From Lentzea tibetensis (GTDB lineage: Bacteria > Actinomycetota > Actinomycetes > Mycobacteriales > Pseudonocardiaceae): a stretch of DNA of 64,000 nt. Below are positions 1 to 64,000 of this stretch, piece by piece. The notes below the pieces were generated by a model. It saw only the letters and a program-made list of their open reading frames with translations. It searched no databases and was not told the origin of the DNA. Each line of letters starts with the position of its first letter. Within the stretch, counting starts at the first letter, position 1. The translations under genes and the position numbers were made by a program. The stretch spans positions 124,001-188,000 of the forward strand of contig NZ_VOBR01000008.1 of assembly GCF_007845675.1 (NCBI RefSeq). The letters are read 5' to 3'.

Positions 1-215
1 GTGCTCAGCACGCGGGACAGAACGAGCACGGTCGGCAGAGCCATGACCGCGAACACGGTGATCTGCACTGCGGCGCTGTCCTCGGCCGCCTGCACGATCA
101 GCCACTGGGCGACACCGACACCGGCCGCGGTCAGCAGCAGCTTCCACAGCAACACCACAGCGGCGAGCGCCAGCACGAGCCCGACCAGCAGCACGGGCCA
201 CGGAATCGCGGTCAT
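1..215 (-). CDS. Small membrane protein of integrative element (3' end outside window)
   Basis: Reading the minus strand from the ATG at 215 gives a hydrophobic protein that begins MTAIPWPVLLVGLVLALAAV, followed by a short polar stretch and a second hydrophobic stretch (VFAVMALPTVLVLSRVLS). Two membrane segments are likely. The frame is open to the window edge, so the C-terminus is missing. The start overlaps the stop of the upstream lipoprotein gene by four bases (ATGA), which indicates translational coupling in the minus-strand operon that starts at 2924. I do not recognise a family and no function can be given. Confidence 0.6.
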   Translation of the reverse strand, partial: MTAIPWPVLLVGLVLALAAVVLLWKLLLTAAGVGVAQWLIVQAAEDSAAVQITVFAVMALPTVLVLSRVLS

Positions 216-505
216 CGTCCGGCCTCCCCGTCCTGGCAGACCCGACGCGCGGCAGCCGTCGCCCGCGAGTCCCACGGCGGCTTGACGTCGAACGGTTCTC
301 CGTTGGCATCGCACTTCGCGGAGAAGTACGGAACGGGCTCCCCGTCGACGGTGACGCCCTCACCCCACACCTCGTCGACCGCGGGCGGCACAGGAGCAGC
401 AGTCACCGGGTCGTCGCCGGTCCGGGCGGTCTGCGGGACGCAGCCAGCGAGCAGCACGGCCGCGGCGAGACCGAGCAACGCGGCACGGATGGCGAAGTGG
501 TTCAT
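212..505 (-). CDS. Putative lipoprotein, 97 aa
   Basis: The N-terminus has two charged residues at most, a hydrophobic core (AALLGLAAAVLLAG) and a lipobox LLAGC with the modifiable cysteine near residue 22. It should therefore be exported and lipid-anchored on the outer face of the cytoplasmic membrane. The mature part (about 75 residues) is short and contains two further cysteines but no domain I recognise. Its ATG overlaps the stop of the preceding gene (ATGA), and its own stop overlaps the start of the next gene, so it lies inside a translationally coupled operon of the left integrative element. Function unknown. Confidence 0.7.
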   Translation of the reverse strand: MNHFAIRAALLGLAAAVLLAGCVPQTARTGDDPVTAAPVPPAVDEVWGEGVTVDGEPVPYFSAKCDANGEPFDVKPPWDSRATAAARRVCQDGEAGR

Positions 506-762
506 CGTCCGGTCTCCTTGTCTCGCAACGACTGCGCGGACTGGGCAGCGACGCGGGCGAACTCGCGCGCCTGGTCGAACTCGGGATGGTCAGGGTCGGT
601 GGTGATCGGTTGCAACAACTCGGACTTGAGGTCGAACCACTCGGCCAGCTCGGAGATCGGAGCCTCGACATCGGGCATGTGTCTCGTCCAGGCGGAGAGG
701 ACTTCGGCGAGCGACGGCGGCGGCTGGTCTGCAGTGCCGTCGGCAGGTGGTGTGGTGGACAC
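502..762 (-). CDS. Hypothetical protein, 86 aa
   Basis: This is a small acidic soluble protein (SLAEVLSAWTRHMPD, then mostly helical sequence) without transmembrane segments or a recognised motif. It starts at an ATG after a 95-base gap from the previous operon gene and ends in a four-base ATGA overlap with the lipoprotein gene. Codon use is high-G+C and consistent with the neighbouring operon genes. It belongs to the minus-strand operon of the left element. No function can be assigned from sequence. Confidence 0.6.
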   Translation of the reverse strand: MSTTPPADGTADQPPPSLAEVLSAWTRHMPDVEAPISELAEWFDLKSELLQPITTDPDHPEFDQAREFARVAAQSAQSLRDKETGR

Positions 763-857
763 TGGTGTGGCCCTTTCGGTCTGGTGATCGATCGGGTGTT
801 GGGCCCGAACCGGCGGGGGTCTTCTTGGTCGGAGTCAGTCGCCGGTTCGGGGCACAG

Positions 858-1037
858 CTAGCCGCGCCACTGCGGCACGGGACGCGGTTCCTGGGGGCAC
901 TTCTCGCGGTAGGTGCCGCAGTGCACGCGGGTCATCTGGCCGGTGCCATACCGGTCGATGAGCACGGTCATCAGGCCGCAGTTGAGGCGGCAGTTCGTCG
1001 CGGTGTGGTCCAGGACTCGGGCGAAGGTGGCGGTCAT
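858..1037 (-). CDS. Cysteine-containing mini-protein, 59 aa
   Basis: Starting at the ATG at 1037 gives a 59-residue protein (MTATFARVLDHTATNCRLNC...PVPQWRG) with four cysteines at positions 16, 20, 40 and 47. The spacing could form a small zinc ribbon, but this is inference. The start codon shares one base with the stop of the upstream gene (TGATG), which supports this short frame rather than the longer frame that reads upstream through its neighbour. It is part of the minus-strand operon of the left element. Function unknown. Confidence 0.6.
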   Translation of the reverse strand: MTATFARVLDHTATNCRLNCGLMTVLIDRYGTGQMTRVHCGTYREKCPQEPRPVPQWRG

Positions 1038-1486
1038 CAGGTCACGACCTGCTCGGTGCTGGCGTCCAGCGCAGCGAACATCGCTTCGGCGTCGTCGAAC
1101 ACCTCGAATGCCGTGGCGATCACCGCGGGCGTGGCCTCGATCGGGCCGCGGCCGAAGTCGGTGTCCAGCAACGTGGCCAGCTCGTAGGCGTCGCGGTGGG
1201 TGAGGTGGTGCCACACCCGCACCGCGCGCCCGTTGACCCGCGTGGCCGCGCTGACGTCGACGTGGATGTCGTGCTCGGTGAGCGTGACGCACGTGCCCAG
1301 CACGTCCGCCCACAGCGCCACCGCGCGGACCTTCTCCCGCCAGCCGGTGCTGGACAACTGGAGCTCCAGTTCCGGGCCGTGGCCGTAGCTGTAAATGGAC
1401 ACTCGGCACGGTTGCGGCGCGTTCGCCTTCACTCCCTCGCGCAGCACGAGCCCGGCGATGTCGTTGAGTTCCAGCAGGTGTTCCAT
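1037..1486 (-). CDS. Hypothetical element protein, 149 aa
   Basis: This is a soluble protein of mixed alpha/beta appearance with no motif I recognise. The ATG at 1486 is preferred over the GTG three bases upstream because a GGAGG lies seven bases before the ATG. That ribosome-binding site is embedded in the last codons of the preceding gene, and the stop and start share one base (TGATG). The same arrangement occurs between the genes at 2628 and 2152, so the operon uses stop-start coupling repeatedly. Such conserved but undescribed proteins are common in actinomycete integrative and conjugative elements; that association is family knowledge and inference here. Confidence 0.65.
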   Translation of the reverse strand: MEHLLELNDIAGLVLREGVKANAPQPCRVSIYSYGHGPELELQLSSTGWREKVRAVALWADVLGTCVTLTEHDIHVDVSAATRVNGRAVRVWHHLTHRDAYELATLLDTDFGRGPIEATPAVIATAFEVFDDAEAMFAALDASTEQVVT

Positions 1487-1920
1487 CACGCAGCCTCCAT
1501 CACGTCGTTGTTCTCGTTGGCTTCAAAGCAGGGCCAGCACTGGCGAGTGCTGGTCGGCAGCACATAGAGCGGGTCTTTGCCGCAGGTGCGGCAGATACGG
1601 CGGGCCAGGTTCGCTTTGGCCAGTGCGGTCCACTTCGCGGGTGTCATCGGCCGGATCGGTGCGGCGTTCTCGATCAGGTACAGCGACGCGAACCACGTCT
1701 TCTTGGACCGGTTGTGCCGCCCGTAGAGCACCGCGACCGGGTCGAACCCGTTGGGGCGCAAGTCCATCGCGCGGAGTTGACGCCGTGTGGCGAGCAGGCT
1801 GCGCGGTGCGCAGTGGTAGGCCAGCAGCGGCAGCCCCTCGTACAGGCCGTTCGTGTACTGCTGCGCGTCTGACCACGGCACGGTGGCGAGCTGCAACGGC
1901 GGGAACGTCCGGCCGGCCAT
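1486..1920 (-). CDS. RRQRL-motif zinc-binding element protein, 144 aa
   Basis: From the ATG at 1920 the protein runs MAGRTFPPLQ..., has the signature ATRRQLRAMDLRPNG in the first half and RPMTPAKWTALAKANLARR in the second. It ends with two CxxC pairs (CRTC and CWPC), a probable zinc site. This combination matches the RRQRL motif-containing zinc-binding proteins found in actinomycete integrative and conjugative elements; their biochemical role is not established. A longer upstream frame exists but starts inside the previous gene and has no support. It sits between the 76-residue gene and the 149-residue gene in the operon and supports reading this region as an AICE. Confidence 0.75.
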   Translation of the reverse strand: MAGRTFPPLQLATVPWSDAQQYTNGLYEGLPLLAYHCAPRSLLATRRQLRAMDLRPNGFDPVAVLYGRHNRSKKTWFASLYLIENAAPIRPMTPAKWTALAKANLARRICRTCGKDPLYVLPTSTRQCWPCFEANENNDVMEAA

Positions 1921-1921
1921 C

Positions 1922-2152
1922 TCACGACACCGCCTCACACAGCAGGCTGCGCACCTCGCCCAGCGCATGCCCAGCAAGCTGCCGCGCCCGGTCAGCCTCC
2001 TGGCGGCCGACGTCGACGGCGTCCGCCACACCGATCAGCAAGTCGTGATGCTCACGCCACCAGCCACACCGGACGGACGCAGGAGAGGACGGCGGCGGCT
2101 GGGACAACTGGTGTGCCATCGCGACCGACAGCGCGGAGAAGTAGGTGCTCAT
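1922..2152 (-). CDS. Hypothetical protein, 76 aa
   Basis: Starting at the ATG at 2152 gives MSTYFSALSVAMAHQLSQ... and ends ...RSLLCEAVS. The C-terminal two thirds are predicted helical (DVGRQEADRARQLAGHALGE). The start shares one base with the stop of the Pycsar-effector-like gene (TGATG). It has no transmembrane segment or recognised motif. It is a member of the minus-strand operon of the left element; function unknown. A much longer frame that starts at 2449 is antisense-overlapping its neighbour and is not supported. Confidence 0.6.
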   Translation of the reverse strand: MSTYFSALSVAMAHQLSQPPPSSPASVRCGWWREHHDLLIGVADAVDVGRQEADRARQLAGHALGEVRSLLCEAVS

Positions 2153-2628
2153 CACGCCACCGCCGTCACGACGAGAGCGACGACCAGCACGAGCAGACCG
2201 CAGATCAGCAGGTCCACCGCACGGCGCACACGGCCGTACTTCAGCTGAACGATCACCGAGCTGCGGCACACCACCACGGCCTGAGCGACAATCGACGTCT
2301 CTTCCGCCAACGCAGTCAGCAGGTCCGAAGGACGATCCGCGAACTCCGCGAAGAGCGCGAACCCGAACCGGCCGTGCTTGCTGATCCGCGGACGCACCGC
2401 AGACAGCAGCAACAGCACGCTCGCCGTCATCGGCAGCGCCGACAGCCACAGCAACACCTCGACAACGGCCGGCATGCTGCGCGTGGTCAACGCGACCACA
2501 CCAGCTAGGAACCCGCCGAACAGCGGCAGCAGCGACGCGGCCTTAGCGTCCGCGCGGCGCAGCTGGTCAGCCACGTCCGTCTGTGCCTGGTCGATCCTGG
2601 TCATGACGTGCTCGCCGGGCGGGGTCAT
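2152..2628 (-). CDS. Pycsar-effector-like transmembrane protein (DUF5706-like), 158 aa
   Basis: The N-terminal helix (IDQAQTDVADQLRRADAKA) leads into a first membrane segment (SLLPLFGGFLAGVVAL). The RADAKAASLL pattern followed by paired membrane helices resembles the transmembrane effectors of Pycsar cyclic-nucleotide antiphage systems. A second segment (VEVLLWLSALPMTASVLLLL) follows, then a soluble middle of about 60 residues and a C-terminal segment (LLICGLLVLVVALVV). In known Pycsar systems the effector responds to cCMP or cUMP and damages the membrane. No pyrimidine cyclase is encoded anywhere in the window, so this copy looks orphan or depends on a cyclase elsewhere. The ATG at 2628 has GGAGG seven bases upstream and shares a base with the preceding stop. 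Family assignment is by pattern only. Confidence 0.55.
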   Translation of the reverse strand: MTPPGEHVMTRIDQAQTDVADQLRRADAKAASLLPLFGGFLAGVVALTTRSMPAVVEVLLWLSALPMTASVLLLLSAVRPRISKHGRFGFALFAEFADRPSDLLTALAEETSIVAQAVVVCRSSVIVQLKYGRVRRAVDLLICGLLVLVVALVVTAVA

Positions 2629-2924
2629 CACGCAGCCTCCGCCCGCACGACACGACCAGCAGCACGCGGCAGGGACGCAACCGATGCCGGTCGAAGCTGC
2701 TGCGCCTCCTGTGCGACGGCCTGAGCCAGCGTCACGCCGTACTGGGTTTTGACCCCCGCGAGGGCACGAGCCAAGATCCGACGATTGCGCCGCTCACGAG
2801 CCGAACCGTCCAACAGACCCGACGTCGGCGCAGCAGCCGAAGCAATCTCCTCGGACAACTGCTGCTCAATCGCAGAAAGGACCAGGTGGTCAAGGCCGTC
2901 CGGGTAAGTCTTGGTGCTGTTCAT
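2628..2924 (-). CDS. First protein of the element operon, 98 aa (LLDGSA family)
   Basis: The ATG at 2924 follows a ribosome-binding site (GGGAACCACC...), and the protein is MNSTKTYPDGLDHLVL...PTSGLLDGSARERRNRR...EAA. The central PTSGLLDGSA and the arginine-rich stretch after it are also present in the 80-residue protein at 63562-63804 (PTSALLDGSALAQRERR), so the two genes are paralogues heading equivalent operons in two elements. It is the first gene downstream of the operator-rich intergenic region 2925-3088 and is transcribed away from the XRE regulator at 3089. The last codons (GAG GCT GCG TGA) embed the ribosome-binding site of the next gene. No function is known to me. Confidence 0.7.
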   Translation of the reverse strand: MNSTKTYPDGLDHLVLSAIEQQLSEEIASAAAPTSGLLDGSARERRNRRILARALAGVKTQYGVTLAQAVAQEAQQLRPASVASLPRAAGRVVRAEAA

Positions 2925-2954
2925 CGGAGGTGGTTCCCTTCGTTGGTGGCGCTT

Positions 2955-3075
2955 GACAGCGCTAACAGTAGCGCTAGCAACACGAGCGCTGTCCACGCCC
3001 AAACGGGTGATGGTTCTGGTGGACCTGCAACGACGCGACGTCAGTCGCTAGAGTTATCGCTGGTGAGAGCGCTAA
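2955..3075. promoter_or_regulatory. Divergent promoter region with AGCGCT operators
   Basis: This region separates the minus-strand operon (start 2924) from the XRE regulator (start 3089). It contains the inverted repeat GACAGCGCT/AGCGCTGTC (2955-2963 and 2985-2993), an inner inverted repeat GCGCTA/TAGCGC (2959-2964 and 2969-2974), and two copies of AGCGCTAA (2958-2965 and 3068-3075). On the minus strand, TGGACA followed by TACTGT makes a plausible -35/-10 overlapping these sites. On the plus strand, TAGAGT (3049-3054) is a possible -10 for the regulator. The arrangement fits autoregulation and repression of the operon by the adjacent XRE protein; this is inference. Confidence 0.55.
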
Positions 3076-3088
3076 TAGGAGGTCGTTG

Positions 3089-3433
3089 GTGCAGAAGGAC
3101 TGGGAAGCGGTCGCGGCGGCGATCAACGCTCGGATGAGCGACCTAGGCTTGATGCAACTACAGCTGGCAGAGCGTTCGGGGGTGAGCGTCGCGGCCCTGA
3201 GGTTGCTTCAGAAAGCTAAGTCCCCCAACGCAAAGGCACGCACCCTATCGAGCGTTTCAGAAGCACTGGACTGGCCACGTGACCACCTTGCGGCCGTTCG
3301 TGATGGCCAGGTCCAGGTCACTGCTGGTTCAACTCGGCAAGGGGAGACCCTTCCGAGTCTTGCCGAGCTCGTTCGGACAGTCAGTGATCTTCAGAGCCGC
3401 GTCGAAGCACTCGAACAAGCTGACCGTGGTTAG
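3089..3433 (+). CDS. XRE-family helix-turn-helix regulator, 114 aa
   Basis: The protein begins MQKDWEAVAAAINARMSDLG. An HTH follows in residues about 8-60 (LMQLQLAERSGVSVAALRLLQ, with a wing-like stretch and DWPRDHL), and a C-terminal helix (LAELVRTVSDLQSRVEALEQ) could be a short coiled coil for dimerisation. I chose GTG 3089 rather than TTG 3086 because AGGAGG (3077-3082) lies six bases upstream. It is divergent from the minus-strand element operon and is separated from it by repeated AGCGCT sites, so it is the likely repressor of that operon and of itself. The regulated sites have not been shown experimentally. Confidence 0.75.
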   Translation: MQKDWEAVAAAINARMSDLGLMQLQLAERSGVSVAALRLLQKAKSPNAKARTLSSVSEALDWPRDHLAAVRDGQVQVTAGSTRQGETLPSLAELVRTVSDLQSRVEALEQADRG

Positions 3434-3504
3434 CTGCGGATTCGATCCGGTGCGGGTCGTTCGTTTCATGTCTTACAGTCAACTGCTAGTTGGCGACACG
3501 AACC

Positions 3505-3553
3505 ATGCATCGGCAGTGCAGCCGCAGTGCAGCGACTGTGCATTGGGAGTGCA
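3505..3553 (+). repeat. Five RTGCA pentamers phased every 11 bp
   Basis: ATGCA at 3505 and GTGCA at 3516, 3527, 3538 and 3549 follow each other at exactly 11-bp intervals, one helical turn, in the 145-bp gap upstream of the HTH-TPR regulator at 3579. Just before them is the inverted repeat CAAC-tgcta-GTTG (3480-3492). All sites would lie on one face of the helix, as expected for cooperative binding by a multimeric regulator. The adjacent HTH-TPR protein is the obvious candidate, but that is inference. Confidence 0.65.
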
Positions 3554-3578
3554 CTCCGGGGGGAGCGGGTGACGTGAG

Positions 3579-4853
3579 ATGGACCTGGTCGAGTCTTGGA
3601 CCGGCGATACGGCGTGCGCACTACAACAAGCTCTGCGCATGACGAATGAAGCTTTCGCGCAGCATCTCGGAGTGGCCGTGCGGACCATCGCCACATGGCA
3701 TCAACGTGCGGACATCACTCCAGTGCGCGAGATGCAAGAACTGCTCGACACCGCTCTTGAACGGGCACCGGAGAGCGCGCGTGAAAGGTTCATGCGGAAG
3801 GCAAATGGATCGACTGTAGCGGTCGCCACGAGCACTTTCGAGCGAACTGATGATGTAAGTAGGGCTGCACGTGAATCGCTTGAATTCGCCTCTTGGGCTC
3901 TCAGCGAGCAGGTAGACCCGCTGATTCTTGATCACGTTCAGTATGAACTGCGACGTGTTGCGGTGGACTATGTACATGCGCCACTAAAGCCCGTCTTTGA
4001 CGACCTGATCCGATTGCGAGACGTCACATTTGGTCTCGTTCGCGAACGCCCTCATCCAAAGCAATCCCGTGAGCTATTCTTTCTGACCGGCACCAACCTG
4101 CTGTTGCTTGCGCACGCCAGTCAGAACCTTGGCGAACCAGGATCCGGAATGGCGCAAGCGCGGGCCGCCGCTGCATGTGCAGAACAAGCCGATCATGATG
4201 GACTGCGTGCGTGGGTTGCGGGAACTCAAGCGCTGATCGCCGAATGGACGAGACGTTGTAGTGAGGCTGTCGATTTCGCGAGACGTGGTCAGGAATTCGC
4301 AGTAACCGCCGAATCGCGTGGACGGCTAGCTAGTCTAGAGGCGCGATGCTTGGCGCGAACAGGCAAGAAGGAAGAGGCTCTAGTCGCGCTGGCACGTGCC
4401 CAACGGGCATGGGATACCGGGCCCGAATCCGATGACCTTGGCGAGTTTGGCGGACTGCTTACATTCCCGGCGGCCAAAGCGAATTACTACGCGGGTGGTG
4501 TGCTATCCCTGGTTGGCGAGCACGAGCAGGCGGAGCGTGCCGCATTGAAGGCGATCAGCATGTATGAGAACGGGTTGGTAGAAGACCGTAGCTACGGTGA
4601 TGAAGCGCTCGCTCGAGTTGATGTAGCAATCGCACGTCTTGCACGAGGCGAAGTTGATGGCGCAGGCGACGCTCTACGTCCGGTATTTGCACTTCCATCT
4701 GAGCAGCGCATTCAACAACTAAGAGATGGCCTGAATCGCGTAACACGAACGCTCGCTCTTCCGAATTACACTGGTTCCGCTGAAGCTAAGCAACTGACCG
4801 AAGCTGTTCACGAGTTTGTTGTTCCGCGTCCAGACCGGAGGGCCATAGGGTGA
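3579..4853 (+). CDS. HTH-TPR regulator, 424 aa
   Basis: The N-terminal part (residues about 10-65, ALRMTNEAFAQHLGVAVRTI) is a Cro/C1-type helix-turn-helix; the rest is helical and fits TPR-like repeats. This architecture is typical of actinomycete regulators that sense small ligands or peptides. The ATG at 3579 follows a G-rich ribosome-binding region and the array of 11-bp phased RTGCA sites. Its stop overlaps the start of the phosphotransferase gene at 4850-4853, so the two are probably one transcript. Base composition is clearly less G+C-rich than the chromosomal block, in keeping with recent acquisition. Target genes are unknown. Confidence 0.75.
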   Translation: MDLVESWTGDTACALQQALRMTNEAFAQHLGVAVRTIATWHQRADITPVREMQELLDTALERAPESARERFMRKANGSTVAVATSTFERTDDVSRAARESLEFASWALSEQVDPLILDHVQYELRRVAVDYVHAPLKPVFDDLIRLRDVTFGLVRERPHPKQSRELFFLTGTNLLLLAHASQNLGEPGSGMAQARAAAACAEQADHDGLRAWVAGTQALIAEWTRRCSEAVDFARRGQEFAVTAESRGRLASLEARCLARTGKKEEALVALARAQRAWDTGPESDDLGEFGGLLTFPAAKANYYAGGVLSLVGEHEQAERAALKAISMYENGLVEDRSYGDEALARVDVAIARLARGEVDGAGDALRPVFALPSEQRIQQLRDGLNRVTRTLALPNYTGSAEAKQLTEAVHEFVVPRPDRRAIG

Positions 4854-5755
4854 TGGCGATGACTAGCGCACCAGCAGTTGATCCCGCCCTCATCGCCGCT
4901 TGCGAACTAGTTGACCTCGATCCGTCGGATGTACGTCCGCTGCGCGAGCACGGCAGTGCCGTTTACCTTCTGCCGCGTCACGAGGTTTTCGCCAAGGTGA
5001 ATCACCGAAGCGACGACCGCAGTCGTGCGCGTACGGCTGTTACAGTAGCTCGATGGCTGGTCGAAGAATGCTCATTTCCGGCCACTGCGCCCACTGCTGT
5101 CAACCAACCAGTAGATCTGGACAACCTCGGCGCCACTGTGACGTTTTGGCGCCACTACCCTCAGGACGGCAAACCTCAGCCGCCATCTGCACCACTTGGG
5201 TCTCTACTGTCCAAACTGCACCACCTTGGTGATCCACCTGTGCAGTTGGAGCCTTACCCGCCGCTCCACAGTCTTGGTGAAACAGTAAAAGAGTCCACCT
5301 GGCTGTCCTCCTCAGATCAGGCTTGGTTGCTCGACCGGAGAGAAGACCTGATTAGACAGTACGCCGAATTGGATAGCCCTCTCGGCAATGGGATGATTCA
5401 CGGCGATGCTTACCCAGGTAACACGCTCTGGGGGCCAGCTGAACAAGTACTGATGGCCGATTGGGACGAAGTCGCGTATGGTCCGCGCGAACTGGATCTG
5501 GCGAACACCTTTCAGGGAGGAGTTCGATTTGGTCGAGGCTCGCGTGAGTTGCAGGACTTTGTCGATGCTTACGGACATGACCCGCGACAGTGGGATGGTT
5601 TCGCAGTTCTCGTGTCAATGCGTGACTTGCACACGCTAGCTAGCTATATCCGCCTTGCAGATCGTGGAGATGAAAACGTTCGCCGGGAACTAAGTCATCG
5701 AATTGGCACGCTGCAATCAGGGGACAAAACCGCGCGTTGGAACGCGAGACAGTGA
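4853..5755 (+). CDS. APH/choline-kinase-like phosphotransferase, 300 aa
   Basis: The protein has the kinase-like Brenner motif MIHGDAYPGNT (H-x-D-x4-N: catalytic Asp and metal-binding Asn) followed by the metal-binding aspartate in MADWDEVAYGPRELDL, as in aminoglycoside phosphotransferases and related small-molecule kinases. The N-terminal lobe has FAKV as a candidate ATP-lysine motif. It is translationally coupled to the HTH-TPR regulator upstream (TGATG; a GTG at 4850 is an alternative start). The pair regulator plus phosphotransferase is a common cargo of actinomycete elements. Substrate is unknown and antibiotic resistance should not be assumed. The gene is A+T-richer than the chromosome. 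Confidence 0.75.
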   Translation: MAMTSAPAVDPALIAACELVDLDPSDVRPLREHGSAVYLLPRHEVFAKVNHRSDDRSRARTAVTVARWLVEECSFPATAPTAVNQPVDLDNLGATVTFWRHYPQDGKPQPPSAPLGSLLSKLHHLGDPPVQLEPYPPLHSLGETVKESTWLSSSDQAWLLDRREDLIRQYAELDSPLGNGMIHGDAYPGNTLWGPAEQVLMADWDEVAYGPRELDLANTFQGGVRFGRGSRELQDFVDAYGHDPRQWDGFAVLVSMRDLHTLASYIRLADRGDENVRRELSHRIGTLQSGDKTARWNARQ

Positions 5756-5796
5756 GACTGCCGCCGAAAGGAGCAGGACGGCCCACCACTCAAAGG

Positions 5797-5888
5797 CTGT
5801 CCCACCTGTCCCACTCGTCCGGCCAGCGTGGTTGAGCGGCGGTTTCAGGTGAGACAGGTGGGCATGGCGGCAGTCCCACCTGTCCCGA
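5797..5888 (+). repeat. 92-bp iteron-like repeat, copy A
   Basis: This segment starts and ends with (C/A)TGTCCCACCTGTCCC-type iterons and has an inverted CAGGTGAGACAGG near its middle. It aligns without gaps to 10566-10657, about three quarters identical by eye, in the same orientation. The outer iterons and the central GTTGAG and TTTCAGGTG stretches are conserved, while the bases between them differ. The two copies flank the cargo segment with the NACHT gene. A role as a replication origin, transfer site or regulator-binding cluster is possible; I cannot distinguish these from sequence. Confidence 0.7.
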
Positions 5889-5926
5889 TGTGCGGCAGAG
5901 CATGGCTTGCACTACCCCATTGGCCT

Positions 5927-6313
5927 TCACATCGACCGCGGTCCAGCCCGACCGCCCGGCAGCACGGCGCTCGTTGGAAGGCCGTGCTGAAGCACCGAAA
6001 GCAGCTTTGCGTGAAGGCTCATCAATACGGCTGCCGTACCGTTCTGCTGCTTGATGCGCTTTCGGAACGCGGCCGACAGCGGTACGCCCAGATACGCGCT
6101 CGCGCGCTGCCCGTACACGACTTGATCGTCACGCCCGTACCATGCAGCGGCCGATACGTCGCCGTCATGCGTCAAGACGTAGCCCTCGACGTACACCGTC
6201 CCGCGCTCTTGCGTCGACCAGGCAGCTGCTTCGCTGAACGGGGCACGCTCGACGAGCCTCGACGTTCGGCCGGCATACCACCAACGGCCGACGTCCAGAA
6301 CGAGGCCTTCCAT
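5927..6313 (-). CDS. Hypothetical element protein, 128 aa
   Basis: From the ATG at 6313 the protein reads MEGLVLDVGRWWYAGRTSRL..., with a central TVYVEGYVLTHDGDVSAAAW and YLGVPL near the middle. The YVEGY...AAWY...YLGVP arrangement recalls small actinomycete and phage hypothetical proteins, but I know no function. A longer frame begins at 6436 and would overlap the 37-bp boundary-like sequence at 6355-6391; the ATG at 6313 is chosen because the extra N-terminus is low-complexity and unsupported. It lies between the first 92-bp repeat and the NACHT gene, on the opposite strand to the NACHT gene. Confidence 0.5.
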   Translation of the reverse strand: MEGLVLDVGRWWYAGRTSRLVERAPFSEAAAWSTQERGTVYVEGYVLTHDGDVSAAAWYGRDDQVVYGQRASAYLGVPLSAAFRKRIKQQNGTAAVLMSLHAKLLSVLQHGLPTSAVLPGGRAGPRSM

Positions 6314-6354
6314 ACTCGCGTGCGACCACGCTGAGTCGTCAACGAGCGACGTTG

Positions 6355-6391
6355 GCCGGACGGTGGATCGCAGACCTCGAAAGTGTGTGAG
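6355..6391 (+). other. 37-bp sequence shared with the right element's tRNA-Ser boundary
   Basis: GCCGGACGGTGGATCGCAGA followed by CCTCGAAAGTGTGTGAG matches the minus strand of 56635-56671 with only two mismatches. At 56635 this sequence straddles the point where a tRNA-Ser(CGA) 3' fragment begins (CTCGAAA is its anticodon loop). Here the similarity stops just after the loop, so this looks like one half of an old attachment site inside the left element. In both places one frame encodes LAGRWIADLESV followed by a stop, so the sequence may also be the conserved 3' end of an element gene. Confidence 0.55.
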
Positions 6392-6490
6392 CCGGCTGGC
6401 AGGCCCACGGCGAGGTGGGAGATCAACCAGTGGCACAGCACCGCACAGCGCAGCGCAGAACCAGCCGAATGGAGTAGCACCAGGTCGTAC

Positions 6491-6517
6491 TTGCTATCAC
6501 GTTAGAGCCCGTACAAT
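6491..6517 (+). promoter_or_regulatory. Putative promoter of the NACHT gene
   Basis: TTGCTA (6491-6496) and TACAAT (6512-6517) are separated by 15 bases and lie 36 bases upstream of the GTG start at 6554. The ribosome-binding site GAAGGAGG (6540-6547) precedes the start. The -10 is close to consensus for housekeeping sigma factors; the spacing is short, so confidence is moderate. Confidence 0.4.
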
Positions 6518-6553
6518 CCCCGTCCTTGGCATTCGGTACGAAGGAGGCTCGAC

Positions 6554-9500
6554 GTGACATACGACTATGAGGCGCTTCTCGATGAAGCGTTTCAGATGGT
6601 GTGTCAAGCCCTCCTGGTTGCTGAACACAAGGACGTGCAATGCCTGCCAGTAGGCATGCCCGACGGCGGGCGAGATGCGCTTCGTTACGTTGACGATGGA
6701 CATGGGATCATCGTCTACCAGGTAAAATTTGCACGTAAGCCTAATATGATCAAGGACCCACTCAAGTGGCTGATTAATGCTATTGACGACGAGCTGCCCA
6801 AGATCGCTAATCTCGCTTCCCGAGGGGCACGCAAGTATGTCCTGATTACCAACATGTCAACATCGTCTCACCTCGACATAGGGAAGCTAGACAAACTAAA
6901 CAAGCACTTCAAAAAGAGTCTTCCTATTCCTGCCCTTTGTTGGTGGAGGGATGATCTCGATAGGCGTCTAGACAACAACTTTGACCTTAAGCTTCGCTAC
7001 CCAGCGCTCCTAACGGGAGCGGACATCCCGCGGTTGATAATGGAGGCTGGACCGTCGCTTACAGAGGAACGGCGACGAGCCACGGCCTTGATCGCCTATC
7101 TCTCACATCAACATGAGCAAGACTCGACACTTCGATTCAAGCAGGCGGAAGTCGAGAGTCAACTTCTTGACCTGTTCGTCGACGTCCCTATGACATCGTT
7201 TCATGGCCCGGCGTTAGGTGCTGATGACCTACAGGGTCGAGCCTTTCGAAGGTTTATATTCACTAAAGCGCAGATAACTCGTTACCGTAGTAAATCGAGA
7301 CTGCGTCCGGCAGCAATGCTAACTGAGAACGAAGTCCATGGGTTCCAGCCAGGCGGTCGTCAACAACCGCCTGCCCATGCGGCCGCAGATGTTCTTCTGG
7401 ACCCATTCTTTCATCAAGGTGTAAATCGTGTGGTTCTGGAAGGTGCGCCTGGACAGGGTAAGTCGACACTAGCCCAATACGTTGCTCAGGTTCAGAGAGT
7501 CCGCATTCTGAAAGAGCACGCGGGCATAGCGAAGCTTCCAGACCGCCATCGAGACAGTCCGGTAATGCTTCCTATTAAGATCGAATTGCGTGACATCGCG
7601 ATGTGGTTGCGTGGTATCGACCCCTGGGCGTCATCACCAGGCGAGGAGCATGGGCGTGCCAAAACACTGGAATCTGCAATAGCGGGTCACATAGCCCGTT
7701 ATTCGGGCGGCTTTGACTTCGCTGTGTCGGATGTACATGAGGTTGTCGGAAATCGTCCCGTACTTTTGATACTAGATGCGCTAGATGAAGTAGCCGATCT
7801 AGATGACCGATTGCTAGTTGTCGACGAGATAACAGCGGCTCTCGTTCGCATGGACTCCACAGGGCAACGGCTGAGTGTCATCGTCACCAGCCGCCCAACT
7901 GCGATAGCAAACTCACCCACGCTGTCAGGTAAGAAGTTTGCCTACTTTTCATTGGCCTCAATAGATCAAAGCTTGGCACTTGAGTACACGTCTAAATGGG
8001 CCAAGGTTCGAGGCTTGTCAGCCAACGACATAATGCAACTGCAACGGACCCTACGTCTAAAGCTGCAGTCTTCCCATACGGCCGAACTTGGGAAGAATAC
8101 AATGCAACTTTCTATCCTGCTGAATCTTATTCATGTCCGTGGCGAGAGTCTGCCAGACAAACGAACTGCACTGTACGACACCTATGTCGATGTCTTCCTT
8201 AACCGCGAATCGGAAAAGAGTCCCGTAGTCCGCGACAATCGGGAATTGCTCGTTAGCATACACCAGTTCCTGGGTTACTACCTTCACGCCCTAGCTGAGA
8301 AGGATAAGTCTAGCGGTCGAATAGAAACAAGTGAGCTACGCGCACTGCTAGTCGAATATCTCGAGAACGAGGGGCACCCGACAGAACTCGTCGACTACCT
8401 GTGGAGTGGCGTTGTTGAACGTGTCGTTGCTCTCGTATCTCGCGTCGAAGGCACGTACGAATTTGAGGTTCAGCCACTTCGTGAGTACTTCGCTGCACGG
8501 TACCTTTACGACACGGCATCGTATTCACCGTCCGGTCACGAGCGCGCCGGGACTAAGCCGGAACGCTTCGCAGGAATTGCGGGAAACACGTACTGGCTGA
8601 ACGTTACGCGTTTCTATGCTGGGTGCTTTAGTGTAGGAGAGTTGCGGGACCTAGCGGATCGTGTGTGCGATCTGTTTGATCCCGAATTGTCCGGATATCA
8701 TATGTTGTTCCCTCGTAGTTTGGCCTTCTTTCTCCTTGAAGATTGGGTCTTCAACCAGTCACCCAAGGCAGTAAATCAGGTTGTGGAGAAGGTATTTGAT
8801 GATGTAGGAATCCGATGGTTGTTCGCTTCAGATCCGAGCTTGGATGGTCAACGAAACACACAACTCTCCCCAAAGTCGGGTGGATCAAGACTTGTTGCAC
8901 TATTCCTGGAACGCATAGGGCATACACGAAGCGGTGATCAACATATCGCATTGTGCAACGGAATTGCGATACACGATCCTGCGGGGGCGATGACGCGGAA
9001 CTGGCTTGCGGATAATACGTCTTGGTTTGAGGATTACCCGCTGGAGTGGGCGCATCTAGCCGGGGTGACGGGTCTTATCAGTCGTATGACGCCTCAAGAG
9101 TCGGATAGGTTCCTGAATGCGGATGCAAGTCGAGAGGCTCGACTATCAACGCTTCTAATCTATGGCAATGAGCATGTATACGCTTCACGTGAAATTCTGA
9201 ATGAAGTTTGCCGAATTGCCCTAAACAATCGCAGTACTGCGATTAGCCTGCGTCGAACACCGTCACCGCTGGCCTTATGGGCGAACGTGGTGATCTATAC
9301 GCCATGGAGCGCGTTCGCTACGGGTGATATTCCACCTGAGAACTTTTTCCGTGCGTTCAACAGCGACGAAAATCCAAGGATTGCTTCACTGCGTAAGGTA
9401 AGTGCAGAACTTGAAGCCGTTCTGCTCTCAATAAATGCCAGCAAATCCAAGGGCGATCTGTCACCATTTGGCTTTGCCCGAACATTTACTCAAACCTTGT

Positions 9501-10345
9501 TGGAGCAGTTTGGTTTTTGCTGGAGCGCCTTAGAGATCGCGAACATTGGAGCGTCCATACCGGATCAAAACGAACGGGGCGCGGGTGCGGGGGCGCTATT
9601 CGACTCTAGTTTCCCGTTGATTGACAGGCTACGCAACGCGCGGCGGCGCGGAAATCAGAAGCAGTGGTGGCTCGAACAGTATAGTCGAATTGAATCGCCC
9701 TCCGACGCTGCTACTTGGGCGATAGCCTTCTTCTCATGGGCTAGAGGAGATGTTCACCTGTCCCTCATCGGGCATTTCGACGACGTGATTCAACGTATGG
9801 ACTCTACGCATCGCGACAGTCTCATCGGTGCAGCAGCTGTGACGGAGCAATATTCGGGCCGGGTGCCAGATCTTCACGATGCGGGTGGCAGTCTTGCAGA
9901 ACTGAACTCGGTTCATTCGTCTACCCGCGCTATGTACCTTGAAAAGATGCCGCTTTCTGCAGCTGTTGACTTCCTAAAGAGGGACGTTGCTACTCTTGCA
10001 CTCACTCCAGCTCTGGCGGTGCGATACACGCGATTGATTGCGCGGGCTGGTGCATCAGAGGATATCGACTGGACTGAGTGTCTAGAGATCGTCCGCTTGA
10101 TTAATAATACGAAGGAACTTGCGTATGACCAGCCGCTTAGTCGGACATCCTATCGCGAGTTTGGCACTGTCTCGGTCGATCTCTGTAAGGAGATTCTGGA
10201 TAACGCTTGGGAATTGCCTGATATGTTCGTATCGCTTGCCTTTATGTGGAGCGGCGGCCCCAAGCGAGTCCGTGCTGTGCAGGACATAGCGCAGGAGCGT
10301 GGCTGGTTTGAGCACAACTATCTACCTCGTAGGTCATCTCGGTAG
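6554..10345 (+). CDS. PD-(D/E)xK nuclease-NACHT STAND NTPase, probable antiphage defence protein, 1263 aa
   Basis: Residues about 1-150 form a restriction-endonuclease-like domain: MPDGGRDAL (D37/D41) followed by IVYQVKF (Q56-x-K58), the D...QxK pattern of Mrr-like nucleases. A NACHT ATPase follows: Walker A EGAPGQGKST (residues 296-305), Walker B with the NACHT acidic pair LLILDALDEV (404-413), and VTSRP as sensor (444-448). The C-terminal 750 residues are helical without an obvious repeat and would be the sensor. NACHT proteins with N-terminal effectors are established bacterial antiphage defences in which target recognition activates the effector; here effector action would be DNA cleavage (inference). 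GTG 6554 has GAAGGAGG upstream. G+C is near half by eye, far below the chromosome, consistent with transfer. It stands alone, bounded by two 92-bp direct repeats. Confidence 0.85.
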   Translation: MTYDYEALLDEAFQMVCQALLVAEHKDVQCLPVGMPDGGRDALRYVDDGHGIIVYQVKFARKPNMIKDPLKWLINAIDDELPKIANLASRGARKYVLITNMSTSSHLDIGKLDKLNKHFKKSLPIPALCWWRDDLDRRLDNNFDLKLRYPALLTGADIPRLIMEAGPSLTEERRRATALIAYLSHQHEQDSTLRFKQAEVESQLLDLFVDVPMTSFHGPALGADDLQGRAFRRFIFTKAQITRYRSKSRLRPAAMLTENEVHGFQPGGRQQPPAHAAADVLLDPFFHQGVNRVVLEGAPGQGKSTLAQYVAQVQRVRILKEHAGIAKLPDRHRDSPVMLPIKIELRDIAMWLRGIDPWASSPGEEHGRAKTLESAIAGHIARYSGGFDFAVSDVHEVVGNRPVLLILDALDEVADLDDRLLVVDEITAALVRMDSTGQRLSVIVTSRPTAIANSPTLSGKKFAYFSLASIDQSLALEYTSKWAKVRGLSANDIMQLQRTLRLKLQSSHTAELGKNTMQLSILLNLIHVRGESLPDKRTALYDTYVDVFLNRESEKSPVVRDNRELLVSIHQFLGYYLHALAEKDKSSGRIETSELRALLVEYLENEGHPTELVDYLWSGVVERVVALVSRVEGTYEFEVQPLREYFAARYLYDTASYSPSGHERAGTKPERFAGIAGNTYWLNVTRFYAGCFSVGELRDLADRVCDLFDPELSGYHMLFPRSLAFFLLEDWVFNQSPKAVNQVVEKVFDDVGIRWLFASDPSLDGQRNTQLSPKSGGSRLVALFLERIGHTRSGDQHIALCNGIAIHDPAGAMTRNWLADNTSWFEDYPLEWAHLAGVTGLISRMTPQESDRFLNADASREARLSTLLIYGNEHVYASREILNEVCRIALNNRSTAISLRRTPSPLALWANVVIYTPWSAFATGDIPPENFFRAFNSDENPRIASLRKVSAELEAVLLSINASKSKGDLSPFGFARTFTQTLLEQFGFCWSALEIANIGASIPDQNERGAGAGALFDSSFPLIDRLRNARRRGNQKQWWLEQYSRIESPSDAATWAIAFFSWARGDVHLSLIGHFDDVIQRMDSTHRDSLIGAAAVTEQYSGRVPDLHDAGGSLAELNSVHSSTRAMYLEKMPLSAAVDFLKRDVATLALTPALAVRYTRLIARAGASEDIDWTECLEIVRLINNTKELAYDQPLSRTSYREFGTVSVDLCKEILDNAWELPDMFVSLAFMWSGGPKRVRAVQDIAQERGWFEHNYLPRRSSR

Positions 10346-10440
10346 GCCCGCGGGTATGACAGCCACTAGCCGCGGTGACCAGCCACCTCGAAGGAGTGTG
10401 CGACCGCTGAGGAGCGCCACCGGTCGATGACCCGTGAAGC
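10346..10440. other. Gap after the NACHT gene, no gene seen
   Basis: The stretch between the NACHT stop and the tRNA-like remnant at 10441 contains no frame with coding character on either strand and no clear terminator. From 10441 to 10711 the gap continues with the tRNA-Ser-like remnant, the second 92-bp repeat and one arm of a 20-bp inverted repeat, listed separately. Confidence 0.5.
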
Positions 10441-10497
10441 GCAGACCTCAAGAACGGGCGAGGGGCAACCTCCGTGGGTTCAGATCCCACCGTTGCC
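10441..10497 (+). pseudogene. Degenerate tRNA-Ser-like 3' fragment
   Basis: GCAGACCTCAAGAACGGGCG leads into GAGGGGCAACCTCC (serine-type long variable arm) and a perfect T arm GTGGG-TTCAGAT-CCCAC, then CGTTGCCG in place of the acceptor strand CGCCACCG. The sequence parallels the tRNA-Ser(CGA) 3' fragment at 56598-56650 but the acceptor strand and anticodon loop are altered and there is no 5' half. It is best read as the decayed scar of an earlier integration at a tRNA-Ser-type site inside the left element. Confidence 0.55.
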
Positions 10498-10565
10498 GTC
10501 GTTTGCACTAACTCGCAGGTGAGCGACCGCAGACGTGTTGTAGCGCGTCGGACGGAGGCGTTCAC

Positions 10566-10657
10566 CTGTCCCACCTGTCCCATTGGTCCTGACAGCAGGG
10601 TTGAGCTGCACTTTCAGGTGGGACAGGACTCTGATCGAGCTGTCCCACCTGTCCCAG
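10566..10657 (+). repeat. 92-bp iteron-like repeat, copy B
   Basis: This is the direct copy of 5797-5888, ungapped, with CTGTCCCACCTGTCCCA at its left end, the inverted TTTCAGGTGGGACAGG in the middle and CTGTCCCACCTGTCCCA again at its right end. Its forward and reverse iterons are cleaner than in copy A. Together the copies bracket about 4.7 kb with the NACHT gene. Confidence 0.7.
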
Positions 10658-10711
10658 AGGTGTTCGTGTACGGGCTGGAACGGGGAGGGGTGGCGGTTCA
10701 TACTCGAACGC

Positions 10712-11077
10712 ATGTTCGATGTACGCGGTCCGATCGGAGCAAACCTGCCTGAGCTGCATGGTCAGCAGATCTACATCCGACCACCACGTCCGGTCTGGGT
10801 GGATCTAGGTGCAGTGTTCCGAATCGGCCGGCCGCGCAGGCACGTCGCGGACGGCATGGACATGCAGGCCACTGTGCCGGGCGAGTTGAGCATCTGGTCC
10901 GTGACCACCACCGGCCACTGGGTCGGCTACGTCTCGTTCGCACTCACGCAGCAACACCGCGCCGTTCGAGTGTCTCAGTGGGTCCTAGAAGACGCGCTGC
11001 GACCACGACAAGACGCGCCTGCTCGCCCAGAGCAGCGTGGCTATGACAGCCGTGGCGGTCCACACAGAAGGCTCTGA
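10712..11077 (+). CDS. Hypothetical element protein, 121 aa
   Basis: From the ATG at 10712 the protein contains DLGAVFRIGRPRRHVADGMD and then GELSIWSVTTTGHWVGYVSF and ends in an arginine-rich tail. It is soluble and probably mostly beta in the middle. Similar short proteins occur near the ends of actinomycete integrative elements, but no function is known to me. The frame can be extended upstream to 10583, but this would run through the 92-bp repeat and the inverted-repeat arm, so the internal ATG is preferred. It is the last gene before the tRNA-Pro boundary. Confidence 0.55.
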   Translation: MFDVRGPIGANLPELHGQQIYIRPPRPVWVDLGAVFRIGRPRRHVADGMDMQATVPGELSIWSVTTTGHWVGYVSFALTQQHRAVRVSQWVLEDALRPRQDAPARPEQRGYDSRGGPHRRL

Positions 11078-11369
<292 letters not shown>

Positions 11370-11378
11370 GTAGTTCCT

Positions 11379-11423
11379 GTAGGGCCTGTATATCCGCAGA
11401 AAGCGCGGATATACAGGCCCTAC
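11379..11423 (+). terminator. 19-bp hairpin after the tRNA-Pro fragment
   Basis: GTAGGGCCTGTATATCCGC (11379-11397) pairs perfectly with 11405-11423 across a 7-base loop and is followed by GGTGTTTT. It lies ten bases after the tRNA 3' end and is most likely the native terminator of the original tRNA-Pro gene. Confidence 0.8.
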
Positions 11424-11457
11424 GGTGTTTTCTGGGGACCTAGCCCCCAGACCCCAG

Positions 11458-11475
11458 CCGGGGGCAAGCCCCCGG
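11458..11475. repeat. GC-rich palindrome CCGGGGGC-aa-GCCCCCGG
   Basis: A short perfect hairpin sits within a C/G-run-rich stretch (11432-11483) between the tRNA-Pro terminator and the PASTA lipoprotein gene. It could serve as a second terminator for the minus-strand lipoprotein gene, whose stop is at 11516, but there is no T-run. Confidence 0.45.
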
Positions 11476-11515
11476 ACCCCCGGTTCGCCCACCAACGCGG
11501 TGCTCGCGTTCTTGG

Positions 11516-11893
11516 CTAGCGTTCGCCGATCTTCTTCGCGGACAGGGTGATGGGCGTCGTGCAGTCGACGACCTGCCCGGCGGCGACGCTTTGCGCGGTG
11601 GTGGTCCAGTTGCGGTCGAGCGCGAGGATGCGGCCCTGGCCCGTCGCGTCCTCCTCGCGGAGGAAGTAGAGCCCGGCCGCCTGCATGGTGTCCTGCGCGG
11701 TCTGGTGGACCATGCCCACGACGGCGGGCACCGTGCACGTCTTCGCGGGCGCCTTCGCCGCTGGCGGCGGTGCCGCGCTCGTCACCGTCTCGGTGACCAC
11801 GCTGGGCGGAGCGGTGGTCGTCGTGTTCGCAGCCGGTGGGATGGCGCAGCCCGCAGCGGCGAAGCAGAGGAGTGAGGCGGCGATGCGGCTCAT
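11516..11893 (-). CDS. PASTA-domain-like lipoprotein, 125 aa
   Basis: The ATG at 11893 (GAAGGA ribosome-binding site upstream) gives a signal peptide ending in the lipobox FAAAGC, so the protein is probably membrane-anchored outside the cell. A Thr/Pro/Ala-rich linker follows, and then one PASTA-like domain (TVPAVVGMVHQTAQDTMQAA, then a beta-rich tail to ITLSAKKIGER). PASTA domains bind peptidoglycan fragments or muropeptides in serine/threonine kinases and penicillin-binding proteins; here it stands alone. A longer frame to 11983 lacks a signal peptide at its start and is not supported. It is the first chromosomal gene after the element boundary. Confidence 0.75.
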   Translation of the reverse strand: MSRIAASLLCFAAAGCAIPPAANTTTTAPPSVVTETVTSAAPPPAAKAPAKTCTVPAVVGMVHQTAQDTMQAAGLYFLREEDATGQGRILALDRNWTTTAQSVAAGQVVDCTTPITLSAKKIGER

Positions 11894-12098
11894 GCGGGTC
11901 CTTCGGTTGTCCGGATTCGGGTTCGCCGGTGGTTGTTCGGCCTCCGCCCGAAGCGCGTTACTCAAGGGAACCAGCGCGAACACAGCGGAAGTTCAGCCGT
12001 TCGAGTGGTCATCTAACGGTTTTCCACAGGCACCGATCGAGGCGTTGTAGGTTCGCTCCCGGCTACAGCGGACGCCACTGAGGCTCCTCCGGTCCCGG

Positions 12099-13505
12099 AT
12101 GGAGTGGGTGCCTCCAAAGCACGTCGCGCAAGACGTGCCCGCGATCTCAACCTTTCGAGCTGCTCCAGGCGATGACCTCTGGCTCAGCAGCGTTGGCCGG
12201 GCAACGTTCGCGGAGGATGTTGTGTGGACGGATGATCTGAACCCATTGCTGGCCTGTGACAGGCCTACGCACATCGCGATGCGCTGCTGGTGCACCGGTG
12301 AGACGGTGAACATGGTGCGCCGGCAGCGCAAGCAGTTCGGGAAGACCGGCGGGCAGCTCGTGCCCGCCGCGCGCACGGCGGGGCAGCAGGCCCTCGAAGC
12401 GGCGTTGTTGCTGGCGGTCAACCGCACGATGGCGGGCATGCGGCGGCGCGGGCATCCGCTCCGGCCCACGGCGGTCGTCGGGCGGGTGCACCTCGGTTCG
12501 CCGGTGCTGGCGCTCGAGGTCGACCCGGTGGTGGTCGAGCTCCTGCTGGGCCAGGCGTTGCCGTTGCGCGCGGGTGACGAGCTGATCGGCATCAGAGGGT
12601 TGCGGCCGGTGCCCGGACGCGACCACCTCGACCTGGTCGGGCGGCACGGTGCGGTGCGGCTGCTCGGGGTCACCAAGAACGTGTGGCGGGATGCCCTCGA
12701 CCGCATCGGCACGCCGGTCGAGAGCACTGCGGAGCCTCCCGCCGGGCCCGTCAAGCTCATGAGCGGTGTGCTGCGGCGGTTACCGCTGTGGAAGGGCGCG
12801 GCGTGGCTGGACGTGGTGCCGTCGAACGACTCGCTGGAGATCTACTGGCGCGGTGGGCCGTCCAGCTGGTCGATGGCGGAGATCCTGAGCGGCTCGTCGG
12901 CCGCGTTGCCAAAGGTGTCCGCCAGTCCGCACGACATGTCGGACGTGGTGCGCGGTGTCGCGCTGTCGGACGTGAAAGTCGGGCGGGGAACCGGAGCCGA
13001 GCCCGAGCGGGCGTGGATGGAGTGGGTGATCGCCACGTTCCCCGGACCCGCGCTGAACGAGCACGCGGTGCGGTCGGACCACGTCGAGCTGCTGCCCGGT
13101 GGCTGGGAGCACGACGACATGCGGACGGCGCTCGCGCGGCGTGACGTGGGGGCGGTCTACCGGCTGCTCGAACGGCGCGGCGTCGCGCGGGAGCGGATCG
13201 GTGAGCTCACCGGGCAGTCGCCCGTCGAGGTCGCCGCGATCGCCGGCGGGCGGCGGGTCGAGTCGTACGAGTTGCTCAGCCGGATCGCGAACGGGCTCGG
13301 TGTGCCGCGCGGGTACATGGGGCTGGCGTTCGACGAAGAGGTTCCGGCCTGCGACTGCGCGGACGACGAGACGGCGAAGCGCAGGCGGTTCCTGCAGCAC
13401 GCCGCGGCGGTCACGGTCGGCTTCGCCGTTTTCGGGGAGTACTCGGGGAACTGGGGCCCGTGCTCCTGCGAGCTGACGGCGCGCCGGCGCGCGATCAGCG
13501 CCTGA
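12099..13505 (+). CDS. Protein with C-terminal XRE-type HTH, 468 aa
   Basis: The first 340 residues match no family I recognise. Residues about 341-410 (RTALARRDVGAVYRLLERRG, then GELTGQSPVEVAAIAGGRR and ANGLGVPRGYMGLAFDE) form the HTH module usually found at the N-terminus of a class of Pseudonocardiales regulators. In those proteins it is followed by RR..L.HAAAVT and a long TPR domain; here the protein stops 45 residues later (RRRFLQHAAAVTVGFAVFGE...). It may be a fusion of an unknown gene to a truncated regulator, and translation could also initiate at the internal ATG at 13120. There is no stop between the parts. The true start of the long protein is uncertain. Confidence 0.55.
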   Translation: MEWVPPKHVAQDVPAISTFRAAPGDDLWLSSVGRATFAEDVVWTDDLNPLLACDRPTHIAMRCWCTGETVNMVRRQRKQFGKTGGQLVPAARTAGQQALEAALLLAVNRTMAGMRRRGHPLRPTAVVGRVHLGSPVLALEVDPVVVELLLGQALPLRAGDELIGIRGLRPVPGRDHLDLVGRHGAVRLLGVTKNVWRDALDRIGTPVESTAEPPAGPVKLMSGVLRRLPLWKGAAWLDVVPSNDSLEIYWRGGPSSWSMAEILSGSSAALPKVSASPHDMSDVVRGVALSDVKVGRGTGAEPERAWMEWVIATFPGPALNEHAVRSDHVELLPGGWEHDDMRTALARRDVGAVYRLLERRGVARERIGELTGQSPVEVAAIAGGRRVESYELLSRIANGLGVPRGYMGLAFDEEVPACDCADDETAKRRRFLQHAAAVTVGFAVFGEYSGNWGPCSCELTARRRAISA

Positions 13506-13530
13506 ACAACACACGCTTCGAGGGGTGGAA

Positions 13531-13671
13531 ATGCTCGCACAGTCAGGTTTCTTCTTCGTACTGCTGTCGTTCCCGTTGTGGGTCATGGTGTTCACCGCGG
13601 TGTGGGCGCGGTCGCCCCGCCGCCGCGCCGACGCGTTGAAGGTGTTGCGCGTGGTGTTGCGCAAGCCCTGA
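13531..13671 (+). CDS. Membrane mini-protein, 46 aa
   Basis: GAGGGGTGG precedes an ATG at 13531 that opens MLAQSGFFFVLLSFPLWVMV..., one membrane helix followed by a strongly basic tail (RSPRRRADALKVLRVVLRKP). This gives a single-pass protein with the tail on the cytoplasmic side by the positive-inside rule. It lies 25 bases after the HTH gene and may be co-transcribed with it. Function unknown. Confidence 0.5.
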   Translation: MLAQSGFFFVLLSFPLWVMVFTAVWARSPRRRADALKVLRVVLRKP

Positions 13672-13716
13672 GCGAAACCCAGGCCGCCGGGTGATCGGCG
13701 TTGCTAGTTTCGGCAG

Positions 13717-14958
13717 GTGGCGACGCAGATCACCCGCAAGCGGCTCGGGCGCGATTTCACGCGGCTGTGGTGGGCCAACGCGATCTCGAACACGGGTGAC
13801 GGGCTGATCCTCGCCGCCGGGCCGCTGCTGCTGGCGTCGCTGACGAACGACCCGACGCTCGTCGCGGGCGCGGTGTTCGTGCAGCGGTTGCCGTGGCTGC
13901 TGTTCGGGCTGGTCAGCGGGGCGCTGGTCGACCGGTTGGACCGGCGGCTGCTGGTCGTGGTCGTCAACGTCCTGCGCGGGCTCGTGGTCGCCGCGCTCAC
14001 CGTCGCGATCGCGACCGGCACAGCATCCATCCCGGTGGTCTACGCGGCGCTGTTCGTGCTCGGCCTCGGTGAGACGTTCGCGGACAACGCAGCGGGCACG
14101 ATGGTGCCGAGCGTCGTCGAGCCGGACCAGCTGCCGAGGGCGATGGCGCGGCTGCAGTACGTCCAGGTCATCGGCAACGGGCTCGTCGCGCCGCCGATCG
14201 GTGCCGCGCTGTTCGTGGTGGCGGCGGCGCTGCCGTACGGGATCGACGCTGCCAGCTTCGTGCTCGCCGCGCTGCTGATCTCGTTCGTGCGCGTCGAACG
14301 GCCACGCGCGACCGAGACGAGCAGGCGCAGGCTCCGCACGGAGATCGCCGAAGGCCTGCGCTGGCTGTGGGCGCACCACGTGGTGCGGCTGCTCGCGTTG
14401 TCGTTGTGCCTGATGAACATCACGCTCATGGGCGCGCTGTCGATCTACGTGCTCTACGCGGAGCAGCGGCTCGGCGTCACCGGTACGGGGTACGGCCTGC
14501 TGCTGACCGCGATGGCGCTCGGCGGCATCCCCGGCACGGTCCTCGCGCCGCGGCTGATCGAGCGGTTCGGGCCCGCGGTGCTGCTGCGGATCGGGCTGGT
14601 GATCGAGACCGGCACGCACCTGTCGCTCGCGCTGACCCGGTCGCCGTGGGTCGCGGGCGCGACCATGGCGCTCTTCGGCGTGCACGCGGCGGTGTTCACC
14701 GTCATCACGGCGTCGCTGCGGCACCGGGCCGTGCCGGACGAGCTGCGCGGCCGGGTCGGCAGCGCCTTCATGTTGCTCGTGATCGGCGGGGTGTCACTCG
14801 GTGCGCTGTTCGGTGGATTCGTCGCGCGGCTGTTCGGAATCGTCGCACCGTTCTGGGCGGCATTCGCAGTCATGACACTGCTGACGATTGGCGCCTGGCG
14901 CCGATTCGGTTCGATACCGCACGATCGGGTGGAACAACTCGACAGTCGCAGTCAGTAG
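13717..14958 (+). CDS. MFS transporter (enterobactin-exporter-like class), 413 aa
   Basis: Twelve hydrophobic stretches can be followed along the protein, with the MFS loop 2-3 signature in GALVDRLDRRLL and a basic central loop around residues 190-220 (RVERPRATETSRRRLR). The first segment reads FTRLWWANAISNTGDGLILA, typical of the MFS branch that contains EntS-like exporters and actinomycete drug exporters. Substrate cannot be predicted. The GTG at 13717 lies six bases after a TAGTTT -10 (13705-13710), so the transcript is probably leaderless. A hairpin after the stop (14963-14993) may end it. Confidence 0.8.
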   Translation: MATQITRKRLGRDFTRLWWANAISNTGDGLILAAGPLLLASLTNDPTLVAGAVFVQRLPWLLFGLVSGALVDRLDRRLLVVVVNVLRGLVVAALTVAIATGTASIPVVYAALFVLGLGETFADNAAGTMVPSVVEPDQLPRAMARLQYVQVIGNGLVAPPIGAALFVVAAALPYGIDAASFVLAALLISFVRVERPRATETSRRRLRTEIAEGLRWLWAHHVVRLLALSLCLMNITLMGALSIYVLYAEQRLGVTGTGYGLLLTAMALGGIPGTVLAPRLIERFGPAVLLRIGLVIETGTHLSLALTRSPWVAGATMALFGVHAAVFTVITASLRHRAVPDELRGRVGSAFMLLVIGGVSLGALFGGFVARLFGIVAPFWAAFAVMTLLTIGAWRRFGSIPHDRVEQLDSRSQ

Positions 14959-14962
14959 GGCC

Positions 14963-14993
14963 ACGGTGGTCCGCATGCACTGTGCGCCACCGT
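14963..14993 (+). terminator. Weak hairpin terminator after the MFS gene
   Basis: ACGGTGG (14963-14969) pairs with CCACCGT (14987-14993), four bases after the MFS stop codon. The loop is long (17 bases) but contains further short complementarity (GCA/TGC). There is no T-run. Confidence 0.35.
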
Positions 14994-15038
14994 TCCGGGT
15001 CAAACACTGCGGAACCAACACGTAGCGTTAACCCTTAC

Positions 15039-15066
15039 GAGTGACTGTTGAAGGTTCAACTCACTC
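15039..15066. promoter_or_regulatory. Palindromic candidate operator
   Basis: GAGTGA-ct-GTTGAA-gg-TTCAAC-TCACTC is an almost perfect palindrome (12 paired positions, a two-base bulge on the left) about 80 bp upstream of the small membrane protein gene at 15148. It is the only A+T-rich palindrome in this gap and probably binds a dimeric regulator. Which regulator is unknown. Confidence 0.5.
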
Positions 15067-15147
15067 AACGTAACAAGCCAGGTGATCGACTCGACACACG
15101 GGCACCGCGTCCGAAGCACGCTGATCTCCACCACGAAAGAAGCCCAG

Positions 15148-15369
15148 ATGAGTTCGGTTACCGCGATTCGACCTGTTCACAAACCCTGGTTGGTGTTCAC
15201 GGCACGGGCTGTTGTCGTGCTTCAGGCGCTGGGGATCGTATTCCTGCTCACCTCGATTTGGACGACGGTGGCCATTGCCGTCCTGTTCGTCGTCACCGTG
15301 TCGGTGGTGCGCGCTCTGTCACGGGCGTCGCAGCAGATGGACACCATCTTCGAGGAAGAACTCTCCTAG
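15148..15369 (+). CDS. Small membrane protein, 73 aa
   Basis: The ATG at 15148 follows GAAAGAAG and gives MSSVTAIRPVHKPW followed by two closely spaced hydrophobic helices (FTARAVVVLQALGIVFLL and WTTVAIAVLFVVTVSVV) and a polar, acidic tail ending in EEELS. An upstream start at 15082 in the same frame adds a polar N-terminus without a ribosome-binding site and is less likely. The stop overlaps the stop of the convergent GAF gene by four bases. Function unknown. Confidence 0.6.
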   Translation: MSSVTAIRPVHKPWLVFTARAVVVLQALGIVFLLTSIWTTVAIAVLFVVTVSVVRALSRASQQMDTIFEEELS

Positions 15370-15848
15370 CTGAGGAACCCGCGGGCGGGGATTCCCTCGG
15401 GGAAGCGCTCCAGCGCCTCACCGCTCGCATCGGCCAGCTCTTCGAGTGCGGCGATCTCGTCCGGGGTCGCCGCGTGCGGGACGGCCCAGTAGCCACCGGT
15501 CGCCCCGATGGCGTCGGGATGCAGGATCGGCGCCATGACGAGGCTGCGCACGAACGTCGGCCGGTACGCCTCCTGCGGGATGCGCGAGTCGAACCTGATG
15601 TCGCGGATCGCGACGGTCTGCCGGTGCAGCATCGCCCAGCCGCTGATGCAGTTCGCGGCGGGGAACCGCTGGCCCTTCCACAGCGGGCTCATCGAGTCCT
15701 CGTCGGCGTAGTAGCACTGGTCGCCGTCGAGCAGCACCAGTGTCGCGCCGTGCGCGTCCAGCAGCCGGCGCGCGGTCGTTCTGACGACGCGTTGAACCTC
15801 TTCCAGCGTGCCCGCGCGTTCGAGCAGCGCGGTCGTGTCGGCGGCCAT
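15366..15848 (-). CDS. GAF-domain protein, 160 aa
   Basis: A single GAF domain fills the protein: an N-terminal helix (LEEVQRVVRTTARRLLDAHG), a strand with ATLVLLDGDQCYYADED, the central NCISGWAMLHRQTVAIRDI and the late RSLVMAPILHPDAIGATGGY. GAF domains bind small ligands such as cyclic nucleotides, or chromophores. No output domain is attached, so it may act through a partner or be a stand-alone sensor. The gene is divergent from the GH16 gene (about 100 bp between starts) and converges with the small membrane protein gene. Confidence 0.75.
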   Translation of the reverse strand: MAADTTALLERAGTLEEVQRVVRTTARRLLDAHGATLVLLDGDQCYYADEDSMSPLWKGQRFPAANCISGWAMLHRQTVAIRDIRFDSRIPQEAYRPTFVRSLVMAPILHPDAIGATGGYWAVPHAATPDEIAALEELADASGEALERFPEGIPARGFLS

Positions 15849-15888
15849 CTTTCAGACGGTAATCCCATTGCTCGTTGACGGACACCTG

Positions 15889-15902
15889 TGAGAGCGCTTC
15901 CA
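15889..15902 (+). promoter_or_regulatory. LacI/CebR-type operator upstream of the GH16 gene
   Basis: TGAGAGCGCTTCCA matches 12 of 14 positions of the actinomycete CebR-type box TGGGAGCGCTCCCA used by LacI-family repressors of polysaccharide-degrading genes. It lies 44 bp upstream of the GH16 start. Control by a sugar-responsive repressor is therefore likely, but the binding protein is not encoded in the window. Confidence 0.5.
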
Positions 15903-15945
15903 TGAAGGAATCCGCCGCTGCCCGCATGACAGAGAGGTCATCACC

Positions 15946-16860
15946 GTGGCTGGTAGGAAACTCGCGCTGGCGAGCGCGTTGCTGTTGCTTCTCCCCATGG
16001 CGAACCCGGCGCAGGCAGCCGTGCCACCCACCCCGCCCGGCTGGACGCTGGCCTGGAGCGACGATTTCACCGGCGCGAACAACAGCGCGCCGAACCCGAA
16101 CAACTGGATCGTGGACATCGGCCACAGCTACCCCGGCGGTCCCGCCAACTGGGGCACCGGCGAGATCCAGCGGTACACGAACGACCGCGCCAACCTGCGG
16201 CTCGACGGCACCGGCAACCTGCGGATCGTCCCGTTGCGGGCGGCGAACGGCGAGTGGACGTCGGCGCGCATCGAGACCCGCCGCTCGAACTTCAAGGCAC
16301 CGGCAGGCGGTGTGCTGCGCATCGAGGGCCGCATCCAGATGCCCAACATCACCGGTACCGGCGCGCTCGGCTACTGGCCCGCGTTCTGGGCGCTCGGCTC
16401 GCCGTACCGGGGGGTCTTCTGGAACTGGCCGTCGATCGGCGAGTTCGACGTCATGGAGAACGTCAACGGGATCAACAGCGTCTGGGGCGTGCTGCACTGC
16501 GGCGTCAACCCCGGCGGATCGTGCAACGAGACGAACGGGCTCGGCGCGGCCCGCGTCTGCCCCGGCGCCCAGTGCGCGGGGAACTTCCACACCTACCGGT
16601 TCGAGTGGGACCGCTCGGTCAGCCCGAACCAGCTGCGCTGGTACGTCGACGGCCAGCACTACCACACGGTCCGGCAGAACCAGGTGGACGCGACGTCGTG
16701 GAACAACATGACCTCGCACTCCGGCTACTTCATCCTGCTGAACGTGGCGATCGGCGGCGCGTTCCCCAACGGGGTCGCCGGTCGCACGACGCCGACCCCG
16801 TCGACCACGCCCGGCCGTTCGATGGCCGTCGACTACGTGGCGGTGTGGACGCGCCCGTGA
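15946..16860 (+). CDS. Secreted GH16 beta-glucanase-type glycoside hydrolase, 304 aa
   Basis: A signal peptide (MAGRKLALASALLLLLPMAN...AQA) is followed by a GH16 domain starting at PPGWTLAWSDDFTG. The active-site motif is GEFDVMENV with E166 (nucleophile), D168 and E171 (acid/base), matching the family ExDxxE signature. GH16 enzymes cleave beta-1,3 or beta-1,3/1,4 glucans, agar, carrageenan or related polymers; the substrate is not certain, though laminarinase-type is most common in soil actinomycetes. A CebR-like operator precedes the gene, and a second secreted polysaccharide-active enzyme follows 84 bp later, suggesting a polymer-utilisation pair. Start GTG 15946. Confidence 0.88.
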   Translation: MAGRKLALASALLLLLPMANPAQAAVPPTPPGWTLAWSDDFTGANNSAPNPNNWIVDIGHSYPGGPANWGTGEIQRYTNDRANLRLDGTGNLRIVPLRAANGEWTSARIETRRSNFKAPAGGVLRIEGRIQMPNITGTGALGYWPAFWALGSPYRGVFWNWPSIGEFDVMENVNGINSVWGVLHCGVNPGGSCNETNGLGAARVCPGAQCAGNFHTYRFEWDRSVSPNQLRWYVDGQHYHTVRQNQVDATSWNNMTSHSGYFILLNVAIGGAFPNGVAGRTTPTPSTTPGRSMAVDYVAVWTRP

Positions 16861-16943
16861 GTATTGGCTACCGTTGGATCACGCCGCAGACATCCGATCT
16901 ATGCCTCACCGCGACGCCGCGGGCGTGATCTCGAGGAGATCAG

Positions 16944-17708
16944 ATGCGACGACCTCATCTGGCGTTCGCACTGGCACTTGCGGCTGTGCTGACCATGCCC
17001 GTGCAGGCCTCCGCCGTTCCCGGTGTCCTGTGGGAAGCCGATCCGAAGCTGGGGCCGGCGGCCGTGTTCGACGGGCTCGAACGCGACCCCGGCGCCATCA
17101 CCGCAGCCAACGACCCGCAGGGCAAGTACGGGCCTTCCATCAAGTACGAGACCTGGGATTGGTCGGAGGGCAAGGAGCGGTGCGAAAGCCGTGGCATGCG
17201 GAAGAACGGCTCTCCGTACCGCCTCGGCGCGGCGGAGGTCGGCCAGACGTTCTACTTCGGCTGGCGCGCGCTCTGGCAGGTGAACCCGAACGGCAAGCAC
17301 TGGATCGCCGTCTACCAGCTGCACATCTCCGGTGCGAGCGGCGGCCAGCCGAAGTCGGGCCCGTTCGTGCTCCGCACGCTCGGCGACGGCAAGCTGCACT
17401 TCCAGCTCACGTCGCCGAACGGGGGCACGAAGCACATCTGGTCGACGGACTTCCCGGTGAACCAGTGGAACGACTGGGTGATCGGGTTCAAGCTGTCGCG
17501 CGGCGGCGACGGCTGGGTCGAGCTCTGGCGCAACGGTGAGCAGCAGACGTTCACCAACGGGCAGAAGCGCTACCCCGGCGCGACGTTGTGGGGCACGCAC
17601 GTCAACACGAAGTGGGGCGTCTACCGCTCAGGCCCCAACAGCGGGCGCGCGACGGCCTGGCTGAACTCGGGCAAGCTCGGGACCAGCTACGCCGACGTCG
17701 CTCCCTGA
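16944..17708 (+). CDS. Secreted polysaccharide lyase, heparin lyase I family, 254 aa
   Basis: A signal peptide ends near VQASA (residue 24). The mature protein has the beta-jelly-roll pattern of the polysaccharide lyase family that includes heparin lyase I: GPSIKYETWDWSEGKERCES near the N-terminus, FYFGWRALWQVNP and KHWIAVYQLH in the middle, and GRATAWLNSGKLG at the C-terminus. These enzymes cleave uronic-acid-containing polymers by beta-elimination; specificity cannot be read from the sequence, and actinomycete members often act on alginate or glucuronan-like substrates. GAGGAGATCAG precedes the ATG. Together with the GH16 gene it suggests extracellular polysaccharide breakdown. Confidence 0.75.
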   Translation: MRRPHLAFALALAAVLTMPVQASAVPGVLWEADPKLGPAAVFDGLERDPGAITAANDPQGKYGPSIKYETWDWSEGKERCESRGMRKNGSPYRLGAAEVGQTFYFGWRALWQVNPNGKHWIAVYQLHISGASGGQPKSGPFVLRTLGDGKLHFQLTSPNGGTKHIWSTDFPVNQWNDWVIGFKLSRGGDGWVELWRNGEQQTFTNGQKRYPGATLWGTHVNTKWGVYRSGPNSGRATAWLNSGKLGTSYADVAP

Positions 17709-17779
17709 CCGCGAGGACGGGTGCTGCCGGGCGCGTGCCACGGCCCGGCAGCACCCGCTCGGGTCACTAGTGTGGTGCT

Positions 17780-19588
17780 GTGACGACGCACCCCTCGGCC
17801 AACGTGCCCGACCAGCTGTTCGACGACCCCGCCGCCGAGGCGCGGTGGCGCGAGCGGTTCACCGCTGCCCGCGTGACGCTGCCCGGCTGGGCCGAGGACG
17901 CGGCTGACCGGTCGCTCTACCTGTCGAACGCGAGCGGCGTCTGGGAGATCTACGCCTGGGACCGGGCGACGGACCAGCACCGCAGGGTCACGGACCGGCC
18001 GAACGGCACGTCGCACGGCACGCTGAACCCGGACGGCACGGAGATCTGGTGGTTCGACGACCACGACGGCGACGAGTTCGGCCTGTGGGTGCGCGAGCCG
18101 TTCCACGAGGGCAGCGCCGCGCCGGCCGTCGAGGGTGTCGACGCGGGCTACCCGGCGGGACTCGAGATCGGGCGTGACGTGGTGGCGGTCGCGGCGTCGA
18201 CCGACGACGGCACGACGATCTGGTTGTCCCGCAAGGGGAACAAGGCCGAGGTCATCTACCGCGACGAGCACGACGGCGGCGTCGCGGCGCTCTCCAAGGA
18301 CGAGACGCTGGTCGCGATCGCGCACTCCGAGCACGGCGACAACCGGCACATGGCGCTGCGCATCCTGAACGTCGAGGACGGCTCAACGAAGGCCGATCGG
18401 TGGGACGGCAAGGGCAAGGGGCTCGACGCGATCGCGTTCAGCCCGGTGCTCGGCGACAACCGGCTGCTCGTCGCGCACGAGCGGCGCGGGCGCGAGGAGC
18501 TGCTGATCTGGGACCTCACCGCGGACACGGAGACCGAGCTGGTCATCGACCTGCCGGGCGAGGTGACGGCTGACTGGTACCCGGACGGCAGCGCGCTGCT
18601 CGTCCTGCACACGCACGAAGCCCGCAACACCATGCACCGCTACGACATCGCGACGAAGCAGCTGTCCACTGTGGACGTCGCGAAGGGAGTGATCGGTTCG
18701 GCGGGCGTGCGCCCGGACGGCACGATCGAGTACTCGTGGTCGTCGGCCGCACGGCCCGGCGTCATCAGGGCGCTCGACCCGAGCGGCACCGAGCGCGTGC
18801 TGCTGGAGCCGCCAGGCCACAAGGCCGCGCCGACCTCGGAGCTCACCGACGCGTTCGTCGGTGACGTGCACGCGCTGATCTCCAAGCCGGCCGGCGACGG
18901 CCCGTTCCCCACGGTGTTCCTGCTGCACGGCGGCCCGCACTCGGCCGACGAGGACCGGTTCTCCGCGTACCGCGCGGTGTGGCTGGATGCCGGGTTCGCC
19001 GTGGTGCACGTCAACTACCGCGGCTCGACGGGCTACGGCTCGGTGTGGCGCGACGCGATCGAGGGCCGTCCGGGGCTGACCGAGCTCGAGGACGTGGCCG
19101 CGGTGCACGACTGGGCCGTCGAGAGCGGGCTGGCGGACCCGGCCAGGTGCGTCGTCAACGGCGCCAGCTGGGGCGGGTACCTGTCGCTGCTGGCGATCGG
19201 GACGCAGCCGGAGCGCTGGGCGGCGAGCGTCGCGGGCGTGCCGGTCGCGGACTACTTCGCGGCCTACGAGGACGAGATGGAGCCGCTGCGGGCGTTCGAC
19301 CGGGCGCTGTTCGGCGGGTCGCCGGAGGAGCTGCCGGACGTGTACCGGAAGTGCTCACCGCTCACCTACATCGACCACGTCAAGGCGCCGGTGCTGGTGC
19401 TCGCCGGTGAGAACGACCCGCGCTGCCCGATCCGGCAGATCGACAACTACCTGGACGCGCTCGCCGAGCGCGGCGGGAAGTACGAGGTCTACCGCTACGA
19501 CGCCGGCCACGGCTCGCTGGTCGTCGCCGAGACCATCCGCCAGGTCGCGGCCGAAGTGGACTTCGCACGGCGTGCGCTGGAGGGTTAA
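17780..19588 (+). CDS. S9-family prolyl-oligopeptidase-like peptidase, 602 aa
   Basis: The N-terminal ~330 residues are a beta-propeller with WD-like repeats, and the C-terminal part is an alpha/beta-hydrolase fold. The nucleophile elbow is NGASWGGY (S463), the acid is in AGENDPRCP and the histidine in YDAGHGSLV, the usual Ser-Asp-His triad of S9 peptidases; HGGPH supplies the oxyanion residues. No signal peptide is visible, so the enzyme is cytoplasmic and probably degrades short peptides. The GTG at 17780 lies six bases after TAGTGT (17768-17773), consistent with a leaderless transcript. Confidence 0.88.
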   Translation: MTTHPSANVPDQLFDDPAAEARWRERFTAARVTLPGWAEDAADRSLYLSNASGVWEIYAWDRATDQHRRVTDRPNGTSHGTLNPDGTEIWWFDDHDGDEFGLWVREPFHEGSAAPAVEGVDAGYPAGLEIGRDVVAVAASTDDGTTIWLSRKGNKAEVIYRDEHDGGVAALSKDETLVAIAHSEHGDNRHMALRILNVEDGSTKADRWDGKGKGLDAIAFSPVLGDNRLLVAHERRGREELLIWDLTADTETELVIDLPGEVTADWYPDGSALLVLHTHEARNTMHRYDIATKQLSTVDVAKGVIGSAGVRPDGTIEYSWSSAARPGVIRALDPSGTERVLLEPPGHKAAPTSELTDAFVGDVHALISKPAGDGPFPTVFLLHGGPHSADEDRFSAYRAVWLDAGFAVVHVNYRGSTGYGSVWRDAIEGRPGLTELEDVAAVHDWAVESGLADPARCVVNGASWGGYLSLLAIGTQPERWAASVAGVPVADYFAAYEDEMEPLRAFDRALFGGSPEELPDVYRKCSPLTYIDHVKAPVLVLAGENDPRCPIRQIDNYLDALAERGGKYEVYRYDAGHGSLVVAETIRQVAAEVDFARRALEG

Positions 19589-19769
19589 CCTGGTCGTCGG
19601 CGCCGTCCCGCGCCGTACCTCCTGACCGGTCGCCCACGCAGACCGGCGCTCGCGGAGGCGAAGGGGACCTGATGTCCTCGGGGCGCTGCTCGACGCAGCC
19701 GTTGTCGTGCGCCCGGACGGTTCGGGCGGGGCGTGGGGTCCGCTCGTGTCCGTCCGCGAGAGGCACACG
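19589..19769. other. 181-bp gap without a recognised element
   Basis: Highly G+C-rich sequence with several short complementary stretches lies between the peptidase and BtrH-like genes. I recognised no riboswitch class, tRNA or conserved motif. A start at 19707 for the following gene is possible but lacks a ribosome-binding site. Confidence 0.4.
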
Positions 19770-20936
19770 ATGACCGAGCAGAAGTCCCTCAAGCGTCTCG
19801 TCCGCTCCCGCATGGAGCGGACCGGCGAGTCGTACACCACCGCACGTCGTCACGTGCTGGCCAACGCCCCGAGGTCGGCGGGCGGCGGGCTGATGCACGA
19901 CTCCGCGCTGCTCAGGAACGCACTGGGCGACGGGTGGTCCGAGGCGATGCTCGCCGGGCTGGCAGGCGGCATCGGCTTCATGTACTTCGTGTTCGAGTAC
20001 AAGGAGCTCAAGGCGCCGACGATGACGATCGTCGCCAGGCACCACCCGGACCCGTTCATCCCGGCCGCGCTGCGCAACGCGGGGATCGAGCACCAGGTCA
20101 CCACGACCGGTTCCGTCCGCAAGGCCGAGAAGGCGCTGCGGGAGGCGACGGGCACGGTGATCTGCACGGTCGACCGCACGAAGCTGCCGTGGCACGGGCT
20201 CACCGGCGAGTGGGGCCCTGAGCCGTACCCGGTCGGCGTGCAGGGCCTCGACGGCGACACGGTGCTGGTCGACGACGAGTGCCTGCAGCCGAACCCGCTG
20301 CCGCTGGCCGACTTCCTGGCCGCGTGGGGCAAGAAGCACGAGATGATCACCATCGGTGCCGCGACCGGGAAGCCGGACGTCAGGACCGCGGTCAGCACGA
20401 CCGTCGCGCACCTCACCGGCCCGGTGCTGGGCAACAACTTCGACGTGAACTTCGGCTTCTCCGGCATGCGCAAGCTGGCCGCCGAGATGCGCGACGTCAA
20501 GGGCAAGAAGGGCTGGTCGCAGCGCTGGGCGACGCCGGGTGCGGAGTTCTTCGTGCTGCGCAGGCTGCACGACTGCCTGGAGGTCGAGTACACGGCGCCG
20601 AGCGCGACGCGGCAGCTCTACGCGGACTTCCTCCGGGAGGCCGGCCTGCCGGGCGTGACCGAGTTCGAAGCCGCCGGACGGATCTGGTCGGACGTCGCGG
20701 CTCGTTCGATCGGGGCGATGCCGGTGCTCCAGGAGTACGAACAGCTGGTCACCGAGCGCATGCGGCTGATGATCAGCGGTGGGGCGGCCGTCGCGGACGA
20801 GGTACGCGCGCTGGGCAGTCGGATGAGCGGTCTGGCGGAGCGGGCGACGCCGGTCCAGGCTGGCCTCTATGTCGAACTCGCTGATCTCGTGGACGAAGCC
20901 CGCGAGTTGGAGGAGAAGGCGGTCGGTCAGCTGTGA
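19770..20936 (+). CDS. BtrH N-terminal-domain / DUF4872-type protein, 388 aa
   Basis: The sequence has the BtrH N-terminal pattern (LLRNALGDGWSEAMLAGLAG, GIGFMYFVFEYK, then a cleft region with TTTGSVRKAEKAL) and a DUF4872-like C-terminus (RQLYADFLREAGLPGVTEFE, IWSDVAARSI). BtrH of butirosin biosynthesis transfers an acyl group from an acyl-carrier protein to an aminoglycoside; most homologues outside that cluster are uncharacterised. No carrier protein or aminoglycoside genes are nearby, so a biosynthetic role is not supported by context. The ATG at 19770 is preferred to the upstream frame start. It overlaps the SEC-C gene by four bases. Confidence 0.65.
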   Translation: MTEQKSLKRLVRSRMERTGESYTTARRHVLANAPRSAGGGLMHDSALLRNALGDGWSEAMLAGLAGGIGFMYFVFEYKELKAPTMTIVARHHPDPFIPAALRNAGIEHQVTTTGSVRKAEKALREATGTVICTVDRTKLPWHGLTGEWGPEPYPVGVQGLDGDTVLVDDECLQPNPLPLADFLAAWGKKHEMITIGAATGKPDVRTAVSTTVAHLTGPVLGNNFDVNFGFSGMRKLAAEMRDVKGKKGWSQRWATPGAEFFVLRRLHDCLEVEYTAPSATRQLYADFLREAGLPGVTEFEAAGRIWSDVAARSIGAMPVLQEYEQLVTERMRLMISGGAAVADEVRALGSRMSGLAERATPVQAGLYVELADLVDEARELEEKAVGQL

Positions 20937-21307
20937 CTGAGCAGCTGACAGCGGTCTACTGGCCCGCTGACGAGCTGGTAGAGGTCATGAAGCGCTGGCC
21001 GGACGGCTATCCGGCGTTCCGCGGGCTGGATCGCCCGCACGAGGCACATCGCCAGGAGGTGGAACGGTTCCTGCGCGGCTTCGCCGACGTGGGCGGGCAC
21101 GCGATGGTCGCGGTCGGATCGGCCGACGACTACGAGGACTTCGCCGGTGACGGCGATCCGGCGGCCGGGCGCACACGCGCCGACTACGCCGAGCACGTCG
21201 CCGCGACCCGCGGCGCGATGATCTGGCCACCGGGCCGCAACGACCCGTGCTGGTGCGGATCCGCACGCAAGTACAAGACCTGCTGCGGCTCACCCACGTT
21301 CATCTAG
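20933..21307 (+). CDS. SEC-C motif protein, 124 aa
   Basis: The C-terminus carries a SEC-C zinc motif, [19 protein letters not shown], the same C-x-C-x8-C-C metal site found at the end of SecA and in many small proteins. The preceding 95 residues ([20 protein letters not shown]...) have no known fold assignment. The GTG start overlaps the stop of the BtrH-like gene (GTGA), so the two are probably translated together. A strong terminator follows. The role is unknown; SEC-C proteins often bind other proteins or nucleic acids. Confidence 0.75.
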
Positions 21308-21312
21308 AAACG

Positions 21313-21360
21313 CCGTCGGGGGCACTTGGCGGACCCGTGTCCGCGAAGTGCCCCCGACGG
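21313..21360. terminator. Bidirectional terminator between convergent genes
   Basis: CCGTCGGGGGCACTT (21313-21327) pairs perfectly with 21346-21360, and the loop contains a further GCGGAC/GTCCGC stem. It lies between the stop of the SEC-C gene and the stop of the convergent ohr gene and should serve both. Confidence 0.85.
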
Positions 21361-21369
21361 AGGAAGACG

Positions 21370-21792
21370 TCAGACGGTGGCGCTGATCGCCACGTCGATG
21401 TTGCCGCGGGTGGCGTTGGAGTACGGGCAGACCTGGTGGGCCTGCTCGACGAGCTTGTCCGCGACGGCCTGGTCGAGGCCGGGGGTGCTCACGACCAGCT
21501 CGACGGCGAGCTGGAAGCCGCCCGCGCCGTTCGGGCCGATGCCGACCTTCGCGGTGACCTCGGAGTGCTTGAGGTCGACCTTCGCGTGACGCGCGACGAG
21601 CTTGAGGGCGCTGTTGAAGCACGCGGCGTAGCCGGCGGCGAACAGCTGCTCCGGGTTGGTGGCCTCGCCACCGGGGCCGCCGAGCTCCTTGGGGGTCGCG
21701 AGACGCTCGTCGATCACGCCGTCGGAGGAACGGACCTCGCCGTTGCGGCCCTCACCGATGGCAATGGCCTCAGCCGTGTACAGCACCTGCAT
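21370..21792 (-). CDS. ohr: Organic hydroperoxide resistance protein (OsmC/Ohr), 140 aa
   Basis: Length and sequence fit the Ohr subgroup: the N-terminus [20 protein letters not shown], the active-site cysteines C58 ([13 protein letters not shown]) and C122 ([14 protein letters not shown]) and a nearby R/E pair. Ohr reduces organic hydroperoxides with electrons from lipoylated proteins and acts in the cytoplasm. The ATG at 21792 follows AAAGGAGAG at the right spacing; a GTG six bases upstream is too close to it. No OhrR repressor gene is adjacent. A shared bidirectional terminator lies downstream. Confidence 0.9.
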
Positions 21793-21877
21793 CGTCACGC
21801 TCTCCTTTGAGCCGGGGGGATGTTGTGTCCTACGGGGCACAACACCGGTTGGCTCGAAACATCTTCCCGAGGGTGGC

Positions 21878-22453
21878 TCAGCTCACCCCGTGGTGAGACG
21901 CACGAGCCTGCGCGAACTCGACGACCTGCCGTCCGATCGTCCTGAGGTTGGCCGCCACGTCGGCGTCCGAGCACGTGCCGTCCGCGTCGAACTTCACCTG
22001 CGCCGAGTTCACCGCCGCACCCAGCGGGGTGGGCCAGCCGCGCAGCGCGTGGACGATCGAACGGAGTGCGCTCAGCGTGTTCACCGACGCCTGCCAGCCG
22101 TACGCGGCGGCGACGCAGCCGACCGCGCGGTCGTGCAGGTACGGGCGGTCGTCGTTGCGGAGGTCCTCCACGTAGTCGAGCGCGTTCTTGACCAGGCCGG
22201 ACACCGTGCCGTGGTAGCCGGGCGAGACCAGGATGACGCCGTCCGCGCGGGCCAGGTCCTCGACGAGCTTCTTCGCGATCTCGGGGCGGTCGGGCTGGGC
22301 GGGGTCGTAGAACGGCAGCAGCAGATCCGTACCGCTGTACTCGATCGTCTCCGCACCCGCCTCCGCCGCACCGGCGAGCGCGATCCGCAGTGCCCGCTCG
22401 CTCTGCGAGTCAGCCCTGATCGAGCCGCCGATACCGACCACCGTGACCGTCAT
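21878..22453 (-). CDS. NADPH-dependent FMN reductase family protein, 191 aa
   Basis: The flavodoxin-like fold is visible from TVTVVGIGGSIRADSQSERA (phosphate-binding loop of the FMN site) through LVSPGYHGTVSGLVKNALDY, the family signature. These enzymes reduce free FMN or other acceptors with NAD(P)H, for example for sulfonate monooxygenases or azo/quinone reduction. No partner monooxygenase is adjacent. The ATG at 22453 is chosen because the longer frame to 22774 runs through the divergent esterase gene. It is divergent from the esterase with about 64 bp between starts. Confidence 0.8.
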   Translation of the reverse strand: MTVTVVGIGGSIRADSQSERALRIALAGAAEAGAETIEYSGTDLLLPFYDPAQPDRPEIAKKLVEDLARADGVILVSPGYHGTVSGLVKNALDYVEDLRNDDRPYLHDRAVGCVAAAYGWQASVNTLSALRSIVHALRGWPTPLGAAVNSAQVKFDADGTCSDADVAANLRTIGRQVVEFAQARASHHGVS

Positions 22454-22517
22454 GCCTCCGATCCTTTCACTTCGACATGGGTGGAGCTGGGCACTACTGG
22501 CTAGTAACGTGCGACAC

Positions 22518-23570
22518 ATGTCGAACCTCCAGGCCCAGCTTCTGGGCGGTGCACTGCGCTTCGCGTTCGGTCTGCCCGCACCGCTGCGGCGCCTGATCTC
22601 GGGCCCGCCGATCCGCCTCGACGGGCAGGACCTGCATCCGGAGGCGCAGCTGCTGCTGCGTCTCCAGTCGTTGACCGGCCGGGACTGGAACACGAAGACA
22701 CCGGAGTCGAGCCGCTTCGACCTCGACATGTCGACGAAGCTGGTGTCCGGGCCGCCGATCACCTCGGTGAACACCCGCGACCTGCGGATCGGCGAGTTCG
22801 ACGCGCGGCTCTACACGCCGCACGGCCTGGCCGACGGCTCACCGTTGTTGATCTTCTACCACGGTGGCGGCTGGGTGACCGGCAACCTCGCGAGCCACGA
22901 CCAGCTGTGCCGCTTCCTCTCCGCGGAGGCGGGCGTGCGGGTGCTGGCCGCGGACTACCGGCTCGCGCCGGAGAACCCGTTCCCGGCCGCGATCGAGGAC
23001 GCCAAGTCCGTGCTCGACTACGTGGTCAACAAGGCGAAGGACCTGGGCATCGACCCGGCGCGCATCGCGCTCGGCGGTGACAGCGCGGGCGGGAACCTGG
23101 CCGCGGTCACCGCGCACCAGTCGCCGGGCACGGCGGTGTTCCTGCTGCTCTTCTACCCGGCGGTCGACGCGTCGGTGCGCAGGCGGTCGCGGGAGATCTT
23201 CGGCAACGGGTTCTTCCTGACCGACGAGAAGATGGACTGGTTCCTCGACCACTACGCGCCCGAGTTCGACGCGCGGTTCGACCCGCGGCTGTCGGTGATG
23301 CTCGCCGAGGACCTGAGCGCGATGCCGCCGACCTACCTCGCGACGGCGGGCTTCGACCCGCTGCGCGACGAGGGTGAAGCGTTTGCGGAACGCCTGGCCT
23401 CGGCCGGAGTCCCGGTCGTGCTGCGCCGCCACGAGGGCCTGTTCCACGGGTTCGCCAACATCCTCGGTGTCGGCGGGGTGTTCCGCGAGGCCGTCTCCGA
23501 GGCGGTCGGCGCGCTACGCACCGGCTTCGCGCTCGCCAACTCCGCCCAGGACGTGACCGAAACCGCCTGA
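22518..23570 (+). CDS. HSL-family alpha/beta-hydrolase (esterase), 350 aa
   Basis: The hormone-sensitive-lipase family motifs are present: HGGGW (115-119, oxyanion hole) and GGDSAGGN with nucleophile S189, followed by DPLRDEG (acid) and HGFANI (histidine). Such enzymes hydrolyse short- to medium-chain esters in the cytoplasm. The ATG at 22518 lies seven bases after TAACGT, so the transcript may be leaderless; the longer frame to 22443 overlaps the divergent gene. The last 57 bases overlap the 3' end of the convergent MFS gene. Confidence 0.85.
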   Translation: MSNLQAQLLGGALRFAFGLPAPLRRLISGPPIRLDGQDLHPEAQLLLRLQSLTGRDWNTKTPESSRFDLDMSTKLVSGPPITSVNTRDLRIGEFDARLYTPHGLADGSPLLIFYHGGGWVTGNLASHDQLCRFLSAEAGVRVLAADYRLAPENPFPAAIEDAKSVLDYVVNKAKDLGIDPARIALGGDSAGGNLAAVTAHQSPGTAVFLLLFYPAVDASVRRRSREIFGNGFFLTDEKMDWFLDHYAPEFDARFDPRLSVMLAEDLSAMPPTYLATAGFDPLRDEGEAFAERLASAGVPVVLRRHEGLFHGFANILGVGGVFREAVSEAVGALRTGFALANSAQDVTETA

Positions 23571-24728
23571 CGGCTCCCGGCGCTGCAGCAGGTGCGCGAG
23601 CAGCGCCAGGAGCAGGCCACCGACGCCCGCGACGGCGAAGCCCATCGCGGGACCGCCGTGGTCGATCGCGAAGCCCGCGACCGGTCCGCCCGCCGCGGCG
23701 CCGAACGTGAACGCCGAGCCGTGCAGGCCGAGCGCCTCGCCGCGCACGGCAGGCGGCACGAGCCCGGTGATGCGTTCGCTGGTCGCGGCGATCGTCGGCG
23801 AGCACATGACGTTCATCGGGATCAGCGCGATCGCGATGAGCAGCCAGTCGCCGTCCGCGAGCCCGACCGGGATCGCCAGCGCGGCCAGCATCGCCATCAG
23901 CGCGACCTGGCCGGGTGCGCGCTTGAGCGAGCCGTAGATGAGGCCGCCGACGATGGACGCCGCGCACATCACGATGAACACCAGGCCGATCCAGCTCGCC
24001 TGGCCGACGCGTTCGAGGCTCGCGACGATGGCGACCTCCATGCCGCCGAGCGTGAACACCGCACCCGCCGCGACGACGAGCGTCGCGACCAGCGGCCCGG
24101 TGATCCACGCTCTCCTGCTCGGGTGCGGTCCTTCGACCGGCTCGTCCTCGTGCACCAGCGGCGGGTTCACGAAGAACAGCAACACCCCCGACGCGAGCAC
24201 GCCCAGGCCGATCGCGACCAGCGCCGCACCGGTCGACACCCTGGTCGCGACGAGCACGCCGAGCGCGGGGCCCACCATGAACGACAGCTCGACGGAGATC
24301 GAGTCGAGCGAGAACGCGGTGCGCCGCTGGTCGACCGGCACCAGCGCGGTGATCGCCTGCCGCCCGATGGACATCACCGGCAGGCACGCGACGCCCGCGA
24401 CGAAGCCGACGACCAGCAGCACCCAGTACGACATCAGCGGCGCGAACAACCAGAACGTCGTCTCGCACACCACCGAGAGGATCAGCATGAACCGCAGGCC
24501 GCGCCGGTCGATCAGCCAGCCCATCAACGGTGATCCGACGCCGATGCCCACGGTGATGGCCATACCGGCGAGCCCGGCGGCGCCGTAGCCTCGGTCGAGA
24601 GTCACCGCGACGTGCAGCGTCATGGTGACGCCTGCGGCGGTGGGCGGGATCCTCGCCAGCAACATCAACATCATCAGCGGTCGAACCCGCGGCAGGCGCA
24701 GGACGTGTTGAAACGGGGCGAGGCTCAC
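23514..24728 (-). CDS. MFS transporter, 404 aa
   Basis: Twelve transmembrane stretches can be traced, with the MFS loop signature GWLIDRRGLRFML and a charged central loop (HEDEPVEGPHPSRRAW). It belongs to the drug-exporter-like part of the superfamily; the substrate is unknown. The 3' end overlaps the convergent esterase gene by 57 bases, so antisense interference between the two transcripts is possible. It is divergent from the Fur-family regulator, with 85 bp between starts, and may be under its control (inference from position only). Confidence 0.8.
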   Translation of the reverse strand: MSLAPFQHVLRLPRVRPLMMLMLLARIPPTAAGVTMTLHVAVTLDRGYGAAGLAGMAITVGIGVGSPLMGWLIDRRGLRFMLILSVVCETTFWLFAPLMSYWVLLVVGFVAGVACLPVMSIGRQAITALVPVDQRRTAFSLDSISVELSFMVGPALGVLVATRVSTGAALVAIGLGVLASGVLLFFVNPPLVHEDEPVEGPHPSRRAWITGPLVATLVVAAGAVFTLGGMEVAIVASLERVGQASWIGLVFIVMCAASIVGGLIYGSLKRAPGQVALMAMLAALAIPVGLADGDWLLIAIALIPMNVMCSPTIAATSERITGLVPPAVRGEALGLHGSAFTFGAAAGGPVAGFAIDHGGPAMGFAVAGVGGLLLALLAHLLQRREPSGGFGHVLGGVGEREAGA

Positions 24729-24813
24729 CTCACCATGGTCACCCGCGCAGCAAGGACTTTAAGGTTTCCTGTTATTGGCTGGTTCAAGAACAGCTCGCTA
24801 AGGTGGTGGACCG

Positions 24814-25245
24814 ATGAGCCCAGAACCACGTGAGCTGCTCAAACAAGCCGGGATGCGCATCACCGCGCCCCGGCTCGCAGTGCTGGAGTGGCTCTCCACC
24901 CACCCGCACACGACGGCCGAGCAGGTCGCCGACGGCGTGCGGGCCCGGCTGGGCACGGTGTCGACCCAGGCCGTGTACGACGTGCTGAACGCGTGCACGC
25001 GCTCCGACCTGGTGCGCAGGATCGAGCCGGCGGGGCACCCCGCGCGGTACGAGACGCGCACCGGCGACAACCATCATCACCTCGTGTGCCGGTCGTGCGG
25101 GCGCACCGAGGACGTCGACTGCGTCGTCGGCGCGGCACCCTGCCTCGAACCGTCCGACACGCTCGGCTTCACGATCGACGAGGCCGAGGTGGTGTTCTGG
25201 GGTCACTGCCCCGCTTGTCTGGAGGCGGCCGAGTCGGAGGCGTGA
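24814..25245 (+). CDS. Fur-family regulator, 143 aa
   Basis: An N-terminal winged helix (RITAPRLAVLEWLSTHPHTT, TVSTQAVYDVLNACTRSDLV) is followed by the dimerisation domain with the metal-binding cluster DNHHHLVCRSCG and a second CxxC (GHCPAC) that would hold structural zinc. Sequence character is closest to FurA/PerR-type peroxide or iron sensors of actinobacteria, which usually stand next to katG; here katG is absent and an MFS exporter is divergent instead. TAAGGT (24799-24804) is a possible -10, nine bases before the ATG. The gene is followed at once by a convergent small gene. Confidence 0.85.
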   Translation: MSPEPRELLKQAGMRITAPRLAVLEWLSTHPHTTAEQVADGVRARLGTVSTQAVYDVLNACTRSDLVRRIEPAGHPARYETRTGDNHHHLVCRSCGRTEDVDCVVGAAPCLEPSDTLGFTIDEAEVVFWGHCPACLEAAESEA

Positions 25246-25249
25246 GCCC

Positions 25250-25546
25250 TCAGAGCTTCTCCTCCCGCTGCACGTCCAGGTTGCGGAAGATCGGCTCGCC
25301 GTCGCACAGCGCCGCCATCCGCGCGGCGAACTCGCCGGTCTCCGGCATCTCGGAGTTGCGCATCGCCTCGTCGTAGGACGGGAACTCGACGATCTCCATG
25401 TACGTGCCGGGCTTGTCGTGGTCGCTCGCCACGACGGCTCTGGTGACGGTCCGCTGGCCCTCGGTGGCCGCCATCCACTCGTCCATCATCTTGTCCAGCT
25501 GCTCGGGCTGGCTCGTCCGGTACTCGATGAGCTGAATGAACGTCAT
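25250..25546 (-). CDS. Dimeric alpha-beta-barrel-like small protein, 98 aa
   Basis: The sequence MTFIQLIEYRTSQPEQLDKM followed by helices and strands (AVVASDHDKPGTYMEIVEFP, SYDEAMRNSEMPETGEFA) fits the ferredoxin-like dimeric alpha-beta-barrel folds of antibiotic-biosynthesis-monooxygenase-type proteins. Many members are small enzymes or binding proteins of unknown substrate. The ATG at 25546 is preferred to the long frame that overlaps the gluconokinase gene. It lies just downstream of the gluconokinase gene on the same strand (32 bp), so the two may be co-transcribed. Confidence 0.65.
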   Translation of the reverse strand: MTFIQLIEYRTSQPEQLDKMMDEWMAATEGQRTVTRAVVASDHDKPGTYMEIVEFPSYDEAMRNSEMPETGEFAARMAALCDGEPIFRNLDVQREEKL

Positions 25547-25578
25547 CACCGGAGCGTGCGCCGGACGGGCGAACACCG

Positions 25579-27009
25579 CTAAGGCCTTTGGTCCTCCCAA
25601 AGGTCCTTCAGGGCCAGGTAGGCGCGCTGCACGAGCGGCCTGCGGCGCGCGTAGAACGCCACCGCGTCCGGGTCGGGCGTGATCGTCCGCGTCGGCACGA
25701 CCAGTGCGGCCGCCTCGGTCAACGACGACAGCTCCCCCAGCGCGCGCCAGCCGAGCAGCGCGACACCGACGGCCGAGCCCCCGCTGTCCTCGGCGACCGT
25801 CAGCGGCAGCCCCAGCGCGGCGGACAGCACGCCCGACCAGAGCGAGCTGCGGAACGCGCCGCCGGTCACGCGGATCTCCTCGACGTGCGGCACCGCGTCC
25901 AGCACCAGCGCCAGCTGCTGGCACACGCCTTCGACGAGCGCCCGCGTGATCTCCGCCGGACCGTGCTCGCGGCGCAGGCCGAGCAGCGCGCCGGTGACCG
26001 TCGGGTCCCACCACGGCGCCCGCTCGCCCAACAGGTACGGCAGCGCCACGATCCCTTGCGCGCCAAGGGGAACAGCCGCCGCTCGGGTGAGCAGCTCCCC
26101 CACCTCGACGCCGAACGTCTCGGCCGCCCACTGCGCGACCACGCCGCCGTTGCTCACCGCGCCGCCGCGCGCCCACAGGCCGTCGCCGATGGCGTAGCAG
26201 AACGTCCGGCACTCCTCGTCGACGCCGGGACCGTCCTGCGTGACGCGCAACGCGCCGCTGGTGCCGAGCGACACCGCACCCACGCCGGGCACGACCGCGC
26301 CGACGCCGAGGTTGCCCATCGGGCCGTCACCGCCGCCCGCGACGACCGGCAGACCAGGGGGCAGCCCGACTTCCGCGACCAGCGGGCGGTGCGAGGTGGG
26401 TGCTTCCAGCTCGGGGAGCTGGGTCGCGGACACCCTGGCGAACGCGAGCGCGTCCGGGTGCCAGGTCAACGAGTGGATGTCCATCAGGCCGGTGCCGGAG
26501 CCGGACGAGTGCTCGGTCGTCAGCGCGCCGGTGAGCTTCGAGGCGACGAAGTCCTTGAGACCGCACCACTTCGCCGCGGTGACGCCGTGCTCGGCCATCC
26601 AGGCCAGTTTGGACAGTGGCGCCATCGTGTGGATCGGGGTGCCGGTGGCCCGGTGCAGCGCGCGGCCTTCCGGCGTGCCGCGCAGCCGGGCCGTCTGCTC
26701 GACGGCGCGGTTGTCGGCCCAGCTCAGCGACTCCGTCACCGGGTCGCCGTTCGCGTCGAGTCCCAGCAGCGTGTGCATCGCGCCGGTCAGCGCCAACGCC
26801 CGGACCTCGTAGTCACCCGCCGCGACCTCGCGCAGTGCGCTGAACGCCGCGTCCAGCACCTCGCGCGGGTCGTGCGTCGCGAAGCCGTCCGCGGTCGTGC
26901 GCATCGGCGACGACCGTTCCGCCGAGGCGACCACCTTGGCCCGCCGATCGACGGCGATCACCTTCGTCGCCGTGGTTCCCAGATCAACGCCGAGAACGAC
27001 TTCGGTCAT
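25579..27009 (-). CDS. FGGY-family gluconokinase, 476 aa
   Basis: The N-terminal phosphate motif EVVLGVDLGTTATKVIAVD and the C-terminal ATP motif VEEIRVTGGAFRSSLW mark an FGGY carbohydrate kinase. The body (TGAMHTLLGLD, LSWADNRA, GTPIHTMAPLSKL, ALPYLLGERAPWWD) fits the gluconokinase subgroup best, which phosphorylates gluconate to 6-phosphogluconate for the pentose phosphate pathway. Xylulokinase-type specificity is a less likely alternative. The ATG at 27009 removes an unsupported N-terminal extension. No gluconate permease is beside it. Confidence 0.82.
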   Translation of the reverse strand: MTEVVLGVDLGTTATKVIAVDRRAKVVASAERSSPMRTTADGFATHDPREVLDAAFSALREVAAGDYEVRALALTGAMHTLLGLDANGDPVTESLSWADNRAVEQTARLRGTPEGRALHRATGTPIHTMAPLSKLAWMAEHGVTAAKWCGLKDFVASKLTGALTTEHSSGSGTGLMDIHSLTWHPDALAFARVSATQLPELEAPTSHRPLVAEVGLPPGLPVVAGGGDGPMGNLGVGAVVPGVGAVSLGTSGALRVTQDGPGVDEECRTFCYAIGDGLWARGGAVSNGGVVAQWAAETFGVEVGELLTRAAAVPLGAQGIVALPYLLGERAPWWDPTVTGALLGLRREHGPAEITRALVEGVCQQLALVLDAVPHVEEIRVTGGAFRSSLWSGVLSAALGLPLTVAEDSGGSAVGVALLGWRALGELSSLTEAAALVVPTRTITPDPDAVAFYARRRPLVQRAYLALKDLWEDQRP

Positions 27010-27029
27010 GCCCCACGGTATCGATCCCC

Positions 27030-27058
27030 GTCCCGGCCGGGAACTCACCGGCCGGGAC
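27030..27058 (-). terminator. Terminator after the lysC-asd operon
   Basis: GTCCCGGCCGG (27030-27040) pairs perfectly with CCGGCCGGGAC (27048-27058) across a 7-base loop, 13 bases after the asd stop on the minus strand. It insulates the downstream gluconokinase gene. Confidence 0.8.
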
Positions 27059-27070
27059 GGCGGATCGTGA

Positions 27071-28135
27071 TCAGATCCGAGCCGCCAGCACTTCGGCGAT
27101 CTCGTAGGTGTTCAGCGCCGCGCCCTTGCGGAGGTTGTCGCCGCACACGAAGAAGTCCAGCGTGTTCGGGAAGTCCAGCGCCTGGCGCACGCGGCCGACG
27201 TACGTCGGGTCCTCGCCGACCACGTCCGCGGGCGTCGGGAACCGCTTGGCCGCCGGGTCGTCGACCAGGACGATCGTCGGCTGCGCCTCGAGGATCTTGT
27301 GCGCCGCCTCGACGGTGACCTCCCGCGCGAACGTCGCGTGGACGGCCAGCGAGTGCGTCGTCACGACCGGCACGCGCACGCACGTGGCGGACACCTTGAG
27401 GTCCGGAATGCCCAGGATCTTGCGGGACTCGTTGCGGACCTTCAGCTCCTCGGAGCTCCAGCCGTCGTCCTTCAGCGAACCGGCCCACGGCACGACGTTC
27501 AGCGCCAGCGGCGCGGGGAACGGCGAGTCCGAGATCGGCAGGCCCGCGGCCTCCAAAGTGGACCGCACGTCGCCCGCCTCGACACCGACCCCCTTGCCGG
27601 CCAGCGCGGACAGCTCGGCGTACAGGCGATCGATCGCGGACTGCCCGCCACCGGATGCCGCCTGGTAGGAGGCGACGACCAGCTCGCGCAGCTCGAACTC
27701 GCGGTGCAGCGCACCGAGAGCGGCCATCATCGACAGGGTCGTGCAGTTCGGGTTCGCGATGATGCCGCGGGGGCGGTCCGCGATCGCGTCCGCGTTGACC
27801 TCGGGCACCACCAGCGGCACGTCCGCGTCCATCCGGAACGCGCCGGAGTTGTCGACCGCGACCGCGCCGCGCGACGCCGCGATGGGCGCCCACTCGGCGG
27901 AGATCTCGTCCGGCACGTCGAACATCGCGATGTCGACGCCGTCGAACGCCTCGGGCGACAGCTCGATGACGGTCAGCTCCTGGCCGCGCACGCTGATCTT
28001 CTTGCCGGCGGAACGCGCGGACGCGATCAGCCGGACCTCACCCCACGGGAAGGCCGAGCGGCTGTTCATGATGTCGATCATCACGGTGCCCACGGCACCG
28101 GTCGCGCCGACCAGCGCGAGAACCGGGGCGCTCAT
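27071..28135 (-). CDS. asd: Aspartate-semialdehyde dehydrogenase, 354 aa
   Basis: The NADP-binding N-terminus ([19 protein letters not shown]), the catalytic cysteine C131 in [11 protein letters not shown], and the substrate-binding stretch [16 protein letters not shown] identify Asd. It reduces aspartyl phosphate to aspartate semialdehyde, the branch-point step to lysine/diaminopimelate, methionine, threonine and isoleucine. Its ATG overlaps the lysC stop by four bases (ATGA), the classic actinobacterial lysC-asd operon. The longer frame upstream is antisense to nothing useful and overlaps lysC; it is rejected. Confidence 0.95.
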
Positions 28136-28650
28136 CGGCCACTCCCCGCGTACACGACGGCCTCTTCGTCGCCACCGAGCTCGAACGCGTCGTGCAGCGC
28201 GCGCACGGCGTCGTCGAGCTGGGTGTCGCGGCAGATGACCGAGATGCGGATCTCCGAGGTGGAGATGATCTCGATGTTGACGCCCGCCGTGGCGAGCGCC
28301 TCGCAGAACGTCGCGGTGACGCCGGGGTGCGAGCGCATGCCCGCGCCGATCAGCGAGACCTTGCCGACGTGGTCGTCGTAGAGGACCTGCTCGAAGCCGA
28401 TCTCGCCGCGCGACTTCTCCAGCGCCGCCACCGCGCGCGGACCGTCGTCCTTGGACAGCGTGAACGTGATGTCGGTGCGGCCGGACGCCGCCTGCGAGAT
28501 GTTCTGCACCACCATGTCGATGTCCAGCTCTGCCTGGGCAACGACACGGAAGATCTTGGCTGCCACGCCGGGGTGGTCGGGCACTGCGGTCACGGTGACC
28601 TTGGCCTCGGACCGGTCGTGCGCGACGCCGGTGATCATCGCCTGTTCCAC
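28132..28650 (-). CDS. lysC: Internal start for the aspartate kinase beta subunit, 172 aa
   Basis: On the minus strand GGAGG (28663-28659) precedes GTG 28650 by eight bases, in frame with lysC, giving a protein that starts at [20 protein letters not shown]. In corynebacteria and relatives the beta subunit starts at the equivalent point and forms an alpha2beta2 enzyme with the full-length chain. The beta subunit contains both ACT domains and no kinase domain. Confidence 0.7.
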
Positions 28651-29397
28651 GGGAAGGTCCTCCACTGACCCGGACACGATGGTTCCGGGCTTGTTGCTGA
28701 ACGAAGATCGGACGTGCACCGGTACGCCGTAGCGACGGGCGTACTCGACGCAGCGGAGCATGAGCACCTTCGCGCCGCACGCGGCCATCTCGAGCATCTC
28801 CTCGTAGGAGATCGTCTCCAGGCGCCGGGCGTTCGGCACGATGCGCGGGTCGGCGGTGAACACGCCGTCCACGTCGGTGTAGATCTCGCACACGTCGGCC
28901 TTGAGCGCGGCGGCGAGCGCCACCGCGGTGGTGTCCGTGCCACCGCGGCCGAGCGTGGTGATCTCCTTCGAGTCCTGGCTGACGCCCTGGAACCCGGCGA
29001 CGATCGCGATCGCACCGTCGGACAGCGCGTCCTGGATGCGGCTCGGCGTGACGTCGATGATCCGCGCCTTGCCGTGCACGGCGGTGGTGATCACTCCAGC
29101 CTGCGACCCGGTGTACGACCGCGCTACGGCACCCAGCGAGTGGATCGCCATCGCGAGCAGCGACATCGAGATGCGTTCGCCGGACGTGAGCAGCATGTCG
29201 AGCTCACGCGCGGGCGGGACCGGGGACACCTGGCGGGCCAGGTCGAGCAGCTCGTCGGTCGAGTCACCCATGGCCGACACGGCGACGACGACGTCGTTGC
29301 CTGCTTTTCGAGTCGCGACGATGCGCTCGGCCACGCGTTTGATCCGCTCGGCACTCCCAACCGATGATCCGCCGTACTTCTGGACGACGAGCGCCAC
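28132..29397 (-). CDS. lysC: Aspartate kinase, 421 aa
   Basis: The kinase domain begins [18 protein letters not shown] and contains [12 protein letters not shown] and [13 protein letters not shown]; two ACT domains follow (about residues 265-335 and 345-410), which bind lysine and threonine for concerted feedback inhibition in this family. LysC phosphorylates aspartate, the first step of the aspartate pathway. The GTG at 29397 has AGGAGG upstream. An internal start at 28650 with its own GGAGG would make the separate beta subunit known for actinobacterial aspartokinases. It is coupled to asd downstream. Confidence 0.95.
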
Positions 29398-29477
29398 CGA
29401 CCTGCCTCCTCACGAAAACCTCAAAATCCCACGTCGGAGGCGAGCCTACCCGGACCAACCAGTGAGAATGCGTCGCC

Positions 29478-30692
29478 GTGACGGGCACTACTCTGTCCGG
29501 GGTGTCGACCCTCGACGTGGTGGAGGCTCCCTCAGCGATGCAGGACGGCTTGCGCGCGCGGGTGCTCAGACACCGCGTCACGTGGCTGCTGGCGCCGGCG
29601 CTGGTGTTCCTCGCCGTCCGGCAGCTGGGGCTCGTCGTGCTCGGGCTGATGGCCGACCACACGAACAAATCCGTCACCAAGGTCCTCACGTCGTGGGACG
29701 GCCACTGGTTCCTCGGCATCGCCGACAGCGGCTACCGCAACGTCGATCCCGGACTGGTGGACGCCTTCGGCAGACGCACCTCCGAGACGCCGCTGGCGTT
29801 CTTCCCCGGCTACCCGGCGCTGGTCCGCTGGGTCGACGGCCTGCCAGGCGTCGAGGTGACCGGCGCGGCGTTCACGGTGAGCCTCGTCAGCGGCGTGTTC
29901 TGCGCGTACGGCCTGTTCCGGCTGGGCAAGTCGGTCCGCGACGGTTCGCCGCGCGCCGGGCTGATGCTCGTGACGCTGTTCGCCGCGTCGCCGATGGCGA
30001 TCGTGCTGTCGATGACCTACGCCGAGGCGACGTTCTGCGCGTTCGCCGCGTGGTCGCTCGTCGGCGTGGTCGAGCGGCGCTGGATCATGGCCGGGGTGTG
30101 CTGCGCGGCGGCCGGTCTGGTGCGCCCGACCGCGGCCGCGCTGATCGCCGCGGTCGGACTGGCGGCGCTCGTCGCGGTGATCGAGAAGCGCAACGACTGG
30201 AAGGCGTGGGTCGGCGGTGCGGTGGCCCCGCTGGGCATGCTCGGCTACCTCGGCTGGGTGGCCGTGCGCACCGGTCAGCTCGACGGCTGGTTCGCCGTGC
30301 AGGAACGCGGCTGGGACTCGCGGTTCGACGGCGGCGCGGCGACGGTGAAGTTCGCGCTGCAGCACCTGGGCAACCCGCGGTCGGTGCTGGAGCTGGCGAC
30401 CGTGTGGTTCCTCGCCGCGGCGGTCGTGCTGGTGTGGATCGCTTTCCAGCGCAGGCTGGAGTGGCCGCTGATCGTCTACGGGATCGGCGTGCTGATGATG
30501 GACATCGGCTCGAACGGCCTGATGAACTCCAAGGCCCGCCTGCTGGTGCCCGCCTTCACGTTGCTCGTGCCCATCGCGCTGGCGCTCGCGAAGCGCAGGC
30601 TGTCGACGTCGCTGACCGTGCTGGGCATGGTCGCCGTCTTCAGCGCCTGGTTCGGGGCCTACGCGATCACCGTGTGGCAGTTCGCGATTTGA
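29478..30692 (+). CDS. PIG-V-like membrane mannosyltransferase, 404 aa
   Basis: The protein has about ten transmembrane segments and, between the first two, a periplasm-facing loop with TSWDGHWFLGIADSGY and later FFPGYPALVRW, the conserved motifs of the PIG-V/GT76-related family in bacteria. These membrane enzymes use polyprenyl-phosphate mannose to mannosylate lipids or glycoproteins. The acceptor is unknown here. The GTG at 29478 is divergent from lysC (80 bp between starts). The nitroreductase gene follows 23 bases after its stop. Confidence 0.7.
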   Translation: MTGTTLSGVSTLDVVEAPSAMQDGLRARVLRHRVTWLLAPALVFLAVRQLGLVVLGLMADHTNKSVTKVLTSWDGHWFLGIADSGYRNVDPGLVDAFGRRTSETPLAFFPGYPALVRWVDGLPGVEVTGAAFTVSLVSGVFCAYGLFRLGKSVRDGSPRAGLMLVTLFAASPMAIVLSMTYAEATFCAFAAWSLVGVVERRWIMAGVCCAAAGLVRPTAAALIAAVGLAALVAVIEKRNDWKAWVGGAVAPLGMLGYLGWVAVRTGQLDGWFAVQERGWDSRFDGGAATVKFALQHLGNPRSVLELATVWFLAAAVVLVWIAFQRRLEWPLIVYGIGVLMMDIGSNGLMNSKARLLVPAFTLLVPIALALAKRRLSTSLTVLGMVAVFSAWFGAYAITVWQFAI

Positions 30693-30715
30693 TTGCCAAG
30701 AGGGGCCAAGACTGC

Positions 30716-31273
30716 ATGAACGAGCTGATCGCTTCCCGGTGGAGTCCTCGGGCGTTCGACGAGACGGCGGTGGTGACGCCGGACGAGATGCGGGTGCTGC
30801 TGGAGGCCGCGCGCTGGGCGCCGTCGCACGGCAACAGCCAACCCGCGCGGTTCGTCGTCGGCTACCGCGGCGACGACTCGTACAAGCGGATCTTCGACAC
30901 GCTGCGGACCGGCAACCAGAACTGGGCGGGCCGCGCGTCGGTGCTGCTGCTGGGCGCGGTGATCACGTCCGACGAGCGCGGTGAGCTGCCGAACACCGAG
31001 TACGGGCTGGGGCTCGCGGTGGAGAACCTGGTGCTGCAGGCGGTCGAGGCCGGGTTGATCACGCACCAGATGGGTGGGTTCTACAAGGAGCACGTGCGCG
31101 AGGCGTTCGAGATGCCCGAGGACGTGCGGCCGATCGTCGTCGTCGCGATCGGCAGGCCGGGCCGAGTCGAAGATCTGCCAAAAGATCTGCAGGACAGAGA
31201 ACGCAGGGAGAGGGTCAGGCGTCCTCTCACCGAAACCGTGTTCACCGGCCGCTGGGGGCAGTCGGCTTTCTGA
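30716..31273 (+). CDS. Nitroreductase family protein, 185 aa
   Basis: The nitroreductase pattern is present from the start: IASRWSPRAFDETAVVTPDE, WAPSHGNSQPARFVV (FMN contacts) and the late MPEDVRPIVVVAIGRPG. These are FMN-dependent, homodimeric NAD(P)H oxidoreductases of varied substrates. The ATG at 30716 begins 23 bases after the mannosyltransferase gene, so the two may share a transcript. The lipoprotein gene starts 34 bases downstream. Confidence 0.85.
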   Translation: MNELIASRWSPRAFDETAVVTPDEMRVLLEAARWAPSHGNSQPARFVVGYRGDDSYKRIFDTLRTGNQNWAGRASVLLLGAVITSDERGELPNTEYGLGLAVENLVLQAVEAGLITHQMGGFYKEHVREAFEMPEDVRPIVVVAIGRPGRVEDLPKDLQDRERRERVRRPLTETVFTGRWGQSAF

Positions 31274-31307
31274 GCACGGCCGGTCGAAAGTCTTGGGGGA
31301 ACCGGTT

Positions 31308-32348
31308 GTGAAGCGTCTCTTCGTCCTGCCCGTGCTGCTGATCGCGGCGTGCACCACCACCCAGTCATCTGCCGAGCCGCCCGCGCCGGCGTCGACCCCG
31401 CCGCCGCCGACGGTCGCCGCACCGACGGCGCTGTGCGAGGTGGCCCTGCCGGACGAGTGGCGGCGCCGGGTCGACGCGGCCAAGCTCACCGACTCCGGTG
31501 CGCAAGCAGGTGTGGCCGCCGCGAACGCCGACGCGAGCACGGTGTTCACGAAGAGCAAGGACAAGGGCCTGCTGATGATCTCCGGGGGCAAGCAGCGGCA
31601 GGTGATGCAGATCGACGAGGGCGAGTTCGTCGGTGCCGACTTCGACGGCCGCTGGCTCACGTTCGGCGTCGGCCACAGCCCCGGCAACCTGGCCAGGTGG
31701 ACCGCGTACGCGTGGGACTCGCACTCGGCCGGCGAGCCGTTCCAGCTCGAGGACAACAGCGAGGGCCGCAACGGTCCGCTGTTCTACAGCTTCGTGCACC
31801 GCGGCAAGGCGGCCTGGGTGCGCGGCAAGGACCTGCACCTCTACGACCTCGCCACGAAGCAGGACGAAGTGGTCTCCAAGGCGGCCACCAGCCGCCCGGT
31901 GTTCTTCGGCGACTTGATGGTGTGGCACGAGGACGCCTCGCTGCGTGCGGTCAACGCGCTCGACGGCACCAGCGTCACGCCGCCCGCGCAGCTCACGGCG
32001 ATGGGGAAGCGCGACCAGATGGCGGCCGACGACCACACGATCGTGTGGGTCACGGACAACCAGCTCATCGGGTGGCGCGCGGGCTGGCCGCAGGCTCAGG
32101 TGCTGGCGAAGGGACTCGGCGGCCAGACCGGCGGGATCATGGACCCGAGCGTGTCCGGCGACCTGGTGACGTGGCGCGCGGAGGACTCGCACGTGACGGA
32201 CATCCGCAGCGGGAGCACGGCCCGCACGACCGGGCCCGGCTACTGGTTGAGCATCGTGGGCGGTGCCTTCACGGTGCAGCTCGGCATCCAGGAGCGCACC
32301 CCGGCCGCGGTGTCCGCGGCGGCGCTGCCGCCGTTGCCCGGCTGCTAG
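31308..32348 (+). CDS. Lipoprotein with beta-propeller-like domain, 346 aa
   Basis: GTG 31308 opens a signal peptide MKRLFVLPVLLIAAC with the lipobox LIAAC, so the protein is lipid-anchored outside the membrane. A Pro/Ala linker leads to a domain of repeated strands (GGKQRQVMQIDEGEFVGADF, WLTFGVGHSPGNLARW, KAAWVRGKDLHLYDLATKQ, IVWVTDNQLIGWRAG) that looks like a WD/TolB-type beta-propeller. No active-site motif is seen; a binding or surface-scaffold role is likely. The stop overlaps that of the convergent membrane protein gene by four bases. Confidence 0.7.
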   Translation: MKRLFVLPVLLIAACTTTQSSAEPPAPASTPPPPTVAAPTALCEVALPDEWRRRVDAAKLTDSGAQAGVAAANADASTVFTKSKDKGLLMISGGKQRQVMQIDEGEFVGADFDGRWLTFGVGHSPGNLARWTAYAWDSHSAGEPFQLEDNSEGRNGPLFYSFVHRGKAAWVRGKDLHLYDLATKQDEVVSKAATSRPVFFGDLMVWHEDASLRAVNALDGTSVTPPAQLTAMGKRDQMAADDHTIVWVTDNQLIGWRAGWPQAQVLAKGLGGQTGGIMDPSVSGDLVTWRAEDSHVTDIRSGSTARTTGPGYWLSIVGGAFTVQLGIQERTPAAVSAAALPPLPGC

Positions 32349-32632
32349 CCGAGCCTGCGGACCAGGCGGAGGACGAGGGAGCGGACGGCGAGCCAGAACA
32401 ACGCGGCGATGCCGAAGTTGACCAGGACGCGCAGCTTGGCGTCGTCCGGGGTGAAGAGGTCGCGGAACCCGAGCGCGAGCGGCTGGGCGAGGTCCCGGAC
32501 GGTGCGGGTGATGCTGTTGTCCGGATTGGCTCCGCCGACGGTGAGCACGACGTGAACGACGAGCACCACCGCCAGCGCGAGCCCGATCCAGCTCAGCACC
32601 GCGGCCACTACCCCGACGATGCGGCTGCGCAT
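32345..32632 (-). CDS. Small membrane protein, paralogue 1, 95 aa
   Basis: Two membrane helices (VVAAVLSWIGLALAVVLVVH and VLVNFGIAALFWLAVRSLVL) flank a conserved loop (ANPDNSITRTVRDLAQPLAL...LF). It is clearly homologous to the next gene (ANQSNAFFGFLKSLAEPLAL...LF), sharing PLAL, the N-rich turn and the C-terminal (V/L)NFG(I/L)AA(L/V)FWL helix. The pair is a tandem duplication transcribed on the minus strand. Topology resembles YggT-like small membrane proteins but the family assignment is uncertain. Confidence 0.65.
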   Translation of the reverse strand: MRSRIVGVVAAVLSWIGLALAVVLVVHVVLTVGGANPDNSITRTVRDLAQPLALGFRDLFTPDDAKLRVLVNFGIAALFWLAVRSLVLRLVRRLG

Positions 32633-32665
32633 GGCCGGAGACTACCTACCCATAAGTAGATGGGC

Positions 32666-32962
32666 TCAGTAGCGAGCGACCGCACGCGCAAGAATTCCGG
32701 TCACGACCAGCCAGAAGACGGCAGCGAGACCGTAGTTCAGCAGGATGCTGATGTTGTAGTTACCGGTTTCGAAGAGCCCTGGGAAGAACAGCGCCAGCGG
32801 TTCCGCGAGCGACTTCAAGAACCCGAAGAACGCGTTGGACTGGTTCGCCCCGAAGATGATCATCAGGATGTAGAGGATCTCGATGAGCGCGAAGACAGCA
32901 CCGATGCCGCTGATCACGCGTGACGCCGTGCCGCGACCGGTTCCTGTACGTAATCTGGCCAT
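32666..32962 (-). CDS. Small membrane protein, paralogue 2, 98 aa
   Basis: MARLRTGTGRGTASRVISGI is followed by two membrane helices (AVFALIEILYILMIIFGAN and ISILLNYGLAAVFWLVVTGI) around the loop FFGFLKSLAEPLALFF, the same layout as the gene at 32345. It lies upstream of that gene on the same strand (33 bp), so the two are probably one operon created by tandem duplication. It is divergent from the leuA leader region. Function unknown. Confidence 0.65.
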   Translation of the reverse strand: MARLRTGTGRGTASRVISGIGAVFALIEILYILMIIFGANQSNAFFGFLKSLAEPLALFFPGLFETGNYNISILLNYGLAAVFWLVVTGILARAVARY

Positions 32963-33068
32963 ACGTGAGAGATGCCCGCATTACCTCAGGTTGAAACCCG
33001 ATCGAGTGACGTCCACCATTTGGGCGCTCGGTTCCACCTCGGCGGCGAGTGTGGTTAGTCTGTCCGAC

Positions 33069-34981
<1,913 letters not shown>

Positions 34982-34990
34982 CCCGATCTG

Positions 34991-35020
34991 CCCGGCGAGC
35001 TCGGCCACGAGCTCGCCGGG
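34991..35020 (+). terminator. leuA terminator
   Basis: CCCGGCGAGCTCG (34991-35003) pairs perfectly with 35008-35020 around a GCCA loop, ten bases after the leuA stop. From 35021 to the DedA gene no further gene or motif is seen except a possible -10 before 35187. Confidence 0.85.
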
Positions 35021-35186
35021 TCAGGTGGCACTTGCTCGAGAACTCCGTGTGAGGGCAGGCCTTTCGTGTCCAGCACGGAAACACCTGGAGAAACACTCCG
35101 GAAACAACTCGACCTGATTGCTGTGCGAATGCTGAAGAACACAGTCGACCGGGATTGTTCACCTGGGTGACGTACGTTCTCGGATC

Positions 35187-35765
35187 ATGAGCGCCACCGC
35201 CGCCAGCCTCGCCGTGCTGTTCCTGGTAGCCGCGGTACCGCTGGCCCCGACCGAAGCCGTGCTGATCGGTGCGGGCGTGCTGGCGGCATCCGGCGACCTG
35301 CCGCTGCCCGCCGTCATCGCCACGGCCGCCGCGGGCTGCCTCGTCGCGGACCTGGTGAACTTCCACCTCGGCCGCAAGATGGGCATGCGCGCGCTGCAGA
35401 AGCTCAACAAGAGCACCAAGGCGCGATCGATGGTCGTGTGGACGGCCGACCAGCTGGCGCGCCGCGGTGAGTCGATCCTGATCGCGGCGCGGTTCATCCC
35501 GGCGGGCGGCATCGTCGGCGCGATGCTGGCGGGCTCGTTGAAGTGGCCGCTGAAGCGGTTCGCGCCGGTCGCCGCGATCGGGTCGCTGCTGTGGAGCTGC
35601 TACCCGGCGACCGTCGGCTACGTCGGTGGTCAGATCGTCGACGAGCCCGCGCTCGCGATGCTCGTGTCGTTCGGCGTCGCGACGCTGCTGAGCGTTCCCG
35701 TCGGCATGGCGATCCGGGCCCGCAACGCCACCCGCGCCCTGTCGTACGCCGACGCGTCGTCGTAG
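35187..35765 (+). CDS. DedA-family membrane protein, 192 aa
   Basis: The DedA core is recognisable: PTEAVLIGAGVLAASGDLPL near the N-terminus, VADLVNFHLGRKMG, and the signature RFIPAGGIVGAMLAGSLKWP with the conserved arginine and glycines. DedA/SNARE-associated proteins are re-entrant-helix membrane proteins linked to lipid scrambling of undecaprenyl-phosphate and proton-dependent membrane homeostasis. TACGTT (35173-35178) lies eight bases before the ATG, suggesting a leaderless mRNA. Its last 136 bases overlap the 3' end of the convergent TetR gene. Confidence 0.85.
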   Translation: MSATAASLAVLFLVAAVPLAPTEAVLIGAGVLAASGDLPLPAVIATAAAGCLVADLVNFHLGRKMGMRALQKLNKSTKARSMVVWTADQLARRGESILIAARFIPAGGIVGAMLAGSLKWPLKRFAPVAAIGSLLWSCYPATVGYVGGQIVDEPALAMLVSFGVATLLSVPVGMAIRARNATRALSYADASS

Positions 35766-36277
35766 AGCGCGGACGCGGCGTTGGCGGCGTCCAGCAGGGC
35801 CACCACCTCGAACGCCAGCTGCTCGGGGTCCGGCAGTCCGGCGTCACGTGCCAGCCGAGCGATCAGCGACAGCTGCTTGCGCCCTGCTTCGGCGATCGCG
35901 TCGCGCACCCGGCCGGGTCGTCCGTCGAACTCGGGCCGCACGGACGCGAAGAAGCAGCCGCCGGGGAACACGCGCCGCTCCGAGTAGGACAGCCAGCCCT
36001 CGCACAACGTCCACAACGGATCCGCTGAGGCGAGCGCGGGGCGCACGACCTCGTCGACCACCGACTGCTGGGCCAGCGCGACGGTCGCGAGCTGCAGGTC
36101 CTCCTTCGAGCCGAACAGCGCGAACACGCCGCTCTTGCTCAGCCCGAGCTCACCGGCCAGCCGCCCGATCGACAGGCTCTCCAGCCCCTCGGCCGACGCG
36201 ATCTCCGCGGCCCGGCGCAGGATCAGCCTGCGGGACTGCTCGCCCCGCTCCAGCCGTCCGTCCCTGGTCACCCGCAC
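35630..36277 (-). CDS. TetR-family regulator, 215 aa
   Basis: The N-terminal HTH (RRLILRRAAEIASAEGLESL, SIGRLAGELGLSKSGVFALF, GSKEDLQ) is typical TetR. The ligand domain follows with a C-terminal sequence YDDASAYDRARVALRARIAM..., after which about 30 low-complexity residues extend the chain beyond the usual family end, so the gene overlaps DedA by 136 bases. The extension suggests a lost stop codon. It is divergent from the DinB-fold gene across a 58-bp gap containing a palindromic operator at 36289-36320, so it most likely represses that gene and itself. Confidence 0.85.
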   Translation of the reverse strand: MRVTRDGRLERGEQSRRLILRRAAEIASAEGLESLSIGRLAGELGLSKSGVFALFGSKEDLQLATVALAQQSVVDEVVRPALASADPLWTLCEGWLSYSERRVFPGGCFFASVRPEFDGRPGRVRDAIAEAGRKQLSLIARLARDAGLPDPEQLAFEVVALLDAANAASALYDDASAYDRARVALRARIAMPTGTLSSVATPNDTSIASAGSSTI

Positions 36278-36288
36278 ACCGTATCTCG

Positions 36289-36320
36289 CAAACTAGTAGC
36301 ACGATCGTTCGTATTGTTTG
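36289..36320. promoter_or_regulatory. Symmetric TetR operator
   Basis: CAAAC-TAGTAGC-ACGATCGT-TCGTATT-GTTTG has a perfect palindromic centre and equally spaced CAAAC/GTTTG ends. It lies between the divergent TetR gene and the DinB-fold gene, just upstream of TAGGCT (36321-36326), a likely -10 for the latter. Binding here by the adjacent TetR protein would block transcription both ways. Confidence 0.75.
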
Positions 36321-36334
36321 TAGGCTGCGGGGCC

Positions 36335-36859
36335 ATGGACCTTCGAGCGCTCAACCGCCAGGCACTGGACGTCAACCTCGAGCTGATCGCCACGATCAGG
36401 CCGGACCAGTACGAGCTGCGCACGCCGTGCGCGAAGTGGAACATCGGTGAGCTGCTACAACACCTCGTCGACTCGACCTACGGCTTCGCCGGGCAACCCG
36501 CGGACGGCAGCTACGCGGACGCCGCGGAGGCGGTCACGAGGAAGTTCAACAGCGACGGCTACCTGGACGAGGTCGCCGACTTCGGCACCTTCGGCAAGCT
36601 GCCCGGCAGCGTCAAGGTGGGCGTGCACCTCGTCGACACCGTCGTGCACGCGTGGGACCTCAACCGGGCGCTCGGCCGGCCCGCCGACCTCGACCCGGTA
36701 CTCGCGCAGGCCGCGCTCAAGCTGGCTGAACGGCTGCCGGACACGCCGCAGGTCCGCGGCCCGGAAGCCGCCTTCAACCACCCGGTCCAGATCGCGGACG
36801 ACGCCTCGCTGACCGACCGCCTGATCGCCATGAGCGGCCGCACCCCCACCTGGGCCTGA
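36335..36859 (+). CDS. TIGR03086-type DinB-fold metal-binding protein, 174 aa
   Basis: The helical bundle carries the family histidine pattern: LNRQALDVNLELIATIRPDQ, PCAKWNIGELLQHLVDSTYG (first histidine) and GVHLVDTVVHAWDLNRALGR (further histidines) that bind one divalent metal. The fold is that of mycothiol-dependent maleylpyruvate isomerase-like proteins; the reaction is unknown. The ATG at 36335 lies eight bases after TAGGCT and next to the TetR operator, so expression is probably repressed by the divergent TetR protein. Confidence 0.8.
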   Translation: MDLRALNRQALDVNLELIATIRPDQYELRTPCAKWNIGELLQHLVDSTYGFAGQPADGSYADAAEAVTRKFNSDGYLDEVADFGTFGKLPGSVKVGVHLVDTVVHAWDLNRALGRPADLDPVLAQAALKLAERLPDTPQVRGPEAAFNHPVQIADDASLTDRLIAMSGRTPTWA

Positions 36860-36864
36860 AACGC

Positions 36865-36911
36865 GTCAGGGGCACCCTCGCGGCGAAGAACGTCGCAAGG
36901 GTGCCCCTGAC
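36865..36911. terminator. Bidirectional terminator between convergent units
   Basis: GTCAGGGGCACCCT (36865-36878) pairs with 36898-36911 (one mismatch-free stem), with extra pairing inside the loop (GCGGCG/CGTCGC). It separates the DinB-fold gene from the convergent peptide-transporter operon. Confidence 0.85.
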
Positions 36912-36925
36912 GGCACACATCAGAA

Positions 36926-38067
36926 CTACGGGTTGAGCGCCTCGGTCACCGAAGCGGGACCGACGAGGGGGATGTCCGGCGACATGCCGTCCATCTCCTC
37001 GACCAGGATCGGCGCGACCTCGTGCGGCTTGATCTTGCCCGCCTCGATGTCCTCCGCCCAGTGGCACGCCACCTTGTGACCCGGCTTGATCTCGCGCAGC
37101 ACGGGACGGTCGGTGTCGCACTTGGTCTGCTGCCGCCACGGGCACCGGGTGTGGAACCGGCAGCCCGACGGCGGGTTCGCGGGCGACGGGAGGTCACCCG
37201 CGAGCAGGATCCGCTCACGCCGGTCCTCGACCTGCGGGTCGGGCACCGGGACGGCGGACAGCAGGGCACGCGTGTACGGGTGCAGCGGCTCGGCGTACAG
37301 GTCGTCCGCGGTCGCCTCTTCGACCAGACCACCCAGGTACATCACGCCGACCCGGTCGGAGATGTGCTTCACGACCGCGAGGTCGTGCGCGATCACCAGG
37401 AAGGTCAGCCCGAACTGGTCCTGCAGCTCCTGCAACAGGTTCACGACCTGCGCCTGCACCGACACGTCCAGCGCGGACACCGGCTCGTCGGCGACGATCA
37501 GGTCCGGCTCGACCGCCAGCGCACGCGCGATGCCGATGCGCTGCCGCTGACCACCCGAGAACTCGTGCGGGTACTTCCGCAGCGACTTCGCGGGCAGGCC
37601 GACCGCGGCCAGGAGCTCGCGCAGGCGCTTGCCCGTCGACTCCTTGCCCTTGTCCATGCCGTGCGCACGCAGACCCTCGACCAGGATGGACTCCACGGAC
37701 TGCCGCGGGTCCAAAGAGGACAGCGGGTCCTGGAACACCATCTGGATGCGGCGCCGCGTGGTGCGCAGCTCCTCGCCCTTGAGCGACGAGAAGTCCGTGC
37801 CGTCGAAGATCATCCGGCCGTTGGTCGGCTCGGTGAGCCGCAGCATCGCCCTGCCCAGCGTGGACTTGCCGCACCCGGACTCGCCGACGAGGCCGTAAGT
37901 CTCGCCGCGCTTGATCTCCAGGTCGACGCCGTCCACCGCGTAGACGTAGCCGACCGTGCGGTCCAGCAGCACTCCCCGCTTGATCGGGAAGTGCACCTTC
38001 ATGTCTTCGACGGATACCAAGGTCTCGGCCGACGTGCGCGTCCCAGCGGAGGACGCCGAAAGCTCGG

Positions 38068-38071
<4 letters not shown>
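36926..38071 (-). CDS. Peptide ABC transporter ATP-binding protein (OppF/DppF type), 381 aa
   Basis: Walker [12 protein letters not shown], the ABC signature [16 protein letters not shown], Walker [14 protein letters not shown] and the H-loop are all present, with the C-terminal oligopeptide/dipeptide-transporter motif ([18 protein letters not shown]) that marks the Dpp/Opp subfamily. It powers uptake together with the other four genes. The ATG at 38071 overlaps the stop of the preceding ATPase gene by four bases; the much longer frame upstream is a shadow. Confidence 0.92.
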
Positions 38072-39066
<995 letters not shown>

Positions 39067-39072
39067 GACGAC

Positions 39073-39996
39073 TCACCGCCTGTTCTTCGGGTCGAGTGCC
39101 TCGCGCAACGTCTCACCCATCAACGTGAAGCCGAGCGCGACGATGATGATGCAGACCGCGGGCCACACCGCGAGGTGCGGATGCGTGTCGAACACCTTCT
39201 GCACGTCGCCGAGCATCTGGCCCCACTCCGGAACCCGGTCGTTGGGGTTGCCGAGACCGAGGAACGACAGCGCGGCCGCCTCGATGATCGCGGTCGCCAG
39301 CACCAGCGTGGACTGGACGATCACCGGACCGAGCGAGTTCGGCAGCATGTGCCGGAAGATGATCGCGCCGCGCTTCACGCCGAGCGACGTCGCCGCGAGC
39401 ACGTGGTCACTCCCGCGCTGCGCGAGCATCGAGCCTCTCAGCAGTCGCGCGAACACCGGGATCTGCACGATCGAGATCGCGATGATCACCGAGAACTGGC
39501 TCGGCCGCGCGAACATGGCCGCGATGCTGAACGCCAGCAGCAGTGCCGGAAGCGACAGCATGACGTCGACCAGGCGCATGACGACCGAGTCGACCCAGCC
39601 GCCGATCGCGCCGGCCAGCGTGCCGAGGATCAGCCCGCCGGTCAGTCCGATCAGCGTCGCACCGACGCCGACGATCAGCGTCTGCTGCGAGCCGACCAGC
39701 ATGCGCGACAGGAAGTCGCGGCCCTGCAGGTCACCGCCGAGCGGGTGGCCCGGCTGCGGTGCCGGGATCTCGTTGCGCGCCTTGATGACCTGGGTGATCA
39801 ACATCGGATCACCGGGGTCGTGCGGCGCCAGCCACGGCGACAGGATCGACAGGACGACGAAGACGGCGGTGATGCCCGCGCCGATGAGGAACACCGGGCT
39901 GCGGCGCAGTCTCTTCCAGGCGCTGGCCGCGAGCGAGACGCCCGCGCTCTCCGCCAGGTCGTCGATCTTTTCCTTCTTGGTAACACCGAGTGCCAT
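39073..39996 (-). CDS. Peptide ABC transporter permease (OppC/DppC type), 307 aa
   Basis: A cytoplasmic N-terminal stretch (ALGVTKKEKIDDLAESAGVS) and a first helix (RSPVFLIGAGITAVFVVLSI) precede the DppC-type periplasmic loop and the conserved LGGDLQGRDFLSRML and the EAA motif region EAAALSFLGLGNPNDRVPEW. The ATG at 39996 has AGGTG six bases upstream; a GTG at 40005 overlapping the previous stop is an alternative. Part of the five-gene importer operon. Confidence 0.9.
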   Translation of the reverse strand: MALGVTKKEKIDDLAESAGVSLAASAWKRLRRSPVFLIGAGITAVFVVLSILSPWLAPHDPGDPMLITQVIKARNEIPAPQPGHPLGGDLQGRDFLSRMLVGSQQTLIVGVGATLIGLTGGLILGTLAGAIGGWVDSVVMRLVDVMLSLPALLLAFSIAAMFARPSQFSVIIAISIVQIPVFARLLRGSMLAQRGSDHVLAATSLGVKRGAIIFRHMLPNSLGPVIVQSTLVLATAIIEAAALSFLGLGNPNDRVPEWGQMLGDVQKVFDTHPHLAVWPAVCIIIVALGFTLMGETLREALDPKNRR

Positions 39997-40001
39997 GTGG
40001 A

Positions 40002-41006
40002 TCACCTAGCCCTGATGCGCGGGTCGATCAGCGCGTACGAGAGGTCCACCAGCAGGTTGACCAGGACGTAGACGATCGTCGCCATGATGATCAGCAACAG
40101 CAGCACCGGATAGTCACGTCTTTCGAAGCCGAGCGCGAGCGCCTCGCCGACACCGGCGAAGCCGAACACCTTCTCGGTGAGCACGGCGCCGGAGAGCAAC
40201 GCACCGGTCTGCAGGCCGACCGTGGTGACGACCGGCAGCATCGCGTTGCGCAGCACGTGCCTGCGGCGGATGACCTGCGCGGTGAGACCCTTGGACTCGG
40301 CGGTGCGCACGAAGTCCTCGTCGAGCACGTCGAGCACCGCGGCGCGGGTGATCCGGAAGATCACCGCGAACGGGATGCTGGACAGCGCGAGCGCGGGCAG
40401 GATCAGGTGTTCCAGCGCGTTGAACGTCGCGTCCCACTCACCGGTGAGGATGCCGTCGAGCGTGAAGAACCCGGTGACGCGCGTGGCCTCGATGGCGTCC
40501 TGCCGCCCGGTGGACGGGAGGCCGAGAGCCTTCGAGAAGACGTCCTTCAGCACGTACGCCAGGAAGAACACCGGAATCGCGACGCCGACCAGCGAACCGA
40601 TGACGCTGGAGTTGTCGAACCAGGTGCCGCGGCGCTTGGCCGCGAGGTACCCGAGCGGAATGCCGAACACGATGGCGATGACGAGCGCGAACACGCTCAG
40701 TTCGACCGTCGCGGGGAAGCGCTGGAGGAAGATCTCCATCGCGGAGTCGCCGGGCTGGACGCCGTTGGAGACACCGAAGTCTCCGGACAGGGCGCGCCCG
40801 AGGAACTTGAAGTACTGGATGAGGATCGGCTGGTCCAGGCCGAGCTGTTTGGTGAGTGCCGCCCGCGACTCCGGCGTGGCGCGCTCCCCCAGGAGGGCCG
40901 AGACCGGCCCTCCTGGAAGGGAACGCAACCACGCGAAGAGCAGCAGGGAGAGCACCAGCACCACGCCGACCAGCTGGATCAGCCGTCGAATCGTGTAGCG
41001 GAGCAC
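40002..41006 (-). CDS. Peptide ABC transporter permease (OppB/DppB type), 334 aa
   Basis: The protein has the DppB signature near the N-terminus (RYTIRRLIQLVGVVLVLSLL) and the loop RALSGDFGVSN, with six membrane helices and the EAA loop (DVLDEDFVRTAESKGLTAQV) that docks onto the ATPases. It lies 53 bases downstream of the binding-protein gene and forms the translocation pore with the second permease. Confidence 0.9.
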   Translation of the reverse strand: MLRYTIRRLIQLVGVVLVLSLLLFAWLRSLPGGPVSALLGERATPESRAALTKQLGLDQPILIQYFKFLGRALSGDFGVSNGVQPGDSAMEIFLQRFPATVELSVFALVIAIVFGIPLGYLAAKRRGTWFDNSSVIGSLVGVAIPVFFLAYVLKDVFSKALGLPSTGRQDAIEATRVTGFFTLDGILTGEWDATFNALEHLILPALALSSIPFAVIFRITRAAVLDVLDEDFVRTAESKGLTAQVIRRRHVLRNAMLPVVTTVGLQTGALLSGAVLTEKVFGFAGVGEALALGFERRDYPVLLLLIIMATIVYVLVNLLVDLSYALIDPRIRAR

Positions 41007-41059
41007 GGAGCTACCCCGTTGTTCTCTCTATTGAGCTGTCTGGCCGTGGAGCGAGGGCG

Positions 41060-42742
41060 TCAGCCCTTGCTCGCGGGGCCGAACTTCTCGTCGGTCAACG
41101 GGCTGGGCACGATGCCCTTGATGTCCTTCTTCAGCACCAGTGCAGGCGGCGAGTGGGACACCGGGATGGCCGGGAGGTACTCCTCCATGATCTTCTTGTT
41201 CAGGTCGGAGTACATCTGGGTGCGCTTCGCCTCGTCCGGCTCGGAGTTGGCAGCGGCCAGCGCGTCGGCCAGCGACTTGCCCCACGCCGACGCACCCGTG
41301 TTGAAGCGGTTGTCGGTGCGGCCGAAGAACGTGCCGATCCAGTTCTGCGCGGTGCCGTTGTCACCGGTCCAGCCGAGGAGGAACAGGTCCGGGACGCCGT
41401 TGTCGACGTCGGTCAGGTAGCCGCCGTTCCACGGCTTGCTGACGGTGTCGAGCTTGATGCCGGCCTTCTCCAGGTCGCCCGCGATCGCGCCGTAGATGTC
41501 CTTCGGGGAAGGCATGTACGGACGGGTGACCTCGGTCGGCCAGTAGAACTTCAGCGTCAGGCCCTCGGCGCCGGCTTCCTTCAGCAGCGACTTGGCCTTC
41601 TCGAGGTCGTACTTGACCTCGGGAACGCTCTTGTTGAAGCCGTTGATGGTGTCCGGCATGAACTGCGTCGCGACCTTGGCGCCCTCGGGCAGCTGCGACT
41701 TGACCAGCTGCTCGCGGTTGATCGCCGACATGATCGCCTGGCGGACCTTCAGGTCCTGCAGCTTCGGGTTGTTCTTCTGGTTGATGCCCAGGTACATGAC
41801 GTTGAACGCCGGACGGATCGCGACGTTGAAGCCCTTGTCCTGCAGGCCCTTCCAGTCAGCCGCGTTCGGCAGGTCGTAGCCGTCGATGTCGCCGGCCTCG
41901 AGCGCCTGCTTGCGGGCGGTCTCGTCCGGGATGATCCGGAAGACGACCTTGTCCAGCTTGGCCTTGTCGCCGTGGTAGTCGTCGTTGCGGACGAGCTCGA
42001 CCACGTTGTTGGCCTTGTCGAACTTGCCGAACTTGAACGGGCCGGTCCCCGTCGGGTGCTCGTTCGCGTAGGCCGGGTAGGTGAAGCTGTCACCGGCCTG
42101 GACGACGTTGTCGGCGTCGTACTTCTTCAGCGCCTCGGGGCTGGAGATGGAGAACGACGTGAAGCCGAGCACCGAGGGGAACTGCGAGGTCGCGCCGGTC
42201 AGCTCGACGACCGCGGTCTTCGCGTCCTTGGCGGTGCAGGACTTGTACAGCGAGGGCTTGTCCGGCGTGTCGGCGAAGCCACCGAAGTTGTCCAGCCAGT
42301 ACTGGGAGACCGCGTCGCTCTGCGCCGCGCCCTTCTGGTTGTACCAGCGGTTGAAGTTGACGCAGGTCGCCTCGGCGTTGAAGGGGGTGCCGTCGTGGAA
42401 CTTGACGCCCTCCTTCAGCGTGAACGTCCAGGTCTTGCCGTCGGGGGTGGATTCCCACTTCGTCGCCAGCGCGGGCTCGACCTCAGCCGTGCCGGGCTTG
42501 AAGCCGACCAGACCCTCGTACATCTGGCGGGACACGCGGAACGTCTCGCCATCGGTCGCGTAGAACGGATCGAACAGCTTCGGTGCACCTGCTGCGCCGA
42601 AGGTGAACGTGCCACCGACCTTGCCTGAACCGGTGTCCGAACCGCGCTCTGATGTGGCGCAGGCGGACAGGGCGAGCGCGGCTGCGCCGGTGATGCCGAT
42701 CGCGGCAATCAAACGGCGGCGAGCCGTACCTGAATGGATCAT
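41060..42742 (-). CDS. Peptide-binding lipoprotein of the ABC importer (family 5 SBP), 560 aa
   Basis: The signal peptide ends in the lipobox LALSAC, so the protein is anchored on the outer membrane face. The mature protein has the family 5 pattern: KLFDPFYATDGETFRVSRQM near the N-terminus, TWTFTLKEGVKFHDGTPFNA, and FQMPDTINGF-type C-lobe sequences, consistent with a cluster for peptides or nickel-type ligands; peptide is most likely. It is the first gene of the five-gene operon 42742 to 36926, in the order binding protein, permease B, permease C, ATPase D, ATPase F. AAGGGG precedes the ATG at 42742. Confidence 0.9.
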   Translation of the reverse strand: MIHSGTARRRLIAAIGITGAAALALSACATSERGSDTGSGKVGGTFTFGAAGAPKLFDPFYATDGETFRVSRQMYEGLVGFKPGTAEVEPALATKWESTPDGKTWTFTLKEGVKFHDGTPFNAEATCVNFNRWYNQKGAAQSDAVSQYWLDNFGGFADTPDKPSLYKSCTAKDAKTAVVELTGATSQFPSVLGFTSFSISSPEALKKYDADNVVQAGDSFTYPAYANEHPTGTGPFKFGKFDKANNVVELVRNDDYHGDKAKLDKVVFRIIPDETARKQALEAGDIDGYDLPNAADWKGLQDKGFNVAIRPAFNVMYLGINQKNNPKLQDLKVRQAIMSAINREQLVKSQLPEGAKVATQFMPDTINGFNKSVPEVKYDLEKAKSLLKEAGAEGLTLKFYWPTEVTRPYMPSPKDIYGAIAGDLEKAGIKLDTVSKPWNGGYLTDVDNGVPDLFLLGWTGDNGTAQNWIGTFFGRTDNRFNTGASAWGKSLADALAAANSEPDEAKRTQMYSDLNKKIMEEYLPAIPVSHSPPALVLKKDIKGIVPSPLTDEKFGPASKG

Positions 42743-42961
42743 CAAACACCCCTTGGAACAATCCGCACATCTCACGGTGTGGTCGCCGACCATAACCGGT
42801 GCACATACCCCTTCCGAGGCAACACAGGTCACGATCCGGCCACTAGACCAGGCATTCTGATACGTCTGGCGCACATTCGCTGACCCAACGTGACCAGGGA
42901 TGATCGGGCAGACGCTCTCCTAGGCTGTAGAACGGACATCGACAACAGGAAGGGAGGTCGC

Positions 42962-45900
42962 ATGAGCCGGCAGGTCGAGTTCCGCGTACTCGGCCCTCTG
43001 CAGGTGCTCGTCGACTCCGAGCCGCTGCTCGTGCGGGCCGGAAGGCAGCGGGCGCTGCTCGTCTCCCTGTTGCTGCGGGCCGGCACGAGTGTCTCCGTGG
43101 ACGAACTGGCCGAGAACGTGTGGGGCGAGGACCCTCCCGCGCGCGCCAGGGCCACGTTGCAGACCTACGTCATGCGCCTCAGACAGCTGCTCGGACCCGC
43201 GACGCCGATCCGCACGGTGCCGGACGGGTACCTCATCGACGTCGACGAGAAGACCATCGACCTGCTGCGCTTCGAGCCGCTCATCGAGCAGGGCGAACAG
43301 GAGCGCGCGGCGGGCAACCTCCCGGCCGCCTCCGCCGCGTTCACCGCGGCTCTCGGGCTCTGGCGCGGACCGGCCATGGTCGACGTGCCGTCCGAGATCC
43401 TGCACCGCGACGAGGTGCCGCGCCTCAACGAGCGCCGCCTGCACGTGATGGAGCGCAGGGTCGAGGTCGACCTCGAGCTGGGCAGGCACGCCGAGCTCGT
43501 GGCTGAGCTGTCCCGGCTGACCAGCGAACATCCGCTGCGCGAGCGGTTCTGGGCGCAGCTGATGATCGCCCTCTACCGCTCCGGGCGGCAGAGCGAGGCG
43601 CTCGCCGCGTACCAGCGCGTTTCGTCGTTGCTGGCCGACGAGCTCGGCATCGACCCCGGTGACGAGCTGCGCCGAGTGCACAACCAGGTGCTGACCGGGT
43701 CCATCGACTCGGTGAACTCGGACAGCCCCAGCACGCCGCTGGTCGCGAAGCCGGAGCGCGTCGTCCCGTCCCAGCTCCCCGCGGACATCGGTGACTTCGT
43801 CGGCCGCGACGAGGCCGTTTCGCTGATCATCGCGCTGCTGCGGACCGCGCAGGGCGTGCCGGTCGTGACGCTCGCCGGCCCGCCCGGTGTCGGCAAGACC
43901 GCGCTGGCCGTGCACGCGGCGCACCGGATGCGCGGGGACTTCCCGGACGGCCAGCTCTACGTGAACCTGCGCGGCTACGCGCCCGGCCCGCCGCTCTCGG
44001 CGGTGGACGTGCTGCCGCGGTTCCTCCGCGCGCTCGGAACTCCACCCGATCAGGTGCCACTCGATCAGGACGAGCAGGAGGCGATGTTCCGGTCGACGCT
44101 GACCGGCCAGCAGGTGCTGCTGGTGCTGGACAACGCGTCGTCCGCGGAGCAGATCCGCCCGCTGCTGCCCGGCTCACCCGGCTGCGCGGTGCTCGTGACC
44201 AGCCGCGACACGCTGCGCGGCCTCGCCGTGTCGCACGCGGCGTCGAACGTGCGGCTCGACGTGCTCGACGCGACCGAGACCCGGTCGCTCCTGCAGGGCA
44301 TCCTCGGCGAGGACGCGGTCGCGGACGAGCGCGCGGCGGCCGACGAGCTGGCGTCGTTGTGCGCGCACCTGCCGCTGGCCCTGCGCATCGCGGCCGCGAA
44401 CCTGGTGTCGCGCCCGGAGCTGTCGGTCTCGGACTACGTGGAGGAGCTGCGCGCGGGCAACCGGCTCGCGGCACTGGCCGTGGAGGGCGACGAGCGGGTC
44501 GCCGTGCACGCCGCGTTCGACCTCTCCTACACGGCGCTGAAGCCCGACCTGGCGCAGCTGTTCCGCAGGCTGTCGCTGGCGCCGGGCACCGACTTCACCC
44601 CCGAGATGGCCGCCGCGCTGTCCGGCCTGACCACGCAGGACGCCCGTCGCCGCCTCGACCGGCTGGCGACCGCGAACCTGATCACGAACCACGCGCCGTC
44701 GCGCTACCAGTTCCACGACCTGCTGCGCGACTACGCGGCCGAGCGCCTGGCGTTCGAGGACGGCCTCGCCGACTCGCGGCTGGCGCTGCGCCGGTTGATC
44801 GACTGGTGCGTGCGCTCGGTCGACAACGCCACGGAGGCGTTGAAGAGCACGCTGATGCGGTTCCCCCGGCCGGAGCCGCGCGAGGGCGTCACGCCGCGCA
44901 CGTTCAGCTCGTCGACCGAGGCGCTGACCTGGCTCGACGCCGAGCGCGCCAATCTCGTCGCGTTGGTCGCGTACGCGGTGGAGCGGGACCCGGAGAGCGC
45001 GGTCTGGCTCCTGTCGGACGCGCTGCGCGGCTACTTCTACACGCAGGGCCTGCCCGTCGAGTGGCGCGAGACCGCCAAGGCGGGCCTGGCCGGTGCGCGC
45101 TCGCCGCGGGACGAGATGGGTCAGCTCGCGATGCTGTTCTCGCTCGGCACGCTGTACTGGATGACCGGCCAGCACCGGGTGGCGCTGGACTACTACCAGC
45201 AGGCGATCCCGATCCAGGAGCAGCTGGGCAGCCTGCCGGAGGTCGAGGCGGCGGTGCTGTCGAACGCGGGCAGCGTCTACATCGACCTCGGTGAGCTGGA
45301 GTCCGCGGCGACCCACCTCGAGCGCGCGCTGGTGATCACCAGGCGGATCCAGTCCGACCAGCTGCAGGCCACGGCCCTGTTCAACCTCGGCGGCGTCTAC
45401 CACCAGCTCGGCCAGCTCGACCGCGCGATGGCGTCGTTCGAGGAGGCGCTGGAGGTCGGCACCCGGCTGGACGCGTGGATCACCCAGGCCAACAGCATGC
45501 GTGCACTGGGCGAGGTGCACGCGCTGCTCGGACGTCCGGAGACCGCCGTGTCGTACTTCGTGCAGGCCGGCGCTCTCTACGAGCGCGCCAACGCGCGCAC
45601 GTTCGCCAACACGACGCACGAGGGTCTCGCGATCACGCTGACCATGCGCGGTCGTTTCGAGGAGGCCGCCGCCGAGGCCCGTGCGGCGGTCGCGCTCGCC
45701 ACCGACCTGGAGAACGTCAAGGCCGTGTGCGACGCCAAGAACATGCTCGGGCGCGCTCTGGAAGGCGCCGGACGTCCGGAGGAGGCGATCGTCGAGCACC
45801 TGGAGGCCCTGGCGATCGCGCAGGACACCAGCTACCCGTGGGGCAACTGCGCCGCCCGCCGCGGTCTGGCCTCGGCCTACCGGGCTGTCGGCAGGCTCGA

Positions 45901-46240
45901 CGACGCGTTCGGGATGGCCCGTGAGGCGCTGGACCGGGCCGAGCGGTACCAGTTCCGGCTGGCCGAGATGGACGTGCTGGTCACGCTGGGGCGGATCCAC
46001 CTGTCGACCGGGGACGCCTTGGGTGCCTTGGACTGCGCGCGACGGGCCGCGTCACTGGGTGAGACCTCGGGGCAACGGCTGGTGCACGCGCGTTCGATGC
46101 ACCTGGCCGGAGACGCGTTGCGGGCGTCCGGATCCGTTGAGGACGCGCGGAAGCACTGGAAGATCGCGCTGGACCTGTTCGTCGAGATCGGCACTCCGGA
46201 GGCTGAGGTCGTTCGAGCTCAGCTCGACGTGACAACGTAG
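42962..46240 (+). CDS. AfsR/SARP-type regulator with NB-ARC and TPR domains, 1092 aa
   Basis: An OmpR-like winged helix (residues about 1-95, VEFRVLGPLQVLVDSEPLLV, SVDELAENVWGE) is followed by a BTAD domain (95-245, with LIALYRSGRQSEALAAYQRV). The NB-ARC ATPase then follows, with Walker A LAGPPGVGKTALAVHAAHRM (about residues 303-322) and Walker B LLVLDNASS. TPR repeats fill the C-terminus (HRVALDYYQQAIPIQEQLGS and following). SARP proteins activate secondary-metabolism and other clusters through direct repeats near -35; the ATPase and TPR parts regulate assembly. GAAGGGAGG precedes the ATG. It is divergent from the peptide importer. Targets are not in this window. Confidence 0.9.
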   Translation: MSRQVEFRVLGPLQVLVDSEPLLVRAGRQRALLVSLLLRAGTSVSVDELAENVWGEDPPARARATLQTYVMRLRQLLGPATPIRTVPDGYLIDVDEKTIDLLRFEPLIEQGEQERAAGNLPAASAAFTAALGLWRGPAMVDVPSEILHRDEVPRLNERRLHVMERRVEVDLELGRHAELVAELSRLTSEHPLRERFWAQLMIALYRSGRQSEALAAYQRVSSLLADELGIDPGDELRRVHNQVLTGSIDSVNSDSPSTPLVAKPERVVPSQLPADIGDFVGRDEAVSLIIALLRTAQGVPVVTLAGPPGVGKTALAVHAAHRMRGDFPDGQLYVNLRGYAPGPPLSAVDVLPRFLRALGTPPDQVPLDQDEQEAMFRSTLTGQQVLLVLDNASSAEQIRPLLPGSPGCAVLVTSRDTLRGLAVSHAASNVRLDVLDATETRSLLQGILGEDAVADERAAADELASLCAHLPLALRIAAANLVSRPELSVSDYVEELRAGNRLAALAVEGDERVAVHAAFDLSYTALKPDLAQLFRRLSLAPGTDFTPEMAAALSGLTTQDARRRLDRLATANLITNHAPSRYQFHDLLRDYAAERLAFEDGLADSRLALRRLIDWCVRSVDNATEALKSTLMRFPRPEPREGVTPRTFSSSTEALTWLDAERANLVALVAYAVERDPESAVWLLSDALRGYFYTQGLPVEWRETAKAGLAGARSPRDEMGQLAMLFSLGTLYWMTGQHRVALDYYQQAIPIQEQLGSLPEVEAAVLSNAGSVYIDLGELESAATHLERALVITRRIQSDQLQATALFNLGGVYHQLGQLDRAMASFEEALEVGTRLDAWITQANSMRALGEVHALLGRPETAVSYFVQAGALYERANARTFANTTHEGLAITLTMRGRFEEAAAEARAAVALATDLENVKAVCDAKNMLGRALEGAGRPEEAIVEHLEALAIAQDTSYPWGNCAARRGLASAYRAVGRLDDAFGMAREALDRAERYQFRLAEMDVLVTLGRIHLSTGDALGALDCARRAASLGETSGQRLVHARSMHLAGDALRASGSVEDARKHWKIALDLFVEIGTPEAEVVRAQLDVTT

Positions 46241-46731
46241 TCAGCGCGCGCTTTCGTTCCGTCGACGGCGAACCAGCCCCGTTCGAACGCCTGCCACCTG
46301 GTCAGGTGCTCGCGGCTCTTCTCACCGTCCCTGGCGACCGCGCGTTCGAGCCGTTCGTCCGCGTCTTCGAGCTCGACCCAGATCGCCGCGGTGAGTTTGT
46401 CCGCAATGGACTTTCGCGCTGACGAAACCCCTTCTACGACAAGGATTTCTGTTGGCCTGATGGTCCTGTCTTCGCCGGGCTTCGGGAAGCCTTCCGACCA
46501 GTCGGTCATCCGGTACGTGGCTTCCTCGTTCTCGGCGATCTTGTCGAGGACCGCTCGGAGGCGCGGCCACCACGCGACCGGGTCGTCCCACGTGGCGAAG
46601 TGGTCGGTTGGGATGAGCGTCGCGTTCAGTTGTGCCGCAAGGGTTTTCGCGAACGTCGACTTGCCAGCGCCGGACGGCCCGTCCACCGCGACGAGGCGTG
46701 TTCGCCCCAGCCGCGGTGGACGTTCGGTCAC
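46219..46731 (-). CDS. P-loop nucleoside/uridine-kinase-like protein, 170 aa
   Basis: The Walker A motif [19 protein letters not shown] is followed by [18 protein letters not shown] and the mobile region [17 protein letters not shown], resembling uridine kinase and related small-molecule P-loop kinases. The length is short for a full uridine kinase and the acceptor is uncertain. The GTG at 46731 overlaps the recR stop by four bases (GTGA), so it is translationally coupled to recR, and its stop overlaps the convergent SARP gene end by 22 bases. Confidence 0.7.
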
Positions 46732-47336
46732 ATGCTCCGGCGACCAGATAGGGCACGCCCCAGGGTGAGCTCGTCGGCGAACTCCAGGTCTCCGCCCATC
46801 GGCAGGCCGCTGGCGAGCCGCGTGACGGTGAGGCCGGGGAAGTCGCGCAACATCCGCACCAGGTACGTGGCCGTGGCCTCGCCCTCGGTGTTCGGGTCGG
46901 TCGCGATGATCACCTCGGCGATGTCCACCCCGTTGACCGCCGTGCCGATGCGATTGAGCAGCTGCCGGATGCGCAGCTGGTCGGGACCGATGCCGCTCAA
47001 CGGGTCGAGCGCGCCACCGAGCACGTGGTAGCGCCCCCTGAACTCGCGGGTCCGCTCGACGGCGAGCACGTCCTTCGGCTCCTCGACGACGCACACCAGC
47101 GTGAGGTCCCGCTTGGGGTCGCGGCAGATGCGGCACGTGGTCTCCGCGCTCACGTTGCCGCAGACGTCGCAGAACATGACGCCTTCCTTCACCTTCTGGA
47201 GTGCGTCCTGCAGCTTCTGGATGTCCGCCGTCTCGGCCGCGAGCAGGTGGAACGCGATCCGCTGCGCGCTCTTCGGACCCACGCCCGGCAGCCGGCCGAG
47301 CTCGTCGATCAGGTCCTGTACCGGCCCCTCGTACAT
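46728..47336 (-). CDS. recR: Recombination mediator RecR, 202 aa
   Basis: The N-terminal HhH region ([19 protein letters not shown]), the zinc finger [16 protein letters not shown] and the Toprim motif [12 protein letters not shown] identify RecR, which with RecF and RecO loads RecA at gaps. The ATG at 47336 shares one base with the ybaB stop (TGATG). The dnaX-ybaB-recR order on one strand is the normal bacterial arrangement. Confidence 0.95.
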
Positions 47337-47659
47337 CAGCCCAGCAACCCGCCGAGCCCACCCGACGCGAGCGGGCCGAGCTTGGCCTCGACCAGTTCCT
47401 GCGCGGCGCGGTTGGCGTCCCTGACCGCGGCGACCACGAGGTCGGCGAGGGTGTCGACGTCGTCGGGGTCGACGACCTTCGGGTCGATGACGATGCCCTT
47501 GAGCTCGCCGCCGCCGGTCACCGTCGCGGTGACCAGCCCGCCACCTGCCGTCCCGGTGACCTCGGTCTCGGCCAGCTCCTGCTGGGCCACCGCCATCTGC
47601 TGCTGCATGTTCTGCGCCTGCTGGAGGAGCTGCTGCATGTCGAACTGACCGGGTTGCAC
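47336..47659 (-). CDS. ybaB: YbaB/EbfC nucleoid-associated protein, 107 aa
   Basis: The protein starts [20 protein letters not shown], a coiled-coil helix, followed by the beta-strand core ([40 protein letters not shown]). YbaB dimers bind DNA and are usually encoded between dnaX and recR, as here. The GTG at 47659 is chosen so that the protein begins at MQPGQFD; it is coupled to recR. Confidence 0.9.
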
Positions 47660-47805
47660 CGCTTGGTCCTCTCCTTCGTCTGGAAACTTCAAGCGTAGGC
47701 GAACCCGGCGGGGCGCCGATTCCAGCGCGCGAAACGCGCCGACGGCGCGCAGGAACTCGGCACGCTCGCACGGGCACGGGTCGGCGTGCCGACTTGCAGC
47801 AGCGA

Positions 47806-49977
47806 TCAGCTCTTCTGCTTCAGCGGCCGAGCTCCGAGCTCGTCGGCGAGCAGTTTGAGCATCACCTCTTCGGGGTCCTGGCGAGGTGTGTCGTCGTCCG
47901 GGTCGACCGGGCGCGCCGCCTCGGCGAGCATCGCCTCTTCGTCTTCTGGCTCCGGCGGGAGGGGGTCGTCGGGCTCGGGCGGCTCCGGGGGCGGCGGTAC
48001 GTCGTCCGCCGCGGGGCGCGACGGCGGCGCTTGCCGCTGTTGCTCGGGAGCTCGGCTGGCTTGGCTCGGCCTGGTCGGCGCGGGCCTGGCCTGCTTCGGT
48101 GGCGGTGCGGGCTGGCCCGCCGCGCCCGGCTGGCCGTGCACGCACCGCACCTGCCAGGTGCCGCCGAGCACCGCGCCCAGCGCGTTCGCGATGGCCTCGG
48201 TGTTGCGCGGCTCTGCCAGCCTGCGGGCCAGTGGGGCCGACGTGTGGGTGATCGTCACCGTGTTGCCGTCGACCTCGGTGACCGTCGCGTTCGTGAGCAT
48301 CGCCTCGGTGCTGCGGCTCGCGCCTCGCACCGCGGACAGCAGTTCGGACCAGACGCGCCGCACCGCAGTCGCGTCCATGGCGCCTGTTCCGCTCGCCACT
48401 GCGGGCTCGGCCACCTCGGGGACATCGGCAGGCTCGGGATCACTGGGCTCGGCAGCAGCGGGCGCCGAATCAGGCGCGGTCGGAACTTGGCCGGGTGTGG
48501 CGGGCTGAGGCCATCCGGCCTCAGCGGGCGGTGCGGCTTGCGGTGCCGAAACCGCGGGCGGCCGTGGCGGAGGCGGCACGGCAGCAGCCGGTGCCTGAGC
48601 CGGCGCACTCGGCGCCTCGGCCGGCACGACCTGCGCCGGTGCGGCTTGCGGCGGTGCGGCTTGCGGCGGTGCGGCTTGCGGCGGTGCGGCTTGCGGCGGT
48701 GCGGCTTGCCGCTGAGGCGCGGGTGGCTGGGCCGGCTGAGGAGCCGCGGGGGACTGCTGCGACTTGCGCTGGAACACCGGAGCGCCGGCATCACCACCGC
48801 CTGCCTCACCCACCGCAGCGGGCGGGCGCCGTTCCAGCTGCTCCAGGCGCTGCAACAACGCGGCCTCGGACTGGCTCACCGAAGGCAGCAGCATCCGCGA
48901 GACGAGCAGTTCCAGCAGCAACCGGGCAGCCGTGGCACCGCGCATGTCGACGAGCCCGGTGTGCACGATCTCCGCGTACCTGGTCAGCGCGGCCGGACCG
49001 ATGCGCTCGGCCTGCGCGGACATCGTCGCGAGCTCGTCCGCCGGCGCCGAGACGAGGTTGCGCTCGGCGGCGTCCGGCACCGCGCACAGCAGCACCAGGT
49101 CGCGCAGGCGGTCGAGCAGGTCGGATGCGAAGCGGCGCGGGTCGTGGCCCGCTTCGACGAGCCGGTCGATCGTGCCGAACACGGCGGCTCCGTCACCTGC
49201 GGCGAGGCCGTCGACGACGTCGTTGATCAGGGCCGAGTCGGTGACGCCGAGCAGCGTCACGGCGCGGTCGTACTTCACCCCGTCGGGTCCGGCGCCGGCG
49301 AGCAGCTGGTCCAGTACGGACTGCGTGTCGCGCGCCGACCCGCCGCCCGCGCGGATGACCAGCGGGAACACCGCCTGCTCGACGGTGACGCCCTCGGCGG
49401 CGCAGTTGCGTTCGAGCAGGGTGCGCATGACGCCGGGCGGGATGAGCCGGAACGGGTAGTGGTGCGTGCGCGAGCGGATGGTCGGCAGCACCTTGTCCGG
49501 CTCGGTCGTGGCGAAGATGAAGATCAGGTGCTCCGGCGGCTCTTCCACGATCTTCAGCAGGGCGTTGAAGCCCTGCGTGGTGACCATGTGCGCCTCGTCG
49601 ATGATGAACACCCGGTAGCGGGCCTCGGCGGGCGCGTAGAACGCCTTGTCGCGCAGCTCGCGGGCATCGTCGACACCACCGTGCGACGCCGCGTCGAGCT
49701 CGACCACGTCGACGCTGCCCGGCCCGTTGGGCGCCAGGCCGATGCACGAGTTGCACTCGCCGCACGGGTCGGGCGTCGGGCCCTTCACGCAGTTGAGCGA
49801 CCGCGCCAGGATGCGCGCGCTGGACGTCTTGCCGCAGCCTCGCGGCCCGGAGAAGAGGTAGGCGTGATTGACCCGGCCTGCGGACAGAGCGACCCGCAAC
49901 GGCTCGGTCACGTGCTCCTGACCGACGACCTCGGCGAAGGTTGCCGGACGGTACTTGCGATACAGAGCGAGCGCCAC
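47806..49977 (-). CDS. dnaX: DNA polymerase III subunit gamma/tau, 723 aa
   Basis: The AAA+ clamp-loader domain starts [20 protein letters not shown] with Walker [21 protein letters not shown], the zinc cluster CGECNSC, and Walker B IIDEAH. A Pro/Ala-rich tau region (about residues 380-580) contains a 15-bp tandem repeat coding PPQAA, and a C-terminal domain ends the protein. DnaX loads the beta clamp and couples the polymerases. The GTG at 49977 is preferred; longer upstream frames would cross the SRP RNA gene at 50049. Confidence 0.95.
48632..48711 (+). repeat. 15-bp tandem repeat inside dnaX (PPQAA)
   Basis: The unit GGCGGTGCGGCTTGC (plus strand) is repeated about five times with little change, giving the minus-strand dnaX product a run of PPQAA repeats in the tau linker. 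Copy number in such slippage-prone repeats can differ between strains. Confidence 0.75.
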
Positions 49978-50048
49978 GACCGAGACAGTACCGGTGGGCA
50001 CCGACAGTTCTGACTGACGCTGGTGGCGACCGCCACGGAGACGAAAGG

Positions 50049-50134
50049 GGACCCCGTGCACCCACCAGAGCCCGCTTATCCTTGCTGCCTTCCGGCCCTG
50101 GGGAGGTTCGCGAGATGTGTGCCGCACGAGGTCC
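50049..50134 (-). ncRNA. ffs: Bacterial small signal recognition particle RNA (4.5S-type)
   Basis: The minus strand reads GGACCTCGTGC...CCAGGGCCGGAAGGCAGCA...GCACGGGGTCC. The ends pair (GGACC/GGTCC and GTGC/GCAC), and the apical part has the GGAAGGCAGCA signature that binds Ffh. The location just upstream of dnaX is the usual actinobacterial position. Exact ends are estimated from pairing. Confidence 0.85.
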
Positions 50135-50156
50135 GCTTCGAGTGTAGCTGGCTGCG

Positions 50157-51125
50157 TCAGGCGGCCGCTGAGGCACCCCATGAGCCGGCGCCGTACCGGA
50201 TGCTCGCGCGCAGGGCGGGAGTCGCGCCCTCGCAGTGCTGTTCGACGTCAGCCGACAGAGCCGCGACCGAGCCGTCCGGCTTGAACCTGATCTCGTGGAT
50301 GGTGAACGTCCCGTTCAGCTGGTTGCAGCCCCGCCCGTTGCCGCTGACGTCGAGACCCGGCGCCCCGTCGTTGAACGGCCAGCGCCGCGCACCGGTGTAG
50401 GTGCCCGCCGCCAGCGCGGCGCCCGGAGGCGCGGCCAGGTCCACGCTCCAGTCGTCCCGCAGCCCGGAGACCCGGAACGTCACGTGCGCGCTGGTGCCGG
50501 TCAGCCCGAAGATCGTGGTCGACCCGCTGTACGCCTTGGACTTCCCCGCACCGATGTAGTCGCCCTGATCGCTGGTGAACCGGTACGACAGCGGCAGCGC
50601 CTGGTAGCGCAGCGTCCCGCGGAGCGCGGGCGCGGTCGCCGACTCGCAGCGCTGCAGGAACGTCGCCTCGAGCAGGCTCAGCGAGCCGGACGCGTCGAAG
50701 GCGATCTGGTCGATGGCGAACTCGCCGTAGACCTCGTTGCAGCCCCGGTGGTCACCGGACACGTCGAGCCCCGGCGCGCGTCCCTCGCGGAACGCGGAGC
50801 GCTCGGCGTCGTAGTACTTGCCGGGGTGCAGGTTCTCGCCCCTGGGCGGGGCGAGCTCGGCGCTCCAGCCTCCCGTGCCGACGTTCACGAACACTCGGAC
50901 TCCGCCGCCGTTGCCCGAGTACGTGATGCTCGTCGCGGGAGCTTCGTAGGAAAGCGACTGTCCCTGGCCGACCCAGTCGCCCTTCTCGCTGACGAACGAG
51001 AAGGACGTGAGCGGCTGGGTGGTGGCGGTCTCCGCGGCCGCCGTGCCGGTGGCGGCGAGCGGCAGGAACAGGCCCGCGGCTACCGCCGTGACTAACAAGG
51101 TGGTCTTGCGGCGCTCATGGCGCAT
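50157..51125 (-). CDS. Secreted protein of two tandem repeats, 322 aa
   Basis: A signal peptide (RKTTLLVTAVAAGLFLPLAA...AAA) is followed by two homologous halves of about 140 residues. Each has a version of FVSEKGDWVGQGQSLSY / FTSDQGDYIGAGKSKAY, then LAPPRGENLHPGKYYDAERS / LAAPPGAALAAGTYTGARRW, APGLDVSGDHRGCNEVYGEF / APGLDVSGNGRGCNQLNGTF and a cysteine near QRCE / QHCE, so each domain probably has one disulfide. The function is unknown; it may bind a surface polymer. The ATG at 51125 is used. Confidence 0.75.
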   Translation of the reverse strand: MRHERRKTTLLVTAVAAGLFLPLAATGTAAAETATTQPLTSFSFVSEKGDWVGQGQSLSYEAPATSITYSGNGGGVRVFVNVGTGGWSAELAPPRGENLHPGKYYDAERSAFREGRAPGLDVSGDHRGCNEVYGEFAIDQIAFDASGSLSLLEATFLQRCESATAPALRGTLRYQALPLSYRFTSDQGDYIGAGKSKAYSGSTTIFGLTGTSAHVTFRVSGLRDDWSVDLAAPPGAALAAGTYTGARRWPFNDGAPGLDVSGNGRGCNQLNGTFTIHEIRFKPDGSVAALSADVEQHCEGATPALRASIRYGAGSWGASAAA

Positions 51126-51262
51126 GGACGACTCCCCAGTCTTGGAGCGGCGCCCCTCGCCGCCCCTCGACAGACTTCCTACGGGGTGGCGCTGTCGTCT
51201 CGCTCACGCGCACCCACCACCCGTTTTGGGAACGAAGTGCACCCTCCGTTAGACTCGGCGAC

Positions 51263-51347
51263 GGAGGATTCGCATAGTGGCCTAGTGCGCACGACTGGAA
51301 ATCGTGTTGGGTTAACCCCCTCACGGGTTCAAATCCCGTATCCTCCG
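51263..51347 (+). tRNA. tRNA-Ser(GGA)
   Basis: Acceptor strands GGAGGAT and ATCCTCC with discriminator G, anticodon loop CTGGAAA (anticodon GGA, reading UCC/UCU serine codons), a long serine-type variable arm and T arm ACGGG-TTCAAAT-CCCGT fold into a complete tRNA-Ser. CCA is not encoded. A terminator follows immediately. Confidence 0.95.
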
Positions 51348-51353
51348 CTGACC

Positions 51354-51385
51354 AAAGCCTCGGATGCTCCGGCATCCGGGGCTTT
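51354..51385 (+). terminator. Terminator of tRNA-Ser(GGA)
   Basis: AAAGCC-t-CGGATGC pairs with GCATCCG-g-GGCTTT across a 4-base loop, seven bases after the tRNA end. Confidence 0.85.
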
Positions 51386-51405
51386 GTCGCATTAACGTGG
51401 GTTCC

Positions 51406-52065
51406 ATGCTCGCTGAAGATCTGATGCTGCTCCTGATCGACGAGACCGACGGCCGCGTGCTCGCCGGTTCCACCGAAGTCGAGAACGCGCTCGCGGGCGC
51501 GGTGCTGCTCGACCTCGTCAACGGAGGCCACGTCGGCTTCGGGCCGGACGGCAGGAAACTCCAGGCGCTCAGCGGGTCCGGCGACCCGTTCCTCCACCAG
51601 GCGCTGTCCAGGTTGGACAAACCGTCCAAGCCGCAGCGAGCGGTGGAACGGTTGCGCCGCAACGTCCGCAACGACGTGATGCAGCGCCTCGCCGACCGCG
51701 GCGTGCTCCGTCTGGAGAAGAAGAAGGTGCTCGGGCTCTTCCCGACGACCAGCTGGGTGATCATCGACCCCGGCCCCAGCGCGACGGTGCGCAACGAGGT
51801 CGGCGCGGTGCTGCAGGGGCGTGCGGAACCGGACGCGCGGACGGGCGCGCTCATCTCGTTGGTGTACGCGGTGAAGTCGGTGCACAAGGTCGTCGCAGGC
51901 GACCGCAGGGAGCTGAACGCCCGCGCCAAGACGATCAGTCAGGGCAACTGGGCGGGTGCGGCCGTGAAGGGTGCCCTCGAGGCGGTGCAGGCCGCGGTGA
52001 TGGCCGGGATCACGGCCAGCGTCTCCGCCGCGACGATGTCCGCGGGGTCGTCGGGGTCGAGCTAG
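51406..52065 (+). CDS. GPP34/GOLPH3-like phosphoprotein, 219 aa
   Basis: The GOLPH3/VPS74 fold is indicated by MLAEDLMLLLIDETDGRVL, the strand-helix pattern AGAVLLDLVNGGHVGFGPDG and VEHL-type middle region with RRNVRNDVMQRLADRGVLRL. In eukaryotes these proteins bind phosphoinositides and sort Golgi enzymes; the bacterial versions are common in actinomycetes but undescribed in function. TAACGT (51393-51398) lies seven bases before the ATG, so the mRNA may be leaderless. Confidence 0.8.
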   Translation: MLAEDLMLLLIDETDGRVLAGSTEVENALAGAVLLDLVNGGHVGFGPDGRKLQALSGSGDPFLHQALSRLDKPSKPQRAVERLRRNVRNDVMQRLADRGVLRLEKKKVLGLFPTTSWVIIDPGPSATVRNEVGAVLQGRAEPDARTGALISLVYAVKSVHKVVAGDRRELNARAKTISQGNWAGAAVKGALEAVQAAVMAGITASVSAATMSAGSSGSS

Positions 52066-52083
52066 CGCCGATACCGTTGACGC

Positions 52084-52443
52084 ATGCCACAGATCACGGT
52101 CGACTACTCCCCCGAACTGAGCCGGTCGTTCGACCGCAGGGGGTTCGCGCTCGCGCTGCACAAGGCCGCCGGGCCGGTCGTGGGCAGCGAGCCCGCCCAC
52201 TTCAAGACCCGTTTCCGGCCGATCGACGAGTGCGTGATCGGTGAGGACACCGGCGGCGCGGCGATGGTGCACGTCCGCGTGGGCCTGCTCACCGGGCGCA
52301 CCACCGAGGCCAAGCAGCAACTCGGCGCGGTGGTGCTGGAACAGGCCGGGCAGAGCATCACGCCCGTACCCGGCCTGTCGGTCTCGGTCACCGTCGAGGT
52401 GTTCGACATGGATCGCGAGACCTACCAGCGAACCTCGGTCTAG
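52084..52443 (+). CDS. CHMI/tautomerase-family protein, 119 aa
   Basis: After the initiator Met comes proline (MPQITVDYSPELSRSF), the catalytic Pro of the tautomerase superfamily; with FKTRFRPIDECVIG and MVHVRVGLLTGRTTEAK it fits the 5-carboxymethyl-2-hydroxymuconate delta-isomerase branch. Such enzymes shift double bonds in muconates, but no catabolic genes are nearby, so the true substrate is open. TACCGT (52072-52077) lies six bases before the ATG (leaderless pattern). It converges on the ExeM gene with a four-base overlap of stops. Confidence 0.75.
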   Translation: MPQITVDYSPELSRSFDRRGFALALHKAAGPVVGSEPAHFKTRFRPIDECVIGEDTGGAAMVHVRVGLLTGRTTEAKQQLGAVVLEQAGQSITPVPGLSVSVTVEVFDMDRETYQRTSV

Positions 52444-54875
52444 CCGCGCAGGCAGTCGAGGATGTCCTCGATGGCGAAGAGGACCTCGTCGGCCTGAGCG
52501 TTGCCGGTGCTCGGGCGGGCGCGCACGATCTGCGGGTCGTGGTCGCTCGCCTGGTCGGAGAACTCGGCGTTGATGTGCACGACGTCGTAGCCGAACCGGG
52601 TGATGTTCTTGCTGATCAGGATGTGGTCGAGCACCTGGGCGTTGCCCTCGAACACGTAGCTGTACCGCTCGTTCACGGGCAGCGTCTCGATCAGCGCCTT
52701 CATCGCGCCGTCGGCGGTGAACGTCTTCACCGCGGGTGAGAACTGGTAGTCGTTCAGGTCGCCGGCGAGGACGACGTTCGCGCCCTTGTCGATCGCCTTC
52801 ACCTGGTCGACGAACCCGCGCAGCGTCGCGGCCTGCTTGGCGCGCTGGATCTCCGAGCTGCGGTTCGGCTGCTGGAAGCGGCCGTGGATCGCCTGGTCGC
52901 CGCCCTTGGAGTTGAAGTGGTTCGCGACCACGAACACCGTGCGGCCGCGGAACTTGAACTCACCGGCGAGCGGCTTGCGGCTGTTCTCCCACGCGACGTT
53001 CGCAGGCTCGATGCGGCCCGGCGAGACGGACAGCGCGGCGCGGCCGTTCTTCTTCACCACGTTGACCGGGGTCACCGAGTCGCCGCCCGGACGGTCCACG
53101 AAGGACACCCGGTTGGCGTTGAACAGGAACGCGACCCGGATGTTGCCGCCGGGCTCGCCGCCGTCCTGCAGGTTGACCGGGTCGATCTGCCGCCAGCCGT
53201 AGCGCGGGCCGCCCGCGGCGACGATCGCGTCAACGAACTTCTGCAGCGTCTGGTCGGCCGCGACGGTGCCGTCGTTCGTGGCGCCGTTGTTGTCCTGGAT
53301 CTCTTCCAGCACAACGACATCGGGGCTGCGCAGGTTGTTCACGACGGCGGCCGCGAGCCGGTCGAACTTGGCCTGCGGGTTGGTCGGCGCGAGGTTCTCG
53401 ACGTTGTACGTCGCGACGGACAGCTCGCTGTTGCGGCTCTGCGGCGTGACCTCGGGCTGGAGGTTGCTCGAGACGTGCTGGCCGAGCTGCAGCGCGGCGA
53501 GCGTGTAGCCGCCGAAGTTCGTGTACTCGATCGCGCCGGTGGTGGCGCCGCTGAACACGTCACCGACGTTCGACGCCGGCAGCGGCGTGGCCTTCACCTT
53601 GAGCCGGCCGCTGTTCGGCTGGTCGTACCCGGTGTAGACGGTGCCGCCGCGCGCGGCCTTGTTCTGGTCGGGGTTGACCGTGATCCAGGCTTCGCCGAAC
53701 GCGTTGCTCGGGCCGACGACGCGCGCGTTGTCGACGCGGACCAGCGTGCCCTCGAGGGACTCGTAGTAGTCCAGGCCGTACTTGGCGGGCTCCAGCGGCA
53801 GCGCCTCGATGCTGGCGCCACCGGCCTCCGGCAGGTAGCCGGTCGGGATGTTCGCGAGCACGACCGGCGCGGGCACGGCGTTGCCCTTGGACAGCGTCGT
53901 GACCGTCGGGAAGGTGATCTCGGTCAGCGTCTGGTTCGAGCCGGTGTCGCCGCCGGGCCGGTACTCGGCGACGGTGCCCGTCACGAGCACGGAGTCGCCG
54001 ACCTCGACGGTCGGGGCCGTGCCGGCGGTGTAGACGAAGACGCCCTCGCTGGTGCGCGGGTCGGCGTCGGCCTGGGTGGTGTCCTGGATCCAGAAGCCGC
54101 GGTCGCCGGTCGCGCGCGTGCCGGTGACGACACCGGGGACGTTGGTGACCTTCTGGCCGAGCAGCGGCGAGACGCGCGTGAAGCCCTGGACGTCGTGGAT
54201 GCGCTTGTCACCGGGCGTGGGGTCGGGATCGGGGTCGGGCGGCGTGCCGACGCCCTCGCCCTTCGAGTTCACCGGGTTCGGCGCGGCGAGCTTGAAGTCC
54301 GTCGCGTTGTCGTCGGTGTCGGCGAAGTCGGTCGAGCGGAACGCGCTCGTGGCCGGCGTGAGCGCCGCGGTGGGGTTGCCCTCGCGCACGACGGCACCGC
54401 CGTAGCCGATGAGGTCCTTGATGCGCGCGTCGGCTGCGCAGTCGGCGACCGTCTTGCATGTCAGCGCGGTGGCACCGTTGACCAGCGCGATCGTGCCCGC
54501 GGTACCGCTCATCGCGATGGTCCCGGTCGCGTCAGGGGTCGGCAGGTCGACCGTGCCGCCCGCGCCCTTCGACTCGGCGACGAGGAAGGTCTTGCCGGGC
54601 GCGATCGCACCGGTGAGGGGCGTCACCTGCCACGTGGTGGTGGCGCCGGGGTTCGCGGAGATGTACTGCACGCTCCAGCCGGTCAGGTCGACCGGCGCCG
54701 GTCCCTTGTTGGCGAGCTCGACGAAGTCCGACTTGAGCGTGGCCCCGTTGTTGCCGCCCGCGCCGTAGACCTCGGCGATCACGGCGTCTGCGCTGGGTGC
54801 GGCGATGGCGGGTGCGGCGGCGGCCAGTAAGACGGCGGCGGTGGCCAGTCCGGCTCTGGGCAGGGAAGGTCTCAA
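52440..54875 (-). CDS. ExeM/NucH-type extracellular endonuclease, 811 aa
   Basis: A signal peptide (LATAAVLLAAAAPAIAAPSA) is followed by a lamin-tail-type domain (LKSDFVELANKGPAPVDLTG), a central OB-like domain (residues about 250-480) and a C-terminal endonuclease/exonuclease/phosphatase domain with LSVATYNVENL, LEEIQDNNGA, VVLAGDLNDYQFS and SDHDP, the DNase I-type active site. Members in other bacteria are extracellular nucleases that use Mg or Ca and help nutrient uptake or biofilm turnover. It probably acts outside the cell. The gene is convergent with the tautomerase gene. Confidence 0.85.
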   Translation of the reverse strand: MRPSLPRAGLATAAVLLAAAAPAIAAPSADAVIAEVYGAGGNNGATLKSDFVELANKGPAPVDLTGWSVQYISANPGATTTWQVTPLTGAIAPGKTFLVAESKGAGGTVDLPTPDATGTIAMSGTAGTIALVNGATALTCKTVADCAADARIKDLIGYGGAVVREGNPTAALTPATSAFRSTDFADTDDNATDFKLAAPNPVNSKGEGVGTPPDPDPDPTPGDKRIHDVQGFTRVSPLLGQKVTNVPGVVTGTRATGDRGFWIQDTTQADADPRTSEGVFVYTAGTAPTVEVGDSVLVTGTVAEYRPGGDTGSNQTLTEITFPTVTTLSKGNAVPAPVVLANIPTGYLPEAGGASIEALPLEPAKYGLDYYESLEGTLVRVDNARVVGPSNAFGEAWITVNPDQNKAARGGTVYTGYDQPNSGRLKVKATPLPASNVGDVFSGATTGAIEYTNFGGYTLAALQLGQHVSSNLQPEVTPQSRNSELSVATYNVENLAPTNPQAKFDRLAAAVVNNLRSPDVVVLEEIQDNNGATNDGTVAADQTLQKFVDAIVAAGGPRYGWRQIDPVNLQDGGEPGGNIRVAFLFNANRVSFVDRPGGDSVTPVNVVKKNGRAALSVSPGRIEPANVAWENSRKPLAGEFKFRGRTVFVVANHFNSKGGDQAIHGRFQQPNRSSEIQRAKQAATLRGFVDQVKAIDKGANVVLAGDLNDYQFSPAVKTFTADGAMKALIETLPVNERYSYVFEGNAQVLDHILISKNITRFGYDVVHINAEFSDQASDHDPQIVRARPSTGNAQADEVLFAIEDILDCLRG

Positions 54876-55085
54876 CTCGTCCTCCGAGGATTGCGGCGTC
54901 GCCGAATCCTTCCCCGATCGAGTGAGGTTTGGAAGACGTTGTTACTAACGGTTAACCACCTGGCCAGGCAAAGATCACTCGAACAAGTGTTCGAGCATGG
55001 GGTATGCTGTCCGACAAGGAGCGCCGGCCGGTGGTCCCCTCCCAGGCATCGGCCGGCCTCCCTGGTCTTTCCCTAGGGTGGGGGC
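54876..55085. other. 210-bp gap upstream of the isomerase-family gene
   Basis: Contains an A+T-richer promoter-like stretch (TTGTTACTAACGGTTAACCA around 54939-54958) behind the nuclease start and, at its right end, the TAGGGT -10 of the gene at 55086. No gene is seen. Confidence 0.4.
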
Positions 55086-55856
55086 ATGCTGAGCTTCGAG
55101 CGCTACCGCACGGAGATCGTCACCCAGTCCGAGCTGCTGGCATCGGCCATCGCCGACAGGGATCTTTCCGCCCCCGTTCCCTCCTGTCCCGGCTGGACGG
55201 TGAACCAGCTGGTCAGGCACCTCGGCGGGGGTCAGCGATGGGCTGCCGAGGTGGTCCGCACCAGGGCCTCCGCACCGCCGTCCGACGCCCACTTCCGCGA
55301 GCTCTCCGGGTACGTGGACGAGGACCCTGCGGAGCTGGCGTCGTGGCTGGTCGAGGGCGCCGACGAACTGGCGGACGCACTGCGCGAAGCGGGTCCGGAC
55401 GCGCAGATGTGGGCTCCGCTACCCGTGGACCGACCGGCGCTGTTCTTCGCCCGCCGCTTCACCCACGAGACCGTCGTGCACCGCGCTGACGGCACCCTGC
55501 CGCTGGGCGTCGAGTTCACCGTGTCCACGGACGTGGGACTCGACACGCTCGCGGAGTGGATGGAGCTCGAGGCCCTGCCGATCATGTTCGAGTTCAAGCC
55601 GGAGAAGCGCGAGCTGCTGGCGCCGGGCCGGACGATCCACCTGCACGCGACGGACGCGCCCGCCGAGTGGGTGGTCGATCTCACCGGCGAGCTGATCGTG
55701 TGCCGGGAAGGGCACGAGAAGTGCTCGGTGGCGATGCGCGGGCCGCTGGTCGACCTGCTGCTCGTGCTCTACGGACGGCGTGACGTCTCCGCTGTTGAGG
55801 TGCTCGGTGACGCGGAGCTGCTGGACTACTGGCTGAAGCGGGTCACGTTCGGCTGA
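55086..55856 (+). CDS. Maleylpyruvate isomerase-family mycothiol-dependent protein, 256 aa
   Basis: The N-terminal DinB-like bundle (SFERYRTEIVTQSELLASAI, VPSCPGWTVNQLVRHLGGG with the first metal histidine) and the later ARRFTHETVVHRAD and the C-terminal sterol-carrier-like domain fit the MDMPI family, which uses mycothiol in other actinomycetes. Substrate unknown. TAGGGT (55075-55080) lies five bases before the ATG, giving a leaderless mRNA. The 3' end overlaps the convergent hydrolase gene by 14 bases. Confidence 0.8.
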   Translation: MLSFERYRTEIVTQSELLASAIADRDLSAPVPSCPGWTVNQLVRHLGGGQRWAAEVVRTRASAPPSDAHFRELSGYVDEDPAELASWLVEGADELADALREAGPDAQMWAPLPVDRPALFFARRFTHETVVHRADGTLPLGVEFTVSTDVGLDTLAEWMELEALPIMFEFKPEKRELLAPGRTIHLHATDAPAEWVVDLTGELIVCREGHEKCSVAMRGPLVDLLLVLYGRRDVSAVEVLGDAELLDYWLKRVTFG

Positions 55857-56511
55857 GGAACGGGGCCACGGCGGACCAGAACTCGTCCGGCTTGGCGCTG
55901 TGCACGCGATGCCCGGCGTCCTGGACGGTCACCAGCAGGCAGTCGGCGATGGCCTCGCTCATCCGCGCGAGCGCGTCGACCGAGACGTGGCTGCTCGGAC
56001 CGCCGCTGACGAGCAACGTCGGTGTGGTGATCGCGTTGAGCCGTTCCCACCAGCCGGCGTCAGGGCTCCTGAGCTCGGTCATGATCGGCTCGATCAGGCG
56101 CCAGTCGAACGGCAGCGGCTCGGACGGTTCGGCCACCGGTGCCAGCGGTTCCTGCGGTGGCCTCTCGGGCGGAGGCGGGGTGTCCTCGACGACCAGCCGC
56201 CGCACGCGTCCGGGCTCCCGTTGAGCGAGGAGAACGGCGACTCTCCCGCCCATCGAATGACCCACCACGTCCGCCTGCTCGACACCATGGTCGTCGAGGA
56301 AGCCGAGCACGTCGTCGCACATCAGCTCCAGCGAGTACTTCTCCGCCCAGGAGCTCTGCCCATGTCCCCGCAGATCCACGGCGAGGACATGGCGGCCATG
56401 AGCGGCCAGTCGGGCTGCGAAGTCGTCCCAGGTGCCTGCGGTGCTGCCCAACGCGTGGAGCAGCACGACCGGGATGTCGCCACGTGTTCCGGCCTCACGG
56501 AAAGCGATCAC
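55843..56511 (-). CDS. Alpha/beta-hydrolase, 222 aa
   Basis: The fold starts VVLLHALGSTAGTWDDFAAR with the oxyanion HALG, a nucleophile elbow VVGHSMGGRVAV (Ser in GHSMG), and a late DAGHRVHSAKPDEF histidine; the acid would be in the LVSGGPSSHVSVDAL region, which is atypical, so activity is uncertain. It is close to the 2-succinyl-6-hydroxy-2,4-cyclohexadiene-type and general hydrolases. The gene is the last chromosomal gene before the tRNA-Ser boundary of the right element. Confidence 0.75.
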   Translation of the reverse strand: MIAFREAGTRGDIPVVLLHALGSTAGTWDDFAARLAAHGRHVLAVDLRGHGQSSWAEKYSLELMCDDVLGFLDDHGVEQADVVGHSMGGRVAVLLAQREPGRVRRLVVEDTPPPPERPPQEPLAPVAEPSEPLPFDWRLIEPIMTELRSPDAGWWERLNAITTPTLLVSGGPSSHVSVDALARMSEAIADCLLVTVQDAGHRVHSAKPDEFWSAVAPFLSRT

Positions 56512-56559
56512 GGAGCGAAGCGTATGAGGTGCCGCAGCGCCATGTCCGGCAAAACGTCA

Positions 56560-56591
56560 AGAGCCCCGGCTACCGAGGTAACCGGGGCTCT
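56560..56591 (-). terminator. Terminator of the tRNA-Ser fragment
   Basis: AGAGCCCCGG (56560-56569) pairs perfectly with 56582-56591 across 12 bases; on the minus strand it is followed by TGACGTTTT. It lies seven bases after the tRNA 3' end and is the native terminator of the tRNA-Ser gene. Confidence 0.85.
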
Positions 56592-56597
56592 GAGCAG

Positions 56598-56650
56598 CGG
56601 TGGCGGTGGGATTTGAACCCACGGAGGGTTGCCCCTCACACGCTTTCGAG
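56598..56650 (-). other. Element boundary: 3' part of tRNA-Ser(CGA), attachment site
   Basis: On the minus strand CTCGAAA (anticodon loop, CGA) is followed by a serine-type variable arm (GAGGGGCAACCCTC), the T arm GTGGG-TTCAAAT-CCCAC and the acceptor strand CGCCACC with discriminator G. Upstream of the loop there is no 5' half: the preceding GCAGAC does not pair with GCGTG and no GGTGGCG start is present. This is the displaced 3' end left after an element integrated into the anticodon region; the intact tRNA-Ser should lie to the right of the window. Confidence 0.75.
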
Positions 56651-56671
56651 GTCTGCGATCCATCGTCCGGC

Positions 56672-56929
56672 AAGCATCGCCGAGATGCGTTCGCGCAGTT
56701 CAGAGGGTATGTCTGCGATCGAGCTGACCGCCCGCGAACGGTGCTGAACGGTGCTGGACACACCATGAATGAGACGACGTATGAGACGACCTCCACCATG
56801 CAGGCTCGCGCCCCAGCCGAGCGGAGCTTCTGCCGCGAAGGGGGTCTGAGCAGGCAGAAACGTCGGCGACGGAGCTCTCATCGCAGCACGGTGCAGCCAC
56901 ACAGGACGTGGCGCACGTCAAATCATCAA
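56672..56929. other. Gene-free stretch inside the right element
   Basis: No supported gene. The minus strand holds a frame ending LAGRWIADLESV (56636-56902) whose last residues coincide with the att-like sequence; the rest shows no coding character. There is a short tandem repeat GAACGGTGCT x2 (56736-56755) and a repeated ATGAGACGAC nearby. The promoter and operator of the ATPase gene follow at 56930. Confidence 0.4.
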
Positions 56930-56953
56930 ATCAACAAAAGGTTGATGTAGATT
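56930..56953 (+). promoter_or_regulatory. Promoter with internal operator for the AlbA_2 ATPase gene
   Basis: ATCAAC (56930-56935) and GTTGAT (56941-56946) form an inverted repeat immediately upstream of TAGATT (56948-56953), a TANNNT -10 that lies six bases before the GTG at 56960. The repeat thus sits between -35 and -10, where a bound repressor would exclude RNA polymerase. The mRNA is probably leaderless. Confidence 0.6.
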
Positions 56954-56959
56954 TGCCAT

Positions 56960-58666
56960 GTGGACGCCATCGAGCTTGGGCTGCTCGTCGCTGACCTGCG
57001 GACCGAGGGCAGCGACCTAGCCGAGGTTGAAGTCAAGCGCGCGGCCGGAGGGTTCCCGGAGAACCTAGCCCCAACCCTGTCCGCCTTCGGGAACACCCCC
57101 GGAGGCGGCCTCATCATCTTCGGTCTTGATGAGCACTCTGGCTTCGAAGCACGGGGCGTGTACGACGTCGCTGCCTGCCAGCAAGCCATCGCGGCGGCAG
57201 CGCGCAACGCCGTCACCCCGCCATTGACCATCGCAACAACCAGTGTGACTTTTGAAGATGCACAGATCGTAGTTGCTGAAGTTGGTGAGCTCCCCAGTAC
57301 AAGCAAGCCTTGCCGTGCTCGCTCCACCAATCGTGCTTACCTCCGCTCATACGATGGCGACTACCCAATCTCCGAACTTGAAGAACAGGCATTCTTGGCA
57401 AGTCGCGAGACACCCCGATTCGATCAGCAGGAAGTACCCGAAGCATCGATACATGACCTAGACGATGACTTGGTAAATTCCTATGTATCCTCCTGCCACT
57501 CAACCTCTACGGCCCTTCAGCGATTCCCCCATGACGAACTGTTGTTCCGCACCGGAGTTCTGGTGGGCAATGCCAGGAGGCCGAGCATTGCTGGACTCCT
57601 AGCCCTAGGGGCATACCCTCAGCAGTTCTTTCCTAACTTGGTAATCCAAGCGAGCGTCAGCCCAAGCTCCCAAGATCCTGCTGGCACTCGGGCGGTAGAC
57701 GCCCGCCGGTTCGACGGCCCTATACCTGTCATGCTTGACGAGGCTCTTCGATGGGTAAATAGGAACACCAGGAGTCGCATAAGATTTGGCCGCGACGGCC
57801 ACGGACGTGACGAACCAGAATATCCTGCAGAGGCAGTACGTGAACTCCTATCGAACGCACTTGTACACCGAGACCTGGGACCGCACGCCCTAGGTGAGGC
57901 TATAACCCTACGCCTGGACAATTCGCAACTCGTCCTATCAAATCCAGGTGGATTGTGGGGACTAACCACGGCCCGCCTAGGCCAGACTGGGGTGACGTCA
58001 GCACGAAACGGGTTCCTGGTCCGAATCTGCCAGAACGTGCGATATAGCGGGGATCAGCGGGTTGTGGAGGCGCTTGCTACCGGCATTCCAACTGTACTAA
58101 GGGCCGTACAAGAAGCAGGAATGGTTCCACCACGGTTCCATGATCAAGGTATTCGTTTCGCAGTGCTAATGCCAAACCATGCACTACTCGCCGAAGATGA
58201 CCTCCATTGGCTAAGCACTACCACGGACGGCATTCTGCTTAGTGACGTGCAACGTCACGTGCTTGTAGCGATGCGACATGGTGAAACCTGGACGAACAAG
58301 ACGCTCCGTGATGCTTTTCCTATGGATTCGCGTGACGCAACTCGCACATTCGCTGGCCTTGTAGACGCAGGGCTAGCTCAAGCACGCGGCGAACGGGGCG
58401 GCAGAGTATACGAACTCGCAGAGGATTTAGACGACAACATTGTCGAACCGCCCATTAATCTCATCGATGAGGAGTATCTACCCGAAACAACCAGCGCAAT
58501 TCTAGACGCTCTGCGCGATAACCCCTCGACGATCAGTGAAATCATGGACGTGACAGGTTTGACTTACCGGCAAGTCCAATACGCTCTGGCAAGCATGCGC
58601 GAGGCAGGCCGCGTCGTACTTGAAGGAGGGCGCGGAAGGCGCGATAGCCGCTACTCGCTGGCCTAA
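56960..58666 (+). CDS. AlbA_2/Schlafen-type ATP-binding protein, 568 aa
   Basis: The N-terminal domain (DLAEVEVKRAAGGFPENLAP, LSAFGNTPGGGLIIFGLDE) is an AlbA_2/Schlafen-like fold with an ExK motif. A GHKL-type ATPase follows: N-box EAVRELLSNALVHRD and G-box SNPGGLWG (residues about 290-345). The C-terminus has winged-helix parts (ATRTFAGLVDAGLAQARGER; TISEIMDVTGLTYRQVQYAL). Such proteins act as regulators or as defence-island components; no target is known here. The GTG at 56960 follows a TANNNT -10 with an operator, so its expression is controlled. It is A+T-richer than the chromosome. Confidence 0.8.
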   Translation: MDAIELGLLVADLRTEGSDLAEVEVKRAAGGFPENLAPTLSAFGNTPGGGLIIFGLDEHSGFEARGVYDVAACQQAIAAAARNAVTPPLTIATTSVTFEDAQIVVAEVGELPSTSKPCRARSTNRAYLRSYDGDYPISELEEQAFLASRETPRFDQQEVPEASIHDLDDDLVNSYVSSCHSTSTALQRFPHDELLFRTGVLVGNARRPSIAGLLALGAYPQQFFPNLVIQASVSPSSQDPAGTRAVDARRFDGPIPVMLDEALRWVNRNTRSRIRFGRDGHGRDEPEYPAEAVRELLSNALVHRDLGPHALGEAITLRLDNSQLVLSNPGGLWGLTTARLGQTGVTSARNGFLVRICQNVRYSGDQRVVEALATGIPTVLRAVQEAGMVPPRFHDQGIRFAVLMPNHALLAEDDLHWLSTTTDGILLSDVQRHVLVAMRHGETWTNKTLRDAFPMDSRDATRTFAGLVDAGLAQARGERGGRVYELAEDLDDNIVEPPINLIDEEYLPETTSAILDALRDNPSTISEIMDVTGLTYRQVQYALASMREAGRVVLEGGRGRRDSRYSLA

Positions 58667-58765
58667 CAATGGATGTGGCGAGGCAATGACGGCTCGGGGA
58701 AGTCGAACCGCCCTACTGGCAACGACACGCAAACCAAACCTCGCGCTTTCGCACCGCCGTCGAGG

Positions 58766-60985
58766 TCAACCAGGCTTACGCACGAGATTCGTGTATCCAA
58801 CGATGGCGAGAGTGAGCAAGAACCATACAAGGGCCTGAATAAACCAAATAATGGCAGCAAAGAAGGATCCGCGCCCTGTAGCCATATCTATGTCGCAGCG
58901 ACCTCTCACGCCGGTAGGCCCCAGCGGAAGACCACGATCCAGACCGAGCCCGATGAGCTCTATCGACGAACAAGGGACTCCAGGCCCCGCGCTTGACATT
59001 GCCCCTGTGGGAACAGTGCGCTCTGCCACATGGTGCCCCGGCCGGGTTTCCACTTGTCCAGCCCAATAGCCGGTAATGCCCGCCAAAATCAACAATATAA
59101 ATAGCACCCCAAACGCGCGGCCTGTGCGGTATCCATACCTGATCAGGAAACCCATCATCGCGTGAAATACCCAAGCCGAACTGCTGTAAAAGGTCCGCCT
59201 ACCAGCTCGCGCTCGCCGGTCACGTTGCTGAGTTATCAGGATATGGGTCGCATTGCCGTCATGACCTGCAGCGCGTTCAACTGAAGCAAGATGTTGAAAC
59301 GGCTGAGGTTCATACGCAACCGCGTGAAAGCGAATGATATGCAACCAGTCGCGCCAATCACATATGGCCAACGAGGCGAACTTAAGGTCACCAATGCTGA
59401 CACGAAATCGACCGCCACATTTTTCATCCCGAACGTGACTCAAACATACGACCTTAGCCGGAAAATGGAGGCCCGCTCCTACATATGCGCCCTCTAGCAC
59501 CAGCGCATGGGTAGCGCCCGCGAGTCTGAAGTCCTTGCCAACAAATTGCCCCCCGATATGCGCTCCAGGCAGGCGAACTGTCCCTCTAGTTCCTGCGCCA
59601 CGGGCATTCATTCCCATAACTAGGTTCGCACCAACATAGAGGCCGTCAGCGAAGAGCGCCGATCCTTCATCGTTTACCACTTCGACGTCCTCTAGGTCAA
59701 GCTGTCCAGTGATTCGCGCACCAGAAAGTCGAATTGCTCCCGTTTTCGAGTTTCCGTGAGCCTTAACTCGCTTAACAACAAAGTGTGTATCCACTCGGAG
59801 GCTATCCGCATGCAGAGCTGGCCCAGAGCTGTTAACCGCTTCAATATCAGTTATTTCAACAACGCCACCTACATGTGCGGTAGCAAATCGTACTGCACCA
59901 GATCTCCCTTCGCCCTCAAACTTGCAGCGCCTTAGAAATATCTTCCCGCGGACGTCGACCCCCTCGACCTGTAGTGCCACACCTGCATCGTTTATAACCT
60001 CGCTGTCTACGAATTCGAACTGGCGGCCGATCTGCGCGCCAGGGAGACGCACAGCACCGTCGGCATCTCGTCCAGAAAATCTCACATCTCGGAAGATCGC
60101 GTCAGATCCGACATCAATCCCGTCGGCACAGATGGCCGGACCTGAAAGATTAAATACGCTTGACTCTTTGACTAGCAGCTGACCGCCAATAGCCGCATTA
60201 AGGCAGCGGAGCGCGCCATGGGACCCCGAACCAACCAGCTCTAGCTTTTGCAAGTAGAGATTGCTGCCAACGCTCATACCGTCCGCAATAACCGCAGGTC
60301 CAGAACTATTCGCCGCTTGAAAGTCATCGAGTGTGAGTTGCCCGCCGATTTTAGCCGTCGGCATTCGAATAGCGCCTTCGTCGCCGACACCACCTATACG
60401 GGCCCCACGGAGGAAGACGTCTGCATCAACCTTAATGCTGTCAATAAGTACCGCCGGACCAGCTTGATTACTTGCATTAAGTCCGTCACAAATGAACTGC
60501 CCCTTGACGTGACCTAGAATTAGACGTATGGCACCGCCGCTCAGATTTGCGGCCACATACATTTGCTCGAGGTTCAGGTCTTGCTCGATTCGCACACCGT
60601 CAGCGTGTATTGAAGCAATACGGCTACCAAGCAGACTCAAGCTGGGCAGAACTGCATACTCCGCCTTAATGTGGTCCACAACTGCGCACTCGACGAGCGC
60701 AAAGCCAGTAATGCCACTCACCCGATCAAGGTCCAGCTCACCAACTATCCTCGCCCTCCGCACGCGGACGCCGCGAGGATCAAGCGCACCGTATCGCCCT
60801 ATCAGGAGATCGCGGATCAACTCAGCTCGGATCTCCACCGCCGGGTTGGCGGATGAGAAAAGCTCGCTCACCTCCTGCGAGCTGCATACCATCTCACTAC
60901 CGCGCCGGGCCGCCTTGATCAGCTCGCGTTCGTGATCGGTGAGATCAGCGCCAGTGTGCGGTCCATCGTCCGAGGAGTCGTTCAT
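58766..60985 (-). CDS. Membrane protein with seven ~53-residue beta-helix repeats, 739 aa
   Basis: After about 130 residues, a repeat of about 53 residues occurs seven times; typical units start GA(I/V)R(L/M)...A.IGGQ, then ...N.SGPA(L/V).ADG(I/L).V, for example GAVRLPGAQIGRQFEFVDSE followed by VINDAGVALQVEGVDVRG. The pattern fits a right-handed beta-helix. Near the C-terminus are two membrane helices (GVLFILLILAGITGYWAGQV and FFAAIIWFIQALVWFLLTLA), so the helix is tethered to the membrane. Function is unknown; such proteins occur in actinomycete elements and islands. The ATG at 60985 has GAGGGC upstream. No catalytic motif is seen. Confidence 0.7.
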   Translation of the reverse strand: MNDSSDDGPHTGADLTDHERELIKAARRGSEMVCSSQEVSELFSSANPAVEIRAELIRDLLIGRYGALDPRGVRVRRARIVGELDLDRVSGITGFALVECAVVDHIKAEYAVLPSLSLLGSRIASIHADGVRIEQDLNLEQMYVAANLSGGAIRLILGHVKGQFICDGLNASNQAGPAVLIDSIKVDADVFLRGARIGGVGDEGAIRMPTAKIGGQLTLDDFQAANSSGPAVIADGMSVGSNLYLQKLELVGSGSHGALRCLNAAIGGQLLVKESSVFNLSGPAICADGIDVGSDAIFRDVRFSGRDADGAVRLPGAQIGRQFEFVDSEVINDAGVALQVEGVDVRGKIFLRRCKFEGEGRSGAVRFATAHVGGVVEITDIEAVNSSGPALHADSLRVDTHFVVKRVKAHGNSKTGAIRLSGARITGQLDLEDVEVVNDEGSALFADGLYVGANLVMGMNARGAGTRGTVRLPGAHIGGQFVGKDFRLAGATHALVLEGAYVGAGLHFPAKVVCLSHVRDEKCGGRFRVSIGDLKFASLAICDWRDWLHIIRFHAVAYEPQPFQHLASVERAAGHDGNATHILITQQRDRRARAGRRTFYSSSAWVFHAMMGFLIRYGYRTGRAFGVLFILLILAGITGYWAGQVETRPGHHVAERTVPTGAMSSAGPGVPCSSIELIGLGLDRGLPLGPTGVRGRCDIDMATGRGSFFAAIIWFIQALVWFLLTLAIVGYTNLVRKPG

Positions 60986-61145
60986 GCCCTCAGTGTCGCT
61001 CCCGTGAACCTAACCGCTACACGTGCACCACACCATGCATCGGGATTGCAACGGTTGATGCGGGCTCTGATCCGATAGCACCGCTCGTGCCCGCCGAGGT
61101 TCCCAGCTGTTCTGAGAGCCAGCCTCCAATCCTTGTAGAGCATCG

Positions 61146-61518
61146 GTAACTGCGGTAACTGCGGTAACCACGCAGGTCAGGCGGTTACCTTTGATCATGG
61201 GGTTACCGATTGGATCGGTAACCAGCTCCGGTTGGATGCGACAGCCACTGGACCGACAACGGCATAGAACGGCTGAAGCCGGAGGGGGCTGAACCAATCC
61301 GTCTCACGCGCATAGGCTCTCGTGAGCACCGCAACCGCTTCACCTGCGGCGACGGTCGCGCCGGCTAGCTACACAGACAGTTCCGCGGTAAGGACCAATA
61401 CCCAACAGAGTTGCGCGACGCCACGAGGCTATGTGCTCGGGTTACCGATTCAATCGGTAACCGCACCCCGATCGGTACGCCCTCTGACCTGCACGGTTAC
61501 CGCAGTTACCGCAGTTAC
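61146..61518. repeat. Mirror-symmetric iteron locus, candidate origin or paired operator
   Basis: The left half has GTAACTGCGGTAACTGCGG continuing through GCAGGTCAG (61146-61180) and the palindrome GGTTACCGAT-tgg-ATCGGTAACC (61201-61223). The right half has the palindrome GGTTACCGAT-tca-ATCGGTAACC (61440-61462) and the reverse complement of the 35-bp block (61484-61518), with two mismatches. The block-to-palindrome distances (20 and 21 bp) are equal, so the 373-bp locus is symmetric about 61332. It lies in the 574-bp gap between two minus-strand genes; no gene is supported inside it. Confidence 0.75.
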
Positions 61519-61559
61519 TGATTCCTGAGCCCCGCCTACCGCCATCCTGCAGACCGTCG

Positions 61560-62489
61560 TCAGCGAGCCACGTTCGAGGGGACTTCACCTGTCAGAAACG
61601 CCCTGATCTGCTCTGCGGCCACGGCGTAGCAGCGCCGGTTCGTACCCGGAACCGTGCGGGCAGAGTGCGGACTGATGATGGCACCGGTGCAGGACCACAG
61701 AGGATGGTCACTTGGCAGAGGCTCAGGGTCTGTCACATCCAACGCAGCACGCAGACGGCCGCTCTGCAGTTCGACCACAAGCGCATCGGTATCGACAATC
61801 TGGCCACGGCCAGCATTGACCAGCAGAGCTCCGTCATCCATTGCAGCAAGAAATTTGGCGTCCACAAGCCCCTGCGTATCGTTGGTCAGCGGAGCAGTAA
61901 TCACCACGACCGCGTGGCCACCAATGAGGCTCGGAAGCTCACTCGGCGCGCAGATACCGTCGCGCGCCGCGCTAGCGACCAGTGTTGAGTCGGCATCAAA
62001 AGCAGCAAGCTTCTCAGCCACAGCACTTCCGATATGGCCAGCTCCAACAATGAGTACACGTTTTCCTGCGAGAGTATCAGCGTCGAACCGGCGATGAGCC
62101 CACGTATGTTCGTCCTGAAACCGCACCAACGCTGGCCAATGACGCAATTGAGCCAGAATCGCTGACAGCACCCACTCGGACACCGAACTAGCGTGCCCAC
62201 CTCGCGCGCTCGCCAATGTCACATGATCGGGAACGTACGGCCTCCACTCGTCCACACCAGCAGATAGCAGTTGAACCATACGCAGCTTGGGCATCTGGTC
62301 AACCAGCTCATACGGCCGATGACTCCCCCGGTACGGCGGCATCAAAATCTCAGCGGCAAGTTGCAACTCAGTGAGTGTCAAGTCATTCGGATCGTAGGTG
62401 ACAACCTCAACACCTGGGATGGCAGAAAGATACTTGTGCCCCGCCTTATCATCAGCCTCGCCGCTAACAAGAATCCTTACCGCAGTCAC
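61560..62489 (-). CDS. D-isomer-type 2-hydroxyacid dehydrogenase, 309 aa
   Basis: The NAD-binding motif VLIVGAGHIGSAVAEKL and the catalytic arginine/histidine region (LLVNAGRGQIVDTDALV, ISPHSA) place it in the D-2-hydroxyacid dehydrogenase superfamily (glyoxylate, phosphoglycerate or hydroxypyruvate-type). Specificity is unknown. The GTG at 62489 is chosen with a G-rich ribosome-binding stretch; a further start at 62519 exists. It lies just downstream of the GntR-kinase gene on the same strand, so the two are probably co-transcribed, a pairing that recurs in actinomycete elements. Confidence 0.8.
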   Translation of the reverse strand: MTAVRILVSGEADDKAGHKYLSAIPGVEVVTYDPNDLTLTELQLAAEILMPPYRGSHRPYELVDQMPKLRMVQLLSAGVDEWRPYVPDHVTLASARGGHASSVSEWVLSAILAQLRHWPALVRFQDEHTWAHRRFDADTLAGKRVLIVGAGHIGSAVAEKLAAFDADSTLVASAARDGICAPSELPSLIGGHAVVVITAPLTNDTQGLVDAKFLAAMDDGALLVNAGRGQIVDTDALVVELQSGRLRAALDVTDPEPLPSDHPLWSCTGAIISPHSARTVPGTNRRCYAVAAEQIRAFLTGEVPSNVAR

Positions 62490-62528
62490 GACCCTTACCG
62501 CCCCTCCGTATCGACCCACAGCAACATA

Positions 62529-63377
62529 TCATCCCTGACTTACAACTCGGGAGACAAGATCGCGCGCCTGAGTTTGCAACGGGGCACCAGATGCACTGTT
62601 GTCGATCGTCGCATGCGGAACTGGTGGACGAAATCCCACGTCGATCGAGTCGGTATAGCTGTCCCAGTTCTCAAGCTTATAGGAGTCTCGTGCAGCTCCG
62701 CGTTGACGGATGTATGTGTGCATCGTGTCCACGTCACAATGAACCCATACGAAGGTAATTTTCGCGTTCATTGCAGCACAGGTGGCCTGCAACCTGTTGA
62801 GCCAAGCAACATCCTTGAACTCTTTCATAAAAGGCGCAGTGACGATCGCACTGTTCCCGCACTGCACGTTCTCAGTCATTGCGTGAATTAGAGCCTCATA
62901 CTCACGTGGGCGAATGCGTGAGACATAATCATCAGACTCGCGATCGTGAGGCGAACAGCCAAGAAGCTCAAGCGCCGCTTCGACTACCGGACGCGTCAAA
63001 GTGTCCTTGTCGAGGATTGCCCACCCGGTTTCACGTGCAAGGACGCGACCAAGCTCGGTCTTTCCGCTGCCCGCATAGCCGCCGACGAGGAGGACATGGG
63101 GCGATTCCGTGCGCACTTCGGTGTGCTCAGCTTGTTCAGGGGCGTTCACGACTCGTCCTGCACGAGGCTTGGTGACGACCACACCGTCAGCTACGAGCGT
63201 CTTCATCGCTTCGTTGATCGTGAACACACTCACGTCAAACCGCTCGGCCAGCTCGCGCGTAGACGGCAACGGCTGGCCGTCACGCAGCACGCCTGCCGCG
63301 ATCTGGTTGCGGATGTTCTTAGCCACCTGCTGATGCAGGGACTCCGCTCGCGAGACGCGAGGGCTCTTGCCGGGCAT
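62529..63377 (-). CDS. GntR-type regulator fused to a P-loop kinase-like domain, 282 aa
   Basis: Residues about 10-75 are a GntR winged helix (SLHQQVAKNIRNQIAAGVLR, PLPSTRELAERFDVSVFTIN). A P-loop domain follows (VLLVGGYAGSGKTELGRVLA) with the zeta-toxin-like region RPREYEALIHAMTENVQCGN and FVWVHCDVDTMHTYIRQRGA. Single-domain GntR proteins of the KorSA type repress transfer and replication genes in integrative elements; a kinase fusion suggests that a small molecule or its phosphorylation gates repression. The ATG at 63377 is used. It is divergent from the element operon that starts at 63562 and has the operator at 63500-63513 between. Confidence 0.8.
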   Translation of the reverse strand: MPGKSPRVSRAESLHQQVAKNIRNQIAAGVLRDGQPLPSTRELAERFDVSVFTINEAMKTLVADGVVVTKPRAGRVVNAPEQAEHTEVRTESPHVLLVGGYAGSGKTELGRVLARETGWAILDKDTLTRPVVEAALELLGCSPHDRESDDYVSRIRPREYEALIHAMTENVQCGNSAIVTAPFMKEFKDVAWLNRLQATCAAMNAKITFVWVHCDVDTMHTYIRQRGAARDSYKLENWDSYTDSIDVGFRPPVPHATIDNSASGAPLQTQARDLVSRVVSQG

Positions 63378-63486
63378 GCGACCTCCGGTGCGCTCGTCCT
63401 GGCCAGGATCATACCAGTGGCCTAACAGGCGCATATCAGCGTCTGTGCAGGTAGAGGAGGTTTTTGGGAAAGTTTTGCCCATTCAG

Positions 63487-63516
63487 TTGACCTGTATTCC
63501 TAACAACTGTTAGCTT
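63487..63516 (+). promoter_or_regulatory. Repressible promoter of the element operon (TTGACC/TAGCTT with CTAACA operator)
   Basis: TTGACC (63487-63492) and TAGCTT (63511-63516) are 18 bases apart; the inverted repeat CTAACA-ac-TGTTAG (63500-63513) overlaps the spacer and the -10. The adjacent divergent GntR fusion is the likely repressor of the operon that begins at 63562. Confidence 0.65.
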
Positions 63517-63561
63517 CCTCTCATCGCCGATGTGGCGCCGGACACATGAGAGGGACACCCG

Positions 63562-63804
63562 ATGCACTCGCAGGAAGAGAGTCAGAACTGGTTCAGCCCG
63601 GACGGGCTGACCGCTGACGAGATCAGGTGGATGTTCGCCGACAGGCTCGCCGAAGAGGCGCCCCGTCCGACCAGTGCGTTGCTGGACGGTTCGGCTCTGG
63701 CGCAGCGGGAGCGGCGCGAGGCCAAGCGGCTGCTCAGCAGCACGGTGCGCGTTCTGCGCGTCCGCAGCATCACCTCCGCACCGACTGGGACGGAGGCCGC
63801 CTGA
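63562..63804 (+). CDS. First protein of the right element's operon, 80 aa (LLDGSA family)
   Basis: The protein (MHSQEESQNWFSPDGLTADE...RPTSALLDGSALAQRERREA...TEAA) shares PTSALLDGSA and an arginine-rich tail with the left element's 98-residue protein at 2628-2924. Both start the element operon next to the divergent regulator. Its last codons (ACG GAG GCC GCC TGA) embed GGAGG for the next start. ATG 63562. Function unknown. Confidence 0.7.
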   Translation: MHSQEESQNWFSPDGLTADEIRWMFADRLAEEAPRPTSALLDGSALAQRERREAKRLLSSTVRVLRVRSITSAPTGTEAA

Positions 63805-64000
63805 TGCTCACGATCACCCACCCTGGCCGCGTTCACCTCGCGCTTGACCTCGCGCACGGTCACGTCGAGGTCCACGTGGAAGACACCCGCAAGCACGCCG
63901 AGGTCACGCTCACGCCGATGCTGGACAGCGACACCACGGCCGCGCGGCTCATCGCCGACGCCCTGGTCACCGAGACCGGCGACCAGCTCTCGGTGACGGT
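63804..64000 (+). CDS. Hypothetical protein, 5' part only
   Basis: ATG 63804 shares one base with the upstream stop (TGATG) and has GGAGG in the preceding codons. The visible part (MLTITHPGRVHLALDLAHGH, VEVHVEDTRKHAEVTLTPML...) is rich in beta strands and resembles DUF4097-type beta-repeat proteins; this is uncertain. The gene runs off the window. Confidence 0.55.
   Translation, partial: MLTITHPGRVHLALDLAHGHVEVHVEDTRKHAEVTLTPMLDSDTTAARLIADALVTETGDQLSVT

Follow-up and report, generated by a model that had tools for sequence, protein, structure and literature searches.

A predicted NLR-like PD-(D/E)xK-NACHT protein as single-gene cargo of an AICE-type element in Lentzea tibetensis

Introduction

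Proteins that join a PD-(D/E)xK nuclease to a NACHT ATPase are already known from antiphage defense. As outlined in PMC12169576, bNACHT25 and bNACHT32 (bacterial NLR-related PD-(D/E)xK-NACHT proteins, NACHT clade 6) protect against the RNA phage MS2, protection requires the nuclease residue, and DNA is degraded on MS2 infection. The outline gives them an N-terminal PD-(D/E)xK DNase, a central NACHT and a C-terminal helical part, which is also the layout of the protein analyzed here; compared by description, theirs ends in an NCH1 C-terminus, whereas no NCH domain is among the families listed for ours (25 of 26 families, 37 members, E<=0.1). In the summary given in PMC13092281, DS-8 (DefensePredictor) likewise combines an enzymatic effector with NACHT, both required for defense, its effector being a metallophosphatase instead of a nuclease. 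Avs3 and Avs4 differ from the present protein, whose ATPase is Pfam NACHT and whose C-terminal model found no significant match among known folds; the solved Avs chains gave no sequence match to it. The PADLOC profile PDC-S73, not named in the literature searched, is matched weakly: residues 2–124 align with its positions 3–113 (E 2e-5), but the 752-position profile is matched at its N-terminus alone.

A NACHT gene on an AICE was already recorded in 2011 (PMC3218068); unlike the case reported here, the NACHT-carrying Frankia AICEs are presented there, in the description consulted, with mention of neither a nuclease fusion nor a defense role. Our literature search covered titles and abstracts, with the main NACHT survey lying outside it, and returned no paper devoted to the present lineage. 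We describe what appears to be defense-like cargo added to AICE-type elements, with a candidate slot and a candidate repeat module for cassette exchange.

Materials and Methods

The window (the whole stretch of 64,000 nucleotides of Lentzea tibetensis DNA that was analyzed) and the best 80 of at least 248 confirmed loci from a scan of named genomes gave 81 sequences. For the tree 68 of these were used: L068, L084, L085, L091, L099, L106, L118, L120, and L131 were removed manually because they appeared truncated, split or duplicated; L139 was not entered; L093, L117 (an HNH row), and L130 were dropped at the match or length filter. The alignment of 52 rows, 47 of PD-(D/E)xK type and five of HNH type, was chosen from the same 81 sequences, and 37 of its rows, here called members, were scanned with Pfam. 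Neighboring genes were surveyed as 2512 frames of at least 90 amino acids within 8 kb at the 52 loci; these were mechanical frames, from which small partners may escape. Four sibling-element loci were picked by their FtsK-like gene (63–72% identity over most of its length).

Table 1 Features of the NACHT gene and of the element that carries it. Positions are those of the window unless prefixed C88.
Feature	Position	Strand	Basis or remark
PycTM (Pycsar effector) family protein	2152..2631	-	Pfam PF18967, E 5.4e-12
NsdA-family TPR-like regulator	3579..4853	+	NCBIfam NF053720, 89.3 bits, cut-off 75
APH-fold phosphotransferase family gene	4850..5755	+	Pfam PF01636, E 1.5e-10
Repeat module, upstream copy	5797..5892	+	Element-specific
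Ribosome-binding site GAAGGAGG	6540..6547	+	Read directly; 6 nt 5' of GTG start
NACHT gene	6554..10345	+	1263 aa; PD-(D/E)xK - NACHT - helical C-terminus; profile match and predicted structures
PD-(D/E)xK nuclease domain, residues 1-150	6554..7003	+	Predicted fold and motif conservation
Catalytic residues of nuclease domain	D37 6662-6664; Q56 6719-6721; K58 6725-6727	+	
Conserved connector, residues about 165-215	7046..7198	+	D190, F195, Q197, L207, D210
NACHT ATPase, residues 285-483	7406..8002	+	Pfam PF05729; motifs 52/52
Walker A EGAPGQGKST	7439-7468	+	
DALDE	7775-7789	+	
Putative sensor: all-helical, solenoid-like C-terminus, residues 631-1263	8444..10342	+	AF2 model
Repeat module, downstream copy	10566..10661	+	79% identity over 99 bp with upstream copy
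attR	11326..11369	+	44 bp identical to tRNA-Pro(CGG) 3' end, C88:110060-110103; element right end
Repeat module, third copy	C88:113778-113868		Between AAA_25 and HTH genes

Results

Anatomy and conservation of the protein

The NACHT gene (Table 1) runs without internal stops and occurs in one copy in its own genome. Its product has three parts, an N-terminal nuclease domain, a NACHT ATPase and a helical C-terminus, and the catalytic and ATPase motifs are intact and conserved. An earlier note on this DNA had called its G+C markedly lower than that of the host, which agrees with the values of 0.523 for the gene, 0.663 for the remaining element, and 0.696 for window positions 11501–57000.

In the predicted structure, the N-terminal domain has the alpha-beta-beta-beta-alpha-beta core of PD-(D/E)xK nucleases, and its best alignment to a solved structure is with residues 3–174 of Avs4, which we take to be the effector part of that protein. 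The D...QxK motif that the earlier note had read is present as D37...Q56-x-K58; D37 is conserved in 46 of the 47 sequences of PD-(D/E)xK type, and G38, G39, D41, Q56, and K58 in all 47. A Pfam search with the 1263-residue protein left the nuclease domain without a match at E<=1, and Mrr_cat was matched in 1 of 37 members, weakly (E 0.022). Because of the predicted fold and the motif conservation, together with the weak PDC-S73 match, assignment of the domain to the PD-(D/E)xK nuclease fold is supported; DNA cleavage is putative.

For the ATPase, profile and motifs concur with what had been claimed. The window protein matches NACHT PF05729 (E 9.4e-8) at 32.5 bits against a curated cut-off of 26.7, and all 37 members matched NACHT (E<=0.1). 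The lysine of Walker A EGAPGQGKST, K303, is invariant in 52 of 52 aligned sequences, the five HNH rows included, and so are the Walker B acidic residues of the DxLDE motif (D408-A-L-D411-E412), D408, D411, and E412. Judged from the alignment, conservation of the nuclease and NACHT residues exceeds chance expectation. The connector between residues about 165 and 215 is retained together with the NACHT body even in proteins that have another effector.

The C-terminal part was earlier said to lack recognizable repeats, which holds at the level of sequence and not for the predicted structure, a long, solenoid-like run of helices (AF2; helices only, mean pLDDT 84.1, pTM 0.86). No Pfam family for this region is among the families listed (25 of 26, 37 members). 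It is conserved less, yet W1039 is kept in 46 of 47 PD-(D/E)xK-type and 5 of 5 HNH rows. To call it a potentially new sensor domain was probably an overstatement, since this part belongs to a large cross-phylum family; the helical arm is probably the sensor.

Distribution of relatives

Of 299 related genomes searched, 36 had a match at E<=0.001, the window's own among them; the match covers nuclease and NACHT in nine of these, again including its own, and is confined to the NACHT region and the part downstream in the other 27. In a phylum-wide draw of 396 genomes, five had a match at E<=1e-30, again counting its own. All 80 listed loci, the best of at least 248, gave a frame matching the query, and they span Actinomycetota, Pseudomonadota, Bacteroidota, Cyanobacteriota, Bacillota, Acidobacteriota, Spirochaetota, and Chloroflexota, among others. 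The tree of 68 sequences places the window with five other Actinomycetota (support 100/98), and the phyla are intermixed (18 label changes vs. a minimum of 9). Relatives at E<=1e-5 were present in 19 plasmid records and were not found in GenBank phage records; in predicted viral contigs (IMG/VR; L154, L155, L156) three relatives were confirmed from 191 pattern matches, with 42%, 30%, and 26% identity in the best segment, the one at 42% being matched across residues 1–1093. These three speak against plainly calling the family absent from phages, although the contigs may be either true viruses or integrative elements.

Different effectors on one body

Four plasmid relatives carry the annotation HNH endonuclease; Pfam HNH_2 matches the N-terminus of each (E 1.1e-4 to 7.6e-3), exceeding the curated cut-off in two of them, and is also matched in 3 of 37 members. 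A Catellatospora protein of PD-(D/E)xK type (L092) is 35–37% identical to five HNH-type proteins (L111, L112, L113 from Cryobacterium, L117, L121) in alignments that begin at its residue 169–192 and continue through its C-terminus; blastp gave no match before that point at E<=1e-3. The Catellatospora protein forms one group with the four HNH rows present in the tree (support 100/100), the root of which serves for drawing only, so that the direction of exchange is not readable from it. A Dictyobacter protein (L128) has a Cap4 dsDNA nuclease at its N-terminus (E 9.9e-20) and a Nostoc protein (L126) an NNH5 domain (E 1.2e-22); these two are 37% identical over L126 residues 195–1302 (about 1100 residues) and differ in their N-termini. 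Both match the window protein only from about residue 220–280 to 710–730, so that for C-termini of the kind seen in the window protein, exchange is shown only for HNH. At the level of sequence comparison, different predicted effectors are thus seen on one kept body of NACHT and C-terminus in two lineages. Such exchange predicts that the body sets what is sensed, and that the N-terminus sets only the response of the cell.

Neighborhood and host element

No partner gene was found in the neighbor survey, where no cluster, methyltransferase or other, occurs in more than 6 of the 52 loci, which supports the single-gene organization proposed before. The largest cluster (6 of 52) includes a TrwC relaxase, the second and third comprise four loci each, and an APH-fold neighbor is common to three loci, the window included.

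The element, 25,266 bp long, is delimited by tRNA-Pro(CGG) at C88:110029-110103 and by a copy of the last 44 bp of that tRNA. Besides these attL and attR sites at tRNA-Pro(CGG), it has a tyrosine integrase and a Prim-Pol (Pfam, E 2.3e-49) as replication module, an AICE module according to the account in PMC3218068; further genes encode an AAA_25 protein, a C5 methyltransferase, and a DpdA-family protein. The matches of a large FtsK-like protein (L034:11526-13784) to PF01580 (21.3 bits against a cut-off of 24; E 2.1e-4) and to DUF3631 (RepAM; E 7.8e-4) both fall short of the respective cut-offs. The att sites, the integrase, the Prim-Pol, and the weakly matching FtsK-like gene support the claimed carriage by an AICE-type element with the NACHT gene as cargo; excision and transfer are putative. 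A Pfam scan of 19 element proteins revealed no Pycsar cyclase to accompany the PycTM-family protein.

The integrase (L034:2845-4353, minus strand; 503 aa) has a match to a LacI-type helix-turn-helix at residues 304–357, between two integrase matches. The DpdA-family gene (DeoxyPurine in DNA protein A; L034:8958-9794 = C88:117957-118793, minus strand; E 1.6e-73) adjoins the C5 DNA methyltransferase, and going by these genes it is possible that the element carries 7-deazaguanine DNA modification.

Sibling elements and the repeat module

The four siblings share other backbone genes to a varying degree. None of the four loci gave a NACHT match, their ends being unmapped and the 20-kb stretches of three perhaps incomplete. 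One sibling lies in the same genome (C97) and has a 69% identical FtsK-like gene; since the NACHT gene is single in that genome, this sibling is without it. Beyond the shared genes it has HTH- and HD-domain genes and a NUDIX-like gene (translation read by eye). A congener (G016) gave zero matches in the search of 299 related genomes; its sibling element carries GmrSD_N and RiboL-PSP-HEPN genes (L150:4449-6289, minus strand) at the matching end of the element. An MrcB_N/NOV_C gene (L150:1948-3102) lies beyond this pair, perhaps outside the element.

Three copies of a repeat module occur in the Lentzea element, two of them flanking the NACHT gene (Table 1). The module has two CTGTCCCACCTGTCCC boxes spaced by about 75 bp and, between them, an inverted CAGGTGGGACAG. 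With at most one mismatch, CTGTCCCACCTGTCCC is found at eight places in 9.36 Mb, seven of them inside the element. When the two boxes were searched for as an exact pattern, one that two of the three modules satisfy, 2 of 200 genomes had it, its own and that of the congener, both times in related elements; the congener's sibling has two module copies, one of which adjoins the defense-like GmrSD_N/HEPN pair. A plasmid search with the module gave no match. The module may serve cassette exchange; a role as operator or as origin repeat would be just as plausible.

Discussion

The protein, cargo of an AICE-type element, is in our view probably an NLR-like immune receptor of the STAND/NACHT kind, encoded by a single gene and with a predicted antiphage role, because its nuclease fold is nearest to Avs4, its motifs are near-invariant, NACHT is matched throughout the members, and different effectors occur on one body, and also because no partner gene was found, bNACHT25 and bNACHT32 set a precedent, and a GmrSD_N and HEPN pair occupies the matching end of a sibling. 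At rest, the nucleotide-holding NACHT module would keep the N-terminal PD-(D/E)xK domains separate. The C-terminal helical part would sense, directly or via a host protein, some product or event arising from phage infection or from an incoming element; NACHT modules would exchange nucleotide and then oligomerize, and oligomerization would gather the nuclease domains, so that DNA is cut, the infection halted and the cell probably killed. We infer these steps, from trigger through oligomerization and DNA cleavage to protection and cell death; by analogy, an abortive mode is likely.

The protein could instead be a direct NTP-dependent restriction enzyme, with a C-terminus that recognizes foreign (e.g., modified) DNA and a nuclease that cuts this only, without cell death. 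We think this quite improbable: the fold neighbors of that kind score below Avs4 and share just the common nuclease core, NACHT is to our knowledge a switch family and not a translocase, the neighbor survey has no methyltransferase or other cluster at more than 6 of the 52 loci, and replacement of the nuclease by HNH, Cap4 or the helical NNH5 better suits a switch. It is unlikely, though compatible with the immune-receptor reading, that the protein shields the element from competing mobile DNA (exclusion of plasmids or other AICEs) instead of from phages; the plasmid records with relatives, set against the lack of GenBank phage records, the sibling in the same genome, and the TrwC relaxase of the largest neighbor cluster would fit such a role, but relatives lie on three predicted viral contigs, plasmid carriage does not reveal the target, and NACHT proteins act on phages in the published summaries. 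STAND ATPases are found in regulators too, and the NsdA-family regulator lies 1.7 kb upstream, which would suit a regulatory or housekeeping protein of the element (control of transcription or excision) with a degenerate nuclease; with catalytic residues near invariant across phyla, the gene seen at none of the four sibling-element loci, and no DNA-binding domain among the Pfam matches of the protein, we regard this as very improbable.

A wider picture that includes the immune receptor is possible but doubtful. The NACHT and helical body would be an old cross-phylum recognizer, to which PD-(D/E)xK, HNH and, distantly, Cap4 nuclease and NNH5 domains are attached; in this AICE family there would be a module-marked, exchangeable defense slot, with the whole receptor swapped by recombination between module copies.

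Two minor observations concern the window itself. A tRNA T-arm-like string at 10470–10497, 3' of the NACHT gene and with a single occurrence in the genome, is perhaps an old att remnant. A second low-G+C stretch (0.55–0.62) occupies the right end of the window from about 56000 to 64000; together with another FtsK-like gene just past the window (C88:191432-192718), it is probably another mobile element.
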